NCBI RefSeq assembly: GCF_017948675.1
Contig: NZ_JAGFBU010000002.1
Span: forward strand, 478,939 to 542,938
From: Flavobacterium flabelliforme
GTDB taxonomy: Bacteria > Bacteroidota > Bacteroidia > Flavobacteriales > Flavobacteriaceae
Length of the DNA stretch: 64,000 bases
Direction: 5' to 3'
Shown: positions 1 through 64,000 of the stretch, piece by piece
Layout: each line of letters opens with the position of its first letter
How positions within the stretch are numbered: the first letter of the stretch is position 1
Position numbers and translations under genes: made by a program
The notes under the pieces: generated by a model
Told to the model about the DNA's origin: nothing
The model's database searches: none
What the model saw: only the letters and a program-made list of their open reading frames with translations

Positions 1-224
1 GAGAAATTTTTGTAAATAGCACGTAAACTCTCAAATAAATCTGGGTTTACGTTTGCAAGTTGAGGTAAAGGCGTTTCGCACAAAGCAATGAAATATTCAA
101 TTTCAACCAATACGCGGTATTTGATTAAAGCTTCTTCAGAGAAAAATGGAGCCAGTGAAATAGTCTTGTTTCTATATCTACCGTCAATTGGTGATATAGC
201 ATTCAATTCGTTTAAAGTAGTCAT
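1..224 (-). CDS. purB: Adenylosuccinate lyase, N-terminal part (runs off left edge)
   Basis: Only the first 74 codons are in the window; the rest lies beyond base 1. The protein starts MTTLNELNAISPIDGRY, and the SPIDGRY motif followed by a helical stretch is the standard amino end of bacterial PurB. The enzyme splits adenylosuccinate to AMP and SAICAR to AICAR in cytoplasmic purine synthesis. The ATG at 224 lies 25 bases downstream of a perfect TATATTTG -7 element. purL, another purine gene, sits 30 kb away, so they are not in one operon. The identification is firm, although the catalytic loop is not visible. Confidence 0.9.
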   Translation of the reverse strand, partial: MTTLNELNAISPIDGRYRNKTISLAPFFSEEALIKYRVLVEIEYFIALCETPLPQLANVNPDLFESLRAIYKNF

Positions 225-249
225 TGTTTAGTTGTTTGTTCGAAAGTCG

Positions 250-257
250 CAAATATA
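250..257 (-). promoter_or_regulatory. -7 promoter element of purB
   Basis: On the minus strand the bases read TATATTTG, an exact match to the Bacteroidota TAnnTTTG -7 box, just upstream of the purB start. No clear TTG is seen about 19 bases further upstream. Confidence 0.5.
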
Positions 258-334
258 AGCAGATATTAGAAAATAGCCGTATGATTTATAACATTTGAAT
301 TAGATAAAGCCCTACTTTCTCTGTTTTTTGTTTT

Positions 335-1027
335 TTAAATAAAAGAACGCAACTTATTTCTCATAATTTCAACACCTTTTGAGGCTACTTCTGGAATTAC
401 TTGCAATGGATTTCTAAGATTAGGGATTTTTATTGGCTTAGGATCAATATAAAAAATCGGTATTTCACGAGCTGTAAAATCGATTAATCCAGCAGCAGGA
501 TAAACCTGTAAAGAAGTTCCAATTACAGCAAAAAAATCGGCACTTTGTGTAATTTCCAAAGCTCGATCAAGCGCAGGAACGTCCTCTCCAAACCAAACAA
601 TATGTGGTCTCAATTGATTTTTCTCGTCATCCACATCGCCAAAATTTAAATCCTCATACCAATCCAAAATATAATTTAGGTTTGTTTCACTTCTCACTTT
701 TAATAATTCGCCATGAAGATGTAAAACATTTGTACTTCCAGCACGCTCATGCAAATCATCTACATTTTGAGTAATTATATACACCTCAAATTCCTTTTCT
801 AATTCCGCTAAAATTTGATGTCCTAGATTGGGTTCAACTTCTTTGAGCTGTTTGCGTCTTTGATTATAAAAATCTAATACTAAAGCTGGATTTTTACGCC
901 AACCTTCCGGCGTTGCAACATCCATTACGTTGTGACCTTCCCAAAGTCCGTCACTATCTCGAAAAGTTTTAATTCCGCTTTCTGCACTAATTCCCGCTCC
1001 CGTTAAGACTACTAATTTCTTTTTCAT
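335..1027 (-). CDS. Sir2-family NAD-dependent protein deacylase (zinc-less, CobB-like)
   Basis: This sirtuin removes acyl groups from lysines using NAD+. Visible motifs are the NAD loop GAGISAESG (residues 10-18), QNVD at 87-90 and the catalytic His105 in LHGEL. Y54 and R57 (FYNQRR) match the Tyr/Arg pair that class III sirtuins such as SIRT5 and CobB use to bind succinyl-lysine, so desuccinylase activity is plausible. The four cysteines that bind structural zinc in most sirtuins are absent; the protein has no cysteine at all. I chose the ATG at 1027; an open extension to 1054 adds nine unlikely residues. It stands alone, divergent from trmH. Confidence 0.88.
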   Translation of the reverse strand: MKKKLVVLTGAGISAESGIKTFRDSDGLWEGHNVMDVATPEGWRKNPALVLDFYNQRRKQLKEVEPNLGHQILAELEKEFEVYIITQNVDDLHERAGSTNVLHLHGELLKVRSETNLNYILDWYEDLNFGDVDDEKNQLRPHIVWFGEDVPALDRALEITQSADFFAVIGTSLQVYPAAGLIDFTAREIPIFYIDPKPIKIPNLRNPLQVIPEVASKGVEIMRNKLRSFI

Positions 1028-1040
1028 ATTTTTTTTATTT

Positions 1041-1129
1041 GGGCGTGTTCGCAAAAGCGACCGGGCTTTTGGCTTTATCTTTGCTGGCCTAAAAAGTACA
1101 GAAAAGGATATCGCCTCTATCCCTCACGC
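1041..1129 (-). repeat. Dispersed intergenic element, copy A (diverged)
   Basis: Read on the minus strand, this spacer carries GAGGGATAGAGGCGATATCC near one end and AAAGCCCGG near the other, with AAAGAT between them. These are the conserved blocks shared with copies at about 6.2, 11.0, 47.3 and 63.6 kb. It lies between the divergent sirtuin and trmH genes and is the only copy not at a gene 3' end. A short TCGC-TTTT-GCGA hairpin follows the conserved end. Confidence 0.5.
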
Positions 1130-1225
1130 AAATTCTGCAAAAATTCATAAATCAATTTCTATTCACAAATAAAAATTGAAGATTGAACAAGCCAATTCTA
1201 AAGTGATAAAGCTACTCTTTTTTAC

Positions 1226-1233
1226 TATTTTTG
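1226..1233 (+). promoter_or_regulatory. -7 promoter element of trmH
   Basis: TATTTTTG matches TAnnTTTG and lies 17 bases before the ATG at 1251. That implies a very short leader and supports the ATG over an upstream TTG at 1176, which would place this box inside the gene. No good -33 TTG is seen. Confidence 0.45.
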
Positions 1234-1250
1234 CCAAAAAACTTATTCTA

Positions 1251-1922
1251 ATGATTGATATCGATTACCTTAATTTTCTTGAAAATATTCTGACTGACAA
1301 CCGTAAAGAGAAATTCCTGAAAGTTTTGGAAACTAGAACGAAACATTTCACCATTGCTGTTGAAGATATTTTTCAGATGCACAACACTAGCGCGGTAATG
1401 CGTAGCTGTGAAGTTTTTGGTATTCAAGAATTGAATGTTATCGAACAGCGTTACGGTAAAAGTATTGATAAGGAAATTGCTATGGGTGCTCAAAAATGGG
1501 TTGATATCAATACTTTTGATAGTATTACGAATTGTGTAGATACTCTTAAAGATAAAGGTTACCAAATCATTGCTACGACTCCTCATGAAGGTGATTGCTT
1601 AATGGATGATTTTGATATTTCAAAACCGAGTGCTTTGTTTTTTGGAACGGAAAGAGACGGTTTGTCAGAAGAAATTCTCAAACGTGCGGATGGTTTTCTT
1701 AAAATCCCGATGGTAGGTTTTACAGAGAGTCTGAATATCTCAGTTTCTGCTGCAATAATAATTCAAAACTTAACGAGTAGGTTGCGTAAAACGAACATTG
1801 ATTGGCATTTATCGGATGATGAAATTTTAGAAAAACGTTTGGCTTGGGCTAAAAATTCTATAAAAGATATCAAAAGAATCGAAACGCGTTATTTTATTGA
1901 CAATCCGAAATCAGTTTTATAA
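1251..1922 (+). CDS. trmH: tRNA (guanosine-18-2'-O)-methyltransferase, SpoU/TrmH family
   Basis: This SPOUT-class enzyme transfers a methyl group from SAM to the 2'-OH of a tRNA guanosine. The three SpoU motifs are present: motif 1 with HNTSAVMRSCEVFG, motif 2 with FFGTERDGLSEE, and motif 3 with IPMVGFTESLNISVSAA, which forms the knotted SAM site. At 223 residues it is close to E. coli TrmH (229) and lacks the N-terminal L30-like domain of the rRNA enzyme RlmB, which favours a tRNA substrate. The ATG at 1251 is chosen because the upstream in-frame stretch covers the promoter box. The stop overlaps the tail of the convergent MepB-like gene by six bases. Confidence 0.85.
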   Translation: MIDIDYLNFLENILTDNRKEKFLKVLETRTKHFTIAVEDIFQMHNTSAVMRSCEVFGIQELNVIEQRYGKSIDKEIAMGAQKWVDINTFDSITNCVDTLKDKGYQIIATTPHEGDCLMDDFDISKPSALFFGTERDGLSEEILKRADGFLKIPMVGFTESLNISVSAAIIIQNLTSRLRKTNIDWHLSDDEILEKRLAWAKNSIKDIKRIETRYFIDNPKSVL

Positions 1923-2438
1923 ACCGTACAACATTTTTGCGCGTTCGATGTTAACTTTTTCATCAGTTGGAATTTCTAAAAAATACTCCAATTGCCATTG
2001 TTGCGTTTTTTGAGCTTGTTTATTGATAGCTTCATCCCAAGGCGGATAAACTCGAATCGCTCTTTTGCCTTCTTTAGTAATTGTCGCAATAATTCCTTTT
2101 TCACAAAGGACTGCTTTAGGAAATACAAATTGTCCAACACGATTTTCTTTTCGGACGCTAATCACAATTAAATCAATTGCATCAGTGTAATCAAAAGGTT
2201 GAATTGGTCCTTTTTCAATTCTTTTCCATAAAGTTACAAATTGCCCAATTTTGGTTGGAGTAATTTTAGCAGCACGAAATACAATTGATTTATTATTTAG
2301 TAGGAATGAATACGCTCCGTATTCAGCGCTTTCTTTTTCCTTTTCAGGAAACGAACATTCAAAATTATAGGTGTCATAAAGTTTTTCTTTAGTAAGAAGT
2401 AAATCGGTATGAATTGTAAGATCGCTTTTCCAGGACAT
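1917..2438 (-). CDS. MepB-family protein
   Basis: The 173-residue protein resembles the MepB family, named from the staphylococcal mepRAB locus; its biochemical role is unknown to me. Typical conserved pieces are EYGAYSF near residue 40, the TPTKIGQFVTLWKR stretch, and FDYTDAIDLIVISV. It has no signal peptide or membrane segment, so it is probably cytoplasmic. No MATE pump or MarR regulator is nearby, so the staphylococcal drug-efflux context does not apply. A TACATTTG -7 box lies 22 bases upstream. It overlaps the 3' end of trmH tail to tail. Confidence 0.7.
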   Translation of the reverse strand: MSWKSDLTIHTDLLLTKEKLYDTYNFECSFPEKEKESAEYGAYSFLLNNKSIVFRAAKITPTKIGQFVTLWKRIEKGPIQPFDYTDAIDLIVISVRKENRVGQFVFPKAVLCEKGIIATITKEGKRAIRVYPPWDEAINKQAQKTQQWQLEYFLEIPTDEKVNIERAKMLYGL

Positions 2439-2460
2439 TTTTTTGTTTTTAATAGGATTT

Positions 2461-2468
2461 CAAATGTA
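2461..2468 (-). promoter_or_regulatory. -7 promoter element of the MepB-like gene
   Basis: The minus strand reads TACATTTG, an exact TAnnTTTG match, just upstream of the start at 2438. Confidence 0.45.
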
Positions 2469-2675
2469 AAGAAAATAGGGAGTTATTTTGTTAATTGAGA
2501 ATTATAATATACTAGCTTTTAGCTGAATATTAAACATTCTTAAAAGTTTATTGTCCTGAAGCTAAGAAGCTTTCGACTTTTTTTATCTTTCTTGCTTCCA
2601 AAATGTAATAGTTATTTTGTAAATTATGTAATTGCTAATAATGTAACTAAACACTAGCTGTTAATAGACGTAGCT

Positions 2676-2966
2676 TTATAATTCAATTTGTATTTTTACT
2701 TTTCCACCAAGTCCTTTTTCTACAATATCGTATAACGTCTTTAATGTTAAATTGCTTCCGTTATTTTCAATTCTTGAAATATATTCTCTTTTTTTATCCA
2801 CTAAACCTCCAAGTTCAGTTTGTGTTAAATGTTTTTCTTCGCGAGCTTTTTTTAATAACAAGCCAATTTTGAAACCTTGGAAATCTCTCTCTAGTTCGTC
2901 ACGTCTTTCGGTTCCTTTTTCCCCGTAAACATTGTCTTTAATGTCTTTCCAACTTTTAGTTTCCAT
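2676..2966 (-). CDS. higA: HigA-type antitoxin, XRE helix-turn-helix
   Basis: This 96-residue protein has a Cro/C1-type helix-turn-helix from about residue 32 to 90: LLKKAREEKHLTQTELG is helices 1-2, and KKREYISRIENN is the recognition region. The first 30 residues are charged and probably wrap the toxin. It lies three bases downstream of the toxin gene and is therefore co-transcribed. The order toxin then antitoxin is typical of HigBA and unlike RelBE. The protein is expected to bind the inverted repeat upstream of the toxin gene and repress the pair. The assignment rests on domain type plus context. Confidence 0.8.
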   Translation of the reverse strand: METKSWKDIKDNVYGEKGTERRDELERDFQGFKIGLLLKKAREEKHLTQTELGGLVDKKREYISRIENNGSNLTLKTLYDIVEKGLGGKVKIQIEL

Positions 2967-2969
2967 AAT

Positions 2970-3311
2970 TTATTTGTTTTTTTCTTCGTAATATTTTTTC
3001 ATTAATCGCAACGCTTTTTCAATCTCATTTTTGGGAGTTTTCTGCGTTTTTTTCTGAAAGCCATTGAGTAGGATTACTAGTTTTCCGTTATCGAAAAAAC
3101 AAAATATGCGCCAAATATTCGAACCTAATTGAATTCGAGCTTCATAAAAACCATTTGTTCCTTCCATTGATTTAAGATAATTCGATGGAACTCTTTCTAA
3201 AGTTTCGATTGCGTCAATAATTTTAAAGATTTTACCCTGAACTTTTTTAGTCTGTTCAAGAAGGAAATCTTCAAAGTAATTTTCATATGCAATCACTTCA
3301 CATACTTTCAT
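2970..3311 (-). CDS. higB: HigB-type toxin, RelE superfamily (phage Gp49-like)
   Basis: This 113-residue protein carries features of the Gp49-like HigB family, ribosome-dependent mRNA interferases: EAIETLERVPSNYLKSMEGTNG-type central region, then YEARIQLGSNIWRIFCFF and LLNGFQKKTQKTP. The R/W/R core and the KKTQKTP turn are the usual family signature. The ATG is followed by a Lys/Glu-rich C-terminus ending YYEEKNK. It is the first gene of the two-gene operon with the XRE antitoxin. It appears full length with no frameshift, so the system is likely active. Confidence 0.82.
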   Translation of the reverse strand: MKVCEVIAYENYFEDFLLEQTKKVQGKIFKIIDAIETLERVPSNYLKSMEGTNGFYEARIQLGSNIWRIFCFFDNGKLVILLNGFQKKTQKTPKNEIEKALRLMKKYYEEKNK

Positions 3312-3320
3312 TTTTTAAAA

Positions 3321-3336
3321 GTAACTTAAAAGTTAC
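3321..3336. promoter_or_regulatory. Inverted repeat, probable HigA operator
   Basis: GTAACTT-AA-AAGTTAC is a perfect 7-base inverted repeat only ten bases upstream of the higB ATG. On the minus strand it overlaps the expected -7 region: TTG, about 20 bases, then TACTTTTA. Antitoxin binding here would block transcription of the pair. Confidence 0.6.
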
Positions 3337-3496
3337 GTTATTGCAAGTGTAAATATATTTTTTGTGCTAATGTTCAGAACGTTAAATAACATTCATTTAG
3401 TTTTTAAAAATATTTAAAGGGTTTTATAATATATCTCAGAATAATTTGAGATAAAAATTAGGCTTAGAATAACTCATGAAAAGTTAGTTGGAATTA

Positions 3497-3523
3497 GCAC
3501 GGATTACAAATCCGCCTATCGTG
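3497..3523. repeat. REP-like palindrome
   Basis: CGGATTACAAATCCG (3500-3514) is a 6-base stem with a 3-base loop, flanked by GCAC and GTG to make an imperfect longer hairpin. The GGATT-ACA-AATCC core resembles the REP palindromes mobilised by RAYT transposases in Bacteroidota, from memory of such elements. No RAYT gene is in this window, so this would be a solitary remnant. Confidence 0.4.
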
Positions 3524-3543
3524 TTCTGTTACATGATAGTTAT

Positions 3544-3566
3544 CCTTGTTAACAAGGTCTTTTTTT
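3544..3566 (+). terminator. Terminator-like hairpin without an obvious gene
   Basis: The palindrome CCTTGTTAACAAGG is followed by TCTTTTTTTG. Its T-tail points to the plus strand, yet the nearest plus-strand gene is trmH, 1.6 kb upstream with a minus-strand gene pair between. The 3312-3684 gap holds the higB operator, this hairpin, the REP-like palindrome and a second weak inverted repeat (CAAAAGCT at 3639, AGCTTTTG at 3662). Confidence 0.35.
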
Positions 3567-3684
3567 GTTCTGAGAAAAGGGACTTTGTTAAAGCTTATTT
3601 TATACCGAAACGGCAATACTTTAAAAAAACTAATTCAGCAAAAGCTCCAACTTTAAGGGAAAGCTTTTGATAGATTGCAGCTTT

Positions 3685-4479
3685 TTAACTTCCAATTTTC
3701 CCATATCTTTGCTGTTCAGAAAAATAGAGTACAATTATTTTTTCACCTTGAATATAAGGATAAAACAATTCATATTCTCCATTGCGATTACTGTATCTTA
3801 TTTCATTACTTTTTCTGCTAAATATTTTGTCTAAATACTCGCGTTCTATTTGAGTTGTTTTATAAATATAATTTTGTTTTTTTGGCGTAATTGTATCCTG
3901 TAAATTTCCACTTTCGTATCGATTAAATCCTAAATAAGTAGGAGAGCCATTTATAGTGTCTTTTACCAATAAATTTACGTTTGGAAAATTTTTGTCTGTT
4001 TTAGAGTATATTTCTAAAATATCAGTGGTTTCAATGATATATTTTTCAGAAAATTCATAATTTAATAATTTAGCAGTGTTGGTTTTGTTCTTAGAAAGAA
4101 TTGATTCTGCAGATTTTATTAGCATTTTTTCTTTTTTATTTGATGTCAAATAGTCTCCACCGAATAATATAAGTGCAATTAAAGGAAAAATTGCTAAAAT
4201 AAAAAAATATGTTTTTTTATTAGTGTTTGCCTTATTTTCTGAACTGTCTTTATTTTCAGCAATTCGAGTAAGGTTAAACATTACATTGACAATTAGGGAA
4301 CCCACCATTAAAGCAAGAATTGCCAATACACTTAAATAAAAAGTTTCCGTAATATTTTCTTTAAAGACTTTCAATCCGAAAACTTGAATTGTTATAAAGG
4401 TAAAAACCCAATAAGCTAAAAGAATTATTGCTGTAATTCCAATTATATTACTGAGTTTAACTACTTGTTTTGGTGTCAT
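3685..4479 (-). CDS. Hypothetical membrane protein with a C-terminal soluble domain
   Basis: I do not recognise this family. The 264-residue protein has three predicted membrane segments: IIGITAIILLAYWVFTFITI near residue 10, a second at about 50-70, and YFFILAIFPLIALILFGG at about 110. A soluble region of about 140 residues rich in Lys, Asn and Tyr follows. I chose the ATG at 4479; a TTG at 4539 would add 20 Lys/Asn-rich residues before the first membrane segment. The downstream tandem neighbour is also an orphan membrane protein, and both sit beside a toxin-antitoxin pair and a decayed gene, so this looks like an accessory patch. Confidence 0.6.
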   Translation of the reverse strand: MTPKQVVKLSNIIGITAIILLAYWVFTFITIQVFGLKVFKENITETFYLSVLAILALMVGSLIVNVMFNLTRIAENKDSSENKANTNKKTYFFILAIFPLIALILFGGDYLTSNKKEKMLIKSAESILSKNKTNTAKLLNYEFSEKYIIETTDILEIYSKTDKNFPNVNLLVKDTINGSPTYLGFNRYESGNLQDTITPKKQNYIYKTTQIEREYLDKIFSRKSNEIRYSNRNGEYELFYPYIQGEKIIVLYFSEQQRYGKIGS

Positions 4480-4699
4480 AAGGTTAAAATTATTTTTATT
4501 TTTAATGATTTTTTGTTTTTTTATGGAAATTGATTTCAAAGGTTTTCAGCGTGGTAATGTTGTGTAATGGAGTAAAAAGTATAAACATTCAACAATAGCT
4601 TAATTTTTTACAAAGCACATCTAATTCGCTTTCGAACAAAGCCCGCTATCTTACTCAATTTATGTTGTGTGATTGTACTTGATTATTTTGCTTTTTTAT

Positions 4700-5314
4700 T
4701 TATTTTCTTTGTTTTAGTTGTTTTGTAGTTTTATCAAAAGTTATAATGATAGTAGGTTGTCCGTATAAAAGAGCTAGCGTAACCGTACTATCAGTTTCAG
4801 ATTTAAAAGCGATGTCTTTAGCTTCACTAATTCTAAGGTCAGAACGAAGTTGTGATTCGTATTTTACAGCTATTCTATCGTCTTTAAACCCTTGAAAGTC
4901 GATTTCAGTGCAGTGAAGCAATTTTTTTTCGAGTATTCCTTTTTTTTCAATCAGTTCAAAGCGAGGCAGTGTCATTATGCTGTAACCCACAATTTGCGCT
5001 CGATATTTTGTGTTTAATTGTTTGTCAAATTGTAATCCAGAAGGCGTCATTGATAGTAGTATCGCATAAAATGGAATCATCATTGGTACAATACTTCCTA
5101 TCAGTGCTAATACCATAATTATGAAAAATAGTTTGACCATTATCTTTCTCCAGTACAGAACGATAACTATTATGCTCGTAAAAAGCCAAAGCCAAAACAA
5201 AACTATGTCACTGTAGTAACCTGCAAAGCTTATTTGATAATAAAAGTACATCAAGCAATCCGCTAACAGCACTATTGATGAAAATAGGAATATATAAAGT
5301 ACTGCTTTTTTCAT
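4700..5314 (-). CDS. Hypothetical membrane protein
   Basis: This 204-residue protein has no family I recognise. It has three to four hydrophobic segments in its first 95 residues (VLYIFLFSSIVLLADCLMYF, IVLFWLWLFTSIIVIVLYW and a third near 65-90). A charged soluble tail follows, containing DFQGFKDDRIAVKYESQL and ending TTKQLKQRK. The layout of an N-terminal membrane block plus a small soluble domain matches its downstream neighbour, though the sequences are not obviously related. Co-transcription is possible across the 220-base gap but not shown. Confidence 0.6.
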   Translation of the reverse strand: MKKAVLYIFLFSSIVLLADCLMYFYYQISFAGYYSDIVLFWLWLFTSIIVIVLYWRKIMVKLFFIIMVLALIGSIVPMMIPFYAILLSMTPSGLQFDKQLNTKYRAQIVGYSIMTLPRFELIEKKGILEKKLLHCTEIDFQGFKDDRIAVKYESQLRSDLRISEAKDIAFKSETDSTVTLALLYGQPTIIITFDKTTKQLKQRK

Positions 5315-5512
5315 TTAAATTATCTTATTAGTACTTTTCGTTAGCGAATCGTAAAGTTTTTTCTGGTGTTATGCAATGGTTTGGACTTTGTAGCAGCGTT
5401 TTTTATGCCGAAACGAATATAGGGATAAAAACAGTATTTTTAGTACAAAGCTGCACTAGTGATAGTGAACTGTCCACGTAACATTTGCTAAAAGGCTTTT
5501 TATCACCGAACA

Positions 5513-6098
5513 TTATTCCAAGGTCTTGGCGTAGGATTGATGATTCAATGCCTTCGGAATTTCAAAGTGGTTTCTGTGCTTGTGATAATCTTCTTCACTG
5601 GTGTAGGTATAAATCTTATAATTAGTATTTTTAATGTCGATAATAAAATATTTTGTACTAGTTGAATTTGGTTTTATATTGTGGTAATCGATGAAATGTG
5701 CATTTTTGTTTTCGAATAAATATATTTTTCTAATGATAAAGTTTTGATTATTTCCTGCTGCAAAAAAACATTGCGTCTAAGAACAATTTTTTCGATAGAA
5801 AAAATGCTATCCGCATCTTTAGTATTTGAAATCTAGGTGGTTTGGTCCCATTTAGATAAATAAAAATCTTTTGTTATTTAGTGGTTGTAGTCATTTTGTC
5901 CAAAGTAGCAACCACTGAGGTTATAATAGAATACTATAAGAGTGTATTTGTTTTTTTTAGGTTTTTAATGAATCTTGCTTTGCTGACTATTTCTTTTTTA
6001 TATTTTTCTGAAAACAACTATAAGCTCTGGTAACTTCTACGATATAAATCTTGAAAGTGACATTCACTATTGATTTTCAAATTATAGTAATAAATTAC
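5513..6098 (-). pseudogene. Decayed gene: three nonsense codons and two frameshifts
   Basis: Minus-strand translation gives a coherent coding trace broken repeatedly. Pieces in order are YYYNLKINSECHFQDLYRR, stop at 6018-6020, LFSEKYKKEIVSKARFIKNL, shift at the T8 run 5951-5958, YTLIVFYYNLSGCYFGQNDY, stop at 5878-5880, DFYLSKWDQTT, stop at 5833-5835, SIFSIEKIVLRRNVF, shift at the A7 run 5762-5768, then an open stretch of about 80 codons ending HRNHFEIPKALNHQ...TLE and a normal stop at 5513. The two shifts sit in homopolymers and could be sequencing errors, but the three stops cannot be explained that way. The product family is unknown to me. Confidence 0.65.
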
Positions 6099-6197
6099 TT
6101 AAAAATCGTACCATATTACAAGTATCTCAATTATGTACTGTTGTAGGATAAGATCGTTTTAAAAAAAAAACGTAAACGTACTTATTTAGCACAAAAT

Positions 6198-6344
6198 CCC
6201 TAGCCCTGACCGCAGCGAAAAACGCATGGCGGTAACCTGCCGCTTTTTATGGTGGTTGCAGAGCGACTGCAAGAAGCTCCTGCAAGCGCCTAAAAAAAGG
6301 GTGGGAGACCAAATGCTTTGTAGCGTAGGGCAGGAATAGCTCCT
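6198..6344 (+). repeat. Dispersed intergenic element, copy B (expanded)
   Basis: It begins CCCTAGCCCTGACCGCAGCG and ends TTTGTAGCGTAGGGCAGG AATAGCTCC, the same end blocks as copy C at 11.0 kb. A longer and more GC-rich middle contains GGCGGTAACCTGCCGC. It lies just past the secA terminator, in opposite orientation to secA. The spacer from 6099 to 6414 holds only this element and the terminator. Confidence 0.55.
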
Positions 6345-6357
6345 AAATAAAAAGCAT

Positions 6358-6390
6358 AAAAAAACTCCACTACTTGCGCAGTGGAGTTTT
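6358..6390 (-). terminator. Rho-independent terminator of secA
   Basis: AAAACTCCACT (6361-6371) pairs with AGTGGAGTTTT (6380-6390) around an 8-base loop. On the minus strand it is followed by a run of seven Ts. It starts 24 bases after the secA stop. Confidence 0.85.
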
Positions 6391-6414
6391 TATTGTTTAG
6401 AAATAAAAGGGTTT

Positions 6415-9400
6415 TTAGTTCACTAATACCCATTGTCCTGAAGCGATTAAGCTCTCGGCTTTTTTGTATTTCATTTCTTGTATTTGTCCGTTAGCCACGT
6501 TTTGTACCGTAACGTTATCATTACGATTTATTTTGGGCATATCTCTAGTAATAGTTTCCGTAACTTGGCGTGGTTGGGTTTCTCCCGCTTCACGGTTTGC
6601 AGCTTCACTATTAGGAATCTCATCTTTACTCAACTCGTAATCTTCTCTTGGAGCAACATCTATTGCCTCTTGAATTTTTTGATTTTCTTGAGCTGGTAGA
6701 TCTCCTTTGAACAAGAAAGAAATTACTTCTTTGTTTACGTTGTCAATCATTGCTCTAAACAAATTAAAAGCTTCTAATTTGTAAATTAGTAAAGGATCTT
6801 TTTGTTCGTGAACGGCTAATTGAACCGATTGTTTCAATTCGTCCATTTTACGCAAGTGTTTTTTCCATGCTTCATCAACAATTGCTAAGGTAATGTTTTT
6901 CTCAAAATCAGCCACTAGTTGCGTTCCTTGAGAATCATAAGCCATTTTCAAATCAGTTACCACATTCAACGATTTAATTCCATCTGTAAAAGGAACTACG
7001 ATACGCTCAAATTGATTGTTTTTATCTTCGTAAACACTTTTTATAATAGGGAAGGCTTCTCTTGCGCTTCTTGCTGTTTTTTCAGTATAATATTCTAATG
7101 TCGCTTTATATACTTTTCCTGTTAGCTCCATTTCGCTCAATTTATTGAACTCACTTTCGGTAACTGGTGAAGTAATAGAAAAATATCGAATTAATTCAAA
7201 TTCGAAGTTTTTAAAATTATTACTTCCTTTATTTTGATCTACAATTAATTCGCAGGTGTCATAAAGCATATTAGCAATATCTAATTTCAAACGCTCTCCA
7301 AACAAAGCATGACGACGACGTTTGTAAACTACTTCACGTTGTGCATTCATAACGTCATCATATTCTAACAAACGCTTACGAACACCAAAGTTATTTTCCT
7401 CTACTTTTTTCTGAGCACGCTCGATAGATTTTGTCATCATCGAATGTTGAATCACTTCTCCTTCTTGCAATCCCATTCTGTCCATTACTTTGGCTACTCT
7501 TTCAGAGCCAAATAAACGCATTAAATTATCTTCAAGAGAAACATAAAACTGTGAACTTCCTGGATCTCCTTGACGACCTGCACGACCACGTAACTGACGG
7601 TCTACACGACGAGAGTCATGACGCTCTGTACCTACAATTGCTAATCCACCTGCTGCTTTTACTTCGGCAGATAATTTAATATCCGTACCACGACCAGCCA
7701 TGTTTGTTGCAATAGTAACTACTCCTGGTTTACCAGCTTCTTCAACAATTTGAGCTTCTTGTTTGTGCATTTTGGCATTCAACACATTATGTGTAACCCC
7801 TCGCATTTTTAACATTCGGCTTAATAATTCTGAAATCTCTACTGAAGTAGTACCAATAAGTACTGGTCTTCCTGCTTTTGATAATTCTGTTACGTCTTCA
7901 ATAACAGCGTTGAATTTTTCACGAGTCGTTTTATAAATAAAATCCTCTTTATCCAATCGTGCCATTCCTCTGTTCGTAGGAATTTCTACAACGTCTAATT
8001 TATATATCTGCCATAACTCACCCGCTTCAGTAACAGCAGTTCCTGTCATACCACCCAGTTTGTTGTACATTCTGAAATAGTTTTGCAAAGTTACTGTTGC
8101 AAAGGTTTGTGTAGCCGCTTCAATTTTTACATTTTCTTTAGCTTCAATCGCTTGGTGTAATCCGTCAGAGTAACGACGACCATCCATTATACGACCCGTT
8201 TGCTCATCTACAATCATGATTTTATTATCCATGATCACATATTCTGTGTCTTTTTCAAATAAAGTGTAGGCTTTTAGAAGTTGTGTTAAAGTGTGAATAC
8301 GCTCACTTTTTACACCAAAATCTTGAAATAATTTTTCTTTTTCTTCTGCTTCAACGTCTTTGTCTAATTTTTTCTTTTCGATAGCAGCTATTTCTGTTCC
8401 AATATCTGGAAGTACAAAAAAGTCAGCATCAGTATCTCCAGAAAGATATTTTATTCCGTTGTCCGATAATTCTACTTGATTGTTTTTTTCTTCAATAACA
8501 AAGTACAATGCCTCATCGATCTTGTGCATTTCTCTATTGTTATCTTGCATATAATGGTTTTCTGTTTTTTGAAGCAATTGTCTAATTCCTTCTTCACTTA
8601 AAAACTTAATTAATGCTTTGTTTTTTGGTAATGCTCGGTAAGCTCTTAATAATTGGAATCCACCTTCTTTAGTATTTCCCTCTTTTATTAATTTTTTAGC
8701 TTCTGATAAAAAACCGTTTGCTAATTGACGTTGAAGCGCCACTAGGTTTTCGATTTTTGGTTTCATTTCCATGAACTCATGACGGTCTCCTTGAGGGACT
8801 GGTCCAGAGATAATTAATGGTGTTCTTGCATCATCAATTAATACTGAATCGACCTCATCGACAATAGCATAATTATGTTTGCGTTGTACCAGATCATTTG
8901 GCGAATGTGCCATGTTATCTCTTAAGTAATCAAAACCAAATTCATTATTAGTTCCGTAAGTTATATCTGCATCATACGCTTTTCTTCTGTCATCAGAATT
9001 GGGCTGGTAGTTGTCAATACATTCTACAGTCATACCATGAAATTCGAATAAAGGCGCTTTCCAGGTACTATCTCTTTTTGCCAAATAATCATTCACAGTT
9101 ACTAAATGCACACCGTTTCCTGTTAATGCATTTAAGTACAATGGTAAAGTTGCCACTAATGTTTTTCCTTCACCAGTTTGCATTTCTGCCACTTTTCCTT
9201 CGTGCAACACCATTCCGCCAATTAATTGTACGTCATAGTGAATCATATCCCAGGTAATTTCTTTTCCTGCAGCACTCCATGTGTTACTCCAAACTGAGTT
9301 GTCTCCGTCTAAAGTAATGTAGCTTTTTGTGGCAGATAATTCTCTGTCTTTTGGAGTTGCTGTAACTACAATTTGAGAATTGTCTTTGAAACGTCTTGCT

Positions 9401-9756
9401 GTTTCTTTTACTACAGCAAAAGCTTCTGGAAGAATTTCCATTAAAGTTTTTTCAGAAATATCGTAAGCTTCTTTTTCAAGAGCATCAATAGCGATGTAAA
9501 TGTCTTCTCTTTTATCAATATCCGTGATACTTTCTACTTCCTTTTTAAGAGAGGCAATTTTGGCATCTTTTTCGGAACGATCTTGTTTTATTTTTTCTTT
9601 AAAAAATAGGGTGCGTCCTCTAAGTTCATCATTGGTTAATGACATTAAAGGAGTTTCGAACGTTTTAATTTTGTTAAGATAAGGTTGTAATGCTTTTACA
9701 TCTTTTTGTGACTTATCGCCAACAAAGACTTTAATAAGGCTATTTATGAAACTCAT
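6415..9756 (-). CDS. secA: Preprotein translocase ATPase SecA
   Basis: SecA drives secretory proteins through SecYEG by ATP hydrolysis at the inner membrane. At 1113 residues it is longer than E. coli SecA (901), as is usual in Bacteroidota, because of insertions in the nucleotide-binding part. Seen are Walker A MQTGEGKTL, the DEAD-type VDEVDSVLIDDARTPLI, motif V NMAGRGTDIKL and motif VI QLRGRAGRQGDPG. The C-terminus ends KKAESLIASGQWVLVN and lacks the CxCxnCH zinc motif (SEC-C) that binds SecB and phospholipid in E. coli. A small DUF2795 gene lies upstream, with a terminator-like hairpin between. Confidence 0.97.
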   Translation of the reverse strand: MSFINSLIKVFVGDKSQKDVKALQPYLNKIKTFETPLMSLTNDELRGRTLFFKEKIKQDRSEKDAKIASLKKEVESITDIDKREDIYIAIDALEKEAYDISEKTLMEILPEAFAVVKETARRFKDNSQIVVTATPKDRELSATKSYITLDGDNSVWSNTWSAAGKEITWDMIHYDVQLIGGMVLHEGKVAEMQTGEGKTLVATLPLYLNALTGNGVHLVTVNDYLAKRDSTWKAPLFEFHGMTVECIDNYQPNSDDRRKAYDADITYGTNNEFGFDYLRDNMAHSPNDLVQRKHNYAIVDEVDSVLIDDARTPLIISGPVPQGDRHEFMEMKPKIENLVALQRQLANGFLSEAKKLIKEGNTKEGGFQLLRAYRALPKNKALIKFLSEEGIRQLLQKTENHYMQDNNREMHKIDEALYFVIEEKNNQVELSDNGIKYLSGDTDADFFVLPDIGTEIAAIEKKKLDKDVEAEEKEKLFQDFGVKSERIHTLTQLLKAYTLFEKDTEYVIMDNKIMIVDEQTGRIMDGRRYSDGLHQAIEAKENVKIEAATQTFATVTLQNYFRMYNKLGGMTGTAVTEAGELWQIYKLDVVEIPTNRGMARLDKEDFIYKTTREKFNAVIEDVTELSKAGRPVLIGTTSVEISELLSRMLKMRGVTHNVLNAKMHKQEAQIVEEAGKPGVVTIATNMAGRGTDIKLSAEVKAAGGLAIVGTERHDSRRVDRQLRGRAGRQGDPGSSQFYVSLEDNLMRLFGSERVAKVMDRMGLQEGEVIQHSMMTKSIERAQKKVEENNFGVRKRLLEYDDVMNAQREVVYKRRRHALFGERLKLDIANMLYDTCELIVDQNKGSNNFKNFEFELIRYFSITSPVTESEFNKLSEMELTGKVYKATLEYYTEKTARSAREAFPIIKSVYEDKNNQFERIVVPFTDGIKSLNVVTDLKMAYDSQGTQLVADFEKNITLAIVDEAWKKHLRKMDELKQSVQLAVHEQKDPLLIYKLEAFNLFRAMIDNVNKEVISFLFKGDLPAQENQKIQEAIDVAPREDYELSKDEIPNSEAANREAGETQPRQVTETITRDMPKINRNDNVTVQNVANGQIQEMKYKKAESLIASGQWVLVN

Positions 9757-9802
9757 GATATGTTTTTATTTCTATTTTTTTTAATTTTGAGACTTTAAAC
9801 CA

Positions 9803-9830
9803 AAAAAAGCCTCTTTAGAGACTTTTTAAT
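9803..9830 (-). terminator. Probable terminator of the DUF2795 gene
   Basis: AAAAAGCCTCT and AGAGACTTTTT form a stem with one mismatch around a 2-base loop. On the minus strand it is followed by a T-run. It separates the DUF2795 gene from secA. Confidence 0.6.
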
Positions 9831-9841
9831 TGGGTTACCTT

Positions 9842-10063
9842 TTAATATTCATCCTCATTCCAAAGATAATCTTCGTCAGTAGGATAATCTGGCCATATTT
9901 CTTCCATTGATTCATATATCTCGCCTTCATCTTCTATAGATTGAAGGTTTTCTACTACTTCTAATGGAGCTCCTGCTCTAATAGCGTAGTCAATAAGTTC
10001 GTCTTTGTTAGCAGGCCACGGGGCATCACTAAGATAGGATGCTAATTCTAATGTCCAATACAT
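9842..10063 (-). CDS. DUF2795 small acidic protein
   Basis: This 73-residue, highly acidic protein starts MYWTLELASYLSDAPWPA and matches the DUF2795 family as I know it: WTLELASYL, then PANKDELIDYAIRAGAPLEVVENL, then an acidic tail. No biochemical function is established to my knowledge. The conserved domain is a small helical bundle, and the tail (WPDYPTDEDYLWNEDEY) is almost all acidic and aromatic. It has its own consensus promoter and terminator, so it is a separate unit from secA. Confidence 0.8.
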   Translation of the reverse strand: MYWTLELASYLSDAPWPANKDELIDYAIRAGAPLEVVENLQSIEDEGEIYESMEEIWPDYPTDEDYLWNEDEY

Positions 10064-10085
10064 TTGTTGTCGATTTAGTTTTGTG

Positions 10086-10115
10086 CAAAAATAAAATTTT
10101 TACTGAAAGAGACAA
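10086..10115 (-). promoter_or_regulatory. Consensus promoter of the DUF2795 gene
   Basis: On the minus strand: TTG (10113-10115), 19 bases, TATTTTTG (10086-10093). This fits both the -33 and -7 parts of the Bacteroidota promoter, 23 bases before the ATG. Confidence 0.65.
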
Positions 10116-10260
10116 GTAAAAAATGATTTATTTTTAGTTAAAGTTAAGAACGTTTAAATTGATTTCAGATTTTTGACTTTAAATTAACAATTTTTTCATT
10201 TTGAATACCTCTAAAATTAAAAAACCATTACTCTTTTCTTAAAGCTTTAGGACTGAAAAC

Positions 10261-10830
10261 TTACTTCCTCGGTATCCATTGCACTTCGTTAGCATTCAAG
10301 TCATGAGACAACTTTCGTGCCAACACAAAAAGATAGTCAGAAAGTCGGTTTAAGTACTTAATTGCAATCTCGGCAACGGGTTCATTATGACTTAAATGAA
10401 CGGCTAGACGTTCTGCTCGACGGCAAACACAGCGTGCAATATGACAATATGACACAGTTGTGTGTCCTCCAGGAAGTACAAAATGTGTCATTGGCGGCAA
10501 GGCTTCTTCCATAGCGTCAATTTCATTTTCTAATAATTCGATATCAGATTCAATTATTCCTAGTTTTTTTAATCGTAATTCTCCGTTTTTCATGACCTCT
10601 TTTTCTGGTGGAGTAGCAAGAATTGCTCCCACTGTAAATAAGCGATCTTGAATTTCGATTAAAATTTCTTTGTAATGGATATTCATTTCTTGGTCACGAA
10701 TTAATCCGATATGGGAGTTTAACTCATCTACGGTTCCGTAACTTTCTATTCGGGCGTGGTCTTTAGGTACTCGAGTTCCTCCAAAAAGAGCTGTCGTTCC
10801 TTTGTCTCCCGTTTTTGTATATACTTTCAT
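10261..10830 (-). CDS. Cob(I)alamin adenosyltransferase, PduO type
   Basis: The enzyme transfers the adenosyl group of ATP to cob(I)alamin to make adenosylcobalamin. It has the N-terminal ATP loop YTKTGDKGTTALFGG (residues 4-18), the ESYGTVDELNSHIG segment, and the C-terminal helix CRRAERLAV with the catalytic Arg/Glu pair. Length 189 is standard for PduO/MMAB-type trimeric ATRs. No cobalamin synthesis or B12-dependent mutase gene is in the window, so it probably serves salvaged B12. A TAAATTTG box is 23 bases upstream of the ATG. Confidence 0.92.
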   Translation of the reverse strand: MKVYTKTGDKGTTALFGGTRVPKDHARIESYGTVDELNSHIGLIRDQEMNIHYKEILIEIQDRLFTVGAILATPPEKEVMKNGELRLKKLGIIESDIELLENEIDAMEEALPPMTHFVLPGGHTTVSYCHIARCVCRRAERLAVHLSHNEPVAEIAIKYLNRLSDYLFVLARKLSHDLNANEVQWIPRK

Positions 10831-10853
10831 TTTTTTGAATTAGTGTTGTGGAT

Positions 10854-10861
10854 CAAATTTA
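10854..10861 (-). promoter_or_regulatory. -7 promoter element of the adenosyltransferase gene
   Basis: The minus strand reads TAAATTTG, an exact TAnnTTTG match; no clear -33 TTG is seen. Confidence 0.45.
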
Positions 10862-10982
10862 GGCTATTAATTTGATTCTTGAAATAGAAGAAACTTCAAA
10901 TGGATTTATTACTAAAACTAAGCCTTCTGTAAAAGTTTAAAACTCTTTTTTACTATTATAGAAGTTCTTTTTACAACTCGTT

Positions 10983-11081
10983 CCTAGCCCGGATAGTAGT
11001 GAAAATCCTTTATTGCTATTTTAGCCTTTTTAGAGGCGTGAAAGAGCAATAAAGATTGTAGCGGATAGCCGGATTAGCTCC
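10983..11081 (+). repeat. Dispersed intergenic element, copy C
   Basis: Reads CCTAGCCCGGATAGTAGTG AAAATCC, a variable middle, then AAAGATTGTAGCGGATAGCC. The middle is a hairpin: AATC-C-TTTATTGCT pairs with AGCAATAAA-GATT. Copy D at 47.3 kb keeps the same pairing with different bases. It sits directly after the stop of the ABC ATPase gene (minus strand), pointing the other way. Confidence 0.65.
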
Positions 11082-11092
11082 TTGAAAAAAAA

Positions 11093-11779
11093 TTATTTTG
11101 TGGTATCACTTTCTATTAATCCATCGCGCAAACGAATGATTCTATTGGCATAAGCGGCAATTTCTTCCTCGTGAGTTACTAGAATAACGGTATTCCCGTT
11201 GGAGTGAATGTCACCAAATAGTTTCATGATTTCTAGTGAGGTTTTGCTGTCTAGATTTCCGGTAGGTTCATCGGCCAGAATGATAGATGGTTTGTTGACT
11301 AAAGCTCTAGCGATTGCTACACGCTGACGTTGTCCTCCAGAAAGTTGGTTGGGTTGGTGATCCATTCTATCGGCAAGATTTACTTGTTCTAGAACTTCGG
11401 TAGCTCGTTTGTTGCGTTCTGATTTAGAAAAACCTGCATATATCATGGGTAATGCCACATTATCTAGGGCAGTTGTTCTAGGTAAAAGGTTGAAGGTTTG
11501 AAAAACAAAACCTATTTCTTTGTTTCTAATTTCGGCTAACTCATCATCTTTCATTTTGCTTACATCTTTTCCGTTCAAAATGTAATTCCCTGAAGTAGGG
11601 GTGTCTAAGCATCCTAATAAGTTCATTAAGGTAGATTTTCCAGATCCCGAAGGTCCCATTAAAGCTACATATTCGCCTTTATTTATTTCTAAATCAATGC
11701 CTTTTAGAACATAAACGATTTCATTTCCAAGTACAAAATCTCTTTTGATATTCGTTATTTTTATTAGCGGGTTTGCCAT
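11093..11779 (-). CDS. ABC transporter ATP-binding protein, MacB/LolD type
   Basis: This 228-residue ATPase has Walker [10 protein letters not shown] near residue 42, the Q-loop [10 protein letters not shown], signature [15 protein letters not shown], and Walker [13 protein letters not shown] followed by the switch His in LVTHEE. The NLLP sequence after the Q-loop and the short length are typical of the MacB/FtsE/LolD branch, which powers mechanotransmission or lipoprotein release rather than import. No permease gene is adjacent, so its membrane partner must lie elsewhere. It stands alone between two spacers. Confidence 0.9.
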
Positions 11780-12091
11780 TAGAATGTATGATTTTTAACC
11801 TTAGACTTTGCTCAGGCTACTATTAATTTAGATTTTAAAAGTACAAAAACTTTTGAACTATTAATAAGTAGTCTTTTTTTTAATTTGTTACACTGTTTAG
11901 AATAATGAATTTTAATTTCTACATTATTAAGTTTAGTTTAATACTGCGATTTAGATGATTTTTCTAGTGGTTCATAAGCTAAAACAAGTTATAAACTTTT
12001 ATATTATTTTAGTTAATATTTTTATAATTCAACTAAGTTTTTGTATTATTTCACAATTTTTAAGATTAGTTGTATAATTATTGTTTTATTA

Positions 12092-12121
12092 TTGAATATT
12101 TCACAATCTGATATACATTTG
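12092..12121 (+). promoter_or_regulatory. Consensus promoter of the DUF6565-like lipoprotein gene
   Basis: TTG (12092-12094), 19 bases, TACATTTG (12114-12121), 29 bases before the ATG. This is one of the best matches in the window and suggests strong expression. The rest of the 11780-12150 gap is AT-rich and shows nothing else. Confidence 0.65.
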
Positions 12122-12150
12122 TTTCATAATAATTAATTAAATCAAAAATT

Positions 12151-12816
12151 ATGAAAACTCAAAAACTAGTATTAGGATTAGCAGTAATGGCTATAGGATT
12201 TACATCATGTAAAGATGAAAAAGCGGAACAAGCAAAGAAAAAAGTTGATTCGTACGTAACTTACGTAGATTCTCTTGGAAACGTAGCTGAAGCTGAAGCA
12301 GCTCAAAATTGGGAAGGTATTGAATCTTCATACCAAACTAGAGTAGGAGAAGCTGAAGTTGCTATAGCTGATATGAAAGATAATGCTGAATCTCAAGCAA
12401 GAATTGATGCTAGTAAAGCAAAATATGAAGCTTTAAAAGTTAAAGTTGAAGCTCAAAAAATGGCTGCCGTTGCTGCTGCAAATCCAAAACAACAAATGAG
12501 AAATGCTTTGTTTGGTGAAGGAAAAATAGGTGATGATATGAATTTTGGTTGGGTAAATGCCGCTAATATTCATAGTGTTTACCAACAATTTGTTCATACT
12601 GTAGAAAACAACAAAGACAAATATTCTCGTGAAGATTGGGATGAAGTAAAAGCAATGTATGAAGCGTTGGATAGCAGAAAAAATACAGTAGAAAAAGAAG
12701 GTCTTTCTTCTGAAGACAATAGAAAAATTGCTGGTTTAAAAATTAAATTTGCACCGATGTACACTCTAAATAGAATGGGAGCTAAATCAGAAGAAATGAA
12801 AAAAGCTAAACAATAA
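12151..12816 (+). CDS. Predicted lipoprotein, DUF6565-like
   Basis: The signal peptide MKTQKLVLGLAVMAIGFTSC ends in a lipobox with Cys20, so the mature protein is probably lipid-anchored. The remaining 200 residues are charged and helical, rich in Ala, Glu and Lys (for example VKVEAQKMAAVAAANPKQQ), with a more globular C-terminal third (NFGWVNAANIHSVYQQFV). It resembles flavobacterial lipoproteins labelled DUF6565, of unknown function; that name is from memory and tentative. A strong promoter and a clean terminator frame it as a single-gene transcript, and codon use looks like that of a well expressed gene. Confidence 0.75.
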   Translation: MKTQKLVLGLAVMAIGFTSCKDEKAEQAKKKVDSYVTYVDSLGNVAEAEAAQNWEGIESSYQTRVGEAEVAIADMKDNAESQARIDASKAKYEALKVKVEAQKMAAVAAANPKQQMRNALFGEGKIGDDMNFGWVNAANIHSVYQQFVHTVENNKDKYSREDWDEVKAMYEALDSRKNTVEKEGLSSEDNRKIAGLKIKFAPMYTLNRMGAKSEEMKKAKQ

Positions 12817-12851
12817 GCTAAAGAATAAGGAATAGTTAATTCAATAGGAAG

Positions 12852-12883
12852 ATGACAGTCAGTAATGGCTGTCATTTTTTTTT
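12852..12883 (+). terminator. Terminator of the lipoprotein gene
   Basis: ATGACAG and CTGTCAT form a 7-base stem around a 10-base loop, followed by nine Ts. Confidence 0.85.
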
Positions 12884-12910
12884 GGTTACCTTTTTACGAT
12901 AACGAATAAA

Positions 12911-12949
12911 TAAATAAAAGGCTGTTTCAATAATTTTGAAACAGCCTTT
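12911..12949 (-). terminator. Terminator of the carbonic anhydrase gene
   Basis: AAAGGCTGTTTCAA (12917-12930) and TTGAAACAGCCTTT (12936-12949) form a perfect 14-base stem. On the minus strand it is followed by a T-rich tail. It begins 33 bases after the carbonic anhydrase stop. Confidence 0.85.
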
Positions 12950-12981
12950 GTTGTAAATTTTAATTGAAGAGGATTATTTTA

Positions 12982-13611
12982 TTAATCCGCTATTTTATAA
13001 ATGGATGTAATTTCTTTAAAGATAGCATCAACATCGATATTTAAATCTATTAATTCTCCGTTGTGAATATCAAAAACCCATCCGTACACTTTTAGATTGC
13101 GTTGTCTATTGGCTCTCTGAACTTCAGCGGTTTTAATCACGTTGATGCATTGTTCTTGAACATTCAACTCTACTAATCTTTTGTATTTTTGACCTTCCTC
13201 TTCTATTGCATCAAGCTCTTGTCTGTGAAGACGGTATACATCACGTATGTTTCTTAACCATGGATTTAAAATTCCTAAATCGGCTTGTTGCATGGCAGCA
13301 AGTACACCGCCACAACCATAATGGCCACAAACTACAATGTGATTTACTTTTAAACTCGTTACGGCATAATTAATAACAGACATCGAATTAAGGTCTGTAT
13401 TGGGAACCATATTAGCAATATTTCTGTGTACAAAAACTTGTCCAGGTTCTAATCCCATTAGATCTTCGGCAGAAACGCGGCTATCAGAACAACCTATATA
13501 AAGGAATTCAGGAGTTTGTCCGTCGCCTAATTTGTCAAAATATTTTTCGTCGCTTTGAAGCTTTTTTGCAATCCAATTGCGGTTATTCTCGAAGATCTGT
13601 TTGATGTCCAT
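12982..13611 (-). CDS. Beta-class carbonic anhydrase
   Basis: The enzyme interconverts CO2 and bicarbonate in the cytoplasm. Zinc ligands are visible: Cys41 in GCSDSRV, His97 and Cys100 in CGHYGCGG, with the Asp43/Arg45 dyad of the beta class. Length 209 is normal. There is no signal peptide. The gene runs in the same direction as the upstream methyltransferase gene with a 30-base gap, but has its own TATATTTG box in that gap and its own terminator. No SulP or BicA transporter lies nearby, so a general bicarbonate-supply role is likely. Confidence 0.95.
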   Translation of the reverse strand: MDIKQIFENNRNWIAKKLQSDEKYFDKLGDGQTPEFLYIGCSDSRVSAEDLMGLEPGQVFVHRNIANMVPNTDLNSMSVINYAVTSLKVNHIVVCGHYGCGGVLAAMQQADLGILNPWLRNIRDVYRLHRQELDAIEEEGQKYKRLVELNVQEQCINVIKTAEVQRANRQRNLKVYGWVFDIHNGELIDLNIDVDAIFKEITSIYKIAD

Positions 13612-13628
13612 GTAGTATATTTAGATTG

Positions 13629-13636
13629 CAAATATA
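13629..13636 (-). promoter_or_regulatory. -7 promoter element of the carbonic anhydrase gene
   Basis: The minus strand reads TATATTTG, 17 bases before the ATG at 13611. Confidence 0.45.
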
Positions 13637-13641
13637 ATAAT

Positions 13642-14421
13642 CTATACGCGAATGATGAAATGTTCTTTTGGTTGTTCTCTTCTAAAAAATACAAATCCCC
13701 ATTGAAACGTGTCTATCGTTACGCTAACTTTATCCTGTTTTTGTATTATTTTCCAGGCCTCTTCCATATGTTTTGACCAATGAATATCATCAAAAATCCA
13801 TACCGTTTCGTTAGTAACTGTAGGAAGTAATGCTTCAAAATAATCTAAAGTAGCTTGTTTTTGGTGGTTTCCGTCAAAATAAATAAGATCAAATGTTTTA
13901 GATTTTAAATCGTTATTTTTTAAATAATGACTAAATTCTGAATTTAAAAATTCAATATTCATGCATTTTAATTTTTGCAAATGATCTTGCGCAACAGATA
14001 AGGTGTTTTTGCAGCCTTCTAAAGTTGTGATTTGTGCCTTTTTGTTTCCTAGAGAAAGTGCAGCAGTTGCTAATCCTACTGAAGTTCCTATTTCTAAAAT
14101 GGAGGATGGTTGAAAATAATTTACAATACGGTATATTAATTCGGCTCTTTTTGTTGAAATTCCCGCAGTTGTAGCAATCTTTGAAATTTCTCTTTTATTA
14201 GATTTAAAAACTTTGGAACCGGCACCAAAATCAGTGACTTCAATAGTGTTTTTGTTTTCTAAAAGTGATTTCCTAAACTTTTTTAAAACCTCATATTCTG
14301 GTATTGTTTTACGATCATAAAAGCATTTTGTCAATAAATTAAAGACAAATGGAGAATGAACTGCATGCTCGTTTTTGGACTGCCAAAGAAATTTTAGATA
14401 TGATTTTACTTGAAATAACAT
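13642..14421 (-). CDS. Class I SAM-dependent O-methyltransferase-like protein
   Basis: The 259-residue protein has a Rossmann methyltransferase core. ILEIGTSVGLATAALSL (around residue 110) is the SAM-binding motif I, TTLEGC is the acidic end of beta 2, and DLIYFDGNHQKQATLDYFE is motif IV with a likely metal or catalytic Asp. WIFDDIHWS follows. The N-terminal part with HAVHSPFVFNLLTKCFYD is typical of a Bacteroidota family close to catechol-O-methyltransferase-like enzymes. The substrate is unknown. It may be co-transcribed with the carbonic anhydrase gene 30 bases downstream, but no functional link is evident. Confidence 0.8.
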   Translation of the reverse strand: MLFQVKSYLKFLWQSKNEHAVHSPFVFNLLTKCFYDRKTIPEYEVLKKFRKSLLENKNTIEVTDFGAGSKVFKSNKREISKIATTAGISTKRAELIYRIVNYFQPSSILEIGTSVGLATAALSLGNKKAQITTLEGCKNTLSVAQDHLQKLKCMNIEFLNSEFSHYLKNNDLKSKTFDLIYFDGNHQKQATLDYFEALLPTVTNETVWIFDDIHWSKHMEEAWKIIQKQDKVSVTIDTFQWGFVFFRREQPKEHFIIRV

Positions 14422-14603
14422 AAAGGTTTATTACACAGAGTTGCACAAAAAAAAGCGAAGATACTCAGAGAATTCTTTACATTAAACACAAATTTTACTA
14501 ATTACGACAGATTGTTTCAAGAGTATGGGTAAAAAGTATTTTTTGTTATGGCGTGATTCTTTTCGAAAATGAGTTAAACTGATCTCGTAAACTTTTAAAA
14601 AAC

Positions 14604-14611
14604 TATATTTG
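14604..14611 (+). promoter_or_regulatory. -7 promoter element of the SDR gene
   Basis: TATATTTG lies 39 bases before the ATG at 14651; no convincing -33 TTG is seen. Confidence 0.4.
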
Positions 14612-14650
14612 CCGACTTGAAATTTACACTAAGAATAATTCCCGTTTTTT

Positions 14651-16204
14651 ATGATGACGAAAGATGAAATAGCGCCTACGATTGCTATAACCTCAAATGA
14701 AATTGACAGATGTATCGCCATTTTGTCACAGTTAAATACTGATACCGATCAAATATTTGATATTGAAAAAGAGCAAAGAACAGCTTTGATAAAAGCAGCG
14801 GGACAGTTTTCGAGACCAGATCGTGATGAGCTTTCTCGCAGAAAAAAGGACGGAAGATTAGTGGCAAAACGCAAGAAAGAAAAGCAAGATAAAACGGCAC
14901 GTAAAGAAACCGGAATTCGTTATGCTCGTGAAGCTAGTGTGTTTGTAGCTCCAAAATTATTGGCTTTTAATGAGCTTAATAGCAAAGAGCAATTAGAATT
15001 AGAAACCCCTAGAAATTGTTATGTATGTAAAACACCATTTACAAAGATGCATCACTTTTATGATACGATGTGTACCGATTGTGGTGATTTTAATTATGCC
15101 AAACGTTTTCAAACTGCCGATGTAAAAGGACAAGTAGCAGTAATTACGGGATCTCGACTTAAAATTGGATACCACATCACACTAATGCTTTTGCGCGGTG
15201 GAGCAACGGTGATTGCAACAACTCGTTTTCCGGTGGATTCGGCTTTGCGTTTTTCTAAAGAACCCGATTTTATAGATTGGGGACATCGCTTAAAAATACA
15301 TGGATTGGATTTAAGACATATTCCAAGTGTCGAAATATTCTGCAATTTTATAGAACAGAAATACGAAAGATTGGATATTCTAATTAATAATGCGGCACAA
15401 ACGGTACGACGTCCTGCAGGGTTTTATACTCATTTGATGCAGAATGAAGAACGCTTACTTTCTGATTTGCCCAAACAAGCACAAGAATTATTATTAGATC
15501 ATACGAATTGTTTGGATGAATTGAAGATATTGACTTCTGGCGCCTCTTCCAATCAAAATATGCCAGTAACTTGGCACGGACCAGAACCTGGAATTGGTTT
15601 GCGAGCTTCGGCTAAATTATCTCAAATTCCGTATTCATTTGATAATGCCTTAGTGGCAAATGAAGTTTTTCCAGAAGGAGAACTTGATGCCGACTTGCAG
15701 CAAGTCGATTTAAGGAAAACAAATAGTTGGCGATTGAAATTAGGTCAAATAGAAACTACTGAAATGATCGAAGTACAACTCGTTAATTCGGTAGCGCCTT
15801 TTGTATTATGCAACCGCCTTTCTGAAGTGATGAAAAAAGAAATTACAGGAAAAAAACACATTATAAACGTTTCTGCCATGGAAGGGAAGTTTCATCGCTT
15901 TTTTAAAGAAGCGCGTCATCCACACACGAACATGGCGAAAGCGGCGCTAAATATGCTTACTCACACGGCAGCAGGAGAATTAGCTAAAGTTGGAATTTTT
16001 ATGAACGCCGTTGATACCGGTTGGGTAACTGACGAAGATCCGGCTGAGTTAGCCAAAAAGAAACAAGAAGAGGAAGATTTTCAGCCACCATTGGATATTG
16101 TTGATGGTGCAGCCCGAGTAATGGATCCGCTTTTTGACGGAATTAATACAGGGAAACATTGGTGCGGTAAATTCTTAAAAGACTACAATCCGATTCCTTG
16201 GTGA
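14651..16204 (+). CDS. Zinc-ribbon / short-chain dehydrogenase fusion, atypical active site
   Basis: This 517-residue protein has three parts. Residues 1-120 are charged and helical, with a basic patch near 65-85 ([19 protein letters not shown]). Residues about 122-143 hold a CxxC-14-CxxC metal site (CYVCKTPF, then MCTDC). The rest is an SDR fold: [12 protein letters not shown] is the NAD(P) loop, NNAAQ the NNAG-like motif, NVSAMEG the catalytic serine, and NAVDTGWV the usual post-active-site motif. The YxxxK motif has become TNMAK, so the catalytic Tyr is replaced by Thr, and there is an insert of about 100 residues before it. Substrate unknown. Either ATG at 14651 or 14654 would serve as start. 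Confidence 0.8.
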
Positions 16205-16221
16205 AAAGATAACATTCAATA

Positions 16222-16262
16222 AAAAAACCACAACTTAATCTAATTCTGTTGTGGTTTTTTAT
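16222..16262 (+). terminator. Terminator of the SDR gene
   Basis: AAAAAACCACAAC (16222-16234) and GTTGTGGTTTTTT (16248-16260) form a 13-base stem with a T-run, starting 18 bases after the stop. It can act in both directions. Confidence 0.85.
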
Positions 16263-16289
16263 TATAAATTATCGAAATACTGTAAATAA

Positions 16290-16448
16290 TTACTTGAATT
16301 CATTTGTAATTTTAGCATGTCTTTTATCATAATTGGCGCAATCTTTTCCTAATTTAAATATGAAAAAAAATACAATACCTGCCAGAATAATAGTTGGTAT
16401 TAACTTAATTTCTTTATTTAGAAAAAATTTAGAATTGTATTTTTTCAT
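16290..16448 (-). CDS. Small single-pass membrane protein (52 residues)
   Basis: A short open frame from an ATG gives MKKYNSKFFLNKEIKLIP, then a hydrophobic helix TIILAGIVFFFIFKLG, then a charged tail KDCANYDKRHAKITNEFK. The Lys-rich start, the single membrane segment and the charged end look like a real small membrane protein and not noise. The frame stops just inside the terminator region of the SDR gene on the opposite strand. No strong promoter or partner gene is visible. Homologues in related genomes would settle whether it is real. Confidence 0.45.
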   Translation of the reverse strand: MKKYNSKFFLNKEIKLIPTIILAGIVFFFIFKLGKDCANYDKRHAKITNEFK

Positions 16449-16609
16449 AATTTGTTTTATTGAGTGATTTTAAAACTTCTTGTTGTCTCTTCGTTTGCCA
16501 TGGTTGGAAAATTTAGAAGTAGAGTGTTTATGCTAAGTAACGATATAAATAAAAACTGTAATCCCATTAAAGCCTTACTTACTGAAAACGGATGTTTTAC
16601 GTTTCTTTT

Positions 16610-17050
16610 TTATTCTTTCAATATTTGCTTTAAATGATATTCTAAATGAACAACATAATCAATTATTAAAAATTCCAAAGTCAAATTTTTATCGTTAATT
16701 TTTATTTCTCGTATTAAATTTTCTTTTGTTATTCTTTTGATGATTTCAATGAGTTGTTTATTGTAAACTTTCCAAAAGGAAATTATTTGTTCTTTTTCAA
16801 TTTCTTGATAGAAATTATATTCATTCCATTTATTTTGATCATACTTTATTTCTGGATTTTCTTCAAATTGTCCACGTATAAATCTTTGATGATTATTTGT
16901 AGCGCTATCAATTAAATGTCCAATAATTTGTTTTTTACTCCACTTATTTGCAGAGTGTTTTTTAGAAAAAATTTCATCTTCAATTTTACTAAGAATTTCA
17001 GGAATTGTTTCAGTTAAATGTTCAAGTCGACTAATTGATTGTTGAAGCAT
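16610..17050 (-). CDS. DinB-like superfamily protein
   Basis: The 146-residue protein is a four-helix bundle of the DinB/YfiT type. The metal-ligand histidines are at the expected places: GHLIDSATNNHQRF (about residues 44-57) and VVHLEYHLKQIL near the C-terminus. Family members include bacillithiol- and mycothiol-dependent S-transferases. bshB1, 23 kb away in this window, shows that the cell makes bacillithiol, so a thiol-transferase role is possible but unproven. It stands alone with no clear promoter box. Confidence 0.75.
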   Translation of the reverse strand: MLQQSISRLEHLTETIPEILSKIEDEIFSKKHSANKWSKKQIIGHLIDSATNNHQRFIRGQFEENPEIKYDQNKWNEYNFYQEIEKEQIISFWKVYNKQLIEIIKRITKENLIREIKINDKNLTLEFLIIDYVVHLEYHLKQILKE

Positions 17051-17201
17051 CTTTTTATTTTATCAAATTTTTAACATTTTCAAATTTTCTCATTTTTGTA
17101 AAAATAGCAAAATTGCTGTATTAATATTTTACAATTATTAACGAATTTTTTTTTAAACTATATAAAGCACTAATGATCCAGAATTTGTGCAGTTTAAATA
17201 A

Positions 17202-18731
17202 TTAATTTATAGCTTTAAAACGCTTCATTTCTTCTTGTGGTTCTATAGCATTATATTGTTTCCAAATACTAGCATCGTAGGATTTTACATTTAGAAATTT
17301 AAAGTCAACTTCTTTTATTTTTTCAATTGTTTCAGTAGCTATTTTTGATCTTGATATGTTTAGGAATTCAGTAGTAGAGTTTGCGTTTCCCTCTATTTTC
17401 ATGTCAAGTGAAAGTACATCTTTCTCTCCTTTGGCTAACTCAATAAATTTTAATGGGCGATTCACATAAAAATACATTCCTGAATCTATTGTTGCATATT
17501 GCAAATAATAGCCGTTTCCTTCTGATTTTTTTTGAAAAATAATTGTTCCCTTGCTCACATTCTGAGACACTTTGATGCCCAATAGCAATTTCATGTTAAA
17601 ACCCTCTAGTTTCTCGCCTTCATCTAAGGTATAGTCTACTCTTAATACAGCATAGTCGTTTTCTGAAACATATAATTTTCCTGAAAACTTTGCTTTACTT
17701 CTTCTAGGTTTAAAGGTTATAACATAGGCAAATTCATTATCAGCAAAATAAGTCGTTCCTTCGTAGGTATAATTATAAAGATCTGGATCTGTTATAAAAT
17801 TAAATTTCTTGGTCTGAGCAAAGTTGTTTTGTGACAAAAATGATGTAATATTCCTTTTAGCGCTAGTCAACTGATTGGTTGCTTCAACACCTATTTTTTT
17901 ATTTTTTCTGCTATTAAAATCTTTTCGCAAAGAGATGGAATCACGAGAGCCAAAAAGTCCACTTTTTACTCGATAATATTTAGTAGAATCAAGGTGTTGC
18001 AACATCATATTCATCGCTTTTTTTTCTAAATCCTCAGAGGAAGTAGCGCTACCTTCATTTTTTAACTTGGTTGCTTTTAAAACTTCTAATTTTGATACGA
18101 ATGAAGTTTTGCTTTCTTTTTTTACATTGGTGGTGTAATAATTACCAAGAATATCCGTAAATTCTTTAGGCGGGTGAGTAATTAGATTATTAGAAAAATT
18201 TTTGATATCAGCATTTGCTTTTTGAAGGGTTTGTTTGGTAAATCCTGTTGATTTTTCTATTTCCACATCAATTGTCTTAGGTTTGAAATAGTCCGATCGT
18301 CTGTAAAACACCATGTCTTTTGATGGTGCACCATCACTTACATAATTGCTTTTCAAGTTGGCTTTGACATTCGCCATAATCTGATCAGGATTTGGTTTTA
18401 CGTTGGATATAGTAACATCATTCAATTCATAAACAGCGGGAACAAGTTGAATAATAAAATTTGATTTTTGCAAGTCAGCCACATTAATTTGCTGATTGGC
18501 ATATCCTAAATAGGAAATACTAAGTTTTGTTTGCTCTGAGCTATTACTTTCTGAAAGTGTAAAAAAACCTTCGGCATTAGAAACTAAATTTTCAGAATCG
18601 TTTACTCTGATATTCGCATAGGGAATGCTTTCTTGAGTAGTGGCATCTATTATTTTACCTTTGATGTTCTGTGCAACTCCTATTTGATGAAGCAATAAAA
18701 GTAGAAACGATTGGATGATGATTTTTTGCAT
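17202..18731 (-). CDS. Exported protein with carboxypeptidase-regulatory-like domain
   Basis: The 509-residue protein begins with a signal peptide (MQKIIIQSFLLLLLHQIGVAQ). Residues about 23-105 form a CarboxypepD_reg-like beta domain (KGKIIDATTQESIPYANIRV, then GFFTLSES), the kind found at the front of TonB-dependent receptors and many Bacteroidota surface proteins. The remaining 400 residues are rich in beta strand and contain no enzyme motif I recognise; they lack a TonB plug and barrel. It is likely periplasmic or outer-membrane associated, perhaps cell-envelope maintenance, but this is only inference. A TATATTTG box lies about 95 bases upstream. Confidence 0.7.
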   Translation of the reverse strand: MQKIIIQSFLLLLLHQIGVAQNIKGKIIDATTQESIPYANIRVNDSENLVSNAEGFFTLSESNSSEQTKLSISYLGYANQQINVADLQKSNFIIQLVPAVYELNDVTISNVKPNPDQIMANVKANLKSNYVSDGAPSKDMVFYRRSDYFKPKTIDVEIEKSTGFTKQTLQKANADIKNFSNNLITHPPKEFTDILGNYYTTNVKKESKTSFVSKLEVLKATKLKNEGSATSSEDLEKKAMNMMLQHLDSTKYYRVKSGLFGSRDSISLRKDFNSRKNKKIGVEATNQLTSAKRNITSFLSQNNFAQTKKFNFITDPDLYNYTYEGTTYFADNEFAYVITFKPRRSKAKFSGKLYVSENDYAVLRVDYTLDEGEKLEGFNMKLLLGIKVSQNVSKGTIIFQKKSEGNGYYLQYATIDSGMYFYVNRPLKFIELAKGEKDVLSLDMKIEGNANSTTEFLNISRSKIATETIEKIKEVDFKFLNVKSYDASIWKQYNAIEPQEEMKRFKAIN

Positions 18732-18824
18732 TTTTTTGAATAATTGATTTGATGATTAATGATGTTTTCTAATTCAGCGCCTTATTGAATTGATTATAAG
18801 ATACTATCGTTCTTTTTAGCGTTC

Positions 18825-18832
18825 CAAATATA
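18825..18832 (-). promoter_or_regulatory. -7 promoter element before the CarboxypepD_reg gene
   Basis: The minus strand reads TATATTTG, implying a leader of roughly 85 bases. Confidence 0.4.
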
Positions 18833-18910
18833 GAAGATATTACGGCATACTAATTATTAGTGTAACAGTTTATTAACATTTTTCTTACGAGTAAAACTTT
18901 TTTTTATAAA

Positions 18911-18960
18911 AAAGAAACCCAAATAACTTTAGTTTTGACTAAAATTATTTGGGTTTTTTA
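18911..18960 (-). terminator. Terminator of the ABC-F gene
   Basis: AAACCCAAATAA (18915-18926) pairs with TTATTTGGGTTT after an inner CTAAA/TTTAG stem. It works on either strand and separates the ABC-F gene from the next gene. Confidence 0.75.
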
Positions 18961-19002
18961 ATACTAAATAGAAATACTATTTGTGTTGGGACATAAGAAG
19001 TT

Positions 19003-20865
19003 TTATCCTTCCATCTTAGCACTCAATTCAAACCAGCGTTCTTCTTTTGCTTCTATTTTGTTTATGATATTTTGCAATTCATTTGCCTTTTTTTCGATAC
19101 TATCATCAGCTACTTTTCCTTCTGCAAAAAGCTGTTCAATCGAAATTTTTTGAGCTTCTAAATCCTTAATTTCTTTTTCCGTTTTCTGATATTCTTTTTG
19201 CTCGTTGAAAGTTAAGTTTCCAGTAGGATTATTTTGTTTCCAATCTTTCTTCTCGGCTTTATTTTCCTCTTTTTGAGCCACATCAGTACTGTCTTCATAG
19301 GCTCTAAAATCAGAATAGTTACCTGGAAAATTTTCTACCACTCCTTGACCTCTAAAGATGAACAAGTGATCTACAATTTTATCCATAAAATAACGGTCAT
19401 GCGACACTACTAAAAGACATCCAGGATAGTCTAAAAGGAAGCTTTCTAGCACGTTTAACGTCACAATATCCAAGTCATTTGTTGGCTCATCCAGAATCAA
19501 AAAGTTTGGATTCTGAATCAAAACCGTACACAAATACAGTCGTTTTAATTCTCCACCACTCAATCGATCTACAAAATCATATTGTTTTTTGGCGTCAAAA
19601 AGAAAACGTTCCAGTAACTGTGAAGCCGAAATTAATTTTCCTTTCATCAACGGAATAAATTCTCCGTATTCCTTGATCACATCAATAACACGTTGTCCTG
19701 GTTTTGGGTTAATACCGCTTTGCGTATAATAACCTAATTTTATAGTTTCTCCAATGACTACTTTTCCACCATCAAGCGGTAAAGTACCGGTCAATAAATT
19801 TAGGAAAGTCGATTTACCCGTTCCGTTTTTACCAATGATTCCGATACGTTCTCCGGGTTGAAAATCGAAACTAAAATTATCCATGATCACATGATCTTTG
19901 AATTTTTTAGAGATTTTGTGAAGCTCAATAATCTTGCTTCCCATACGCTCCATATTTATTTCAAGCTCTACTTTGTTTTCACGGCGACGGCTTTGTGCTT
20001 TCTCCTTAATATCGTAAAAATCGTCTTGACGCGATTTAGATTTAGTTGTTCTCGCTTTTGGTTGACGGCGCATCCATTCTAATTCTTTTACGAATAGGTT
20101 TTGTGCTTTATCCACACTCGCATTTTCAGATGCAATGCGTTCCTCTTTTTTCTCTAAATAATACGAGTAATTCCCTTTGTAGTTGTATAATTTCCCATTA
20201 TCAAGTTCGATGATTTCATTACATACACGTTCCAAGAAGAAACGGTCGTGCGTCACCATAAATAAGGTAATATTTTCTTTGGCAAAATAACTTTCTAACC
20301 ATTCGATCATCTCTAAATCTAAGTGATTCGTAGGTTCATCCAAGATTAATAAATCAGGACGATTGATCAATATAATAGCTAATGACAAACGCTTTTTCTG
20401 TCCACCTGAAAGGTTTTTTACTTTCAGTTTGAAATCTTCTAATTTCAACTTGAACAAGATTTGTTTGTATTGCGTTTCAAAATCCCATGCATTATGCTGG
20501 TCCATTCCGTCAAAAGCTTTTTGGTACGCTTCTTCATCTTCTGGATTTTCTAATGCTTTTTCGTAGGCTTCAATCACCTTTAAAATCTCATTATCCGACG
20601 CAAAAATGCTTTCTTCAATAGTTAATTCCTCTTGCAGATTATTGTTTTGCGACAAGAATGCCATTCTAATTCCTTTTCTCAAAACTACTTGACCTGTATC
20701 TGATTCTTCCAAACCATTAATGATACTCATAATTGTAGTTTTTCCAGAGCCGTTTTTGGCTATAAAGGCAATTTTTTGGTCTTTGTTAATCCCAAAAGAA
20801 ATGTTTTCAAAAAGTGTTCTTTCTCCAAAAGACTTGGAAATATTTTCAACTGATAAGTAATTCAC
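19003..20865 (-). CDS. ABC-F family ATPase, Uup type
   Basis: This soluble 620-residue protein has two ABC cassettes and no membrane segment. The first has Walker A AKNGSGKTT and signature LSGGQKKRLSLA; the second has GKNGTGKST and LSGGELKRLYL. Both carry Walker B plus the EPTN-H-DL motif of ABC-F proteins. The linker with EWMRRQPKARTTKSKSRQD and the C-terminal Lys/Glu coiled coil (about 540-620) point to the Uup subfamily, which acts on ribosomes or DNA structures and not in transport. A TACTTTTG box is 17 bases upstream of the ATG. Single-gene unit. Confidence 0.92.
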   Translation of the reverse strand: MNYLSVENISKSFGERTLFENISFGINKDQKIAFIAKNGSGKTTIMSIINGLEESDTGQVVLRKGIRMAFLSQNNNLQEELTIEESIFASDNEILKVIEAYEKALENPEDEEAYQKAFDGMDQHNAWDFETQYKQILFKLKLEDFKLKVKNLSGGQKKRLSLAIILINRPDLLILDEPTNHLDLEMIEWLESYFAKENITLFMVTHDRFFLERVCNEIIELDNGKLYNYKGNYSYYLEKKEERIASENASVDKAQNLFVKELEWMRRQPKARTTKSKSRQDDFYDIKEKAQSRRRENKVELEINMERMGSKIIELHKISKKFKDHVIMDNFSFDFQPGERIGIIGKNGTGKSTFLNLLTGTLPLDGGKVVIGETIKLGYYTQSGINPKPGQRVIDVIKEYGEFIPLMKGKLISASQLLERFLFDAKKQYDFVDRLSGGELKRLYLCTVLIQNPNFLILDEPTNDLDIVTLNVLESFLLDYPGCLLVVSHDRYFMDKIVDHLFIFRGQGVVENFPGNYSDFRAYEDSTDVAQKEENKAEKKDWKQNNPTGNLTFNEQKEYQKTEKEIKDLEAQKISIEQLFAEGKVADDSIEKKANELQNIINKIEAKEERWFELSAKMEG

Positions 20866-20881
20866 AATGCTAATTTTTTTG

Positions 20882-20889
20882 CAAAAGTA
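20882..20889 (-). promoter_or_regulatory. -7 promoter element of the ABC-F gene
   Basis: The minus strand reads TACTTTTG, an exact TAnnTTTG match, close to the start at 20865. Confidence 0.45.
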
Positions 20890-21233
20890 AGCTATTAAAT
20901 GACTAATTGCGAATTGTTTATTTTAATATGACTTTTTGTCTCTAAAGTGTTGAGATATTTTGATAAAATACGCATTGATTTATTAATTCGGTTTTGTTTT
21001 ACTCTTATAATCTCTATTAGAATAAAGGCGTATGTTGATTTTTTTTTTTTTAATCTTTTGTTTTTAATATATAAGGTCTTAGAGTAATAAATTTTAAATT
21101 GGTAAATGAATCTATTTAATGTTTCAATAATTAAAAATAATAGTATAAGATTTAAGGTAAACTTTGACTTTTAAACATGGGAATTATGTAATTATCTTAC
21201 TCTGTTTTGAAAGAATATTTTGTATTTTTTTTA

Positions 21234-21241
21234 TAAATTTG
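21234..21241 (+). promoter_or_regulatory. -7 promoter element of the signalling operon
   Basis: TAAATTTG is followed by a leader of about 100 bases to the ATG at 21344. A TTTG at 21206-21209 is 24 bases upstream, a longer spacing than usual. The 20866-21343 gap is otherwise very AT-rich with a run of 12 Ts near 21040 and nothing else recognisable. Confidence 0.4.
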
Positions 21242-21343
21242 GACGATTTATGAATTTTTTCAATTCATTTATTTTCAAACTTGATAACAATTTTCGGAAA
21301 GGTTTTACTTTAATTAAACCATACGATTTACCTCCCATATTAA

Positions 21344-22570
21344 ATGATATTAATTGTAGATGACATTGTAGCAAATATAATTGCCTTAAAAAAAACATTA
21401 GAATTGCACAATATCGATGTTGATACTGCAGAATCTGGTGAGGAAGCGCTTAAGAAAATTTTAAAAATTAATTATAGCCTGATTATAATGGATGTTCAGA
21501 TGCCTGGACTCGATGGCTTTGAAGTAGTAAAGATTTTATCGGGCAACAAAAAAACAAAAGACATACCGGTTATTTTTTTGTCGGCAATTAACATAGAAAA
21601 GAAATATATTTTTAAAGGTTACGAAACTGGCGCTGTAGATTATATAACAAAACCGGTAGATTCGGATTTGTTAATTCTAAAAGTAAAAACATTTATAAAA
21701 ATCTACGATCAGCAGAACGAATTGAAAGTGATGAAGGATTTACTTTCAAAAGAAATTGCTATTCGAACCGAAGCTCAAGATAATTTAGAAATGAAAATTA
21801 TTGAGAGAACTAAAGAATTAGTTTTAAAAAATGAAGAATTAGAATTCAAAAACCACGAATTACAGCAGTTTTCTTGGGTAGTTTCACATGATTTGAATGA
21901 ACCAATCCGAAAAATTCAAATCTTTATCGGAATTCTGAAAGACTTATATTTAAAGGACAATCCAAAAGCAATAGATTATGTAAATCGGACAATGAAATCG
22001 GCCGAGCGAATGCAAACTTTAATTAGTGATTTGCTAGCTTATTCGAGATTGTCGTCAAAAGTGGTTTTAGAAAAAACAGACTTAAATGTAGTTTTACAAG
22101 AAGTGCTTTCTGATTTTGATTATCAAATAGAAAATAAGAATGCCGTGGTAAAAATATGTGATTTACCCGTAATTGATAGTATTCCGAGTCAGTTAAGACA
22201 AGTGTTTCAGAACTTGATAGGAAATGCGCTCAAATTTTCAGGGAATGTTGCTATTCCTACTATAGAAATTAGTTCAGAATTAATTTTAACCAAGGATTTT
22301 GAAGGCCAAGCTTCACCAGAAGGTAAATTTTGCCGAATAACTATTTCTGACAATGGAATTGGTTTTGATGAAATTTATTTGGACCGAATTTTTGTTATTT
22401 TTCAAAGCTTAAATGATCGTTCTATTTACGAAGGAACCGGAATAGGACTTGCCATTTCTAAAAAAATAATGGAAAAACACAACGGACTGATTACTGCAAA
22501 AAGTCAATTAGGCAAAGGTGCTAGTTTTATCCTGGTTTTGCCATTACAACATGATATTCAAAACAATTAG
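21344..22570 (+). CDS. Receiver-histidine kinase protein (REC-HisKA-HATPase)
   Basis: This 408-residue soluble protein has a receiver domain first, with phosphoacceptor Asp50 in IIMDVQMPGLDG and the conserved Lys in ITKPVD. A coiled-coil linker (about 120-170) follows, then the dimerisation box VVSHDLNEPIRK with His182, then the ATP-binding domain: N-box QNLIGNALKFSG, G1 DNGIGFD, G2 GTGIGLAISKK. The REC-before-kinase order means it probably receives phosphate or a signal from another protein and then acts as a kinase, as in phytochrome-type relays. It leads a five-gene operon; the next gene starts ten bases after its stop. Confidence 0.9.
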   Translation: MILIVDDIVANIIALKKTLELHNIDVDTAESGEEALKKILKINYSLIIMDVQMPGLDGFEVVKILSGNKKTKDIPVIFLSAINIEKKYIFKGYETGAVDYITKPVDSDLLILKVKTFIKIYDQQNELKVMKDLLSKEIAIRTEAQDNLEMKIIERTKELVLKNEELEFKNHELQQFSWVVSHDLNEPIRKIQIFIGILKDLYLKDNPKAIDYVNRTMKSAERMQTLISDLLAYSRLSSKVVLEKTDLNVVLQEVLSDFDYQIENKNAVVKICDLPVIDSIPSQLRQVFQNLIGNALKFSGNVAIPTIEISSELILTKDFEGQASPEGKFCRITISDNGIGFDEIYLDRIFVIFQSLNDRSIYEGTGIGLAISKKIMEKHNGLITAKSQLGKGASFILVLPLQHDIQNN

Positions 22571-22580
22571 ATTAAAATTT

Positions 22581-25500
22581 ATGAGAAGTAATTTTAAAAG
22601 AAATTTATTAATAAGTTCTACGATTTCATTGCTGGTATTAGTAGTAAGTTCTACAGCGTCTTATATTAGTATAAAAAAATTATTAGAAAGTGTTTATTGG
22701 GTCAATCATACTCAAGAGATTATTTATAATTTGAATCAGGGTGAAGCCGTATTAACGGACGGTCAAACTAGCATGCGCGGTTTTTTAATTACAGGAAACG
22801 AGCAGTTTGTTGATATGTATAAAAAAGCCGAATTGGAATCAAATATCTATTTTAACAAACTCGATGATCTGACAAAAAACAATTCTTTACAGCAAAAATC
22901 ACTAAAAGAATTAAAGGTTCTCCGAGCCAATTATTTTCAATATCTCAATAAGCAAATTGACAAAAAACGTCTTGGAAAATTGACAGCAACATTTGATCTT
23001 AATGAAGGGAAAATGTTGATGGACGAATTAAGAGAGAATTTTAAACAAGTAGAAAAAAATGAGCAAACGCAATTAAAAGATCGTAATCAGAGTTCACAAG
23101 ATTATGGTAGTTATAGTTTAATTCTAATTATTGTAGCATTTATCATAGCCTTTTTTATCTCAGTAATATTCTTAATTCGTATTTTAAGAGATTTTACAGA
23201 ACGTGCTAAATTGCAAGAAGAATTGTTGCAAAAAGATAAAGAAACAGCTCAAAGGATTGAAGCTATTAGCACTATTGCAGTAAATATAGCTAAAGGCAAT
23301 TATGATATCAAAGTAGATGATAGTAAGGCAGACGCATTAGGAAGTGTTGGTGATTCACTAAATAACATGAGTACTTCTTTAAAAAAATCTTTCACTTTAT
23401 TATCTGATAAAGAGTGGTTACAAGCGGGTATTGCTAATCTTAATAGTGTCATGTTGGGAGATAAAAATCTTGAGGAACTATCAAACGATATTATCGAGTT
23501 TTTGTGTGTTTACACCAATAGTAGTGCGGGTGCATTTTATGTTTTAGAAGGAGAAACACTTTTTGCAAAAGCAGGATATAGTTACGTTCCCAACAAAAAT
23601 AGAACACAAATTAAAAAAGGAGAAGGTTTACTTGGACAAACGATTGTTTCGGGAAAACTGCTAGAGATCAAAGGAGTTCCATCTGAAGATATTCAAATTA
23701 GTTATGCCTTAGGTGAAATAAAACCTACTCATATTGTTGCTTTACCATTAATAGATAATAAAGTAGAAGGAGCGCTAGAATTAGTTAGTATCACTGGTTT
23801 TACTAGCTTGCATTTAGAGTTTTTAAAAATTATTAGTAATAATATTGGAATTGCTTTAAAATCTACTCAGAATAGAAAAAGGGTACTCGAATTACTAGAA
23901 GAAACGGAGGCGCAATCTGAAGAATTACGCATTCAGCATAGTGAATTAGAGTCAATGAACGCAGAGTTAGAAACACAAACTGAAAAACTACAAGCCTCAG
24001 AAGAAGAATTAAGAGTACAACAAGAAGAATTGGAACAAACCAATGAAGAGCTTTCGGAACGCAGTATTTTATTAGAAGAAAAAAATACTGAAATTTTAAA
24101 AAAATCAGAAGCTTTAGAGTTGTCAACCCGCTACAAATCGGAGTTTTTAGCTAATATGTCACATGAATTACGTACTCCGTTAAACTCTATATTACTTTTA
24201 AGTAGGTTATTATCAGAGAATAATAATCAGAGTATGAACAGTGAGGAAATAGAATTTGCACAAGTAATTCAAAGTTCAGGAAATAGCTTGTTAGGACTAA
24301 TTGATGAAATTTTAGATTTATCTAAAATTGAAGCTGGAAAAATGGAGCTTGAGTTTATAGATGTTACCACGAAAGAAATAACAGATGGTTTATCTAGTTT
24401 GTTTACGCAAGTTGCCAAAGAAAAAAATATAGGCTTTGAAATTATTGCCAATGAAGCTCCTATTATTCTTAAAACAGATAAAATGCGTTTAGAACAGATT
24501 CTAAAAAACTTAATTTCTAATGCATTAAAATTTACCAATCGCGGTTCTGTAACACTAGAGATTAAAATAAATACTGATGATGACAAAATAATCTGTTTCA
24601 TTGTAAAAGATACTGGAATTGGAATTCCGTTAGACATGCAACCACTCGTTTTTGAAGCTTTTCAGCAAGCAGACGGTTCAACCAAAAGAAAATATGGCGG
24701 AACAGGTTTGGGCTTATCGATCAGTCGCGAATTGGCAAAATTACTTAGTGGCGAAATATTATTAAATAGTGTAGAAGGTGAAGGAAGTACTTTTACTTTA
24801 TGTTTGCCACGATTTGTATCTCAAAGTAGTAAAGTAGTAATTGATAAAAGACCGTTGCTAAGTATTCCTGAAAACAATACTATAGTAGAGAAAGAAACTA
24901 AGAAGAAATACATATCTGAAGTAATTCCAGAGGAGATAGAAGACGATAGAGATTCTATTTTATCTGGTGATAAAGTTATTTTGATTGTCGAAGATGATAT
25001 GAATTTTGCTAAATCACTTTTAGCATTTAGCAGGCAAAACGGCTATAAAACAGTTGTGGCTGTTCGAGGAGATTATGCCTTAAAGTTTGCTATTTTATAC
25101 AAACCAGTTGGAATACTCTTGGATATTGAGTTGCCTATAAAAAGTGGATGGGAAGTATTAGAGGAAATAAAAAATCACTCACAAACTAAGCACATTCCTG
25201 TTCATATTATGTCCTCACATAAATTAAAACAGGAAAGTTTGCTACAAGGTGCAGTTGACTTTCTTCATAAACCGGTTGCTTTTGATCGAATTCCAGAGGT
25301 TTTTACTCGAATAGAACATATCATTAGTAAGGAATCACAAAAAGTTTTAATTATAGAAGACAATCCCAAACATGCCAAAGCATTGGCTTTCTTTTTAGAA
25401 AATCACAATATCAATTCGGAGATAAAAAGTGAAGTTTCTGAAGGTTTAGACGCGCTAAATAAAAAAGATATCGATTGTGTAATCCTTGATATGGGAATTC

Positions 25501-26150
25501 CCGATAAACAAGCATACGAGATTTTAGAAGGAGTTAAGAAAAGTCCTGGATTAGAAAATCTTCCTGTAATTGTTTTTACAGGGAAAAGTTTGTCACTAAA
25601 AGAGGAGGTTAAAATTAAAAAATATGCCGATTCTATTATTGTAAAAACGGCTCATTCGTATCAGAGAATGTTAGATGAGGTTTCTCTTTTTCTACATTTG
25701 GTGGAAGAGAACAAAGGAACCGATGATAAAAAAGAAAATTTTAAAAAGTTAAATCAACTCAACAATATTTTACATAATAAAAAAGTTCTAATTGTCGATG
25801 ATGATGTTAGAAATATCTATTCTCTCACCAAAGCTTTAGAAGCTTTTAAGATGAACGTAATAACAGCATTTGATGGTAATGAAGCTATCAAAATGTTAGC
25901 CGAACATACCGATACTGATATTGTTTTACTAGATATGATGATGCCTAATATGGATGGTTATGAAACGGCCGAAAAAATTAGAAACAATCCTAAAATGATA
26001 GCATTACCTTTGATTGCAGTTACCGCCAAGGCTATGACAGGCGATAGAGAAAAATGCATCAAAGCAGGCGCTTCAGATTATATAACAAAACCAGTAGATA
26101 TAGACCAATTACTTTCGTTATTAAGAGTGTGGTTGTATGATAAAGTTTAA
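22581..26150 (+). CDS. CHASE3-GAF hybrid histidine kinase with three receiver domains
   Basis: This 1189-residue membrane sensor has TM1 near 8-30, a periplasmic CHASE3 region with DGQTSMRGFLITGNEQF, TM2 near 178-200, a HAMP-like helix, a GAF domain (about 285-410) and a long coiled coil of LEETEAQSEELRIQ repeats. Then come HisKA with His528 in NMSHELRTPLN and HATPase with DTGIGIP and GTGLGLSISREL. The C-terminus holds three receivers with Asp848 (LDIELPIKSGW), Asp970 (LDMGIPDKQAY) and Asp1118 (LDMMMPNMDGY). Only the third has the full acidic pocket and canonical sequence. The ATG at 22581 is chosen over an upstream in-frame start that overlaps the previous gene. Confidence 0.92.
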   Translation: MRSNFKRNLLISSTISLLVLVVSSTASYISIKKLLESVYWVNHTQEIIYNLNQGEAVLTDGQTSMRGFLITGNEQFVDMYKKAELESNIYFNKLDDLTKNNSLQQKSLKELKVLRANYFQYLNKQIDKKRLGKLTATFDLNEGKMLMDELRENFKQVEKNEQTQLKDRNQSSQDYGSYSLILIIVAFIIAFFISVIFLIRILRDFTERAKLQEELLQKDKETAQRIEAISTIAVNIAKGNYDIKVDDSKADALGSVGDSLNNMSTSLKKSFTLLSDKEWLQAGIANLNSVMLGDKNLEELSNDIIEFLCVYTNSSAGAFYVLEGETLFAKAGYSYVPNKNRTQIKKGEGLLGQTIVSGKLLEIKGVPSEDIQISYALGEIKPTHIVALPLIDNKVEGALELVSITGFTSLHLEFLKIISNNIGIALKSTQNRKRVLELLEETEAQSEELRIQHSELESMNAELETQTEKLQASEEELRVQQEELEQTNEELSERSILLEEKNTEILKKSEALELSTRYKSEFLANMSHELRTPLNSILLLSRLLSENNNQSMNSEEIEFAQVIQSSGNSLLGLIDEILDLSKIEAGKMELEFIDVTTKEITDGLSSLFTQVAKEKNIGFEIIANEAPIILKTDKMRLEQILKNLISNALKFTNRGSVTLEIKINTDDDKIICFIVKDTGIGIPLDMQPLVFEAFQQADGSTKRKYGGTGLGLSISRELAKLLSGEILLNSVEGEGSTFTLCLPRFVSQSSKVVIDKRPLLSIPENNTIVEKETKKKYISEVIPEEIEDDRDSILSGDKVILIVEDDMNFAKSLLAFSRQNGYKTVVAVRGDYALKFAILYKPVGILLDIELPIKSGWEVLEEIKNHSQTKHIPVHIMSSHKLKQESLLQGAVDFLHKPVAFDRIPEVFTRIEHIISKESQKVLIIEDNPKHAKALAFFLENHNINSEIKSEVSEGLDALNKKDIDCVILDMGIPDKQAYEILEGVKKSPGLENLPVIVFTGKSLSLKEEVKIKKYADSIIVKTAHSYQRMLDEVSLFLHLVEENKGTDDKKENFKKLNQLNNILHNKKVLIVDDDVRNIYSLTKALEAFKMNVITAFDGNEAIKMLAEHTDTDIVLLDMMMPNMDGYETAEKIRNNPKMIALPLIAVTAKAMTGDREKCIKAGASDYITKPVDIDQLLSLLRVWLYDKV

Positions 26151-26170
26151 TTAAAAATTGATTTAAATTT

Positions 26171-26536
26171 ATGAATAAGAAGAAACTCTTAATTATTGAC
26201 GATGATCCAAGGAATATTTTTGCATTGGTAAATACGTTACGTGCAAGATCTTATGAATGTCTTTCTTGCTTGAGTGCCGAAGAAGCGTTAGTACTTTTAG
26301 AAACAGATCAAATTTTCGATGCTGTTTTAATAGATATGATGATGCCAGATATGGATGGTTATGATGCTATTCCATTGATTAAAAAAATTCCTTCTCGCAA
26401 GTCAACAACAATTATTGCAGTAACGGCTCAGGCGATGACTGGTGATAAAGAAAAATGCTTTGAAGCAGGTGCGGATGATTATATCTCAAAACCTGTTGAT
26501 GTAGATAAACTACTTGTAGCCTTATCTAAAATTTAA
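26171..26536 (+). CDS. Stand-alone receiver domain protein (CheY-like)
   Basis: A single 121-residue receiver domain: acidic pair in LLIIDDDPRN, phosphoacceptor Asp55 in LIDMMMPDMDG, Thr in VTAQAMTG and Lys in ISKPVD. It closely resembles the third receiver of the upstream hybrid kinase, suggesting duplication within the operon. It has no output domain, so it probably works by binding a partner. It is 20 bases after the hybrid kinase stop and 7 bases before cheR. Confidence 0.9.
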   Translation: MNKKKLLIIDDDPRNIFALVNTLRARSYECLSCLSAEEALVLLETDQIFDAVLIDMMMPDMDGYDAIPLIKKIPSRKSTTIIAVTAQAMTGDKEKCFEAGADDYISKPVDVDKLLVALSKI

Positions 26537-26543
26537 GTTTATT

Positions 26544-27353
26544 ATGATAGAGGACATAGAATTAGATACTTTTATTAACGATGTTTATGAATATTATGGT
26601 TTTGATTTTGGAAATTACTCTAGGGCTTCCTTAAAAAGACGTGTTAATAGAATCATGCAGTTAGATGGTTTTTCCAGTTTTTATGATTTTTTGTCAAAAG
26701 TGAAATACGAAGCCGATTATTACAAAAGAGTTGTTGATGAAATTACGGTGAATGTAACCGAAATGTTCAGAGATCCTTCTTTTTATAAAGTCTTGCGGAA
26801 TGAAATTTTACCTGTTTTAGCGACAAAACCTTTTATAAGGATTTGGCATGCCGGTTGTTCTAGCGGGGAAGAGGTTTACTCTATGGCTATTTTATTAAAT
26901 GAGGCTGGCTTGCTACATAAATCAATATTGTATGCAACGGATATCAATTCGAAGGTTTTAGAAACGGCAAAAAAAGGAATTTTTCCGTTGCGAATGATGA
27001 AAGATTATTCTGAAAACTATAGAGATTCTGGAGGACAAGAAGATTTTTCTAATTATTATATTGCCAATTATGGCAATGCAAAATTTAGTGAAGATTTAAT
27101 TAAGAAAATGGTTTTTTCACAACACAATCTCGTTTCAGATACCTCATTCAATGAATTTGATATGATTTTTTGTCGCAATGTTTTAATCTATTTTGACAAC
27201 GATTTGCAAAGCAGAGCCATTAATTTATTTGACCAAAGTCTTTCTATACTTGGTTTCTTAGCATTAGGAACCAAAGAGACTATAAAATACTCCATTGGTC
27301 AAGGAAAATACAAACAAGTGCAGAAAGAAAAATTATGGAGAAAAATAAAGTAG
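26544..27353 (+). CDS. cheR: CheR-type protein-glutamate methyltransferase
   Basis: CheR methylates glutamates on chemoreceptors using SAM. The 269-residue protein has the N-terminal helical CheR_N domain (YYGFDFGNYSRASLKRRVNR) and the SAM-binding domain, with WHAGCSSGEEVYSMAILL as motif I, YATDINSKVLETAKKG, and FCRNVLIYFD. It lacks the TPR tail of some CheR variants. There is no methyl-accepting protein, CheA or CheW gene in the window, so the substrate is uncertain; the neighbouring CHASE3 kinase is one candidate. Its last 19 bases overlap cheB. Confidence 0.92.
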   Translation: MIEDIELDTFINDVYEYYGFDFGNYSRASLKRRVNRIMQLDGFSSFYDFLSKVKYEADYYKRVVDEITVNVTEMFRDPSFYKVLRNEILPVLATKPFIRIWHAGCSSGEEVYSMAILLNEAGLLHKSILYATDINSKVLETAKKGIFPLRMMKDYSENYRDSGGQEDFSNYYIANYGNAKFSEDLIKKMVFSQHNLVSDTSFNEFDMIFCRNVLIYFDNDLQSRAINLFDQSLSILGFLALGTKETIKYSIGQGKYKQVQKEKLWRKIK

Positions 27354-27919
27354 CAGCAAACTGTAAAGTTCTCATTATTGGCGGCTCTGCGGGTAGCTTG
27401 CATGTACTTATGGATATATTGCCTAATTTGCCAGCAATACGGTCCTTTGCATTGGTAATTGTCCTTCATAGAAAACATTCTGATGATGTAACTTTAGAAG
27501 AATTATTAAAGATAAAATCAAAAACTCCATTAAAATTTATTGAGGACAAAATGCCTTTTGAACCTGGCTTTTTATATGTAGTTCCTTCTAATTACCACTT
27601 GCTATTTGAAAAAAATGGTACTCTGGCTTTAGATAGCTCTGAAAAAGTAAATTACAGCAGACCTAGTATTGACGTTTCTTTTGAAGCTGCTGCAGAAATT
27701 TACAGCAGTAATGTAATAGGAATTTTACTTTCAGGCTCCAATGCCGATGGCACTGCGGGATTACAAGCCATTCAGAAATCAGGAGGTACTGTTGTGGTTC
27801 AGAATCCAACATCAGCTGATATGCCTTTTATGCCGAATAATGCCATTCAAAATATGATACCAGATTATATTTTGACAACAGAGGAAATATTGAAATTTAT
27901 TCTTTTGATAAATGGGTGA
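27335..27919 (+). CDS. cheB: CheB-type methylesterase without receiver domain
   Basis: The 194-residue protein matches only the CheB catalytic domain: Ser in IIGGSAGSLHVL (residues 14-25), the active-site His in IVLHRKHSDD, and Asp in LLSGSNADGTAG. Classical CheB has an N-terminal receiver domain; this one has none. It may therefore be constitutive or controlled by the separate receiver encoded two genes upstream. The start overlaps the end of cheR by 19 bases, showing translational coupling. It ends the signalling operon. Confidence 0.9.
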   Translation: MEKNKVAANCKVLIIGGSAGSLHVLMDILPNLPAIRSFALVIVLHRKHSDDVTLEELLKIKSKTPLKFIEDKMPFEPGFLYVVPSNYHLLFEKNGTLALDSSEKVNYSRPSIDVSFEAAAEIYSSNVIGILLSGSNADGTAGLQAIQKSGGTVVVQNPTSADMPFMPNNAIQNMIPDYILTTEEILKFILLING

Positions 27920-27976
27920 TGAATTCCAATTAAATCAATCGTAATGATAATTTTATGATCAATAAATTTTAGCATC

Positions 27977-28897
27977 CTATTCTTCCAGTTTCTTTATGCA
28001 TTGTTCTCTAATTTGCCAAATGCTATCCAAGTCCCTATTTAATAAGTTTTCTTTTATCCAAATCTTTATGTAATTTTTATGATAATTTACTTTAAAAACA
28101 TTGACTTGTTCAGGTTCAATTTCAATTTCTTCGAAAATATCAGGTAGCAACTTTTCAATATCAGAATTATTATTAGTTATGTCTATTCGTAGATTATTTA
28201 ATTTTAAGTAACAATGTGCCTCTGGAATATATTCTAATCTATTATCTAATAGTATGTTTCCAATCTTTGGAGTATTTAAATGGTTCATTTTATATATACC
28301 TAAGATGAGTTTTACGTTTTGAAAATTATTTAGGTCAGCAACTTTTTTTAAAAAGGAATGTTTAGAGCTACAAGTACCCTTTTTTTCTTTAAGAACTAGT
28401 GAGAAATCTTCTCGGTTTAAATTTCTTCCATATTCCAGTTTTCTCGTAAACTCAATTAAGTCACTCCAGTTTTTAATCCCTTTTTCAATGATTAAATTAG
28501 TCAAATAATCATTGGAATTAAAGTAAAGTTCTTTGATCGAAAATATAACATTAAATCCGTCCGGATCTGAAATCATTAATCCATTTTTTAACCAATATGG
28601 ATTTTTAGAGACTTCAGTTTTTATATTCTTTTTTCTTATCGTTTCCCTAATCTTATTTAATTCAATTTCAGAGTTCAAATAAAAAACAAGTATATCATCT
28701 TGATCAAACTTACGTTTTGGTAGGTCACTTGAAGTGGTGAATTCTAAATGCCAATTAGCATTTTTAGGACCTAAGAAAATTCCATTATAATTATTATGTT
28801 TTTCAAAAGATCCAATTTTTTCTAGTCCTACGACTTCTAAATAAAATTTTTCAATTTTCTCTAAATCATAAGTATGTCTTGCGTATCTAAATATCAT
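27977..28897 (-). CDS. VOC-domain / transglutaminase-like fusion protein
   Basis: The 306-residue protein joins two domains. Residues 1-125 look like a VOC (glyoxalase/dioxygenase) fold: RYARHTYDLEKIEKFYLEVVGLE at the start, then WHLEFTT and ISDPDGFNVIFS. Residues about 135-290 contain KKGTCSSKHSFLKKVA, IPEAHCYLKLNNLRIDIT and a further acidic helix, resembling a transglutaminase-like Cys/His/Asp fold; the Cys in GTCSSKH, the His in EAHCY and the Asp in RIDIT would be the triad. In my memory the second part also occurs as a separate protein. Substrate and role are unknown. It is convergent with the cheB operon. Confidence 0.65.
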   Translation of the reverse strand: MIFRYARHTYDLEKIEKFYLEVVGLEKIGSFEKHNNYNGIFLGPKNANWHLEFTTSSDLPKRKFDQDDILVFYLNSEIELNKIRETIRKKNIKTEVSKNPYWLKNGLMISDPDGFNVIFSIKELYFNSNDYLTNLIIEKGIKNWSDLIEFTRKLEYGRNLNREDFSLVLKEKKGTCSSKHSFLKKVADLNNFQNVKLILGIYKMNHLNTPKIGNILLDNRLEYIPEAHCYLKLNNLRIDITNNNSDIEKLLPDIFEEIEIEPEQVNVFKVNYHKNYIKIWIKENLLNRDLDSIWQIREQCIKKLEE

Positions 28898-29184
28898 TTT
28901 TATTATTTACATTATAATTTAATCTAAAATTTATTTATGGTATCAAATCATTTAATACTTATGAAATTTTATGTTTAAAGTAGGGAGAGTATCTTTCTAA
29001 AGTGTCTTGTTTTCAAATCATTAAAATTTGAATAAAGTCAAAACAAATAAACTCTTCTCTTAAAATTTAATGCTTTTATCTATTGATATCTATATTGTAT
29101 CATAATGATTTGGATAAAAATCAATTAAAGATTGAACTTTTAATGTTTTACTTCTACGAAAGAATTTTGATTCAATTTATAAAA

Positions 29185-29838
29185 TTATTGAATGGATTTT
29201 TTAGCGATATTTTTTTTGATTATTTTTACATCATCTACAATTTGGTCAGTTGAGAATTCAGCCAAGTTCAAACGATAATTACCATACCTATCTACTACTG
29301 CGGAACTAAAACATGGATAATGCATTTTGAAAAATAACTTTTCAATTACTCGATCGTTATCCTTTTCCCAATTTATTTTTTCTGGATGATAATATTTTAA
29401 ATCTTCATCAGTTTTATAAATCCAAAAGTGATTGTATTTTGTTATTCTATCAAGTTTATTTTTGTATTCTGTTTTAAAAAAATCTATACTTAAACTATTC
29501 GATCTATTATTACATTCATCTTTTCCTGGGTAGAAAATTAATATAGTAATTTCATTTTCTAAAGGTCCAATTTTACTAAGTTCCTTTTTTAACAATGATA
29601 ATTCTTCATTATTTAGTTTTCCTGTCGTTTTACGTTTATATAGTATTTTAGTAATATGATCTTCAATATCATATTGGTTATAATTAAAAAATTTCTCTTT
29701 TTTTACAGATTTTTCAAATTCTTGTTTGCTGATTTCTTGAAAATTTATACCATAATACTTTTCAGGTTTTGATTGAGCAATTATTGTTTGAAAGCAAATA
29801 AATAAACCTAATGTCAATGTGGAAAGTAAGTCTCTCAT
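29185..29838 (-). CDS. Secreted hypothetical protein
   Basis: The 217-residue protein has a signal peptide (MRDLLSTLTLGLFICFQTIIAQ), so it leaves the cytoplasm, but I recognise no family. The mature part is charged and rich in Lys, Tyr and Asn, with YPGKDECNNRSNS in the middle and MHYPCFSSAVVDRYGNYR near the end. Two conserved-looking cysteines could form a disulfide. Base composition is AT-rich like its upstream neighbour. The 29839-30167 spacer upstream holds only the purL terminator and AT-rich sequence. Confidence 0.55.
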   Translation of the reverse strand: MRDLLSTLTLGLFICFQTIIAQSKPEKYYGINFQEISKQEFEKSVKKEKFFNYNQYDIEDHITKILYKRKTTGKLNNEELSLLKKELSKIGPLENEITILIFYPGKDECNNRSNSLSIDFFKTEYKNKLDRITKYNHFWIYKTDEDLKYYHPEKINWEKDNDRVIEKLFFKMHYPCFSSAVVDRYGNYRLNLAEFSTDQIVDDVKIIKKNIAKKSIQ

Positions 29839-30116
29839 ATAATTTTCGCTTAGTTGTAGGTGTTAATGTGACAGTCATCGTACATTATTAGTTTAGCTAA
29901 TTTATAAAAATAATATTACAAATTGTATTTTTTAAATTAACAGATTGATTTCTGCTAGTTTGCGTGAAGAATAGTAATGAAATTGAAAATCATCAAATAC
30001 CAATTAGAATAGGTTTCAATGAGATAAATCGTATTTTTTTTGAATGAGAAAGATTTTAACGAATTGCCTATTTTGCGTAGGCGTAATGCCACAACAATTT
30101 TGAAAACAAACTTCAC

Positions 30117-30146
30117 AAAAAAAGCGCTCTCTTTCGAGAACGCTTT
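30117..30146 (-). terminator. Terminator of purL
   Basis: On the minus strand AAAGCGTTCTC and GAGAGCGCTTT form an 11-base stem (one G-T pair) closed by a GAAA tetraloop, followed by seven Ts. It begins 22 bases after the purL stop. Confidence 0.9.
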
Positions 30147-30167
30147 CCATATATAAAAAACTAAATA

Positions 30168-33100
30168 TTAATTGTTTTCAATCCATTTTCTAGCATTGAC
30201 AAACGCTTCGTGCCAAGGAGAAACTTCGTCGTTTCTATCTTTTGGATAATGTGCCCAGTTCCATTGGTAGGTAGAACGCTCGATGTGCGGCATGGTCACC
30301 AAATGGCGTCCTGTAATATCACAAAGCATTGCAACATCATAATGAGAACCGTTTGGATTAGCAGGATAGCCTTCGTAAGCATATTTCCCAACAATGTTGT
30401 AACGCTCTTCGCCTAATGGCAATTCGAATTTTCCTTCTCCATGCGAAACCCAAACTCCTAGTGTCGCTCCAGCCAAGCTTGACAACATCACCGATTTGTT
30501 TTCTTGTACCGTAACTGATGTAAAAATACTTTCGTGTTTGTTACTGTCGTTGTACAACATTTTCGGCATTTGTTCGTGCTCTGAATGGATTAATTCTAAT
30601 TCGACGAACAACTGACAACCGTTGCAAATTCCTACTGATAAAGTGTCTTCGCGTTTGAAGAAATTATCTAAAGCCGTTTTTGCTTTTTCGTTGTATAAAA
30701 AGGCTCCCGCCCAACCTTTGGCAGAACCTAAAACATCTGAGTTAGAGAAACCTCCAACGGCTCCGATGAATTGAATGTCTTCTAAATTTTCACGTCCTGA
30801 TATTAAATCGGTCATGTGAATGTCTTTGACATCAAAACCAGCTAAGTACATTGCATTTGCCATTTCACGCTCGGAATTACTTCCTTTTTCACGGATAATA
30901 GCTGCCTTTGGCTTCTCGACTGCGCTCGAAGTGACAGGTAATTTACCTGTAAAGTGTTTAGGGAACGTATACTGTAACGGTTGATTTTTATAATTATTGA
31001 AACGCTCTTGTGCCGTTCCGTTTTTAGATTGTTTTTGGTCTAATAAAAACGAAGTTTTAAACCAAATGTCTCTGTATTTTGCAATATCTAATTTACAAGG
31101 ACCGAAGTCTAAAGTAGCATCGGTAGTGGCGTTTCCTAATTTGTAGAAAGCAACTCCGTTAGCGTTTAATTTAGCTTCGATAGTGGCATTGTCTTTCGCT
31201 TGGAAAACGATTCCGATATTCTCCGCAAATAAATACTTGATGATGTCTTTTTCTTCAAAAACAGAGAAATCTATTTTAGCTCCTAAATTCACATCAGCAA
31301 AACACATTTCTAATAAAGTAGTGATTAAACCACCACTTCCGATATCGTGTCCTGCAAGAATTTGATCATCTAAAATTAATTGTTGAATGGTATTGAAAGC
31401 ATTTTTGAAGAAAGCTGCGCTTTTAATAGTTGGTGCTTCATTTCCTATTGCATTTAATGTTTGTGCGAAAGATGAACCACCTAATTTAAAGTCGTCTTGC
31501 GACAAATTGATATAATAAATAGCACCACCGTCTTTTTGTAAAACGGGTTCTACTACTTTTTTAATATCGATACAGTTACCACCTGCCGAAATAATTACCG
31601 TTCCTGGCGCGATTACTTCGTCATTTGGATATTTTTGTTTCATAGAAAGCGAATCTTTTCCTGTTGGAATATTGATTCCCAATTCAATTGCAAATTCCGA
31701 ACAAGCTTCTACCGCTGCGTACAAACGAGCATCTTCTCCTTGGTTTTTACAAGCCCACATCCAGTTGGCAGATAATGAAATTCCTTTCATTCCATCCTTA
31801 ATAGGAGCCCAAACAATGTTTGACAACGATTCTGCTATAGCAGTTCGTGTACCGGCAACCGGATCAATTAAAGAGGCGATAGGAGAGTGTCCAATTGATG
31901 TGGCAACACCTTCTATTCCTTGGTAATCTAAAGCCATTACACCAACATTATTCAATGGCAATTGCAACGGTCCAGCCGTTTGTTGTTTGGCAACTTTACC
32001 ACCTACGCAACGGTCTACTTTATTGGTTAACCAGTCTTTACAAGCCACTGCTTCTAATTGCAATACTTGTTCTAAGTAAGTCGAAATGTTTCTTACTGAA
32101 TACTCTAATGGAGCATAATTGTAAGCAATTGTTTTATCATTCATTACGGTTTTTGGAGAACTCCCGAAGAAGTCTTCTAAAGCATAATCCATTGGTTTAG
32201 CACCAGTCGATTTTGACTGAAAAGTAAAACGGTGATCGCCCGTTACATCACCTACTTGGTACATTGGAGAACGTTCTCTATCGGCCACTCTTTGTAATAA
32301 ATCAATGTCTTTTTGACCAATTACCAATCCCATTCTTTCTTGAGATTCGTTACCGATTATTTCTTTTGCCGAAAGGGTAGGATCGCCAACTGGCAATTTA
32401 TCTAGATCGATTAACCCTCCTGTTTCTTCTACTAATTCTGAAAGACAGTTTAAGTGTCCGCCAGCACCGTGATCGTGAATGGAAACAATTGGATTGTTGT
32501 CACTTTCTACAAAGGCACGAATGGCATTTGCCGCACGTTTTTGCATTTCTGGGTTAGAACGCTGTATGGCATTCAACTCAATTCCGGAACCAAAAGCACC
32601 TGTGTCTGCAGAGGAAACTGCAGCACCACCCATTCCGATTCTATAATTTTCTCCACCTAGAATAACAATTTTGTCGCCTTCTTGTGGTTTTTTCTTAAGC
32701 GCTTGGTCTAATTTTCCATATCCAATTCCACCTGCTTGCATGATTACTTTATCGTAACCAATTTTGCGATTGTTTTCTTCGTGTTCGAAAGTTAAAACCG
32801 AACCTGTAATTAGCGGTTGTCCAAATTTATTTCCAAAATCAGAAGCTCCATTAGAGGCTTTAATTAAAATATCCATTGGAGTTTGATACAACCAAGGTCT
32901 TTCTGGAACGGTATCTTCCCACGGACGATTTTCTTCTAATCGAGAATAAGAAGTCATATAAACTGCTGTTCCTGCTAATGGCAATGAACCTTGTCCACCT
33001 GCTAAACGGTCGCGAATTTCTCCTCCTGAGCCTGTTGCAGCTCCGTTGAAAGGCTCTACGGTTGTTGGGAAATTGTGTGTTTCTGCTTTTAGTGAAATAA

Positions 33101-33821
33101 CCGAATCAAATTCTTTGATTTCGTAAAAATCAGCTTTGTCAGCGGTTTTTGGTGCAAATTGTTGCACTCTTGGCCCTTTTACAAAAGCCACGTTATCTTT
33201 ATATGCAGAAACTATATCGTTCGGGTTTTCTTGAGATGTTTTTTTGATTAATTTGAAAAGAGAGGTTTCTTTTTCTTCGCCATCAATTACAAATGTTCCG
33301 TTGAAAATTTTATGACGACAATGCTCTGAATTCGCTTGTGAGAAAGCAAAAATCTCTGAATCGGTTAGTTTTCTACCTAATTTGGTTGCTAAATTATCCA
33401 AATATTCTACTTCTTCCAGGCTTAAAGCCAAACCTTCCTTTTTATTGTACGCATCGATATCATCAATGTCTAAAATAGGTTCTGGTTGCACATTTATCGT
33501 AAAAATATCTTGATTTAATTCCGTATATTTTTGTGAAAGCATTGGGTCGAAATCAGTGAAATCGGCAGTTACTTTATGAAATTCCTCAATTCGAATGATC
33601 CCTGAAATCCCCATATTTTGAGTAATTTCAACGGCATTAGTACTCCATGGTGTCACCATAGTGGCACGTGGTCCAACAAAAAAATCCGTGAGTACGGATT
33701 TTTCTATTTTATTTGAGTCGGCAAAAAGCCAGTTTAATTTTGAAATGTCTTGAGCCGAAATTTCGTTTTGCGTTTGTACTGCAAAAACAGTTTTGCTTTG
33801 GTTTTCAAAGAAATGGATCAT
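30168..33821 (-). CDS. purL: Phosphoribosylformylglycinamidine synthase (single-chain PurL)
   Basis: The enzyme makes FGAM from FGAR, glutamine and ATP, the fourth step of purine synthesis. At 1217 residues it is the large single-chain form with an N-terminal domain, two AIRS-type halves and a C-terminal glutaminase. Visible are the ATP/FGAR segment KAETHNFPTTVEPFNGAATG, the second-half PTGKDSLSMKQ, the glutaminase nucleophile Cys in GICNGCQLF and the catalytic His in VSHGEGKF. It is a single-gene transcript with its own promoter and terminator. Several antisense open frames over it are shadows. Confidence 0.98.
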   Translation of the reverse strand: MIHFFENQSKTVFAVQTQNEISAQDISKLNWLFADSNKIEKSVLTDFFVGPRATMVTPWSTNAVEITQNMGISGIIRIEEFHKVTADFTDFDPMLSQKYTELNQDIFTINVQPEPILDIDDIDAYNKKEGLALSLEEVEYLDNLATKLGRKLTDSEIFAFSQANSEHCRHKIFNGTFVIDGEEKETSLFKLIKKTSQENPNDIVSAYKDNVAFVKGPRVQQFAPKTADKADFYEIKEFDSVISLKAETHNFPTTVEPFNGAATGSGGEIRDRLAGGQGSLPLAGTAVYMTSYSRLEENRPWEDTVPERPWLYQTPMDILIKASNGASDFGNKFGQPLITGSVLTFEHEENNRKIGYDKVIMQAGGIGYGKLDQALKKKPQEGDKIVILGGENYRIGMGGAAVSSADTGAFGSGIELNAIQRSNPEMQKRAANAIRAFVESDNNPIVSIHDHGAGGHLNCLSELVEETGGLIDLDKLPVGDPTLSAKEIIGNESQERMGLVIGQKDIDLLQRVADRERSPMYQVGDVTGDHRFTFQSKSTGAKPMDYALEDFFGSSPKTVMNDKTIAYNYAPLEYSVRNISTYLEQVLQLEAVACKDWLTNKVDRCVGGKVAKQQTAGPLQLPLNNVGVMALDYQGIEGVATSIGHSPIASLIDPVAGTRTAIAESLSNIVWAPIKDGMKGISLSANWMWACKNQGEDARLYAAVEACSEFAIELGINIPTGKDSLSMKQKYPNDEVIAPGTVIISAGGNCIDIKKVVEPVLQKDGGAIYYINLSQDDFKLGGSSFAQTLNAIGNEAPTIKSAAFFKNAFNTIQQLILDDQILAGHDIGSGGLITTLLEMCFADVNLGAKIDFSVFEEKDIIKYLFAENIGIVFQAKDNATIEAKLNANGVAFYKLGNATTDATLDFGPCKLDIAKYRDIWFKTSFLLDQKQSKNGTAQERFNNYKNQPLQYTFPKHFTGKLPVTSSAVEKPKAAIIREKGSNSEREMANAMYLAGFDVKDIHMTDLISGRENLEDIQFIGAVGGFSNSDVLGSAKGWAGAFLYNEKAKTALDNFFKREDTLSVGICNGCQLFVELELIHSEHEQMPKMLYNDSNKHESIFTSVTVQENKSVMLSSLAGATLGVWVSHGEGKFELPLGEERYNIVGKYAYEGYPANPNGSHYDVAMLCDITGRHLVTMPHIERSTYQWNWAHYPKDRNDEVSPWHEAFVNARKWIENN

Positions 33822-33849
33822 TGTTGTGTAGTTTGTTGTATTTTAGGTG

Positions 33850-33880
33850 CAAATTTAGTTTAAAAAAATAGTACGAGCAA
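33850..33880 (-). promoter_or_regulatory. Consensus promoter of purL
   Basis: On the minus strand TTG (33878-33880), 20 bases, TAAATTTG (33850-33857), 28 bases before the ATG. No PurR-like operator or purine riboswitch could be recognised. The 33822-34117 spacer holds nothing else apart from the next gene's terminator. Confidence 0.6.
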
Positions 33881-34074
33881 GGATTAAAATTTCAAAAATA
33901 AAATTTAAATTTCAGTTTATAAATATCAAATTAGGATTAAAAAGTGCTTTTAATTCACTTCAAGTAAAAAGTAGGTGAGGTTTAAAATATTTTTTTTAGT
34001 TGTACCAAAAATAATAGAATTTATAATTGTTGAAATCCTATGTGCTTTTCGTTATTTAAAAACAGAATTAAAAT

Positions 34075-34106
34075 AAAAGAGCAAAATTAATAAATGTCGC
34101 TCTTTT
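34075..34106 (-). terminator. Terminator of the endonuclease gene
   Basis: AAAAGAGC (34075-34082) and GCTCTTTT (34099-34106) form an 8-base stem with a 16-base loop, just after the stop at 34118. Confidence 0.65.
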
Positions 34107-34117
34107 ATCTCCAGGAT

Positions 34118-35965
34118 TTAATTTACAATTATTTTTTTAGTAACTGTAGTGTTTTCGTTGGTTATTTTTACAAAGTAGATTCCTGTTTGGAGATTTTCAA
34201 TTGTTGATAAAGGACTATTTTTTAAAGTTTTATCATAAACTTTTTGTCCCAAAATTGTAAATATTTGGATGGTATGTTTTTCATTAGCATCTTCAAATTT
34301 TATTTTTATAGTACCTTTTGATGGATTTGGATAAATATTGAAATTACTACTTTCAAAAGTATTAGTTCCTAAAGTGGTTACAGCATGACTACCAATACCA
34401 TCACAAATATCTTTCCCATAGAGATCCCATTCACCAATTTTATCAAATGTAGTATTTGGAGCAACAATACTAGGTTTTCTTCTCAAAGTAACATCAGTTC
34501 CAAATTTAGCAGTTCCTCCGTTGAATGTTCCAACAATGTCAATTAATACTCCATCTTTAAACAATCCGATTGGATCATCTCCGTTGTAAGCTTCCTGATT
34601 ATTAGAAATTAAGTTTGCGTTAGCAGTCGAGTAACAAGTAACTGCTATTTGAGGGTCGACCACTACGAATACGGAACCGCTGGCCAAGCTTCCTGTTAAA
34701 TTAAATCCTGTAGTCCATGCTCCAGCCCCGTTACTTTGTTTTTTTATTGAATAACCCGCTAAATTTACCGCTGCTCCTGTGAAGTTTGCAATTTCTAATG
34801 CTTTATTAAAACTAGAGCCTTCTACATATTCCGAGAAAAATAACTCTGTTGCCCCTGAACCTCCTGTTGGAGTTGCAGTGGTAGTTCCAATTGCAGTTGT
34901 AGAAGCGATTGATGAATTTCTTTCATCTTCTCGAGTAATTATATAAAAGCTATAAGAAGTGGAAGGTAATAATCCTGTAATTGTTGAAGTTAAGCCATTT
35001 TGAGTAAATTTATAAACATTATCTACATATATGTCATATCCAGTAACAGCAACATTGTCAGTAGCCGCTGTCCAATTCAAAGTTGCAGAATTTGAAGTTA
35101 AAGCAGTTATGGTGAGATCGGAAACTGCAGTAGGCGCTTCGGTATCGGGTAATTCAGTAGTCCACACAGCAGCAACATATTCAGGATGGTCAATGTAGGG
35201 ATTTCTATTATTTTGACGCGCATAGATAGCGTTGTTGCGTTCTATTTCTTTATCACTTACAGGATCCAGGTTGTGCCACGCTAACAATTGATTTAAAAAA
35301 GATGTTGTAAATGCTTTTTTTGAAGATCCGTTAAACATAGGATAGGTATAACTAGCAATTGTATTCTCGTAACGCGTTGCAAAGTAAAAATACATTCTTG
35401 CTATGTCACCTTTAAATTCATCTATTGGTTCAAAAACTAAACCAGAATAGCCCGATGTTGTACTAAGACCTAATTTGCTCCCATTTTGAGTTACAAGAGT
35501 TGGAACTGTTACATTTGAATGTGGATAATTAGATCTAATTCCGTTTACTTTTCCATCTGTAGGTGTGATGAAATGCGCATCAGAAACCATTGGAGATTGC
35601 TCATTAAATACAGATTGTGGTATGATATGTTCTCTGTTGTAACAATCACCTTCATCATCGTATCCACTTGATCCACAACGTTGAGTAGCATTAATGCTAA
35701 AATTATAGGGATCTGTTCCTGTTGGATTTTCGGAATACATGTCTAAAACAGATCCGTCATTTTCATAAGAATGATCAACATCAGATGTTTCGTAAGTAAC
35801 ATATAATTCACCGTAACTAAGTACAGTATGCCCTTTTATGATGTTGTATAATTGAGTTTTTAACGTATATCCACTGCCATTTGCAGAAGAGTAATATCCT
35901 GCAGGTGCTTGAGCAAAAATTGTTGTAAAAAGTAATAAAAAAAATAACGAGTAAATTTGTTTCAT
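34118..35965 (-). CDS. Secreted endonuclease I with FN3, lamin-tail and T9SS sorting domains
   Basis: This 615-residue extracellular nuclease starts with a signal peptide (MKQIYSLFFLLLFTTIFAQ). Residues about 25-270 are the endonuclease I fold; the catalytic His lies in CYNREHIIPQSVFNE. A fibronectin type III domain (TAPTAVSDLTITALTSNSA..., about 278-365) and a lamin-tail domain (LFFSEYVEGSSFNKALEI, about 372-510) follow. The last 75 residues (NIYPNPSKGTIKIKF to the final KKIIVN) are a type A sorting signal for type IX secretion, found only in Bacteroidota. It probably degrades outside DNA or nets for nutrients. Single gene. Confidence 0.93.
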   Translation of the reverse strand: MKQIYSLFFLLLFTTIFAQAPAGYYSSANGSGYTLKTQLYNIIKGHTVLSYGELYVTYETSDVDHSYENDGSVLDMYSENPTGTDPYNFSINATQRCGSSGYDDEGDCYNREHIIPQSVFNEQSPMVSDAHFITPTDGKVNGIRSNYPHSNVTVPTLVTQNGSKLGLSTTSGYSGLVFEPIDEFKGDIARMYFYFATRYENTIASYTYPMFNGSSKKAFTTSFLNQLLAWHNLDPVSDKEIERNNAIYARQNNRNPYIDHPEYVAAVWTTELPDTEAPTAVSDLTITALTSNSATLNWTAATDNVAVTGYDIYVDNVYKFTQNGLTSTITGLLPSTSYSFYIITREDERNSSIASTTAIGTTTATPTGGSGATELFFSEYVEGSSFNKALEIANFTGAAVNLAGYSIKKQSNGAGAWTTGFNLTGSLASGSVFVVVDPQIAVTCYSTANANLISNNQEAYNGDDPIGLFKDGVLIDIVGTFNGGTAKFGTDVTLRRKPSIVAPNTTFDKIGEWDLYGKDICDGIGSHAVTTLGTNTFESSNFNIYPNPSKGTIKIKFEDANEKHTIQIFTILGQKVYDKTLKNSPLSTIENLQTGIYFVKITNENTTVTKKIIVN

Positions 35966-36175
35966 TTGGTTATTGGTTAATGTAATTGTAAGTAAATTGT
36001 TTTTGCAAATTTTAGCTAATATAAGAAGCTCAATTATTCCTTTGTGTTATTTAATCATTAAATTATTAACAAGAATAAATTTATATAAAAACAATACTAA
36101 TTAAATAAAAATTACACCAATAATCTATATTTGAGGTTTCTGATTTTACATCAAGAACCATTTATAAAGAGTGAC

Positions 36176-37702
36176 TTACTTGGGAAATTCCATACTTTGA
36201 TACGCACCCAAATCAGGAGGCAAAGTTCTAGTTTTTCCTAAAACGTCTAGCGGAATTAAATAGGCCGAATTCCCTTTTGCGAAAGCCGAAGAACTTGGGT
36301 CAATATTTAATTTGCTTTTTGAAATTTTAAAAAATTTGGGATCTTTGTTTAAAATTATACCGTTGTAATGCAATGGATCTGAAAAGAATTGATAATCTGG
36401 ATTGGTGGAGAATTTTGTATTGGTATTGTCAAATTTTAGCAAGCAGTTATTGAATTTATATTCAAATGTAGCGCCTGTTTTTTTATTCAAACTCATTTCG
36501 TTTGAATAAGATCCGTAAATAATACAGTTGTTAAAAGTGGCTGCAGACAAATCTTTAACCTCGGGAATTGCACCCGTAATGTAGTTGCTTATATAAACTG
36601 AAACTTGCTGCGAGCTGTTCCAATTATTGTTAAAAGTAGAATGTGTAAAAGTGTAATCACCTCCATAAGTACAAGCTAAATTAGCTTGACCGGAATTATT
36701 AATCACTACATTTTGCGCATCAATTTTTGCGGTCTGCGCCAAAATTCCGTAGTTTGTTGAGTTGTAAATTTGAGTGTTTTTGATTAAAACTGTTGAGCCA
36801 TCATTGTTTTGAATTAATAATCCAATGGAAGCATTTTTAATGGTTAGATGATTGAAAGAATTGTTAGTGCTGCCAGCAGTAAGCCAAATAGTTCCCCATT
36901 GTCCTGGAATATTTGTAAAATCAGTTTCTAAGCGATCGCCTTCAAAAGTCACTTCGTTTTCCATTTTTTCTGTTGTAGAAACGGTTCCATTCACTTGTAT
37001 CGAACCTTTATTAGAAACAATAAGTCCGGAATTTGAATGAAAATAAACTTTAGTTCCGGCTTCAAAAGTGGCTATTTTATTGGATGGTACGGCTGCATAA
37101 CCATAAATTACATAAGGTTTATTTTTGGTAAACTGTAATTCGTTTCCATTAATGGGATCATTTTCATCCAAATAAAAACCTTCAATTTTTTCATCTCCAA
37201 TAGGAAGTGTTTCAGTCGTTCCATCGGCATAACGTTTAGGATATAGGAAAACGGCATCTTGAATAAGGGTTACCAATTCTACATTTTGAAGATTTTTCCC
37301 ACTATCAAACTGAATTTGATCCGTGTATAAAAAATCATTTGGGTTTGCGTCTGCACTATTTGCGTTGGTTTCTATAAAAATATACAAACTGTCTCTGGCA
37401 AGTATATCAACATTATTAAAGATTTTTCCATTGTTTCCTTGCATTCCATCAACGGATAATCGGTATTTAGAATTCAGACCTTTTCCTAATCGTATACTTG
37501 GAATTGTAATATCATTTTTGCTTCTATTATAAACTTTTAGTCGGTAGGTACTAGAACCAATATTTGTAAAAACAGTATCTAGATATATAGTATCTCTAGA
37601 AAACTCTAACTTTCCGTTACTAGCTACCGTTTCAAAATCAGAGCGACAAGAACAAATAGAAAATACCATTCCAATAAAAAATAATACTATCTGTGGACGC
37701 AT
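36176..37702 (-). CDS. Beta-helix lipoprotein
   Basis: The 508-residue protein has a lipoprotein signal ending FSICSC (Cys19), so it is anchored in the outer membrane or periplasm. A beta-sandwich region (about 30-150) precedes right-handed beta-helix repeats. These are visible as spaced NxxIxxxxxGI patterns such as FNHLTIKNASIGLLIQNNDG, KNTQIYNSTNYGILAQ and NVVINNSGQ. No lyase or hydrolase catalytic residues are obvious. Close homologues in flavobacteria are just called right-handed parallel beta-helix proteins, and the biological role is unknown. A TATATTTG box is 55 bases upstream. Confidence 0.8.
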   Translation of the reverse strand: MRPQIVLFFIGMVFSICSCRSDFETVASNGKLEFSRDTIYLDTVFTNIGSSTYRLKVYNRSKNDITIPSIRLGKGLNSKYRLSVDGMQGNNGKIFNNVDILARDSLYIFIETNANSADANPNDFLYTDQIQFDSGKNLQNVELVTLIQDAVFLYPKRYADGTTETLPIGDEKIEGFYLDENDPINGNELQFTKNKPYVIYGYAAVPSNKIATFEAGTKVYFHSNSGLIVSNKGSIQVNGTVSTTEKMENEVTFEGDRLETDFTNIPGQWGTIWLTAGSTNNSFNHLTIKNASIGLLIQNNDGSTVLIKNTQIYNSTNYGILAQTAKIDAQNVVINNSGQANLACTYGGDYTFTHSTFNNNWNSSQQVSVYISNYITGAIPEVKDLSAATFNNCIIYGSYSNEMSLNKKTGATFEYKFNNCLLKFDNTNTKFSTNPDYQFFSDPLHYNGIILNKDPKFFKISKSKLNIDPSSSAFAKGNSAYLIPLDVLGKTRTLPPDLGAYQSMEFPK

Positions 37703-37756
37703 TTGAGTTTGTTTTTTTTGTAAAAATAGGTAAAATCTATATTGAAATTAGAATAA

Positions 37757-37764
37757 CAAATATA
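37757..37764 (-). promoter_or_regulatory. -7 promoter element of the beta-helix lipoprotein gene
   Basis: The minus strand reads TATATTTG, an exact match, in the divergent spacer toward the thioesterase gene. Confidence 0.4.
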
Positions 37765-37819
37765 ATTGGAGTCTTCAACCATATCTTTTAATTAATTTTA
37801 CCAATTAAAATACTGTAAC

Positions 37820-38257
37820 ATGACTTTTGACAAAGAAAAAATACTTAATTATTGTAATCTTATTTCTGAAAACACATTAATGAGAACGCTCAATATTACT
37901 TACACTGAGGCAGGAGAAGATTTTTTAGTAGCTACAATGCCCGTAACACCAGCGGTACATCAACCAGTTGGATTATTACACGGTGGTGCCTCAGTAGCAT
38001 TAGCGGAAAGTGTTGGAAGCGCTGCTTCGATGCTGTTTGTAAATCCAGAAGTGAGTGAAGTGCGCGGAATAGAAATATCAGCGAATCATTTAAAAGCAAA
38101 ACGCAACGGAATCGTTACTGCAACTGCCAAAATTGTTCATAAAGGACGTAGCATTCACTTATGGGAAATAAGAATTACTGACGAAAGCAATAATCTAATT
38201 TCACTATGTAAATTAACCAATATGATTTTACCAAAAAGAAAAAGTGAAGATAAATAA
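37820..38257 (+). CDS. Hotdog thioesterase, PaaI/MenI-like (DHNA-CoA hydrolase candidate)
   Basis: The 145-residue hotdog-fold protein has VHQPVGLLHGGASVALAESVG (about residues 46-66), whose GG and following Glu are the catalytic motif of the PaaI/YdiI class. It probably hydrolyses 1,4-dihydroxy-2-naphthoyl-CoA in menaquinone synthesis. The evidence is context: its stop TAA shares a base with the ATG of the isochorismate synthase gene, the first committed menaquinone step, so the two are translationally coupled. By sequence alone another aromatic acyl-CoA would be possible. Confidence 0.82.
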   Translation: MTFDKEKILNYCNLISENTLMRTLNITYTEAGEDFLVATMPVTPAVHQPVGLLHGGASVALAESVGSAASMLFVNPEVSEVRGIEISANHLKAKRNGIVTATAKIVHKGRSIHLWEIRITDESNNLISLCKLTNMILPKRKSEDK

Positions 38258-39315
38258 TGGAAACAATTGAAAGCAAAATTCAGAATCAACTGGAGAAAAA
38301 TCTTCCTTTCGTTTTGTATTCTAAACCCAATTCAGAACAAGTAACCGTTTTTTTACAACATAACGATTCTGTTTTTGAAATCAATGATTTTGGCGAAAAA
38401 GGGTTTGTTTTGGCTAGTTTTGATGGATCAAAAACTTATTTGATTCCTGAAAATGAATCCGAAATAGCTCATTTTTTTTTGGATAAAACAGAAATTCAGT
38501 TTTATCCAAAAAAAGATACTTTGCCAGACGCTCTTGCAAAAAAAGATTTTGAAATCTTAGTAGCAAAAGGGGTTCAAGCTATAAAAGAAGAGCATTTCAA
38601 AAAAGTTGTTTTATCTCGAACGGAGCAAGTTGAAGTTACTAATTTTGATATGTTCGAAACTTTTAAAAAATTAGTAAATCTTTATCCTACTGCTTTTGTG
38701 TATTGTTTTTATCATCCAAAAATTGGAAATTGGATTGGTGCTACTCCTGAACAATTATTAAAAGTAAGCGAAAATAAATTGGGAACTATTTCATTAGCTG
38801 GTACGCAAAAAGATACTGGTTCGTCTGAAATTATTTGGGGAGAAAAAGAAAAAGAAGAGCAGCAGTTTGTGACTGATTATTTGGTTGAAAGGCTTAAAAA
38901 GGTAGCTTCGTCTGTACAATTCACCAAACCCTATAGCATCAAAGCAGGGACAATATGGCATATTAAAACGGATGTATCAGGAGTGATGAATTCAGATTCA
39001 AGTTTAGAAAAAGTCATAAAATTATTGCATCCGACACCAGCAGTTTGTGGTTTGCCAAAAGAAGTTGCGAAAGAATTTATTTTAAAAAATGAACCTTACG
39101 ATAGGAGTTTTTACACTGGATTTTTGGGTGAATTAAATTGTAGTTTTGCAAAAGGAACTATAAGTTCTGATTTGTTTGTAAATTTACGTTGTATGCAAAT
39201 AAAGGATTCACAAGCTCATTTATATATAGGCTGTGGCATTACAAAAGATAGTAATCCTGAAAAAGAGTGGGAGGAAAGTGTTAATAAATCTATGACAATG
39301 AAAAAGGTGTTGTAA
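38257..39315 (+). CDS. menF: Isochorismate synthase
   Basis: The enzyme converts chorismate to isochorismate. The 352-residue protein has a poorly conserved N-terminal part and the chorismate-binding C-terminal domain: FKKVVLSRTEQVEV, WIGATPEQLL, SLAGTQ, HPTPAVCGLPK, and YTGFLGELN with the Mg-binding Glu, ending YIGCGITKDSNPEKEWEE. The same enzyme family includes EntC of siderophore pathways, but no NRPS genes are near and the coupled thioesterase points to menaquinone, the only quinone of most Bacteroidota. menD and menB are not in the window. Confidence 0.9.
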   Translation: METIESKIQNQLEKNLPFVLYSKPNSEQVTVFLQHNDSVFEINDFGEKGFVLASFDGSKTYLIPENESEIAHFFLDKTEIQFYPKKDTLPDALAKKDFEILVAKGVQAIKEEHFKKVVLSRTEQVEVTNFDMFETFKKLVNLYPTAFVYCFYHPKIGNWIGATPEQLLKVSENKLGTISLAGTQKDTGSSEIIWGEKEKEEQQFVTDYLVERLKKVASSVQFTKPYSIKAGTIWHIKTDVSGVMNSDSSLEKVIKLLHPTPAVCGLPKEVAKEFILKNEPYDRSFYTGFLGELNCSFAKGTISSDLFVNLRCMQIKDSQAHLYIGCGITKDSNPEKEWEESVNKSMTMKKVL

Positions 39316-39486
39316 TTAATTGGATTCTCTTTTTTCATAGATCTAAATGATACTGATTTGCAACGAATTTTGAAATATTTCAGATAGAGATTCTAATAAT
39401 TAACTACTATTATTCCTTGAAAATTGGTTTAATTAATTGCTGAAAAATAATTCTTGAATAGAAAATTATATATTAAAAATTAAATT

Positions 39487-40203
39487 ATGAAATTAGATAT
39501 ATTAGCTTTTGGAGCACATCCCGATGATGTAGAATTAGGTTGCGCCGGAACTATTTTAAAAGAAATTTCCTTAGGAAAAAAAGTTGGAATCGTTGATTTG
39601 ACACGTGGTGAATTAGGAACACGAGGTTCTGCTGCTATTCGGGATCAAGAGGCAAATGCTGCTGCAAAAATTCTGGGCGTGGTAGCACGCGAAAATTTAG
39701 AAATGCGAGATGGTTTTTTTGTGAATGATGAAAAGCATCAATTGGAAATTATCAAAATGATTCGAAAATACCAACCTGAAATTGTATTGTGTAATGCTAT
39801 CGATGACCGACATATTGATCACGGCAAAGGAAGTAAGTTAGTTTCTAACGCTTGTTTTTTATCTGGTTTGATGAAAATAGAAACTGAATTAGATGGAGAA
39901 CAGCAAAAAGCATGGCGACCAAAAATTGTATATCATTATATTCAATGGAAAAATATTGAACCCGATTTTGTCGTAGATATAACTGGTTTTACAGATAAAA
40001 AGATTGAAGCAATTTTGGCCTACAGTTCTCAATTTTACGACCCTAATTCAAAAGAAGCTGAATCGCCAATTACGAGTAAAAACTTTTTAGAAAGTTTAAA
40101 TTATCGTTCAAGAGATTTAGGAAGACTTTCTGGAGTAGAGCATGCCGAAGGTTTTACAGTTGAAAGATATGTAGCGGTAAATAGCTTATCTGACTTAAAG
40201 TAA
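39487..40203 (+). CDS. bshB1: Bacillithiol biosynthesis deacetylase BshB1
   Basis: The enzyme removes acetate from GlcNAc-malate to give GlcN-malate, the second step of bacillithiol synthesis. The 238-residue protein has the LmbE-family zinc site: AHPDDVELG (residues 10-18) with His11, Asp13 and Asp14, and the third ligand region DDRHIDHGKGS. The segment DLTRGELGTRGS and the C-terminal SGVEHAEGF fit the BshB1 subgroup. bshA and bshC are not in the window, as is common because they are scattered in Flavobacterium. It is bounded downstream by a strong two-way terminator. Confidence 0.93.
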   Translation: MKLDILAFGAHPDDVELGCAGTILKEISLGKKVGIVDLTRGELGTRGSAAIRDQEANAAAKILGVVARENLEMRDGFFVNDEKHQLEIIKMIRKYQPEIVLCNAIDDRHIDHGKGSKLVSNACFLSGLMKIETELDGEQQKAWRPKIVYHYIQWKNIEPDFVVDITGFTDKKIEAILAYSSQFYDPNSKEAESPITSKNFLESLNYRSRDLGRLSGVEHAEGFTVERYVAVNSLSDLK

Positions 40204-40357
40204 AATTCATTTTGATTTGTAGCTCAGATTGTGAACTGTTTCTGGGCTTAAAAAAGTATTTAATATTCATTAGATAGTATATTTCTAGAAACATTACAGA
40301 AAATGATATTAACGAATATTTTATAAAAGCTTCATTTCTTTTTTATAAAGAGAATTA

Positions 40358-40399
40358 AAAAAAAGGAGTATAATTAAATTTAATTATACTCCTTTTTTT
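40358..40399. terminator. Two-way terminator between bshB1 and the HbpS-like gene
   Basis: A perfect 42-base palindrome centred on AAATTT, with GGAGTATAATTA in its arms and A/T runs at both ends. It ends three bases from the stop of the convergent gene. Confidence 0.9.
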
Positions 40400-40401
40400 A
40401 T

Positions 40402-40800
40402 TTAGATTGCTAATGCGCCAGCTTCGGCCACTGCATGATCATTTTCAACAGAACTTCCGCTCACTCCAATTGCTCCAATAATTTCTCCATGTGCATTTTT
40501 TATTGGAATTCCACCTGGAAATGTAATTAATCCGTTGTTTGAATGTTCGATATTAAATAGGGAACCTCCAGGTTGAGATAATTCTCCTATAATCCCAGTA
40601 TTCATATCAAAAAAACGAGCTGTTTTTGCTTTTTTAATAGAAATATCAAGAGATCCTAACCAAGCGCCGTCCATTCTTGCAAATGCTACTAAATTTGCTC
40701 CAGAATCTACTATTGCAATGTTCATTTTTGTATCAATTGCTTTAGATTTTTGTTGGGCTGCTACAATTGCTTTTTCAGCCTGTGCTAATGTAATGTTCAT
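40402..40800 (-). CDS. GlcG/HbpS family protein
   Basis: This 132-residue protein of the GlcG/HbpS (DUF336) fold has the family marks [22 protein letters not shown], then FPGGIPIKN and [12 protein letters not shown] near the end. HbpS of Streptomyces binds haem and is extracellular; this one has no signal peptide, so it is cytoplasmic. The exact ligand is unknown, and the name GlcG reflects gene context in E. coli, not an activity. It is divided from the AraC regulator upstream by 105 bases that include a TAAATTTG box. Confidence 0.85.
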
Positions 40801-40833
40801 ATTATATGTGTTTTAAATGTTAGTTTAATACCA

Positions 40834-40841
40834 CAAATTTA
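40834..40841 (-). promoter_or_regulatory. -7 promoter element of the GlcG/HbpS-like gene
   Basis: The minus strand reads TAAATTTG, 33 bases before the ATG at 40800. This separate promoter argues against a simple operon with the AraC gene. Confidence 0.4.
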
Positions 40842-40905
40842 AGTTTAAAGCTTCTAAAATCGCTTACTGTTTTAGTTCAATAACTTATGATAAAAGGTCA
40901 AATTT

Positions 40906-41754
40906 TTAAAAAGCTTTACGAGAAAGTTGACTTGGGTTACAACCGAATTTATTTTTGAAAGCTATGCTAAAGTTGGACAGATTGTTGTATCCAAAATCTA
41001 AATAAATATCTGATGGTTTTAATTCTCCTTGCTCTAAAATTTCTTTTGCTTTTTGTAATCTTTTTTCCAATAGCCATTTTCCAGGTGCCATATTGTATTC
41101 ACTACTAAAACGACGTTTGAATGTAGATAAGCTTATGTTGCATAAAAATGCAATTTCTTCTAATTTTAAATTCGAATGTACTTTACTTTCAACAATTTTT
41201 TTAAATGTTGAGGTCTCTCCAACGATCAGAGAGTAGAGATAGGATTCAAATGGTTTTCCATATTTTTGTAATAGGTAAAGCATTAATTCTTCAAATTTTA
41301 TAGAAAGTAAGTTTTCCATGAAAATTGTAGGTGCTTGACTAATGGTTGATAAAGAATTGAGATATGAAAGTATATAATCATCATTCTTAATAATAAAAAA
41401 TGGTTTTTCATCATTTCTAATTCCCTGATTTGAAGTGTGGTTTTCTAAGAATTCTTGAAGTTTTTTTTCAGAAAAAAAGAGAAGTTTGCAGTTGTAAATA
41501 GCTTCATTATCTAGTAATTCTGTCCAAAGCCAATTCCCTTTTTTTAATAACAATGATTGCTCTTTATTTACACCGACTGATATTCCTGCAAAGTGAACTT
41601 GCTTTTTTCCTACTTGTAAAAAACTAAACATATTCATACCTAAATTGACTTTTATTTTAACGATTTCGTTTGTCATTTTGAAATCGTAAACAAATAGGTC
41701 AGGAGTTCCTTTTTTGTTTTTAAGATAAATTTCAGGTATGTTTTCTATAGACAT
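40906..41754 (-). CDS. AraC-family transcriptional regulator
   Basis: The 282-residue protein has a variable N-terminal sensing region (about 1-175) and two helix-turn-helix motifs at the C-terminus. LEEIAFLCNISLSTFKRRF is the first, and PSDIYLDFGYNNLSNFSIAFKNKFGCNPSQ the second, the most conserved part of the AraC family (split here as PSDIYLDFGY and NLSNFSIAFKNKFG). The N-terminal region resembles ExsA/PchR-like regulators without a cupin motif I can name. Its neighbour the GlcG/HbpS protein may be a target. No operator could be assigned. Confidence 0.88.
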   Translation of the reverse strand: MSIENIPEIYLKNKKGTPDLFVYDFKMTNEIVKIKVNLGMNMFSFLQVGKKQVHFAGISVGVNKEQSLLLKKGNWLWTELLDNEAIYNCKLLFFSEKKLQEFLENHTSNQGIRNDEKPFFIIKNDDYILSYLNSLSTISQAPTIFMENLLSIKFEELMLYLLQKYGKPFESYLYSLIVGETSTFKKIVESKVHSNLKLEEIAFLCNISLSTFKRRFSSEYNMAPGKWLLEKRLQKAKEILEQGELKPSDIYLDFGYNNLSNFSIAFKNKFGCNPSQLSRKAF

Positions 41755-42037
41755 CCAGATTTTTTTTAGAGTTTATTTAATCTTGATTATGTTTTTTCAA
41801 AAATAGTTTTTTTTGATTTCAAAAGCTTTAAATCCCAATAAGAAAGATTTATAGCTAGTACGATTAATTGCTATTATTACTTTTTTCAAATCATTAATTA
41901 GAGGAGGAAATTCTAAACTTGGTCAAGATAGGCTTCAGCAATTCTTAACATGAGATTAGTTTTATTATTAAAATAAATAAACTTGGATTTAGTTAGCTAA
42001 TAATTTAAGTTTTTATCATTGACTTTTAAATCTAAAT

Positions 42038-42069
42038 AAACCCTAACTATTGTGTATAATTAGGGTTTT
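42038..42069 (-). terminator. Hairpin downstream of the GMC oxidoreductase gene
   Basis: AAACCCTAACTAT and ATAATTAGGGTTT pair with one mismatch around a 5-base loop, about 110 bases past the GMC stop. A second hairpin, CAACTAT/ATAGTTG, lies at 42098-42120 between the two. The remaining 41755-42176 sequence shows no gene. Confidence 0.5.
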
Positions 42070-42176
42070 AAAGTATTTGTTTAAATTTTATAAGCTCAAC
42101 TATCTATTTATAAATAGTTGATTTAAAATATTGTTTACTTGAAATTTAATTCAGATAATCATTATTTTAAATTGTA

Positions 42177-43802
42177 TCATTTAGTGCTAACAGAATAATC
42201 GTTTTTAATGATTTCTTTAATGCAATATTCTGCAATAGCAGTGATAGTTAGAAAAGGATTCACTCCAATACTAGCGGGCACTAATGCGCCATCGGTTATG
42301 TATAAATTCTTGTAACCTTTTACTCTTCCATACAAATCTGTTGTTTTACCAAGAACTGCTCCTCCTAAAGGATGATAACATATATCCGGTCCGTAGGCTC
42401 CTTTCCAGAGTAATCCAGCTGGAGTTCCGCCATTTGCTTTATTCATTTTTTTTATGAAATATTTGGCATTTTCAACGGTATGTTTATAATTTTTCTTTTC
42501 CCAATTAATTTGAATGTCATTAACAGTTGGATCATAAGAAATCGTTCCTGGAGTAGGCACTTTATTAATTACTAAATATAATGCGGTATAAACTTCCACA
42601 CCCATTGGCAAAGGAGATATTTCTGCAAAGAAAGAATGTTCTTTATCCTCCCAATTATCAATACCTGAAACAGGAATTGTAGATTGTTTAGAGCCTGTCC
42701 CAGTAGTATGATTTGTGTTTGTAGTTTCATTTTCTACGCGATTAAAAAGCGTATTTACCATGTTTCTACCCGTCATAATGTTGCCATTATTTCCCCAATC
42801 GTTCCCCAAGCTAGCGTCAAAATTGGTCATTTTTCCTTTATACCTAGAAGTCAATAATAATTTAGTAGTGCCAATGCTTCCTGCATTCAAAAAAAGATTT
42901 TTACAATTGATGGTTTTCTTGGCTACTACTAATCCTTCCGTATCAATCACGTCAACAAAAACTGCATATCCATTTTCTGTTTCCTGAAAATAGTCAACAC
43001 GATGAAGGTCATTAATATGCAATAATCCCGTCTGAATTGCTTTTTTTAAATATGTTTTTTCAAGACTTTGTTTTCCATGATTGTTACCATAAATTACTTC
43101 TTTTGCCAAAGCAGATTTTGGTACTTCATCCCCTTCCTCTTTTTTCATATAATCAAAAGAATATACATTGGGAACTCTAACCGTTTCAAAACCTGCTTTA
43201 TGAGCTTCACTTTCTCCAACTCGAGCAAACTTATAATAAGGAGTTTGTGCATAATAATCTTCAGGAATTTCATTAACTTGAAGTTCTTTTTTTGCTAACG
43301 GGAAATAATTATCCCAGAATTCATCGACATTCAAATTAGGAAATATTTCTTTAAAGTATGATTTTTTAGGTTGCACCGCCATTCCACCATTTACTAAAGA
43401 ACCACCACCAACTCCGCGTCCTGCATATACTTTTATATTCTCATAATCCATTCGGTCGAGAACTCCTGTAAATTTTTTATTAAAGTGAGCGATATTCATC
43501 ATTGGCGCTTGTGTGGATTTTTTTAGCCAAGTAGAATTATTTTTAGGAGTAATCAAATTAGAAAAAGGTTTGTATTTACCACCTTCTTTTTCCCAATCTA
43601 ATCCCATTTCTAGCATTACTACTTTTTTGCCTGCTTGAGTAAGTCGTAAAGCCGCAACTGCTCCGCCGTAACCAGATCCAATTACTAAGTTCTCTACATT
43701 TTCTTCAGTATGTTTCATCTTTAAATTTATTCCAAAAGTATTAGAGGCAATAATCCCTGCACCAGTTGCTGAGGTTATTTTTATAAATGTTCTTCTTTTC
43801 AA
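42177..43802 (-). CDS. Tat-exported GMC-family oxidoreductase (cholesterol-oxidase-like)
   Basis: The 541-residue flavoprotein has a twin-arginine signal (KRRTFIKITSATGAG) and an FAD-binding loop VIGSGYGGAVAALRL. The sequence AGRGVGGGSLVNGGMA is the second FAD motif, and the C-terminal HPLGGAVLG and NPFLTITAIAEY mark the cholesterol oxidase branch of GMC enzymes. It likely oxidises a sterol or other large alcohol in the periplasm after folding with FAD in the cytoplasm. No second subunit or cytochrome gene adjoins it. A 16-base palindrome sits 17 bases upstream of the start. Confidence 0.85.
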   Translation of the reverse strand: MKRRTFIKITSATGAGIIASNTFGINLKMKHTEENVENLVIGSGYGGAVAALRLTQAGKKVVMLEMGLDWEKEGGKYKPFSNLITPKNNSTWLKKSTQAPMMNIAHFNKKFTGVLDRMDYENIKVYAGRGVGGGSLVNGGMAVQPKKSYFKEIFPNLNVDEFWDNYFPLAKKELQVNEIPEDYYAQTPYYKFARVGESEAHKAGFETVRVPNVYSFDYMKKEEGDEVPKSALAKEVIYGNNHGKQSLEKTYLKKAIQTGLLHINDLHRVDYFQETENGYAVFVDVIDTEGLVVAKKTINCKNLFLNAGSIGTTKLLLTSRYKGKMTNFDASLGNDWGNNGNIMTGRNMVNTLFNRVENETTNTNHTTGTGSKQSTIPVSGIDNWEDKEHSFFAEISPLPMGVEVYTALYLVINKVPTPGTISYDPTVNDIQINWEKKNYKHTVENAKYFIKKMNKANGGTPAGLLWKGAYGPDICYHPLGGAVLGKTTDLYGRVKGYKNLYITDGALVPASIGVNPFLTITAIAEYCIKEIIKNDYSVSTK

Positions 43803-43818
43803 AATGTTGCTTTTTAAC

Positions 43819-43834
43819 GCTACTTTAAAGTAGC
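43819..43834. promoter_or_regulatory. Perfect palindrome upstream of the GMC gene
   Basis: GCTACTTTAAAGTAGC is a perfect 16-base palindrome in the leader of the GMC gene and could be an operator. The rest of the 43803-44280 spacer is AT-rich with no gene or further structure that I can see. Confidence 0.35.
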
Positions 43835-44280
43835 TATTTATTTTTAAATCTGTTCTTGTAAAACAAAAACTATTCCACTCTAAGTATCTTAAAACCTTAC
43901 GTATTTTTGTAAAAGAATGAATAATGAACTTTCTCTATAGTTCTTTCAGCTCTTTTAGTCTTTAATCACAAATATGTTCTAGAATAGTTGATAAATTTTA
44001 AAATCATTAAATATTTTTATATCCTATAATTTAATTAGTCTAAAGTAATTAAATGTAATTATTATATGTATTAAAATACGTAATAATTCTTAAGATCACT
44101 TTGTTTTTTTACTTTTTATGAAAGGAATTGGATTTTTTTTTTGATAATCAAAGTGTATTTAACACCGTTTTCTATAAAAAAGAGATTTTGTTTGGTTTAA
44201 TAGGTTTTAGAACATTCAAAAGGTTAAGCACTATTTTGAATTTGTATTTATGTATGAAAAAAAATATTTTAATATTCCTT

Positions 44281-45660
44281 TCATTCTGAATCAGCTTGAA
44301 AAAAAAGAATTTTACTGGGATATTTTAAAGCGAATGCATTTATAATTTGCATTATGTATTGATTAGAAGGGTATCGTGTAATATGATCTTTAACGTAAGA
44401 CAGATCTGAAATGGGATTGTCAGAAGGCAAATAGCCCATGCCATAAAAATGTCCTTTTTCTATCCAAATACAACTTAATTCCTCTTTGTTTCGACCTTTA
44501 TCAATAATAGCAAAACTAGGTCTACTGTTTAAATAAGAGTCTAGTGCTATTTGAATTTGTTCATTGTGAGATTCAATTTCAGGCAAAATAGCAGTATCAT
44601 TTTGCAATGAAAAAACACCATCTGACATACTTCCGTATTTACAAAATCGTTGATCTATTTCAAACTTTTCGGCTAATTCACGAAGTAAATTAATTCCGGG
44701 ATAAATCGCGTCAAACGTTTCTATACAGTTTTGGTTTTTAGCCAATTTACTTATGGCTAAATAACGGTATCCATTTCTAGCTTCGTATTCTAAAAGTCCA
44801 TATTTAGGTTCAAAACGTTTTAATGCTTTATTATGAATAGGCCATAAATCTTTAATTTCTGTACATTCAAGGATGAGTGCTATCAGTTCGGTACCGCAAA
44901 CTTCAAAAGTAATTGCGTAAATGTCACGCAAGAAATTCTGTCTTTGAGGAGTGATTTTATGACCACTAAAATGGGAGGAAACTCTTTTTTTTAAATTGAT
45001 TGCTTTTCCAACATATACTACCTTTTTTTGCTCGTTATAAAAATAGTAAATACCAATTTTTTCTGGTAATTGATCAAAGTCTTCTCTTGGTAAATTAGGA
45101 GGTAACCTTTGATCCTGTGAGGTCTTCTGAATCATTTTATCTATTTCATGTTCCGAATCCCATGCTAATAAATTAGAAAATAAAATAGCCGTAGCGTCTG
45201 CATCGCCCCCAGCACGATGTCGGTTTTCTAAATCTATTTCTAAAGATTTACAAAGCCTTCCTAAACTGTATGAAGGCAATCCGGGTTTGATCTTACGTGC
45301 AGCTCTTACAGTACAGAGTTTTTTAGCGGTCCACTTAATACCCGATTTTTCTAATTCGTGTCGGATAAAAGAATAATCAAAATTGACATTATGTGCTACA
45401 AAAATACGATTGGATAGCATTTCAAAAACGGTATCCGAAATCATTTCAAAAATGGGTGCATCACTAACCATTTCATTAGTAATTCCTGTGAGTGCAAAAA
45501 TAGCTGGCGGAATCTCTTTCTCTGGATTTATAAGTGTTTCCCATCGTTCAATTACTTTTTCGCCATCATGAATAAGAATTGCTATTTCGGTGATTCTGCT
45601 ATGACTTGCATTTCCACCTGTGGTTTCAATATCTACTATTGCGTATTCTTGCTTTTTCAT
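44281..45660 (-). CDS. DEDDh exonuclease fused to a GIY-YIG (UvrC-like) nuclease
   Basis: The 459-residue protein begins with a DnaQ-like 3'-5' exonuclease domain: DIETTG gives the first Asp and Glu, HNVNFDYSFI the next Asp, and HRAGGDADAT the catalytic His and last Asp (about residues 8-165). From about 205 a GIY-YIG domain follows (KIGIYYFYN then YVGKAINLKKRVSSHF), related to the N-terminus of UvrC and to Cho. The same fusion is known in mycobacteria and other bacteria and is linked to DNA repair. I use the ATG at 45660; a GTG at 45684 is possible. It follows the LexA-like gene and is probably co-transcribed. Confidence 0.88.
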   Translation of the reverse strand: MKKQEYAIVDIETTGGNASHSRITEIAILIHDGEKVIERWETLINPEKEIPPAIFALTGITNEMVSDAPIFEMISDTVFEMLSNRIFVAHNVNFDYSFIRHELEKSGIKWTAKKLCTVRAARKIKPGLPSYSLGRLCKSLEIDLENRHRAGGDADATAILFSNLLAWDSEHEIDKMIQKTSQDQRLPPNLPREDFDQLPEKIGIYYFYNEQKKVVYVGKAINLKKRVSSHFSGHKITPQRQNFLRDIYAITFEVCGTELIALILECTEIKDLWPIHNKALKRFEPKYGLLEYEARNGYRYLAISKLAKNQNCIETFDAIYPGINLLRELAEKFEIDQRFCKYGSMSDGVFSLQNDTAILPEIESHNEQIQIALDSYLNSRPSFAIIDKGRNKEELSCIWIEKGHFYGMGYLPSDNPISDLSYVKDHITRYPSNQYIMQIINAFALKYPSKILFFQADSE

Positions 45661-45687
45661 TTTTATAATAGGGGAGTTGCTCACTTG

Positions 45688-45702
45688 TTTACTCGGAGTA
45701 AA
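45688..45702. promoter_or_regulatory. Inverted repeat between the LexA-like and nuclease genes
   Basis: TTTACTC-G-GAGTAAA, 7-base perfect arms in the 65-base gap. It could be an operator or a weak attenuator. Confidence 0.3.
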
Positions 45703-45725
45703 ACTCTTAGCCTTAACTTTGTTAA

Positions 45726-46502
45726 TTAATTTTTTAGAACCATATTCTTCTTTAGATCAGTGATCTCATTTTTAATTTCTACAAACATATTTTTTATAGA
45801 ATCACTTTCTAAAGCTTCATTTCTTTTGTCAGATCTAGCGATGCTGCATTGGTATTCCCAGATTTCTAATATGTCTGAAGCTTTGACTTCGTAGGGCGGA
45901 TAAAAAAAATTGTCGGAAGCAACTACCAAGGTGTCATTCCTGTTTTTATTTAATCTTTTATAGACCATTCCTTCCGATCGTGTGATAATGATATATGTTT
46001 TGCCACCTAAAACTTCTCCTAATTGCTCTAAGTAGCGTCCTACAATAATATCACCATCTTGATGCGGTGGCATTGAATCTCCTTCTACAGGAAAACCTCT
46101 GTATTTACCAACACCTAAAAACGGTAAAGATATTTGCTGTAATTGTTCGATGTATTCTGGATCTGCGTACCCATTTAAGTATCCTGCTTTTACTTTTTGG
46201 GTTACGACTTCGATGCAGTTTTCGCCCATTTGATCTACTTGAATTGGTAGAATAAGTCGGTTATTTTCTAATTTTAATAAATCATTTACATCAATTTCAC
46301 GTACATCAACGGATAGTAATAAGTCAATACTAATATGATAATAATGAGCAATTTTTTTCAGAATTTCATAACGAGGTTCAGAGGTTCCATCTTCATACTT
46401 TACATATCGGCCACGAGTAATCATAAGGCTCTCAGCTACTTTTTCTTGTGAAATTTTATATTTCACTCTTAATGCTCTAATATTATCAGAAAATAATGAC
46501 AT
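45726..46502 (-). CDS. LexA-like repressor (XRE DNA-binding domain plus S24 peptidase)
   Basis: The 258-residue protein has a Cro/C1-type helix-turn-helix at 8-62 (YKISQEKVAESLMITRGRY) and a C-terminal LexA/UmuD-like self-cleavage domain. Ser143 in EGDSM and Lys182 in VYKRL are the catalytic pair, and the likely scissile bond is Ala106-Gly107 in QKVKAGYL. This is the build of phage repressors and of some Bacteroidota SOS-like regulators, which lack true LexA in many species. Downstream is a DNA-repair nuclease, so damage-induced release is a reasonable idea. The start region carries an inverted repeat over its own -7 box. Confidence 0.88.
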   Translation of the reverse strand: MSLFSDNIRALRVKYKISQEKVAESLMITRGRYVKYEDGTSEPRYEILKKIAHYYHISIDLLLSVDVREIDVNDLLKLENNRLILPIQVDQMGENCIEVVTQKVKAGYLNGYADPEYIEQLQQISLPFLGVGKYRGFPVEGDSMPPHQDGDIIVGRYLEQLGEVLGGKTYIIITRSEGMVYKRLNKNRNDTLVVASDNFFYPPYEVKASDILEIWEYQCSIARSDKRNEALESDSIKNMFVEIKNEITDLKKNMVLKN

Positions 46503-46509
46503 AACGAAT

Positions 46510-46536
46510 TTGTTATAATTTGTAACAACAAATATA
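46510..46536 (-). promoter_or_regulatory. Promoter and probable self-operator of the LexA-like gene
   Basis: On the minus strand the -7 box TATATTTG (46529-46536) is followed at once by the inverted repeat TTGTTA-7-TAACAA (46510-46528), overlapping the transcription start. A second, wider pair, ACAAATA/TATTTGT, flanks at about 46527-46557. This suggests autorepression. Confidence 0.5.
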
Positions 46537-46891
46537 GTTATAAATGTTATTATTTGTACTAAATTTAATTGTTAAAAAATGATATTTAATTTTCTTAACA
46601 TAAGATTTTCAATGCTTAACATTATTGAAAATTGATTTACTGTATATTATCCTATTCATTATTGGTAGGAGGATAATGAAAGTATTTTTGAAGTGTTTGT
46701 GTTTATGTGTTGTAAAATATAGTAGTAGAACGAATTGTATTTGGAGTCATTATTATTAATTCTTAAATCAAAATTTAAGCATCGTGATGTACTTTCAATA
46801 ATTCGAAAAAAAAAAATATATCTAAAAATATTTGGTAGTCAATGCCTTAGCATATTTAGTAAAAAATAGATTGAAATTTTTGAAAAAATTA

Positions 46892-46922
46892 TTTGCAGAA
46901 GTGAACTTATGTTGTATCTTTG
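46892..46922 (+). promoter_or_regulatory. Consensus promoter of tRNA-His
   Basis: TTTG (46892-46895), exactly 19 bases, TATCTTTG (46915-46922). This is the best textbook Bacteroidota promoter in the window; the start site would be about seven bases later. Confidence 0.75.
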
Positions 46923-46940
46923 CCACCGCTAAGCATTATG

Positions 46941-47014
46941 GTGGTTGTAGCTCAGTTGGTTAGAGCATCGGTTTGTGGTACCGAGGGTCGCGGGTTCGAG
47001 CCCCGTCTCCCACC
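46941..47014 (+). tRNA. tRNA-His (GTG)
   Basis: The cloverleaf is visible: D arm GCTCAGTTGGTTAGAGC, anticodon arm TCGGT-TTGTGGT-ACCGA with anticodon GTG (reads CAC and CAT), and T arm GCGGG-TTCGAGC-CCCGT. The acceptor is GTGG..G/C..CCAC with two weak positions. The base before it (46940) is G and the discriminator is C, as expected for the extra G-1 to C73 pair that marks tRNA-His. CCA is not encoded. It is the only tRNA in the window. Confidence 0.93.
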
Positions 47015-47022
47015 CAGAAAGT

Positions 47023-47053
47023 AAAAGCCTCTCAGAAATGAGAGGCTTTTTTT
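47023..47053 (+). terminator. Terminator of tRNA-His
   Basis: AAAAGCCTCTCA and TGAGAGGCTTTT form a 12-base stem with a GAAA loop, followed by more Ts. Confidence 0.9.
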
Positions 47054-47076
47054 GTGCCATAAAGTTTCGTATTAAA

Positions 47077-47102
47077 AAAGCCTTGAATTGCTTCAAGGCT
47101 TT
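47077..47102 (-). terminator. Terminator-like hairpin on the minus strand
   Basis: AAAGCCTTGAA and TTCAAGGCTTT form an 11-base stem with a 4-base loop; the T-run lies on the minus strand. No convincing minus-strand gene lies between it and the 47.3 kb repeat, so its transcript is unknown. Confidence 0.5.
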
Positions 47103-47271
47103 GATTATTTTGAATGTAAGCTTTTTTAGTTTTTAGAAAATCATAAATCTGAATGATAGCTATTAAATTTTTTTGTTTTTGAAATAGTACTACTGACAAA
47201 CAGAAAAACTTATTTGTTAAGTTAAAATCTAAGAATTTATAAACAGACTTTTTTCTACTTTTTTTTTGCAC

Positions 47272-47342
47272 AAGGGATTGTAGTGAAAATCCTTTTTATG
47301 CGGAGGAAAGGAGCATAAAAAGATTGTAGCGAAAAGCCCGAC
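47272..47342 (+). repeat. Dispersed intergenic element, copy D
   Basis: Reads AGGGATTGTAGTGAAAATCC, hairpin, AGATTGTAGCGAAAAGCCCG. The inner hairpin AATC-C-TTTTTATGC / GCATAAAAA-GATT keeps the pairing of copy C (TTTATTGCT / AGCAATAAA) with different bases. It is followed directly by the long hairpin at 47342-47383. Confidence 0.65.
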
Positions 47343-47383
47343 CTTATAACCACTTGCCGATCGTTCGGGAAGTGGTTATAAGG
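47342..47383. terminator. Long hairpin after the M28 peptidase gene
   Basis: CCTTATAACCACTT and AAGTGGTTATAAGG form a perfect 14-base stem, topped by CCGA-TCGT-TCGG. It starts 14 bases beyond the peptidase stop. There is no good T-run, so it may be an RNA-protecting or composite-repeat structure more than a classic terminator. Confidence 0.55.
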
Positions 47384-47396
47384 AGGTGCCCAAATA

Positions 47397-48410
47397 TTAC
47401 TTTTTATCTACAACGGGTCTATTTTCTCTATTAGCCAATTCCCATGCGGTTACGAAAGCAAATTGTGCTCTTTTGGCTAAGGCATCATATTCAATTTTAT
47501 CTGGAGTATCGGTGTGTTTATGGTAATCTGCATGCACTCCGTTGAAAAGAAAAACAGAAGGAATTCCGAATTTGGCAAAATTATAATGATCTGATCTTTC
47601 GTAAAAATGGTTTGGATCTTTTGGATCATTGTATTTATAATCTAAATTTAGCTTTGTGTATTTTGCGTTTGCTTCAGCACAAATTTTATCTAAATCAGTA
47701 GATAAGCGATCGGCACCGATTACATATACGTAATTATTGCTATCGGGATGGGAATCATCACGGCGACCAATCATATCGATATTAATATCGGCTATTGTAT
47801 TTGCTAAAGGGAACAATGGGTTTTCAGAGTAATATCTTGAACCGTGCAAGCCGTGTTCCTCGCCAGTTACATGAAGAAAAAGTATAGAACGTTTTGGACC
47901 ATGACCTTCTTTTTTTGCTAATTGAAAGGCTTGCGCTATTTCTAGTAAAGCTACAGTTCCTGAGCCATCATCATCTGCACCATTATAAATTTTGCCGTTT
48001 TTTACACCTACGTGATCGTAATGCGCAGAAATAACTAAAACTTCGTCTGGCTTTTCTGATCCTTCTATGTAGGCCCAAATATTTTCAGAATCGGGAAGGT
48101 TCTCGTTTCGTTTGGCATTTAGGAAAGCAGCTGGTATTTTTTGATAAAAATCAGAAGCCTTTGCAGGGTATGAGATTCCATCTTTTTTGTATTGATCAAT
48201 AAGATAAATACCTGCTTTTTTCTGACCTGCTGAACCTGTTTCGCGACCTTCCATTTCATCTGAAGCTACGATATATAAATGTGTTTTTAGTTCGTCAGCG
48301 GTAATTGTATTCATATACTTGGTAGGATCAGTATGAGCTACGCTATTTTTTTGAGAGGTACAGCTTAAACTTAAAATAGCAAACAGACTTAATAATGGGA
48401 TTTTTTTCAT
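47397..48410 (-). CDS. M28-family metallopeptidase lipoprotein
   Basis: The 337-residue peptidase has a lipoprotein signal (MKKIPLLSLFAILSLSC, Cys17). The two-zinc M28 site is clear: HYDHVG, GADDDGSG with the bridging Asp, EEHGLHGS, DMIGR and the last His in FERSDHYNF. Such enzymes are aminopeptidases; in Bacteroidota some act as glutaminyl cyclase or dipeptidase, so the exact activity is open. I use the ATG at 48410; an upstream open stretch adds 12 residues before the signal. It belongs to a run of exported hydrolase genes from 47.4 to 52.6 kb. Confidence 0.88.
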   Translation of the reverse strand: MKKIPLLSLFAILSLSCTSQKNSVAHTDPTKYMNTITADELKTHLYIVASDEMEGRETGSAGQKKAGIYLIDQYKKDGISYPAKASDFYQKIPAAFLNAKRNENLPDSENIWAYIEGSEKPDEVLVISAHYDHVGVKNGKIYNGADDDGSGTVALLEIAQAFQLAKKEGHGPKRSILFLHVTGEEHGLHGSRYYSENPLFPLANTIADINIDMIGRRDDSHPDSNNYVYVIGADRLSTDLDKICAEANAKYTKLNLDYKYNDPKDPNHFYERSDHYNFAKFGIPSVFLFNGVHADYHKHTDTPDKIEYDALAKRAQFAFVTAWELANRENRPVVDKK

Positions 48411-48589
48411 TTCTTTTTTATAAATTGATAAATATGTAAACGGCAAAAGGTAAAAATAGGAATAAATATATTTAAAACTCCTTCTGGTAGTTTTTTTTTA
48501 TAGGTGGTTTAGTAACATAATAGGCTAATTTATAAATTTGGTAACAAGAAATCCTTCTTTGTTAGGTTTGCTTTTAGATATAAAAAAAA

Positions 48590-48657
48590 GCAGTACAAAT
48601 TGTTTGATTTTGCTATTTAAATTTCTTTAACTAACTAAAAAAAACAATTTTTACTGC
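48590..48657 (-). terminator. Long-loop inverted repeat after the dienelactone hydrolase gene
   Basis: GCAGTACAAATTGTTT (48590-48605) and AAACAATTTTTACTGC (48642-48657) pair with one mismatch across a 36-base AT-rich loop. On the minus strand a T-run follows. Probably the terminator, though the loop is unusually large. Confidence 0.45.
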
Positions 48658-48680
48658 CTTAAAAAAAGAGTTTTGAACTA

Positions 48681-49451
48681 CTATTTCAAAACATCTTTTA
48701 GAAACGATTTCATACGTTCCCAAGATCTTGTAGCTGCTTTTTCATTGTAAGCTGCTCCTGAAGATTTATCGTTTCCTGCTTCTGGCTCTGTAAAAGCGTG
48801 TACTGCATCGGCATAATAAATCATTTCCCAATCTGCCTTAGTATCTCTCATTTCTTGTTGAAAAGCAGAGATTTCTGCAACGGGCTCGTAAGGATCATCA
48901 GCACCATGTAATACTAAAACTCTAGTCGTTATTGGATTGTTCACGCGAGAAGCATCACGTCCTAAACCTCCGTGAAAAGAAACTACTCCTTGCGCTTTTA
49001 TTCCTGCTCTCGCTACTTCAAGCGCTCCTGTTCCTCCAAAACAATAGCCTATTACTACAATATTATCAGCATTGGCCCCTGATTTTACTAATTGGTCTAA
49101 AGCTAATTGAATGCGTCTTTGGTAATCAGTCACATTAGCTTTGTAAAAACCAGCTTGTTTTCCGGCTTCTTGTGTATTTGTTGGGTAGTTTCCTTCACCG
49201 TAAATGTCTGCGATAAAGGCATAATAACCTAATTTTAAAAGTTTTTCTGCTGATCTTTTCGAGTGTGCATCAATCCCTTTCCAGGCCGGTAAAATTAAAA
49301 TTCCAGGCTTAGTTTTACTTCCTTTTACGGGAGCAATTGAAAATCCATCTAATTTTTGATTTCCGTCATTGTATTTTACTGTCTTCAATTGTGCGAAGGA
49401 TAAGTTAGAAATTAAAAACAAACCTAATAAGGCAAATAGTGATTTTTTCAT
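48681..49451 (-). CDS. Exported dienelactone hydrolase family protein
   Basis: The 256-residue alpha/beta hydrolase has a signal peptide (MKKSLFALLGLFLISNLSFAQ). The nucleophile is the Cys in VIGYCFGGTGAL (the cysteine nucleophile is typical of dienelactone hydrolases), the acid is Asp in LHGADDPYEP, and the His is in DAVHAFTEPEAG. True dienelactone hydrolases act in cytoplasmic aromatic degradation; an exported form without other catabolic genes probably hydrolyses some unknown ester. It lies between other exported hydrolases, but with its own spacers. Confidence 0.88.
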   Translation of the reverse strand: MKKSLFALLGLFLISNLSFAQLKTVKYNDGNQKLDGFSIAPVKGSKTKPGILILPAWKGIDAHSKRSAEKLLKLGYYAFIADIYGEGNYPTNTQEAGKQAGFYKANVTDYQRRIQLALDQLVKSGANADNIVVIGYCFGGTGALEVARAGIKAQGVVSFHGGLGRDASRVNNPITTRVLVLHGADDPYEPVAEISAFQQEMRDTKADWEMIYYADAVHAFTEPEAGNDKSSGAAYNEKAATRSWERMKSFLKDVLK

Positions 49452-49563
49452 ATTTTTCGAGTTTTTTTATTACTACTAAATTCTACATTTAATCGCTGTG
49501 GTAATTCACACTTTTATTTTTTTAATTTATAGAAGTATTTTTAAAACTTATAGTAAATAAATA

Positions 49564-51765
49564 TTATTGTCCTGGATGATATGTTCGCTCTGCATTTTTT
49601 TGTACATCTTCCTTGTAAAATAAAACCTCTTTGAATTTTCCTTCTCGATAGCTTTCTGCTTGATCGTAAAAATGTTTTGATTTAGGATCACTACTATTAC
49701 CTCCGGCTAACAATGATTTTGCTTTTATTTTTGGTCCAAATTCTACCGCACACACAAAACTGTTTCCGTTGGTTCCATATCGTTTTTTAGTGTCCTTTTG
49801 AAAAGCACTTTTGAAAGCAGGCAAACTACCCCATATTGCTGGACCATATCCAATAGGTAAACTAGGAAGGCTATCCTTATAAACGAGTTCAATATCTCCT
49901 GAATTTCTTTGAAAACGATTCATTTCTCCCCAAGGAATTTTCCATGTTCCAAACTTAATTGTCAGCTCTTTTATAACCAGCTGTAGCTGTGGAATGAGTT
50001 GTTCTGGAACTGCATTTTTTGCAAAATTATGTGTGTTTTCTACTTGATCCATTTCACCTTCATCGACATATACTTTTTGAATAATTGGATCTAATTTATA
50101 AGCCCATTCTATTGCTAATGTACTTGCGATTGAGTTTTCGTGGGTGTAATAATCCCATTTTTTTAATAGATTTATAGGTTCAATTAATTCGGAATAAAGA
50201 GGATCGTTACTTTTGATTTTTTTTTCAAAAGCAGAAAGTAATGCTGGAATTAAAACTTCGAAAGCGGTTAGCTTTGTGTCATAACCGTCAGCAATTATTT
50301 TGTCTAAAGTATAATCTTTACCCTTACTCAGTAGACGAACTGCATTTAAACCTCTAAAGCTTTCTCCATCAGGAGCCATGTACGGCAAGTAGTTTTCTTT
50401 TTTTGGACTATTTTCTCCAGCTACAGAATAAGGTGTGGAGTTGCAATTTTGTAACCAACCATTAGTAGGATTATAGGAATGTACCGTTTCAGAAACATTA
50501 TGTAATCCTTTCCATTGCGTTGCTGGGTTAGTGCCGTCCATGACTTTTGACCAATTTAGTTTTTTATCCCGTATCGGAATAAAATTACCATGCCAATAAG
50601 CAATATTTCCTTCTTTGTCTGCATAAACTGTATTATTAGATGTATTTGCTTTAAGATCCATAGCTTTTTTATACTCCTCAAATCCCTTTGCTTTGGTGCG
50701 TACCCAACTTTGTTCCAGACTTTTCATCGAGCGGTTATTCGATTTTAAACTGATCCATTTCCCATCTCTTTTGGCCATTATTGGACCGTGATTGGTATAA
50801 TAGGTTTTAAAAGTTTTAGGAATTAATTGTCCGTTTTCTAAGTATTTTATAGTAATCATTTTTTCGATTACAGGCAGTAACTTGCTATCGTATTCGTAAA
50901 ATAATTTGTTGTTTTTGGTGATTATTTTCTCTGCATACATATCGGCTACATCTACATTTGATGAGGTATGCATCCAGCCACAACTTTCGTTGAATCCTTG
51001 GTAAATAAAAAATTGTCCCCAAGTTACAGCGCCATAAGCATTCAATCCTTCTTCGCTACTCATTTGTATTTCTGGTCTAAAATAAAAAGTAGTGTGTGGA
51101 TTAATATATAAAATAGCATTACCAGATGCTGTTTTTGAAGGGGCAATTGCAAATCCGTTGGAACCGGTTTGTACGTTTTTTTCTCTTTCGATGTAAGCAA
51201 CTTTATCTGTATTTCCAGAATAAAAACTTTTCAATTCTCCAGTAGTAAGATCAGCGGTACTAATAGCACCAATGCTACCATCTGTCCAAAGCAAAGGAAA
51301 CCAAGGCTCAAAATGGGTAAGTAAAGCAGGTTTTACCTCTGGATGTTTGTGTAAATAAAAGTTTATTGCGTCTGCGTAACTATTTAATAATTTTTTTAAC
51401 CAAGGTGCCGCTTTTTTATAATCTGCTTTGACTTCTTCTGTGTCAATTAAAAGTTTTATTTCTAAATCATTATACAAAACAGATTGTCCTTTGAGCTCAG
51501 AAAGGCGTCCTAGTTTTTCGATATAATTCATTTCTACCCTTTTGAAATCATCTTCGCATTGCGCATATAACATTCCAAATACTGCATCGGCATCTGTTTT
51601 TCCGTAAACATGAGCAATTCCCCAATTGTCTCTAATTATGCTGACTTGTTGAGCGATTTTTTCTAATCTTTCAATTTCTTTACTATTTGACTTTTGTGAA
51701 AGAGTAGTGATACTAAAACAAAAAACTAAAAGTAATAACGGTAAATGTTCTTTTAAAAACTTCAT
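49564..51765 (-). CDS. Penicillin-acylase-family (S45) N-terminal nucleophile hydrolase
   Basis: The 733-residue protein has a signal peptide (LLLLVFCFSITTLSQ) and matches S45 amidohydrolases such as aculeacin-A or AHL acylases. The precursor would self-cleave before the Ser in QTGSNGFAIAPSKTASG (about residue 200), giving a small alpha and a large beta chain. IRDNWGIAHVYG near the N-terminus and MHTSSNVDVADMYAE in the beta chain are family features. It acts on amide bonds of acylated amines; the substrate could be AHLs, lactams or peptides. The ATG lies one base after the stop of the cyanophycinase-like gene, so the two form an operon. Confidence 0.88.
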   Translation of the reverse strand: MKFLKEHLPLLLLVFCFSITTLSQKSNSKEIERLEKIAQQVSIIRDNWGIAHVYGKTDADAVFGMLYAQCEDDFKRVEMNYIEKLGRLSELKGQSVLYNDLEIKLLIDTEEVKADYKKAAPWLKKLLNSYADAINFYLHKHPEVKPALLTHFEPWFPLLWTDGSIGAISTADLTTGELKSFYSGNTDKVAYIEREKNVQTGSNGFAIAPSKTASGNAILYINPHTTFYFRPEIQMSSEEGLNAYGAVTWGQFFIYQGFNESCGWMHTSSNVDVADMYAEKIITKNNKLFYEYDSKLLPVIEKMITIKYLENGQLIPKTFKTYYTNHGPIMAKRDGKWISLKSNNRSMKSLEQSWVRTKAKGFEEYKKAMDLKANTSNNTVYADKEGNIAYWHGNFIPIRDKKLNWSKVMDGTNPATQWKGLHNVSETVHSYNPTNGWLQNCNSTPYSVAGENSPKKENYLPYMAPDGESFRGLNAVRLLSKGKDYTLDKIIADGYDTKLTAFEVLIPALLSAFEKKIKSNDPLYSELIEPINLLKKWDYYTHENSIASTLAIEWAYKLDPIIQKVYVDEGEMDQVENTHNFAKNAVPEQLIPQLQLVIKELTIKFGTWKIPWGEMNRFQRNSGDIELVYKDSLPSLPIGYGPAIWGSLPAFKSAFQKDTKKRYGTNGNSFVCAVEFGPKIKAKSLLAGGNSSDPKSKHFYDQAESYREGKFKEVLFYKEDVQKNAERTYHPGQ

Positions 51766-51766
51766 T

Positions 51767-52630
51767 TTAATTGATTTTAAATTTTTGACCTTCCGTATAG
51801 ACACCCATTTCTAAACTTTTGATACTCACTAAATTTTCTTTTTTGGATTTGCTTATTCCCACAGGATTTTTTACCACTATGACTTCACTTTCTCCAGCAA
51901 TTTCAATTTCTTTGTTGCGTACAATTAAGGCGGTACTTTCATCGATACCAATTCCGATGTGATCTGGAAATTCAACCAATGCAGATAACAATCTATTGTA
52001 GCGACTTCTCTTTAGAAAATGTTGATCGATAATTACATTTTTTACTAAACCTAAGCCTACCGTTGTTTCTAGATTATCATACCGAATGTTGTTAAAAGTT
52101 TCAGTGTATTTTGATTCTAATTTTTGATTTCCTGTAATCATGTGTTCGCACATTACCGCAGCTCCTGCACTAGTACCAGCAATTGTGCTTCCGTTTTGAT
52201 AAGCTTTGTGAATGGCATCGTAAACAGGAGTATTTTTGACTACATTCATAAAACGAGTTTGATCTCCACCACTTATAAATATTAATTTTGCTTGCTGTAA
52301 GGAATCATTCAGCGCTTTATTATTTACGGTGTTTTTATCAAAATTCAGCATAATAATAGGATTGGGAACCAGTTTTTGGAACTGGTCTTTAAAATAAATA
52401 TAAGCGCTATCAGGTTCTTCACTAGACATGGGCAATACCACTACATAATCTTTTTTCTTTAAATCTGTAATTTTGATTAATTGTGTCATCAAAGCATCAG
52501 ATCGATTACCGCCACCAATAATGAATAATTTACCTTTTGAATTTTGTGCAGACACGGTGTTGTAAGATAAAAACACAAGTAGAGCCATACAAAATTTTAT
52601 AAAATAATTGGAGTGTAATAGTTTTTTCAT
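51767..52630 (-). CDS. Exported cyanophycinase-like S51 peptidase
   Basis: The 287-residue protein has a signal peptide (FCMALLVFLSYNTVSAQ). The S51 nucleophile is Ser in GSTIAGTSAGAAVM; the preceding FISGGDQTRFM and the later IDQHFLKRSRYNRLLSAL match the cyanophycinase branch, which cuts the aspartate-arginine polymer cyanophycin to dipeptides. Dipeptidase E is related but cytoplasmic and shorter. It is coupled by one base to the S45 acylase gene. A regulator, ornithine aminotransferase and arginase follow on the other side, which would use the arginine. That link is inference. Confidence 0.82.
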   Translation of the reverse strand: MKKLLHSNYFIKFCMALLVFLSYNTVSAQNSKGKLFIIGGGNRSDALMTQLIKITDLKKKDYVVVLPMSSEEPDSAYIYFKDQFQKLVPNPIIMLNFDKNTVNNKALNDSLQQAKLIFISGGDQTRFMNVVKNTPVYDAIHKAYQNGSTIAGTSAGAAVMCEHMITGNQKLESKYTETFNNIRYDNLETTVGLGLVKNVIIDQHFLKRSRYNRLLSALVEFPDHIGIGIDESTALIVRNKEIEIAGESEVIVVKNPVGISKSKKENLVSIKSLEMGVYTEGQKFKIN

Positions 52631-52668
52631 TGGTGGTTTTTTGGTTGGTTGTAAAGTAAAATAGTGTT

Positions 52669-53121
52669 TTAGAGCGATACATTCCTTTTAAAGGCACATC
52701 CTAATTCAATAATTGAATCTGTTTTGGCAATACCAGGAATATTATCTATTTTTTCATAGAGAATTTTGCGCATGTGCTCATGATCTTTCGCAATTATTTT
52801 TATGTATAAAGTAAAAGATCCAGTAATATAATAACACTCAGTAATTTCAGGAACTTTTTTTAATTCTTCTATAATTCTATTAGAATCTTGGTCTTTATTC
52901 AAGGTAATACCGGTGAAGGAACCCCAGTCATAACCCACTTTTTTTTCGTTAATTACGGGCTTAATACCCGTTAGAATCCCCTGTTCAGTAAGTCTATTAA
53001 TACGATGGTGAACCATTGTATTAGAAATCTTTAAATTAGAAGCAATTGCTGAGTAGGCCATTCTTCCATCTTTTTCTAATTCTTTAATAATGTTAATATC
53101 AAATTCGTCTAATATATCCAT
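52669..53121 (-). CDS. Lrp/AsnC-family regulator
   Basis: The 150-residue protein has an N-terminal helix-turn-helix (DGRMAYSAIASNLKISNTMV, residues about 17-36, then HHRINRL) and the C-terminal RAM ligand-binding domain (EITECYYITGSFTLYIKIIA). Such proteins bind amino acids and form octamers. It is divergent from the rocD-arginase operon with 230 bases between, so it is very likely its regulator, with arginine or ornithine as the probable effector. It could also control the cyanophycinase-like operon that starts only 38 bases downstream. Confidence 0.88.
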   Translation of the reverse strand: MDILDEFDINIIKELEKDGRMAYSAIASNLKISNTMVHHRINRLTEQGILTGIKPVINEKKVGYDWGSFTGITLNKDQDSNRIIEELKKVPEITECYYITGSFTLYIKIIAKDHEHMRKILYEKIDNIPGIAKTDSIIELGCAFKRNVSL

Positions 53122-53208
53122 GTTTTATAACTCTTAATTTAAGTATTTATGTAGCTATAAATGTACAGATTATATTTGTTTTTTAAAGATATGTTGAAGT
53201 GGATTTAC

Positions 53209-53323
53209 TATATTTAAAATGACTAAATTTTTATATATTTAAAATAAATAGTAATGTTTTTTTTATTTTAAAAAGTCAAAATTAATATAATGATTGGCAT
53301 ATTGAAAAATAGTACTATTTTTG
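53209..53323 (+). promoter_or_regulatory. Promoter of rocD with upstream repeat boxes
   Basis: TTG (53294-53296), 19 bases, TATTTTTG (53316-53323), 28 bases before the rocD ATG. Upstream, TATATTTAAAAT occurs twice at 53209 and 53234, about 25 bases or more than two helical turns apart, which might be Lrp sites. The boxes are AT-rich and low in information. Confidence 0.5.
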
Positions 53324-53351
53324 TGTTTTATTATATAAAAATCCAAATATC

Positions 53352-54635
53352 ATGACACACATAGAACAAAATCTTTCTTCGAAATCTGAAGCATTGATAG
53401 CAAAAGAGAACCAATATGGAGCTCACAATTACCACCCTTTACCAGTAGTTTTAGAAAGAGGAGAAGGTGTATATGTTTGGGATGTAGATGGAAAGAAATA
53501 TTATGATTTTTTATCCGCTTATTCTGCTGTAAATCAAGGTCATTGTCATCCAAAAATTGTTGGTGCAATGATTAAGCAAGCACAAACTTTGGCATTGACT
53601 TCGCGTGCTTTTCATAATGATCAGTTAGGACCTTATGAAGAGTATGTGACTAATTACTTTAATTTTGATAAGGTATTACCCATGAATACCGGTGCCGAAG
53701 CGGTAGAGACTGCACTGAAATTATGTAGAAAATGGGCTTATGAGGTAAAAGGAATTCCTGAAAATGAAGCACAAATTATTGTTTGTGAAAATAATTTTCA
53801 CGGAAGAACCACTACCATTATTTCGTTTTCTAATGATGAAAGTGCCCGAAAAAACTTTGGACCATTCACAGCGGGATTTATTAAGATACCTTACGATGAT
53901 GCAGAGGCTTTAGAGCAGGTATTAAAATCAACAAAAAATATCGCTGGTTTTTTAGTAGAACCAATTCAAGGAGAAGCAGGTGTTTATGTTCCAACAGAAG
54001 GTTACTTAGCAAAAGCAAAAGCACTGTGCGAGGAACATAACGTTTTATTTATTGCCGATGAAGTGCAAACTGGAATTGCACGTACGGGAAGATTATTGGC
54101 AACTTGTGGAAATTGTGATTGCCAGAATGGTTGTGAAAATAAACCTGAGGTAAAACCAGATATTCTTATTTTAGGAAAAGCAATTTCTGGCGGTGTTTAT
54201 CCCGTTTCTGCAGTCTTAGCGAATGATGCTATCATGAATGTTATTAAACCAGGACAACACGGATCTACTTTTGGAGGAAATCCTATTGCAGCAGCAGTAG
54301 CCATTGCAGCACTAGAAGTAGTGAAAGAAGAAAATTTGGCGAAAAACGCACAGTATTTAGGGGAAGTTTTAAGAAAAGGGCTCAATGAAATTGCTTCTAG
54401 AAATCCATTAATCACATTGGTTAGAGGAAAAGGATTGCTAAATGCGATAGTTGTAAACTGCGATGAGGAGTCTGATTTAGCATGGGATATTTGTATGAAG
54501 TTTAGCGAATACGGATTATTAGCTAAACCAACACACGGTAATAAAATTAGATTTGCACCACCATTAGTTATTACCGAATCTCAGATTCACGAATGTTTAG
54601 GTATTATTGAAAGAGCATTAAATGATTTTAAATAA
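53352..54635 (+). CDS. rocD: Ornithine aminotransferase
   Basis: The enzyme converts ornithine and 2-oxoglutarate to glutamate semialdehyde and glutamate, using PLP. The 427-residue protein has [17 protein letters not shown], the Schiff-base Lys in [16 protein letters not shown], and [16 protein letters not shown]. It carries an insertion with several cysteines ([14 protein letters not shown], about residues 257-270) typical of Bacteroidota OATs, perhaps a metal site. It is followed 8 bases after its stop by the arginase gene, giving a two-step path from arginine. Full length. Confidence 0.95.
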
Positions 54636-54643
54636 TTGTGCTG

Positions 54644-55603
54644 ATGGACAAAGTTATAAAGTTAATAAAAAACAGATCGGATATTGGTGCTGGAACTCGG
54701 GGATCTGATTTGGGTATTGATGCAATTGAAATAGCAGCTATTAATAAAAATAGTAATTATTTTAATCAATATAAATTTGATGATGTAAAGACCCACAATC
54801 AATCTATCTATGATAAAAACAAAAGTTCTTTTGCAAAAAGAATTGAGCACGTAGTAGAACAGTGTACGAGAGTTAGCAATGCGGTAAAAGAAAATTTGGA
54901 CGAAAATAATTTTCCAATTGTTTTATCAGGTGATCATTCTTCGGCTTTGGGTACTATAAGCGGTATAAAGGATGCATATCCAGAAAAAATTATAGGTGTT
55001 TTTTGGATTGATGCTCACGCAGACTTGCATTCACCATATACTTCTCCATCTGGAAATATTCACGGTATGCCATTGTCAGCAGCACTTTCTGAGGATAATT
55101 TAACTTCGGAAAATACAAATAATGTGGCTCCTGAAACGCAACAGCATTGGGAAAATATGAAAAATATAGGTTGTAAAGGACCTAAAATAATTGCAGAAAA
55201 TTTGATTTATTTTGGTGTTCGCGACACTGAAGAGGAAGAGGATAAGCAAATAGAAAAATTACAAATCAAAAACTATAAAGTAGAGGAAGTACGTTATAGA
55301 GGTTTACAAAATTGTGTAGCTGAAGCATTAGCAAAATTAGAAAAATGTGACGTTTTTTATATTTCATTTGATGTGGATTCGATGGATTGTGATATGATTT
55401 CTTATGGAACAGGAACTCCTGTGCCTAAAGGATTTGATCACCTTGAAATTATTGCTATTATTAATCAAATTATAGAAACAAAAAAAGTGGTTTGTGTCGA
55501 ATTTGTTGAAGTGAATCCTTTACTAGATACAAAAGGGAATAAAATGGCTGAAATTGCTTTCGAAGTTTTAGAAGGCATCACGGAGACCATTAAATTGAAT
55601 TAA
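54644..55603 (+). CDS. Arginase (ureohydrolase)
   Basis: The enzyme hydrolyses arginine to ornithine and urea. The 319-residue protein has all manganese-site motifs: GDHSSALGT, WIDAHADLHSP and SFDVDSMDCDM. Full binuclear ligation is present, so it should be active. Ureohydrolases also include agmatinase and formimidoylglutamase, but pairing with rocD makes arginine the best guess. I use the ATG at 54644; a GTG six bases upstream is possible. No urease is in the window, so urea would be excreted. A strong terminator follows. Confidence 0.9.
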   Translation: MDKVIKLIKNRSDIGAGTRGSDLGIDAIEIAAINKNSNYFNQYKFDDVKTHNQSIYDKNKSSFAKRIEHVVEQCTRVSNAVKENLDENNFPIVLSGDHSSALGTISGIKDAYPEKIIGVFWIDAHADLHSPYTSPSGNIHGMPLSAALSEDNLTSENTNNVAPETQQHWENMKNIGCKGPKIIAENLIYFGVRDTEEEEDKQIEKLQIKNYKVEEVRYRGLQNCVAEALAKLEKCDVFYISFDVDSMDCDMISYGTGTPVPKGFDHLEIIAIINQIIETKKVVCVEFVEVNPLLDTKGNKMAEIAFEVLEGITETIKLN

Positions 55604-55630
55604 AATATTAAACGGATTTTTTAGATAAAT

Positions 55631-55665
55631 AAAAACCCCTTAAACAATTGCTTTAAGGGGTTTTT
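55631..55665 (+). terminator. Terminator of the rocD-arginase operon
   Basis: AAAAACCCCTTAAA and TTTAAGGGGTTTTT form a perfect 14-base stem with a 7-base loop. It may also serve the convergent susD-like gene. Confidence 0.9.
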
Positions 55666-55716
55666 ATTTTAAATGGTTCCCGTCATAGAATTCATTTTTA
55701 TTTTAAATGATATTTT

Positions 55717-57072
55717 TTAATACCCATCATTTTGAACTAAATTTTTATTTACATCTCTTTCTCTTAATGGGATTGGTAAAACAAGGTTATTTGCATTATA
55801 AGCAAGAGAGCCTATGTTTTGTTTTAATCTTTTTGCGTCAAACAAAGCAAATCCTTCAAAGGAAAGTTCTCTTTTTCTTTCCATTAGAATAGTGGCTAAG
55901 TCAACTGAATTAAACAAACTGGCAGTAGCGCGTTCCCTTAATAGGTTAATGTCGTCTAAAGGAGAAAGACCTATTGAAGTACCCTCTCTAAAATTAGATT
56001 CAGCACGAATTAAATGCATTTCGGCTAACCTTAGAAAAGGAATATTACCGTACTGGTTTTTCCATTTTGTGGTACACCAGTTATCTGCCTCGTAGAAGAA
56101 TTTAGAACGTTGATCATTAGAATCATCATAAATATCCCAATGTTGGTTTTCAATACTAATGTCTGGATTTCCAGAGCGCCCCCCAAAATCTGAACCTGCC
56201 CAAAATACATTATAATCATTCGAGCTTGCATCTTGACTGCTTACTTGCCAAGCAAATAAATCCTCGGTTGAATTTTCGGAATTATTAAATACTTTTGAAT
56301 ACGAATTAGCCAAAACCGAACCACTATCGGTAATTACTATATTAGCCATATTGCGAGCATTTACATAATCTCCTTGTTGCAAATATACACGTGCCAAAAG
56401 TGCCGCTACGCTATATTTTGTTGCATATACACCATTGGTTGCCGGTAATAAGGTGTAAGCATCTTTTAAATCAGCAAGTACTTGTTTATAGACTTCATCT
56501 ACAGTATTTCTAGAAGGATAAGTGATTTTAGCGGGATCTAAAATAGGCTCTAATATAATAGGAACACCAAGCTGATTGTTTGCTGTACCCGCTACGTAAG
56601 GCTTGCCAAACAAACGGACTAAATCGAAATAAACCAAACCTCTAAGAAATTTTGCTTCCCCTTTTGCTACGTCCTTATCAGCTGCATTGGTGAAAACCGC
56701 TAAATTATCCAGTACTACATTAGTCTGATTGCTTATTTTATAGGCTCTTAACCACATACTTTCTACAAAACTATTATCTGTTAATATGGCTTTTTCATCA
56801 TATTGAGAAGGTTGTACATAAGTACCGTCCCAATAAAGGTCACCATCATTAGCTAATAATTCTGATGCCAATGCAATTCCGCCTCCATATAAGGCACTTG
56901 ATCTAGCATCTCCGTAAGCATTATTCAAAATTTTCTGAATATTCGACGGAGTTTTAATAGCCATATCAGTTGTTATCGCTTGTTCAGGACTGATAGTAAG
57001 ATTGTCATCACATCCTACAAGAGTGAGTACTAGAAAGGCTACTAAAATTATTTTATAGTTATCTTTTTTCAT
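55717..57072 (-). CDS. SusD/RagB-family nutrient-binding lipoprotein
   Basis: The 451-residue protein has a lipoprotein signal ending LTLVGC (Cys21) and SusD features: helical TPR-like repeats, DLVRLFGKPYV in the N-terminal half, and PFLRLAEMHLIRAE with LLRERA and RKRELSFEGFALFDAKRL toward the end. SusD-like proteins sit on top of the SusC barrel and bind the nutrient, usually a glycan or peptide. I use the ATG at 57072, ten bases after the susC-like stop; an upstream TTG would extend into that gene. No glycosidase is adjacent, so the substrate is unknown. Confidence 0.92.
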   Translation of the reverse strand: MKKDNYKIILVAFLVLTLVGCDDNLTISPEQAITTDMAIKTPSNIQKILNNAYGDARSSALYGGGIALASELLANDGDLYWDGTYVQPSQYDEKAILTDNSFVESMWLRAYKISNQTNVVLDNLAVFTNAADKDVAKGEAKFLRGLVYFDLVRLFGKPYVAGTANNQLGVPIILEPILDPAKITYPSRNTVDEVYKQVLADLKDAYTLLPATNGVYATKYSVAALLARVYLQQGDYVNARNMANIVITDSGSVLANSYSKVFNNSENSTEDLFAWQVSSQDASSNDYNVFWAGSDFGGRSGNPDISIENQHWDIYDDSNDQRSKFFYEADNWCTTKWKNQYGNIPFLRLAEMHLIRAESNFREGTSIGLSPLDDINLLRERATASLFNSVDLATILMERKRELSFEGFALFDAKRLKQNIGSLAYNANNLVLPIPLRERDVNKNLVQNDGY

Positions 57073-57082
57073 GTCTATTTTA

Positions 57083-60000
57083 TTAAAGGTCAATATTTAA
57101 TCCAATAATTATCGTTTTTGCCGAAGGTGCTGAATAAAATGCAATCCCTTTTTGAATGTTTGAATCTCCATTATTATCATAAGATGATTCAGGATCGTAT
57201 CCTTTATAATTGGTAAAAGTTAAAAGATTAACTCCCGTCATGTACAAACGAATTCTATCTACACCTAATTTTTGAATCATTGTTTTAGGTAAGGTGTATC
57301 CAAAGGATAGGTTTCTTAAACGCACAAAATCAGTTTTTTCTAAATAACGAGTAGAGGCTTGATCTCCATTACTACGGCCCCATCTTGCTTGGGGTACATT
57401 AGTAATATCACCAGGTTTTTGCCATCTGTTCATTTGATCTGTGGTTTGATTGTCTTTGTATCTAGCATTACTAGATTGAAATTTCCCAGCTTCGTTGTAC
57501 ATAGAGGCACCCCATTCTCCCTGAAAAGTAAATGAAAAGTCAAAATTATTAAATAACACAGTATTTGTTAGTCCTGTCATTAATGTCGGGTAGGGATTTC
57601 CTGAAATTACCCTTTGAGCATCACTATAATTCTTTGTAGTGGATTTGTCTAATGAGCCATCATTATTTAAAGTATTTTTATAAAATAATGCATCTCCATT
57701 TGCAGGATCTACACCAGCATATTCTACTAAATAAAAAGAGGAAATAGTTTCTCCAACTCTTACGATGTTTTGACCAGAAACGATATCGCCACCAGGTAAA
57801 TTAGTTACTTTATTATCTAATGTTGCTAGATTCAAAGAGGATTTCCAGGTTAATTTATCGGTTTTGATGTTGGTAGTATTTAACACAAATTCAAAACCCT
57901 TATTAGTTAAAGATCCCACGTTACGTGTTAGAGAACTCCATCCAGAGGTACCTGGCAAAGGTTCGTTTAACAAAAGATCATTTGTTTTTTTTACGTAATA
58001 GTCAATTTCACCTGAAATTCTATTATTCAAAAAAGCAAAATCAAGTCCAGCATCTACTTGGTTGGTTTTTTCCCACTTTAAATCTTGATTTACCAATTGA
58101 TATGGATTTATTGCAGACTGTTTATTATAAGAAGATCCGTTAAAAAGACCTAAACTGGCAAAATTTCCTATACCTGCATTTCCGGTAACTCCAAAACTTC
58201 CTCTTAATTTTAATAAATTAATAAAATTACTGTCTTTTAAAAAATCTTCTTGAGACATAATCCAACCAACAGAAGCCGCTGGAAATACACCGTAGCGATT
58301 TGCTGCTCCAAAACGAGAAGATCCATCATAACGTAAACTTCCTTTTATTAGATATTTATCTAAAATAGAAAAGGTTGCTCTTCCGAAATAAGAAAGAAAG
58401 TTGTACTTAGTTCTACTAGAAGAACCTGCTGTAATTTCTGCAGCACTTTCTACAGTTTGAAGATCATCTGAGGCAAAACCAGTTCCAGCAACATATTGTC
58501 TTTTTCGACTGCTTTCTTCAAAACTCATTCCCACAACTAAATCTAATTTGTAGTCTTCTTTAAAAGTTTTATTGTAATTAAAATAATTATTAATACTATA
58601 CTTATCCGATTGAATAGCATTGGCATCGGCATAACCATTTGTTGAAGCAGATTCGGTTAAACTTCCTGCGAAATATTCTTCGGTTTGGTTGTTGTTGTCG
58701 TATCCTAATTCAGTTCTAAAACTTAATTCAGGAATTATTTTATACTCTGCATAGGAATTCATTAATGTTCTAAAAATATTAGCATCCCAACTTCCGTTGT
58801 ATTGTTGCATCAAAAAGTTATAATACAAAGTAGTTTTATTATTGGGAGTAACACCATCATCAAGATATGCAGGCGCTAATGGAGTTTGCGCAACTGCTTG
58901 TAATGGAGTAGTAAAGGAATTATCAGATCCTATTCTGATAATTTTTGTTTTACTCAAACTCGTATTTAAACCAACTCTTAATTTGTCAGAGACTTTATGG
59001 TCTAAATTTCCTCTATAAGAATAGCGGTCCATACTATTTCCTCGAACAATTCCCTCTGTTTTATTATAAGCCCCGGAGAGAAAAAATACCGTTTTACTAT
59101 CTCCTCCCGAAATAGAGAAAGTATGATCCTGAACAGATCCTTTTATTAAAGCTAAGTCTTGCCAATCAGTATCAACCTGACCAGTTCTCCAATCTTTCCC
59201 GTTAGAGTATCCATCAAACACTCCACCTGGCTCCGTCAACCACAAATCATTTGCTCCATATCTATTAGCAGATGCTTCTGTGTAGAGTTCTATATATTGT
59301 GCGGCATTAAGCCATTTCATTTTATGAGTTGCTTCGCTCCAACCCGCTGAGGTATTTATAGCTATTTTTGTATTGCCTGATTTACCTTGTTTAGTTGTAA
59401 TTAAAACCACTCCATTTGTTCCTCTTGCTCCGTATATAGCTGCCGAAGAGGCGTCTTTTAAAATCTCAACAGATTCAATATCATTCGGATTCAAAGAAAT
59501 TAATGGGTTGATAGGTGCAGATGATCCGCTCTCATTATCGTTTATGAGAGGCATTCCATCAATTACATACAAAGGTTCTTGAGATGAAGAAATACTAGAA
59601 ACACCTCTTACTCTCATTTTAACACCACCTTCTACTTTACCATTAATCTGTGTGATTTGAACACCAGCTAATTTCCCGACCATTGCATTCTGAAAATTGG
59701 CAACTGGAACGTTTTCCATGTCCTTTGCAGTGACACGCGCAATGTTATCTGTTAATTTTTTCTTGCTTTGTGTTCCGTAGCCAACGACAAAAACGGTATC
59801 CAATTGGTTTGAATTATCTTCTAGTTTTACACTCATTCCTGCAGATGCTGCAATTTCGAGTGTTTTCATACCAACGAAACTAACAATTAAGATTTGACCT
59901 TTTTTAGTGTTTACAGTAAAATTACCATCAAGATCAGTTTGAGTTGTTATGTTCGATCCTTTTACTATAATATTGGCACCCGGAATAGGGAGTCCACTCC

Positions 60001-60100
60001 TGTCTGTGACTTTGCCTGAAAACCTACTTTCTTGAGCAAATGTTAATTGCATAATAAATACAATTACAATACTCAAAAAATATTTGAATTTAATTCTCAT
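57083..60100 (-). CDS. SusC/RagA-family TonB-linked outer membrane receptor
   Basis: The 1005-residue protein has a signal peptide (FLSIVIVFIMQLTFAQ), a CarboxypepD_reg-like domain (residues about 25-105, GKVTDRSGLPIPGANIIVKG), a TonB box region (DTVFVVGYGTQSKKK), and the plug domain with the SusC hallmark PLYVIDGMPL and SVEILKDASSAAIYGARGTNG. The rest is a beta barrel ending in a typical C-terminal strand (IIIGLNIDL). It imports the ligand captured by the SusD partner. I use the ATG at 60100; the open stretch to 60130 adds ten residues from a TTG. No ECF sigma or anti-sigma gene is near. Confidence 0.95.
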   Translation of the reverse strand: MRIKFKYFLSIVIVFIMQLTFAQESRFSGKVTDRSGLPIPGANIIVKGSNITTQTDLDGNFTVNTKKGQILIVSFVGMKTLEIAASAGMSVKLEDNSNQLDTVFVVGYGTQSKKKLTDNIARVTAKDMENVPVANFQNAMVGKLAGVQITQINGKVEGGVKMRVRGVSSISSSQEPLYVIDGMPLINDNESGSSAPINPLISLNPNDIESVEILKDASSAAIYGARGTNGVVLITTKQGKSGNTKIAINTSAGWSEATHKMKWLNAAQYIELYTEASANRYGANDLWLTEPGGVFDGYSNGKDWRTGQVDTDWQDLALIKGSVQDHTFSISGGDSKTVFFLSGAYNKTEGIVRGNSMDRYSYRGNLDHKVSDKLRVGLNTSLSKTKIIRIGSDNSFTTPLQAVAQTPLAPAYLDDGVTPNNKTTLYYNFLMQQYNGSWDANIFRTLMNSYAEYKIIPELSFRTELGYDNNNQTEEYFAGSLTESASTNGYADANAIQSDKYSINNYFNYNKTFKEDYKLDLVVGMSFEESSRKRQYVAGTGFASDDLQTVESAAEITAGSSSRTKYNFLSYFGRATFSILDKYLIKGSLRYDGSSRFGAANRYGVFPAASVGWIMSQEDFLKDSNFINLLKLRGSFGVTGNAGIGNFASLGLFNGSSYNKQSAINPYQLVNQDLKWEKTNQVDAGLDFAFLNNRISGEIDYYVKKTNDLLLNEPLPGTSGWSSLTRNVGSLTNKGFEFVLNTTNIKTDKLTWKSSLNLATLDNKVTNLPGGDIVSGQNIVRVGETISSFYLVEYAGVDPANGDALFYKNTLNNDGSLDKSTTKNYSDAQRVISGNPYPTLMTGLTNTVLFNNFDFSFTFQGEWGASMYNEAGKFQSSNARYKDNQTTDQMNRWQKPGDITNVPQARWGRSNGDQASTRYLEKTDFVRLRNLSFGYTLPKTMIQKLGVDRIRLYMTGVNLLTFTNYKGYDPESSYDNNGDSNIQKGIAFYSAPSAKTIIIGLNIDL

Positions 60101-60130
60101 TTTTGGTTTATTTAAGATTAGTTGTATCAA

Positions 60131-60492
60131 ATATCTAAATAAAATGTTAAATAAAAATAGTTTTTTGTAAAAATTGTTAAATAAATATGTTTTAAGTCTT
60201 TTTTTTATTTTATAATTAGTTTTTTTGGTTAAAAATGATATTAGTTATATGTTGCAGCGGATTTTGTAACCTAAGATTAGGCTTAAATAGAGAAAGTCTG
60301 GTAATAAACAATATTGTATTTGCTTATAATCAGACTTAAAAGGTGGAAATGAATTATTATATTATGATAACTTTAAAATAATGATTAGTATGGAACTCAT
60401 TAAAATTTGATATTACACCTATAATTTTAGTCTCCTTTTTATTTAGTTAGTATAAAAAAATTGGTAAAATTTTATATGATGTAAATGAAAAT
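60131..60492. other. Intergenic spacer with no gene
   Basis: This AT-rich stretch separates susC from the arsenic cluster. I see only a weak CCTA/TAGG hairpin near 60270 and no clear TAnnTTTG box, terminator or open frame. Confidence 0.5.
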
Positions 60493-61530
60493 TTAATACA
60501 ATTTCCTCTTTAACCAAAAAGCAACATTTACCAAAAGGATTAGAGCTGGAACTTCTACTAATGGCCCTATAACTCCTGCAAATGCTTGCCCACTGTTGAT
60601 TCCAAAAACTCCAATTGAAACAGCAATGGCAAGTTCAAAATTATTTCCAGCAGCAGTAAATGAAAGTGCAACACTATCTCTGTAGTCAGCTCCAATCTTT
60701 TTTGAAACTAGAAACATCAACAAAAACATTATTGTAAAGAAAATTACTAATGGTATTGCAACTCGTACAACATCCATTGGTAAGTCAACAATCATCTCTC
60801 CTTTTAAACTAAACATAATTACAATTGTAAAAAGTAAAGCTAATAAAGTAATAGGTGATACGAATGGAACAAATTTTTGATCAAACCACTTTTTGCCCAT
60901 AAACCTCTGAATGCTATAGCGACTTAATACAGCTAATGCAAATGGAATTCCAAGATAAATACCTACTGTGGTAGCAATTTGCGCAATTGTTATGTTCAGC
61001 GCTAAACCTTTTATGCCAAATAAAGGTAACATAACTTCTAGATAGAAATAGGCGTATAAACTAAAAAAGAAAACTTGAATTAAACTATTTATACCAATTA
61101 GGCCGGCAGTTAGTTCTCTATTTCCCTCTGCTAATTCATTCCATACAATAACCATTGCGATGCAAGGAGCAATCCCAATAATTATTAAGCCTGTCATGTA
61201 TTCTGGATAATCTCTTAAGAAGAAAGTAGCTAATAAAAACATTAAAAATGGACCAATTATCCATGTAATTAGAAATGAAGAGGCTAATAATTTTGGTTTT
61301 TCAAAGATCAATGTAATTTTCGAAAAATCGATTTTAGTCAATGGAGGATACATCATCAAAATTAACCCAATTGCTAAAGGGATATTTGTAGTACCGCTAG
61401 AAAAAGAATTAATGAAAGTGCTACTCGATGGTATAAAATAACCAATTGAAATACCTATTATTATCGCGATAAATATCCAAACAGTTAGGTATTTGTCGAG
61501 AAATTTTATCCTTTTTTTAGATGATTTCAT
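60493..61530 (-). CDS. ACR3-family arsenite efflux transporter
   Basis: The 345-residue membrane protein has about ten hydrophobic segments and matches the ACR3 family, which expels arsenite using the proton gradient. Marks include PLAIGLILMMYPPL, IGIAPCIAMVIVW with the conserved Cys that binds arsenite, and AAGNNFELAIAVSIGVFG. E. coli-type ArsB is unrelated. It is the last gene of the arsenic cluster. A gap of 167 bases separates it from the DUF6428 gene and contains a separate -7 box. No arsenate reductase gene is found in the window. Confidence 0.93.
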   Translation of the reverse strand: MKSSKKRIKFLDKYLTVWIFIAIIIGISIGYFIPSSSTFINSFSSGTTNIPLAIGLILMMYPPLTKIDFSKITLIFEKPKLLASSFLITWIIGPFLMFLLATFFLRDYPEYMTGLIIIGIAPCIAMVIVWNELAEGNRELTAGLIGINSLIQVFFFSLYAYFYLEVMLPLFGIKGLALNITIAQIATTVGIYLGIPFALAVLSRYSIQRFMGKKWFDQKFVPFVSPITLLALLFTIVIMFSLKGEMIVDLPMDVVRVAIPLVIFFTIMFLLMFLVSKKIGADYRDSVALSFTAAGNNFELAIAVSIGVFGINSGQAFAGVIGPLVEVPALILLVNVAFWLKRKLY

Positions 61531-61623
61531 TTTGTGATTTTATTTGAAATAATATAAAGAATATTTCAGTGTTAGTTTGTAATTATTCGCTCTTTTAGGT
61601 TGATTCGCTTCTGTTTTTTTAAT

Positions 61624-61659
61624 AAAGCAACAAATATAAAATTTATCATTTGTTGCTTT
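61624..61659 (-). promoter_or_regulatory. Promoter and hairpin upstream of the ACR3 gene
   Basis: On the minus strand AAAGCAACAAAT and ATTTGTTGCTTT form a 12-base stem with a 12-base loop. The -7 box TATATTTG (61631-61638) lies inside it. It may be an attenuator for the upstream gene, an operator, or a second promoter for the pump. Confidence 0.45.
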
Positions 61660-61697
61660 AGGTTATTGAATTCGCCTACATTCTTTAATTTAAAAAA

Positions 61698-62168
61698 TCA
61701 GCAACAACTTCCTCCAGGAGTACAACTATTAGGTTGACTTGTGATTTCAGATAATTTTACTTTTGGTTTAGATGCAGGAATACCGCATTGATCTTCGGCT
61801 AAACAAGCAGTTTGTTTGTTGATTAAAACAAAAGATTGTCCATTAAAACCCAAATCATATTTTCCAATAGTTTCTGCTTGGTATTCTACTTCAATTTCGT
61901 AGTCTTCTATCCCTAAAATCTTTTCTGAAAGTGCAATAATCGATAGTAATTTCTTTGGTTTCAAACGATGATCAACGTCATTTGCATCCCATAATTGGAA
62001 ATTCGCAACAGTTTCTTTTCTAACTTTACCTCCACAATCAATAAAGTGTTTCGTTATTAGCCCAACTTCGGTCACGTGAAAATGTTCTGGAACAAAGTTA
62101 CCGTTTGGTAATAAAAAAGCAACATTTTCTAATGTACTTAACGCCGTTTTAATTTCTGATAATTTCAT
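61698..62168 (-). CDS. DUF6428 family protein
   Basis: The 156-residue protein resembles the DUF6428 family, which sits in arsenic operons of Bacteroidota. It has the characteristic VPEHFHVTEVGLITK (about residues 26-40) and KETVANFQLWDANDVDHRL. The C-terminal tail SCTPGGSCC plus inner Cys residues (TACLAEDQCGI) suggest metal or metalloid binding. Its exact function is not known to me. It starts 20 bases after the arsR stop, so the two are co-transcribed. Confidence 0.82.
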   Translation of the reverse strand: MKLSEIKTALSTLENVAFLLPNGNFVPEHFHVTEVGLITKHFIDCGGKVRKETVANFQLWDANDVDHRLKPKKLLSIIALSEKILGIEDYEIEVEYQAETIGKYDLGFNGQSFVLINKQTACLAEDQCGIPASKPKVKLSEITSQPNSCTPGGSCC

Positions 62169-62187
62169 TTTTTTATTATTTTATAAA

Positions 62188-62520
62188 TCAACAACATTGA
62201 TTTTTGTTTTTTTCTAAATAGGTATTTATATGGTCAAAGAAAATTTTTAATTTACTAAAACCTTCCTTGTTTAAGCAGTAACATATTTTATTTCCTTCAA
62301 CAGTACCTTTTATAAGCCCTGCATTTTTTAACTCTTTTAGATGCTGAGAAACGGTAGGTTGTGACAAAGGCAGTTCATTTACAATGTCACCGCAAATACA
62401 ACTGTCTACTTTTATTAGATGTTCTATAATTGCAATTCTCGAAGGGTGTCCTATTGCTTTAGTCAATATAGCAATTTGATTTTGTTCTTCAGTAAAACAT
62501 TCTGATTTAGTAGTTCCCAA
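62188..62520 (-). CDS. arsR: ArsR-family metalloregulator
   Basis: The 110-residue winged-helix repressor has the As(III)-binding motif CICGDIV near residue 45 and the recognition helix LSQPTVSQHLKELKNAG. Further cysteines occur near the N-terminus (SECFTEE) and at the end (NKNQCC). I place the start at the TTG at 62520 (MGTTKSECFTEEQ), since homologues begin this way and the longer open frame from 62571 would translate through the promoter and its palindrome. It leads the DUF6428 gene and perhaps ACR3. It should release DNA on arsenite binding. Confidence 0.9.
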   Translation of the reverse strand: MGTTKSECFTEEQNQIAILTKAIGHPSRIAIIEHLIKVDSCICGDIVNELPLSQPTVSQHLKELKNAGLIKGTVEGNKICYCLNKEGFSKLKIFFDHINTYLEKNKNQCC

Positions 62521-62532
62521 GTTTGTATATAT

Positions 62533-62548
62533 TAATATTGCAATATTA
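62533..62548. promoter_or_regulatory. Palindromic operator of arsR
   Basis: TAATATTGCAATATTA is a perfect 16-base palindrome. On the minus strand it falls between TTTG (about 62554-62557) and a degenerate -7 region TAATATAT, so ArsR binding here would block RNA polymerase. Confidence 0.6.
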
Positions 62549-62565
62549 CGATGTTCAAATAAAAA

Positions 62566-62600
62566 GGACAAATGATAATTGTATTAATTATTATTTGTCC
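62566..62600 (-). terminator. Terminator of the HMA-like gene
   Basis: GGACAAAT-G-ATAAT and ATTAT-T-ATTTGTCC pair with one mismatch; the minus strand continues with five Ts. It lies right against the arsR promoter. Confidence 0.65.
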
Positions 62601-62619
62601 TATGGATTATTTAATTTAT

Positions 62620-62880
62620 TTAAAGGTCAAATAAATCCTTTGGAATGGCGTGAAATCCAACTTCGCGAACTTTATTCTCGATTTCTGTAATAGGAATCAT
62701 CTTAGTAGTAAAAACGGTAAATTCTCTTGGAAAAATTTCCATATTCAATACCACTTCCTTGATTCCCTCAAGTTCTAATAGGATCGTCTTGATTTGCAGT
62801 AAATCTTTATCTTCCATGGCGTTTGTTCCGAATTTTTTACCATCATTTCCTGGAATTACGTTGTCTGTTATTATGCTCAT
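62620..62880 (-). CDS. HMA-like small protein lacking the metal cysteines
   Basis: The 86-residue protein fits the beta-alpha-beta-beta-alpha-beta plan of heavy-metal-associated domains: LLQIKTILLELEGIKEVVLN, FPREFTVFTTK, PITEIENKVREVGFHAIPK. The CxxC metal site is absent, so it may be structural or regulatory and not a copper chaperone. It lies just upstream of arsR with its own terminator. Its place in the arsenic cluster is by position only. Confidence 0.65.
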   Translation of the reverse strand: MSIITDNVIPGNDGKKFGTNAMEDKDLLQIKTILLELEGIKEVVLNMEIFPREFTVFTTKMIPITEIENKVREVGFHAIPKDLFDL

Positions 62881-63034
62881 TTTTTATTGTTTTAAATAGT
62901 TGAGAAGTTTAATGCATATTCTATAGATATTTAAAATTACTTATTTAAATCTTTAAAATGTTATTTTTTTTACTTTTTAATTTGAAAAAAAGACCTAACT
63001 TAGTGTATTATAAATCAATATAAGCAATAGAAAG

Positions 63035-63391
63035 ATGAATGATATAGAAAATAAATTGAATTTAGATAAGCAAAAAAATAGAGATAATAAAGTTCCAGAT
63101 TCTCTTTTGTACCCACCAAGTGAAGATATTTACAAACAATTAAAAAAAGAATCGGACATAGATCCAGAAAACATATCTAAAAACAAAGTGCCTGTAGAGA
63201 TAGGTAATACGGGTGATTTTAACGAAAAGGATTTTAATCAGGATAATTCTGGAGCAGATTTAGATGTTCCAGGCGCTGAGTTGGATGACCAAGCCGAACA
63301 AATCGGTAGTGAAGACGAAGAAAATAATTATTACAGTTTAGGAGGAGATGATCACAATGATTTAGATGAAAATACACCTGATACTATTTAA
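63035..63391 (+). CDS. Acidic hypothetical protein
   Basis: The 118-residue protein is soluble, very acidic in its second half (GADLDVPGAELDDQAEQIGS, then EDEENNYYSLGGDDHND) and probably partly disordered. The motif YPPSEDIYKQLKKE and the VPGAELDD block occur in a family of Bacteroidota proteins that I recall as hypothetical; some are stress-induced. No enzyme fold is seen. No TAnnTTTG box is visible before the ATG. The long hairpin at 63472-63529 may end its transcript. Confidence 0.65.
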   Translation: MNDIENKLNLDKQKNRDNKVPDSLLYPPSEDIYKQLKKESDIDPENISKNKVPVEIGNTGDFNEKDFNQDNSGADLDVPGAELDDQAEQIGSEDEENNYYSLGGDDHNDLDENTPDTI

Positions 63392-63471
63392 TACATTTTT
63401 TTAAATCTAATTAATTATCAAGTAGTGTTTACAAAAGCCATTCGTTTCGATTGATTTTCCTTTTGGCGTTT

Positions 63472-63529
63472 CCCATCCTAAAAAAGAGGCTATATCCGAG
63501 TTCGGTTATAGCCTCTTTTTTAGAATGGG
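63472..63529. terminator. Long two-way hairpin after the acidic hypothetical gene
   Basis: CTAAAAAAGAGGCTATA (63478-63494) and TATAGCCTCTTTTTTAG (63507-63523) form a perfect 17-base stem. It extends outward by CCCAT/ATGGG and inward by CCGA-GT-TCGG. The apical CCGA/TCGG is also present in the hairpin at 47342-47383, and both hairpins touch the GCCCGAC end of a dispersed element. Confidence 0.75.
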
Positions 63530-63610
63530 TCGGGCTATTCGCTTCAAGTCCTCGTCAAGTTCCGTTATACTTCACTTAACTGTGGGCTTTCCGCTGCTAT
63601 CCCTAACGCG
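63528..63610 (-). repeat. Dispersed intergenic element, copy E
   Basis: On the minus strand it reads GTTAGGGATAGCAGCGGAAA at one end and GAAGCGAATAGCCCGACCC at the other, the same end blocks as copies A-D. The middle is unrelated. The GCCCGACC end abuts the long hairpin. It lies after a plus-strand gene and points the other way. Confidence 0.55.
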
Positions 63611-63698
63611 ATTTTGTTTTTCTCAGCCGTTTAGAAGAGGTTAGGCGTAACAAACAATTTACTATTCTAGATCACAGTCTGCTCAATAGGATTACTAC

Positions 63699-63985
63699 AC
63701 CTATATATAGGTAAGAAAAAAAATACCTACCTATATATAGGTGTAAAAAAATAGCAGTTTTATAAATGGTAGTATTGCTTTACCTATATATAAGACAACA
63801 ATAGCAATCCTAGCGCGATATTATATTGACATTTGATTGTGCCTAAGAAGAAACTCCTACCTATATATAGGTGTCAAAACAGTATTAATGTAAATTCTAG
63901 TGCCATTTTACCTATATAAGACAAGAATAGCAATAATTAAAGAAGATAGAAGCCTTTAAAATGATTTACCTATTATATAATAGGT
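63699..63985. repeat. Array of ACCTATATATAGGT palindromes
   Basis: Perfect 14-base palindromes ACCTATATATAGGT lie at 63699, 63729 and 63859, an 18-base variant ACCTATTATATAATAGGT at 63968, and one-sided copies (ACCTATATA.., then AAGACAA) at 63782 and 63910. Positions 63729-63858 and 63859 onward are two imperfect tandem units of about 130 bases: both hold a palindrome, then CAGT.TT.AT, then TTTACCTATATA and AAGACAA.AATAGCAAT. No open frame of note lies in 63611-64000. The array runs to or past the right edge. Confidence 0.8.
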
Positions 63986-64000
63986 AGCTTTAAGTAAGAT

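Follow-up and report, generated by a model that had tools for sequence, protein, structure and literature searches.

A palindrome array upstream of rRNA operons in Flavobacterium flabelliforme and the recurrence of a related motif at rRNA operons of the genus

In Escherichia coli, rRNA operons carry Fis sites and an UP element before promoter P1, which together form the upstream activating region. NrdR boxes, which belong to ribonucleotide reductase operons, are 16-bp TATATA-centred palindromes paired about three helical turns apart, and phage operators of the 434 type are 14-bp palindromes with an A/T centre that occur in arrays. The control of rRNA synthesis lies at the heart of growth decisions and, to our knowledge, is understood in detail mainly for E. 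coli and B. subtilis. A study in E. coli reports that the spatial clustering of rRNA operons depends in cis on a Fis-binding site upstream of P1, but not on Fis itself (PMC12037070).

The stretch of DNA analysed here (64,000 nucleotides, hereafter the window) corresponds to bases 478939–542938 of contig C21 in the 3.63 Mb draft genome of Flavobacterium flabelliforme, which is divided into 57 contigs. A cluster of palindromes spans positions 63699–63986, near the right edge of the window. The reading we favour, with a probability of roughly 60%, is that of an rRNA operon upstream region with six full or partial palindromes centred on TATATATA, likely sites for a dimeric protein that would act remotely on predicted promoters ~ 200–480 bp downstream. 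The arrangement resembles the E. coli upstream activating region in having several protein-type sites before tandem (here, predicted) rRNA promoters, repeated across the operons of one genome, but differs from it in motif, distance (208–477 bp) and lineage, and in that no Fis passed the cut-off in 14 genomes of the genus. With NrdR boxes it shares a paired spacing, sites 1 and 2 being 30 bp apart, whereas its target is rRNA, each arm bears an extra C/G, and NrdR was detected in 0/14 genus genomes. Unlike phage operators of the 434 type, the array is fixed to rRNA operons, and no phage family was recognised among five neighbouring proteins. The kind of element, a multi-site upstream region of rRNA promoters, is therefore a known one, while neither the motif nor a factor presumed to bind it turned up in the literature searched; none of the open-licence matches listed dealt with the motif or, by title or abstract, with rRNA promoter architecture in Flavobacterium.

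A preliminary description of the window had counted four full palindromes and two half copies, set in imperfect tandem units of about 130 bases. Both half copies were recovered, but only three of the full palindromes are exact copies of ACCTATATATAGGT, the fourth being a different and longer palindrome, TACCTATTATATAATAGGTA (Table 1). As to the tandem units, no repeat was reported by Tandem Repeats Finder at a score of 30, but a diverged duplication is present: when the two units were aligned with each other, 92 of 142 columns were identical and the score was 39, whereas 300 mononucleotide shuffles scored at most 15. The earlier view that the array is not a product of chance held up, as five matches to ACCTATATATAGGT with up to two mismatches were found in the window (four in the array and one at 13492) against an expectation of 0.20, a count reached in 0/100 shuffles.

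Table 1. Features of the palindrome array and the adjoining block (positions within the window)
Feature	Position	Strand	Remarks
28-bp inverted repeat	63472..63529		93% complementary, 2-nt gap, T-runs on both sides
Flavo-1-RNA-like element	63524..63614	- (opposite rRNA operon)	33.4 bits, family cut-off 42, E 2.9e-5
Site 1, exact palindrome ACCTATATATAGGT	63699..63712		identical in 4/4 arrays
Site 2, exact palindrome ACCTATATATAGGT	63729..63742		30 bp from site 1; exact in 3/4 arrays
Two diverged units, 130 + 127 bases	63729..63985		each with one full palindrome and one half site
Site 3, half copy ACCTATATATAAGA	63782..63795		from motif scan of window
Site 4, exact palindrome ACCTATATATAGGT	63859..63872		exact in 3/4 arrays
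Site 5, short half copy ACCTATATAAGA	63910..63921		read from sequence
Site 6, longer palindrome TACCTATTATATAATAGGTA	63967..63986		palindromic in 2/4 arrays

Across the whole genome the exact 14-mer ACCTATATATAGGT occurs 10 times, compared to no occurrences of its reversed control, which again sets it well apart from the background rate. All 10 copies fall within four arrays, each located where a contig stops: C10 has one at either end, and C21 (the contig of the window) and C32 have one each on the right. The four contig ends align from a common hairpin through the array, with the other three array copies 85–97% identical to that of the window, and differ in sequence outside this common block. 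Three of the arrays overlap exactly with the 5.7-kb contig C4 (C10-left and C10-right by 64 bases each, C32-right by 127 bases), the only contig of this genome found to bear 16S, with the gene order 16S-tRNA-tRNA-23S-5S. For the 16S gene, the best among the matches listed in the plasmid collection was Flavobacterium limnophilum at 91.6%; the genus also agrees with the Flavo-1 RNAs and the promoter style. The last 127 bases of C21 recur inside C10-right, 150 bases before the start of C4. Taken together, the exact overlaps of three arrays and the identity of C21 to a sister copy place the array in the upstream region of the rRNA operon, and the four contig ends are rRNA-operon flanks collapsed by the assembler. 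For the window itself, where C21 stops 150 bases short of C4, the junction with an rRNA operon is very likely, judging from the sister copy. The window stops at its right edge because the contig ends there, so the run of repeats that had been expected to continue past this edge instead meets the end of C21. Since draft assemblies break at rRNA operons, such arrays come to lie at contig ends and are easily missed. In addition, the left end of contig C54 (bases 1–127) is identical over 127 bases to the common hairpin and Flavo-1 block, which suggests a fifth rRNA-operon flank; the arrays themselves number at least four.

Within its own genome the motif is nearly confined to these places. Full-array copies were seen at rRNA flanks only (40 of 53 candidates scored). 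When up to two mismatches were allowed, 29 sites were obtained across the genome; 15 of them belong to the arrays, and the other 14 are close in number to the 13 sites of the reversed control. There is no sign of a wider regulon.

Two known proteins were considered as binders and rejected. NrdR was positive in 9/14 control genomes and in 0/14 genus genomes, while Fis exceeded the cut-off in 0/14 genus genomes and 1/14 control genomes; weak Fis-family matches, seen in 11 of the 14 genus genomes, were parts of open frames of 433–487 codons. A search for an autoregulated binder gene covered 22 non-rRNA sites, comprising 8 of the 12 from the near-complete genomes described below, three weak sites from the own genome and 11 exact sites from other genomes. 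Fourteen of these were located in open frames of 120 codons or more. Matches between the nearby proteins of different genomes were limited to two groups: in one, three genomes share a gene of ~ 570–590 codons that contains the site, and in the other, two genomes have the site at the same place outside a long frame.

The sequence TAnnTTTG corresponds to the −7 box of sigma-A in Flavobacterium psychrophilum (PMC9723704). Three tandem TTG-N-TAnnTTTG sites precede the 16S start motif, by 495, 386 and 239 bases, and are predicted rRNA promoters by their match to this consensus. Measured in the sister copy C10-right, the starts of sites 1 to 6 precede the first TTG-N-TAnnTTTG site by 477, 447, 394, 317, 266 and 208 bp. 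Other upstream regions of the genus, among those listed, mostly have two or three such sites and some have one. The distance between palindrome and promoter anchor varies among operons and species, so that a contact with RNA polymerase at a set position is improbable; a mode of action by looping, through local architecture or by bringing rRNA operons together would be more plausible. With the first-promoter distance and the half-site spacing both varying, a nucleoid-type or looping factor fits better than an activator working from a fixed position.

A BLAST search with the C10-right array plus P1, in which two candidates per genome were scored, gave matches in 175 of 398 genus genomes. Among the matches listed, those of relatives start at query position 445 or later (~ 145 bp ending at P1), with the single exception of genome G019 (query 109–153, 84%), the sole relative match within the array. 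The ~ 110–145 bp ending at P1 were matched by BLAST across much of the genus. The array itself is mostly unalignable in relatives, yet a related motif, TACCTTATATATAGGA, recurs upstream of their rRNA operons, and a direct reading of the same stretch revealed related motifs in the corresponding place.

Mismatch counts were made in 68 rRNA-upstream regions from 44 genomes, excluding the own genome and including five regions from other families. These were drawn from 90 anchored loci, after leaving out six loci without a promoter anchor, regions shorter than 350 bases and repeated regions; the 16S start was contained in the same locus in 37 of the 68 regions, and the other 31 rest on the promoter pattern or a BLAST match. 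With up to two mismatches, ACCTATATATAGGT was found 11 times, compared to a mean of 0.4 in 15 shuffles and one occurrence of the reversed control. With up to three mismatches, 38 occurrences were counted (shuffle mean 3.1, reversed control 3). Two further genomes, G236 and G296, have exact copies before rRNA-type leaders that are anchored by the promoter pattern; 16S itself is not contained in these two loci. In total, the exact 14-mer is held by 15 of 299 genus genomes, the own one included; of the loci with exact copies checked in other genomes, 7/11 were inside long open frames.

The same signal emerged from a k-mer listing made without motif input (63 regions, 39 genus genomes), which gave two groups of words, one from a Flavo-1-like element and the other consisting of CTATATATAA (22/39 genomes) and CCTTATATATAG (15/39 genomes). 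Motif fitting was applied to 89 regions of 48 genomes, excluding regions that share many 40-mers, regions from outside the genus and the own genome, and resulted in TACCTTATATATAGGA. In a split-half procedure on this set, 25 of the 40 held-out regions (16/24 genomes) scored 12 bits or more with the matrix, compared to a mean of 0.8 in 10 shuffles and 0/91 slices of the window; at 10 bits, the corresponding values were 30/40, 2.8 and 6/91. As the seed was the motif already seen in relatives, this test is not fully blind. Models fitted to shuffled sets also assigned a site in most regions, but these were unrelated and weaker motifs (9–10 vs. ~ 17 bits), and for this reason the split-half score counts alone were used as evidence. 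The pattern CCT[AT]7AGG occurred 21 times, in 15 of 48 genomes, with 0, 0 and 1 occurrences of three control letterings. The inner A/T stretch of the motif is 6 long in the own 14-mers, mostly 7 in relatives and sometimes 6 or 8–11.

Placement relative to the operon was assessed in 12 near-complete genus genomes (one or two contigs each), counting only operons with the exact 16S start pattern. Of the 27 sites matching CYTATATATARG, 15 were within 1 kb upstream of 16S, a space that makes up 0.13% of the DNA (for 9 of the 12 genomes, rounded sizes were used), and the remaining 12 compare with a control count of 13. The 15 upstream sites belong to 14 of 57 operons and five of the 12 genomes (2, 5, 1, 3 and 4 sites), and in the other seven none was seen upstream of any 16S found. 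The p value for this placement (1e-36) assumes independent sites, an assumption that does not hold for operons within one genome. For a view beyond the genus, 86 loci whose upstream sequence was long enough were picked by hand and compared. The pattern C[CT]TATATATA[AG]G was present in 11 of 62 genus regions (6/22 genomes), 0/11 regions of other genera of the family and 1/13 of other families; for CCT[AT]{5,8}AGG the numbers were 12/62 (control letterings 2, 0 and 5), 3/11 and 2/13. There is no clear signal outside the genus, and our claim is limited to the genus. A scan of named genomes for paired palindromes returned five contigs, none of them titled as Flavobacterium (own or very near genomes were possibly absent from the collection).

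In this genome the array thus precedes more than one rRNA operon, and related motifs occupy the same place in relatives; it is a lineage-specific cis-element of rRNA operons. That the palindromes may serve as sites for a dimeric protein is suggested by the CC/GG caps around an A/T core, the occurrence of the commonest 13-mer of relatives in both orientations (12 and 7 times) and the near-exclusive rRNA placement in the own genome. A putative dimeric protein would bind the TATATATA-centred palindromes upstream of rRNA operons and, once bound, would help to set the number of ribosomes made, by activation, tuning or clustering of the operons. The suggestion of a multi-site operator in the preliminary description comes closest to this reading: the arrays do precede rRNA operons and the motif is specific to this place, with the regulatory role being putative. 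Against a dimer speaks the variable half-site spacing, with an A/T stretch of 6 to 11, which is unusual for a rigid dimer site; against the reading as a whole speak the lack of a binder among the candidates, the lack of extra conservation among the own copies and the species without the motif. A bolder version, which we put forward tentatively, is that the palindromes are bound by a master regulator of Flavobacterium or by a protein that clusters the operons, a stand-in for Fis dedicated to rRNA only, which would set ribosome output or gather the operons. A dedicated repeated cis-element at rRNA operons is of interest in a large genus where no stand-alone Fis was found (14 genomes), and because it provides a defined bait sequence, the putative trans factor could be fished for directly.

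Among other explanations, we consider it unlikely that the array acts through DNA structure, its alternating A/T cores unwinding or extruding as cruciforms and thereby absorbing negative supercoils behind busy rRNA operons with no dedicated protein. Such a role would agree with the retention of TATATATA cores while half-site spacing varies, and with site 6, which retains a palindrome with longer arms and has a single-stranded DNA fold z of −3.6. Sites 1 and 2 jointly form an 18-bp inverted repeat with a single-stranded DNA fold of −13.9 kcal/mol (z −8.0), but site 4 alone folds weakly (z −1.4). Part of the mismatch signal is due to the alternating A/T core, since a control lettering with a similar core, ACCATATATATGGT, was also enriched in the 68 regions at up to three mismatches (28 vs. 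2.0 shuffled). The reversed lettering with an alternating core, however, was not (3 vs. 2.7 shuffled), meaning that the CC/GG caps matter. Moreover, the commonest form in relatives is a 13-mer, CCTTATATATAGG / CCTATATATAAGG, which accounts for 19 of the 21 occurrences of CCT[AT]7AGG and is not a perfect palindrome.

It is quite unlikely, in our estimate, that the array is a functionless relic, a duplicated stretch of the rRNA flank spread between operons by gene conversion. The likeness of the four copies within one genome is in keeping with this, as are the species without the motif and the variation among own copies, where 13 of 86 motif columns and 64 of 386 other columns were variable (p = 0.87), so that the motif is not less variable than its surroundings. 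A relic of this kind is difficult to reconcile with the arrays of other species, which are mostly unalignable and yet contain the motif well above controls.

The block common to the rRNA flanks begins close to the inverted repeat of Table 1, which aligned in 4/4 contig ends and looks like a two-way transcription terminator, and continues with an element resembling Flavo-1 RNA (Rfam RF01705). Flavo-1 above the family cut-off, on the strand opposite the rRNA operon, was present in 3 of 19 rRNA-flank loci of relatives searched (L139:353-434, L071:609-691 and L218:2203-2280), and words of this element were found upstream of rRNA operons in 18/39 (CCCTAACGC) and 12/39 (CTATCGGGGCTA) genomes. With the Flavo-1-like element on one side of the array and the first predicted rRNA promoter on the other, the target of a regulator could be this divergent RNA, or the RNA together with the rRNA operon. 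We regard this as very unlikely. Although it adjoins the array, Flavo-1 is a separate and more widespread element, and its two above-cut-off copies elsewhere in the window (10982–11079 and 47263–47347) are not accompanied by an exact palindrome; the one further match in the window with up to two mismatches is that at 13492. Furthermore, no consensus promoters (0) pointed towards Flavo-1 on the minus strand of the C32 composite region. Two more Flavo-1 RNAs were noted near other contig ends (L014 and L012), and the family is repeated in the own genome.

The preliminary description had also raised an iteron-like replication origin, a partition site and a MITE-like mobile repeat. Short palindromes repeated at regular-looking spacing would fit these, but they can be dismissed almost entirely, since the four arrays lie at rRNA-operon contig ends, array copies were seen at rRNA flanks only (40 of 53 candidates scored), and no replication, partition or transposase family was recognised among the five adjoining proteins (two of them without any match). 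A plasmid origin of the stretch was likewise rejected, with no match in the plasmid collection.

Of the five proteins adjoining the array in the window, three matched Pfam families and two matched none. The binder gene that the preliminary description had anticipated beside the array was not found; a nearby ArsR-type regulator was rejected because it lies outside the common block, where the sequence differs among the four arrays. Directly before the rRNA flank, at 63035–63391, an acidic protein of 118 aa is encoded, with no Pfam match. The minus-strand genes at 60493–62880 encode an SBF-family transporter, a DUF6428 protein, an ArsR-family regulator and an 86-aa protein without a Pfam match, and look like an arsenic cluster, in which the ArsR-type protein (62188–62571) matches Pfam HTH_5 and adjoins the SBF-family transporter.
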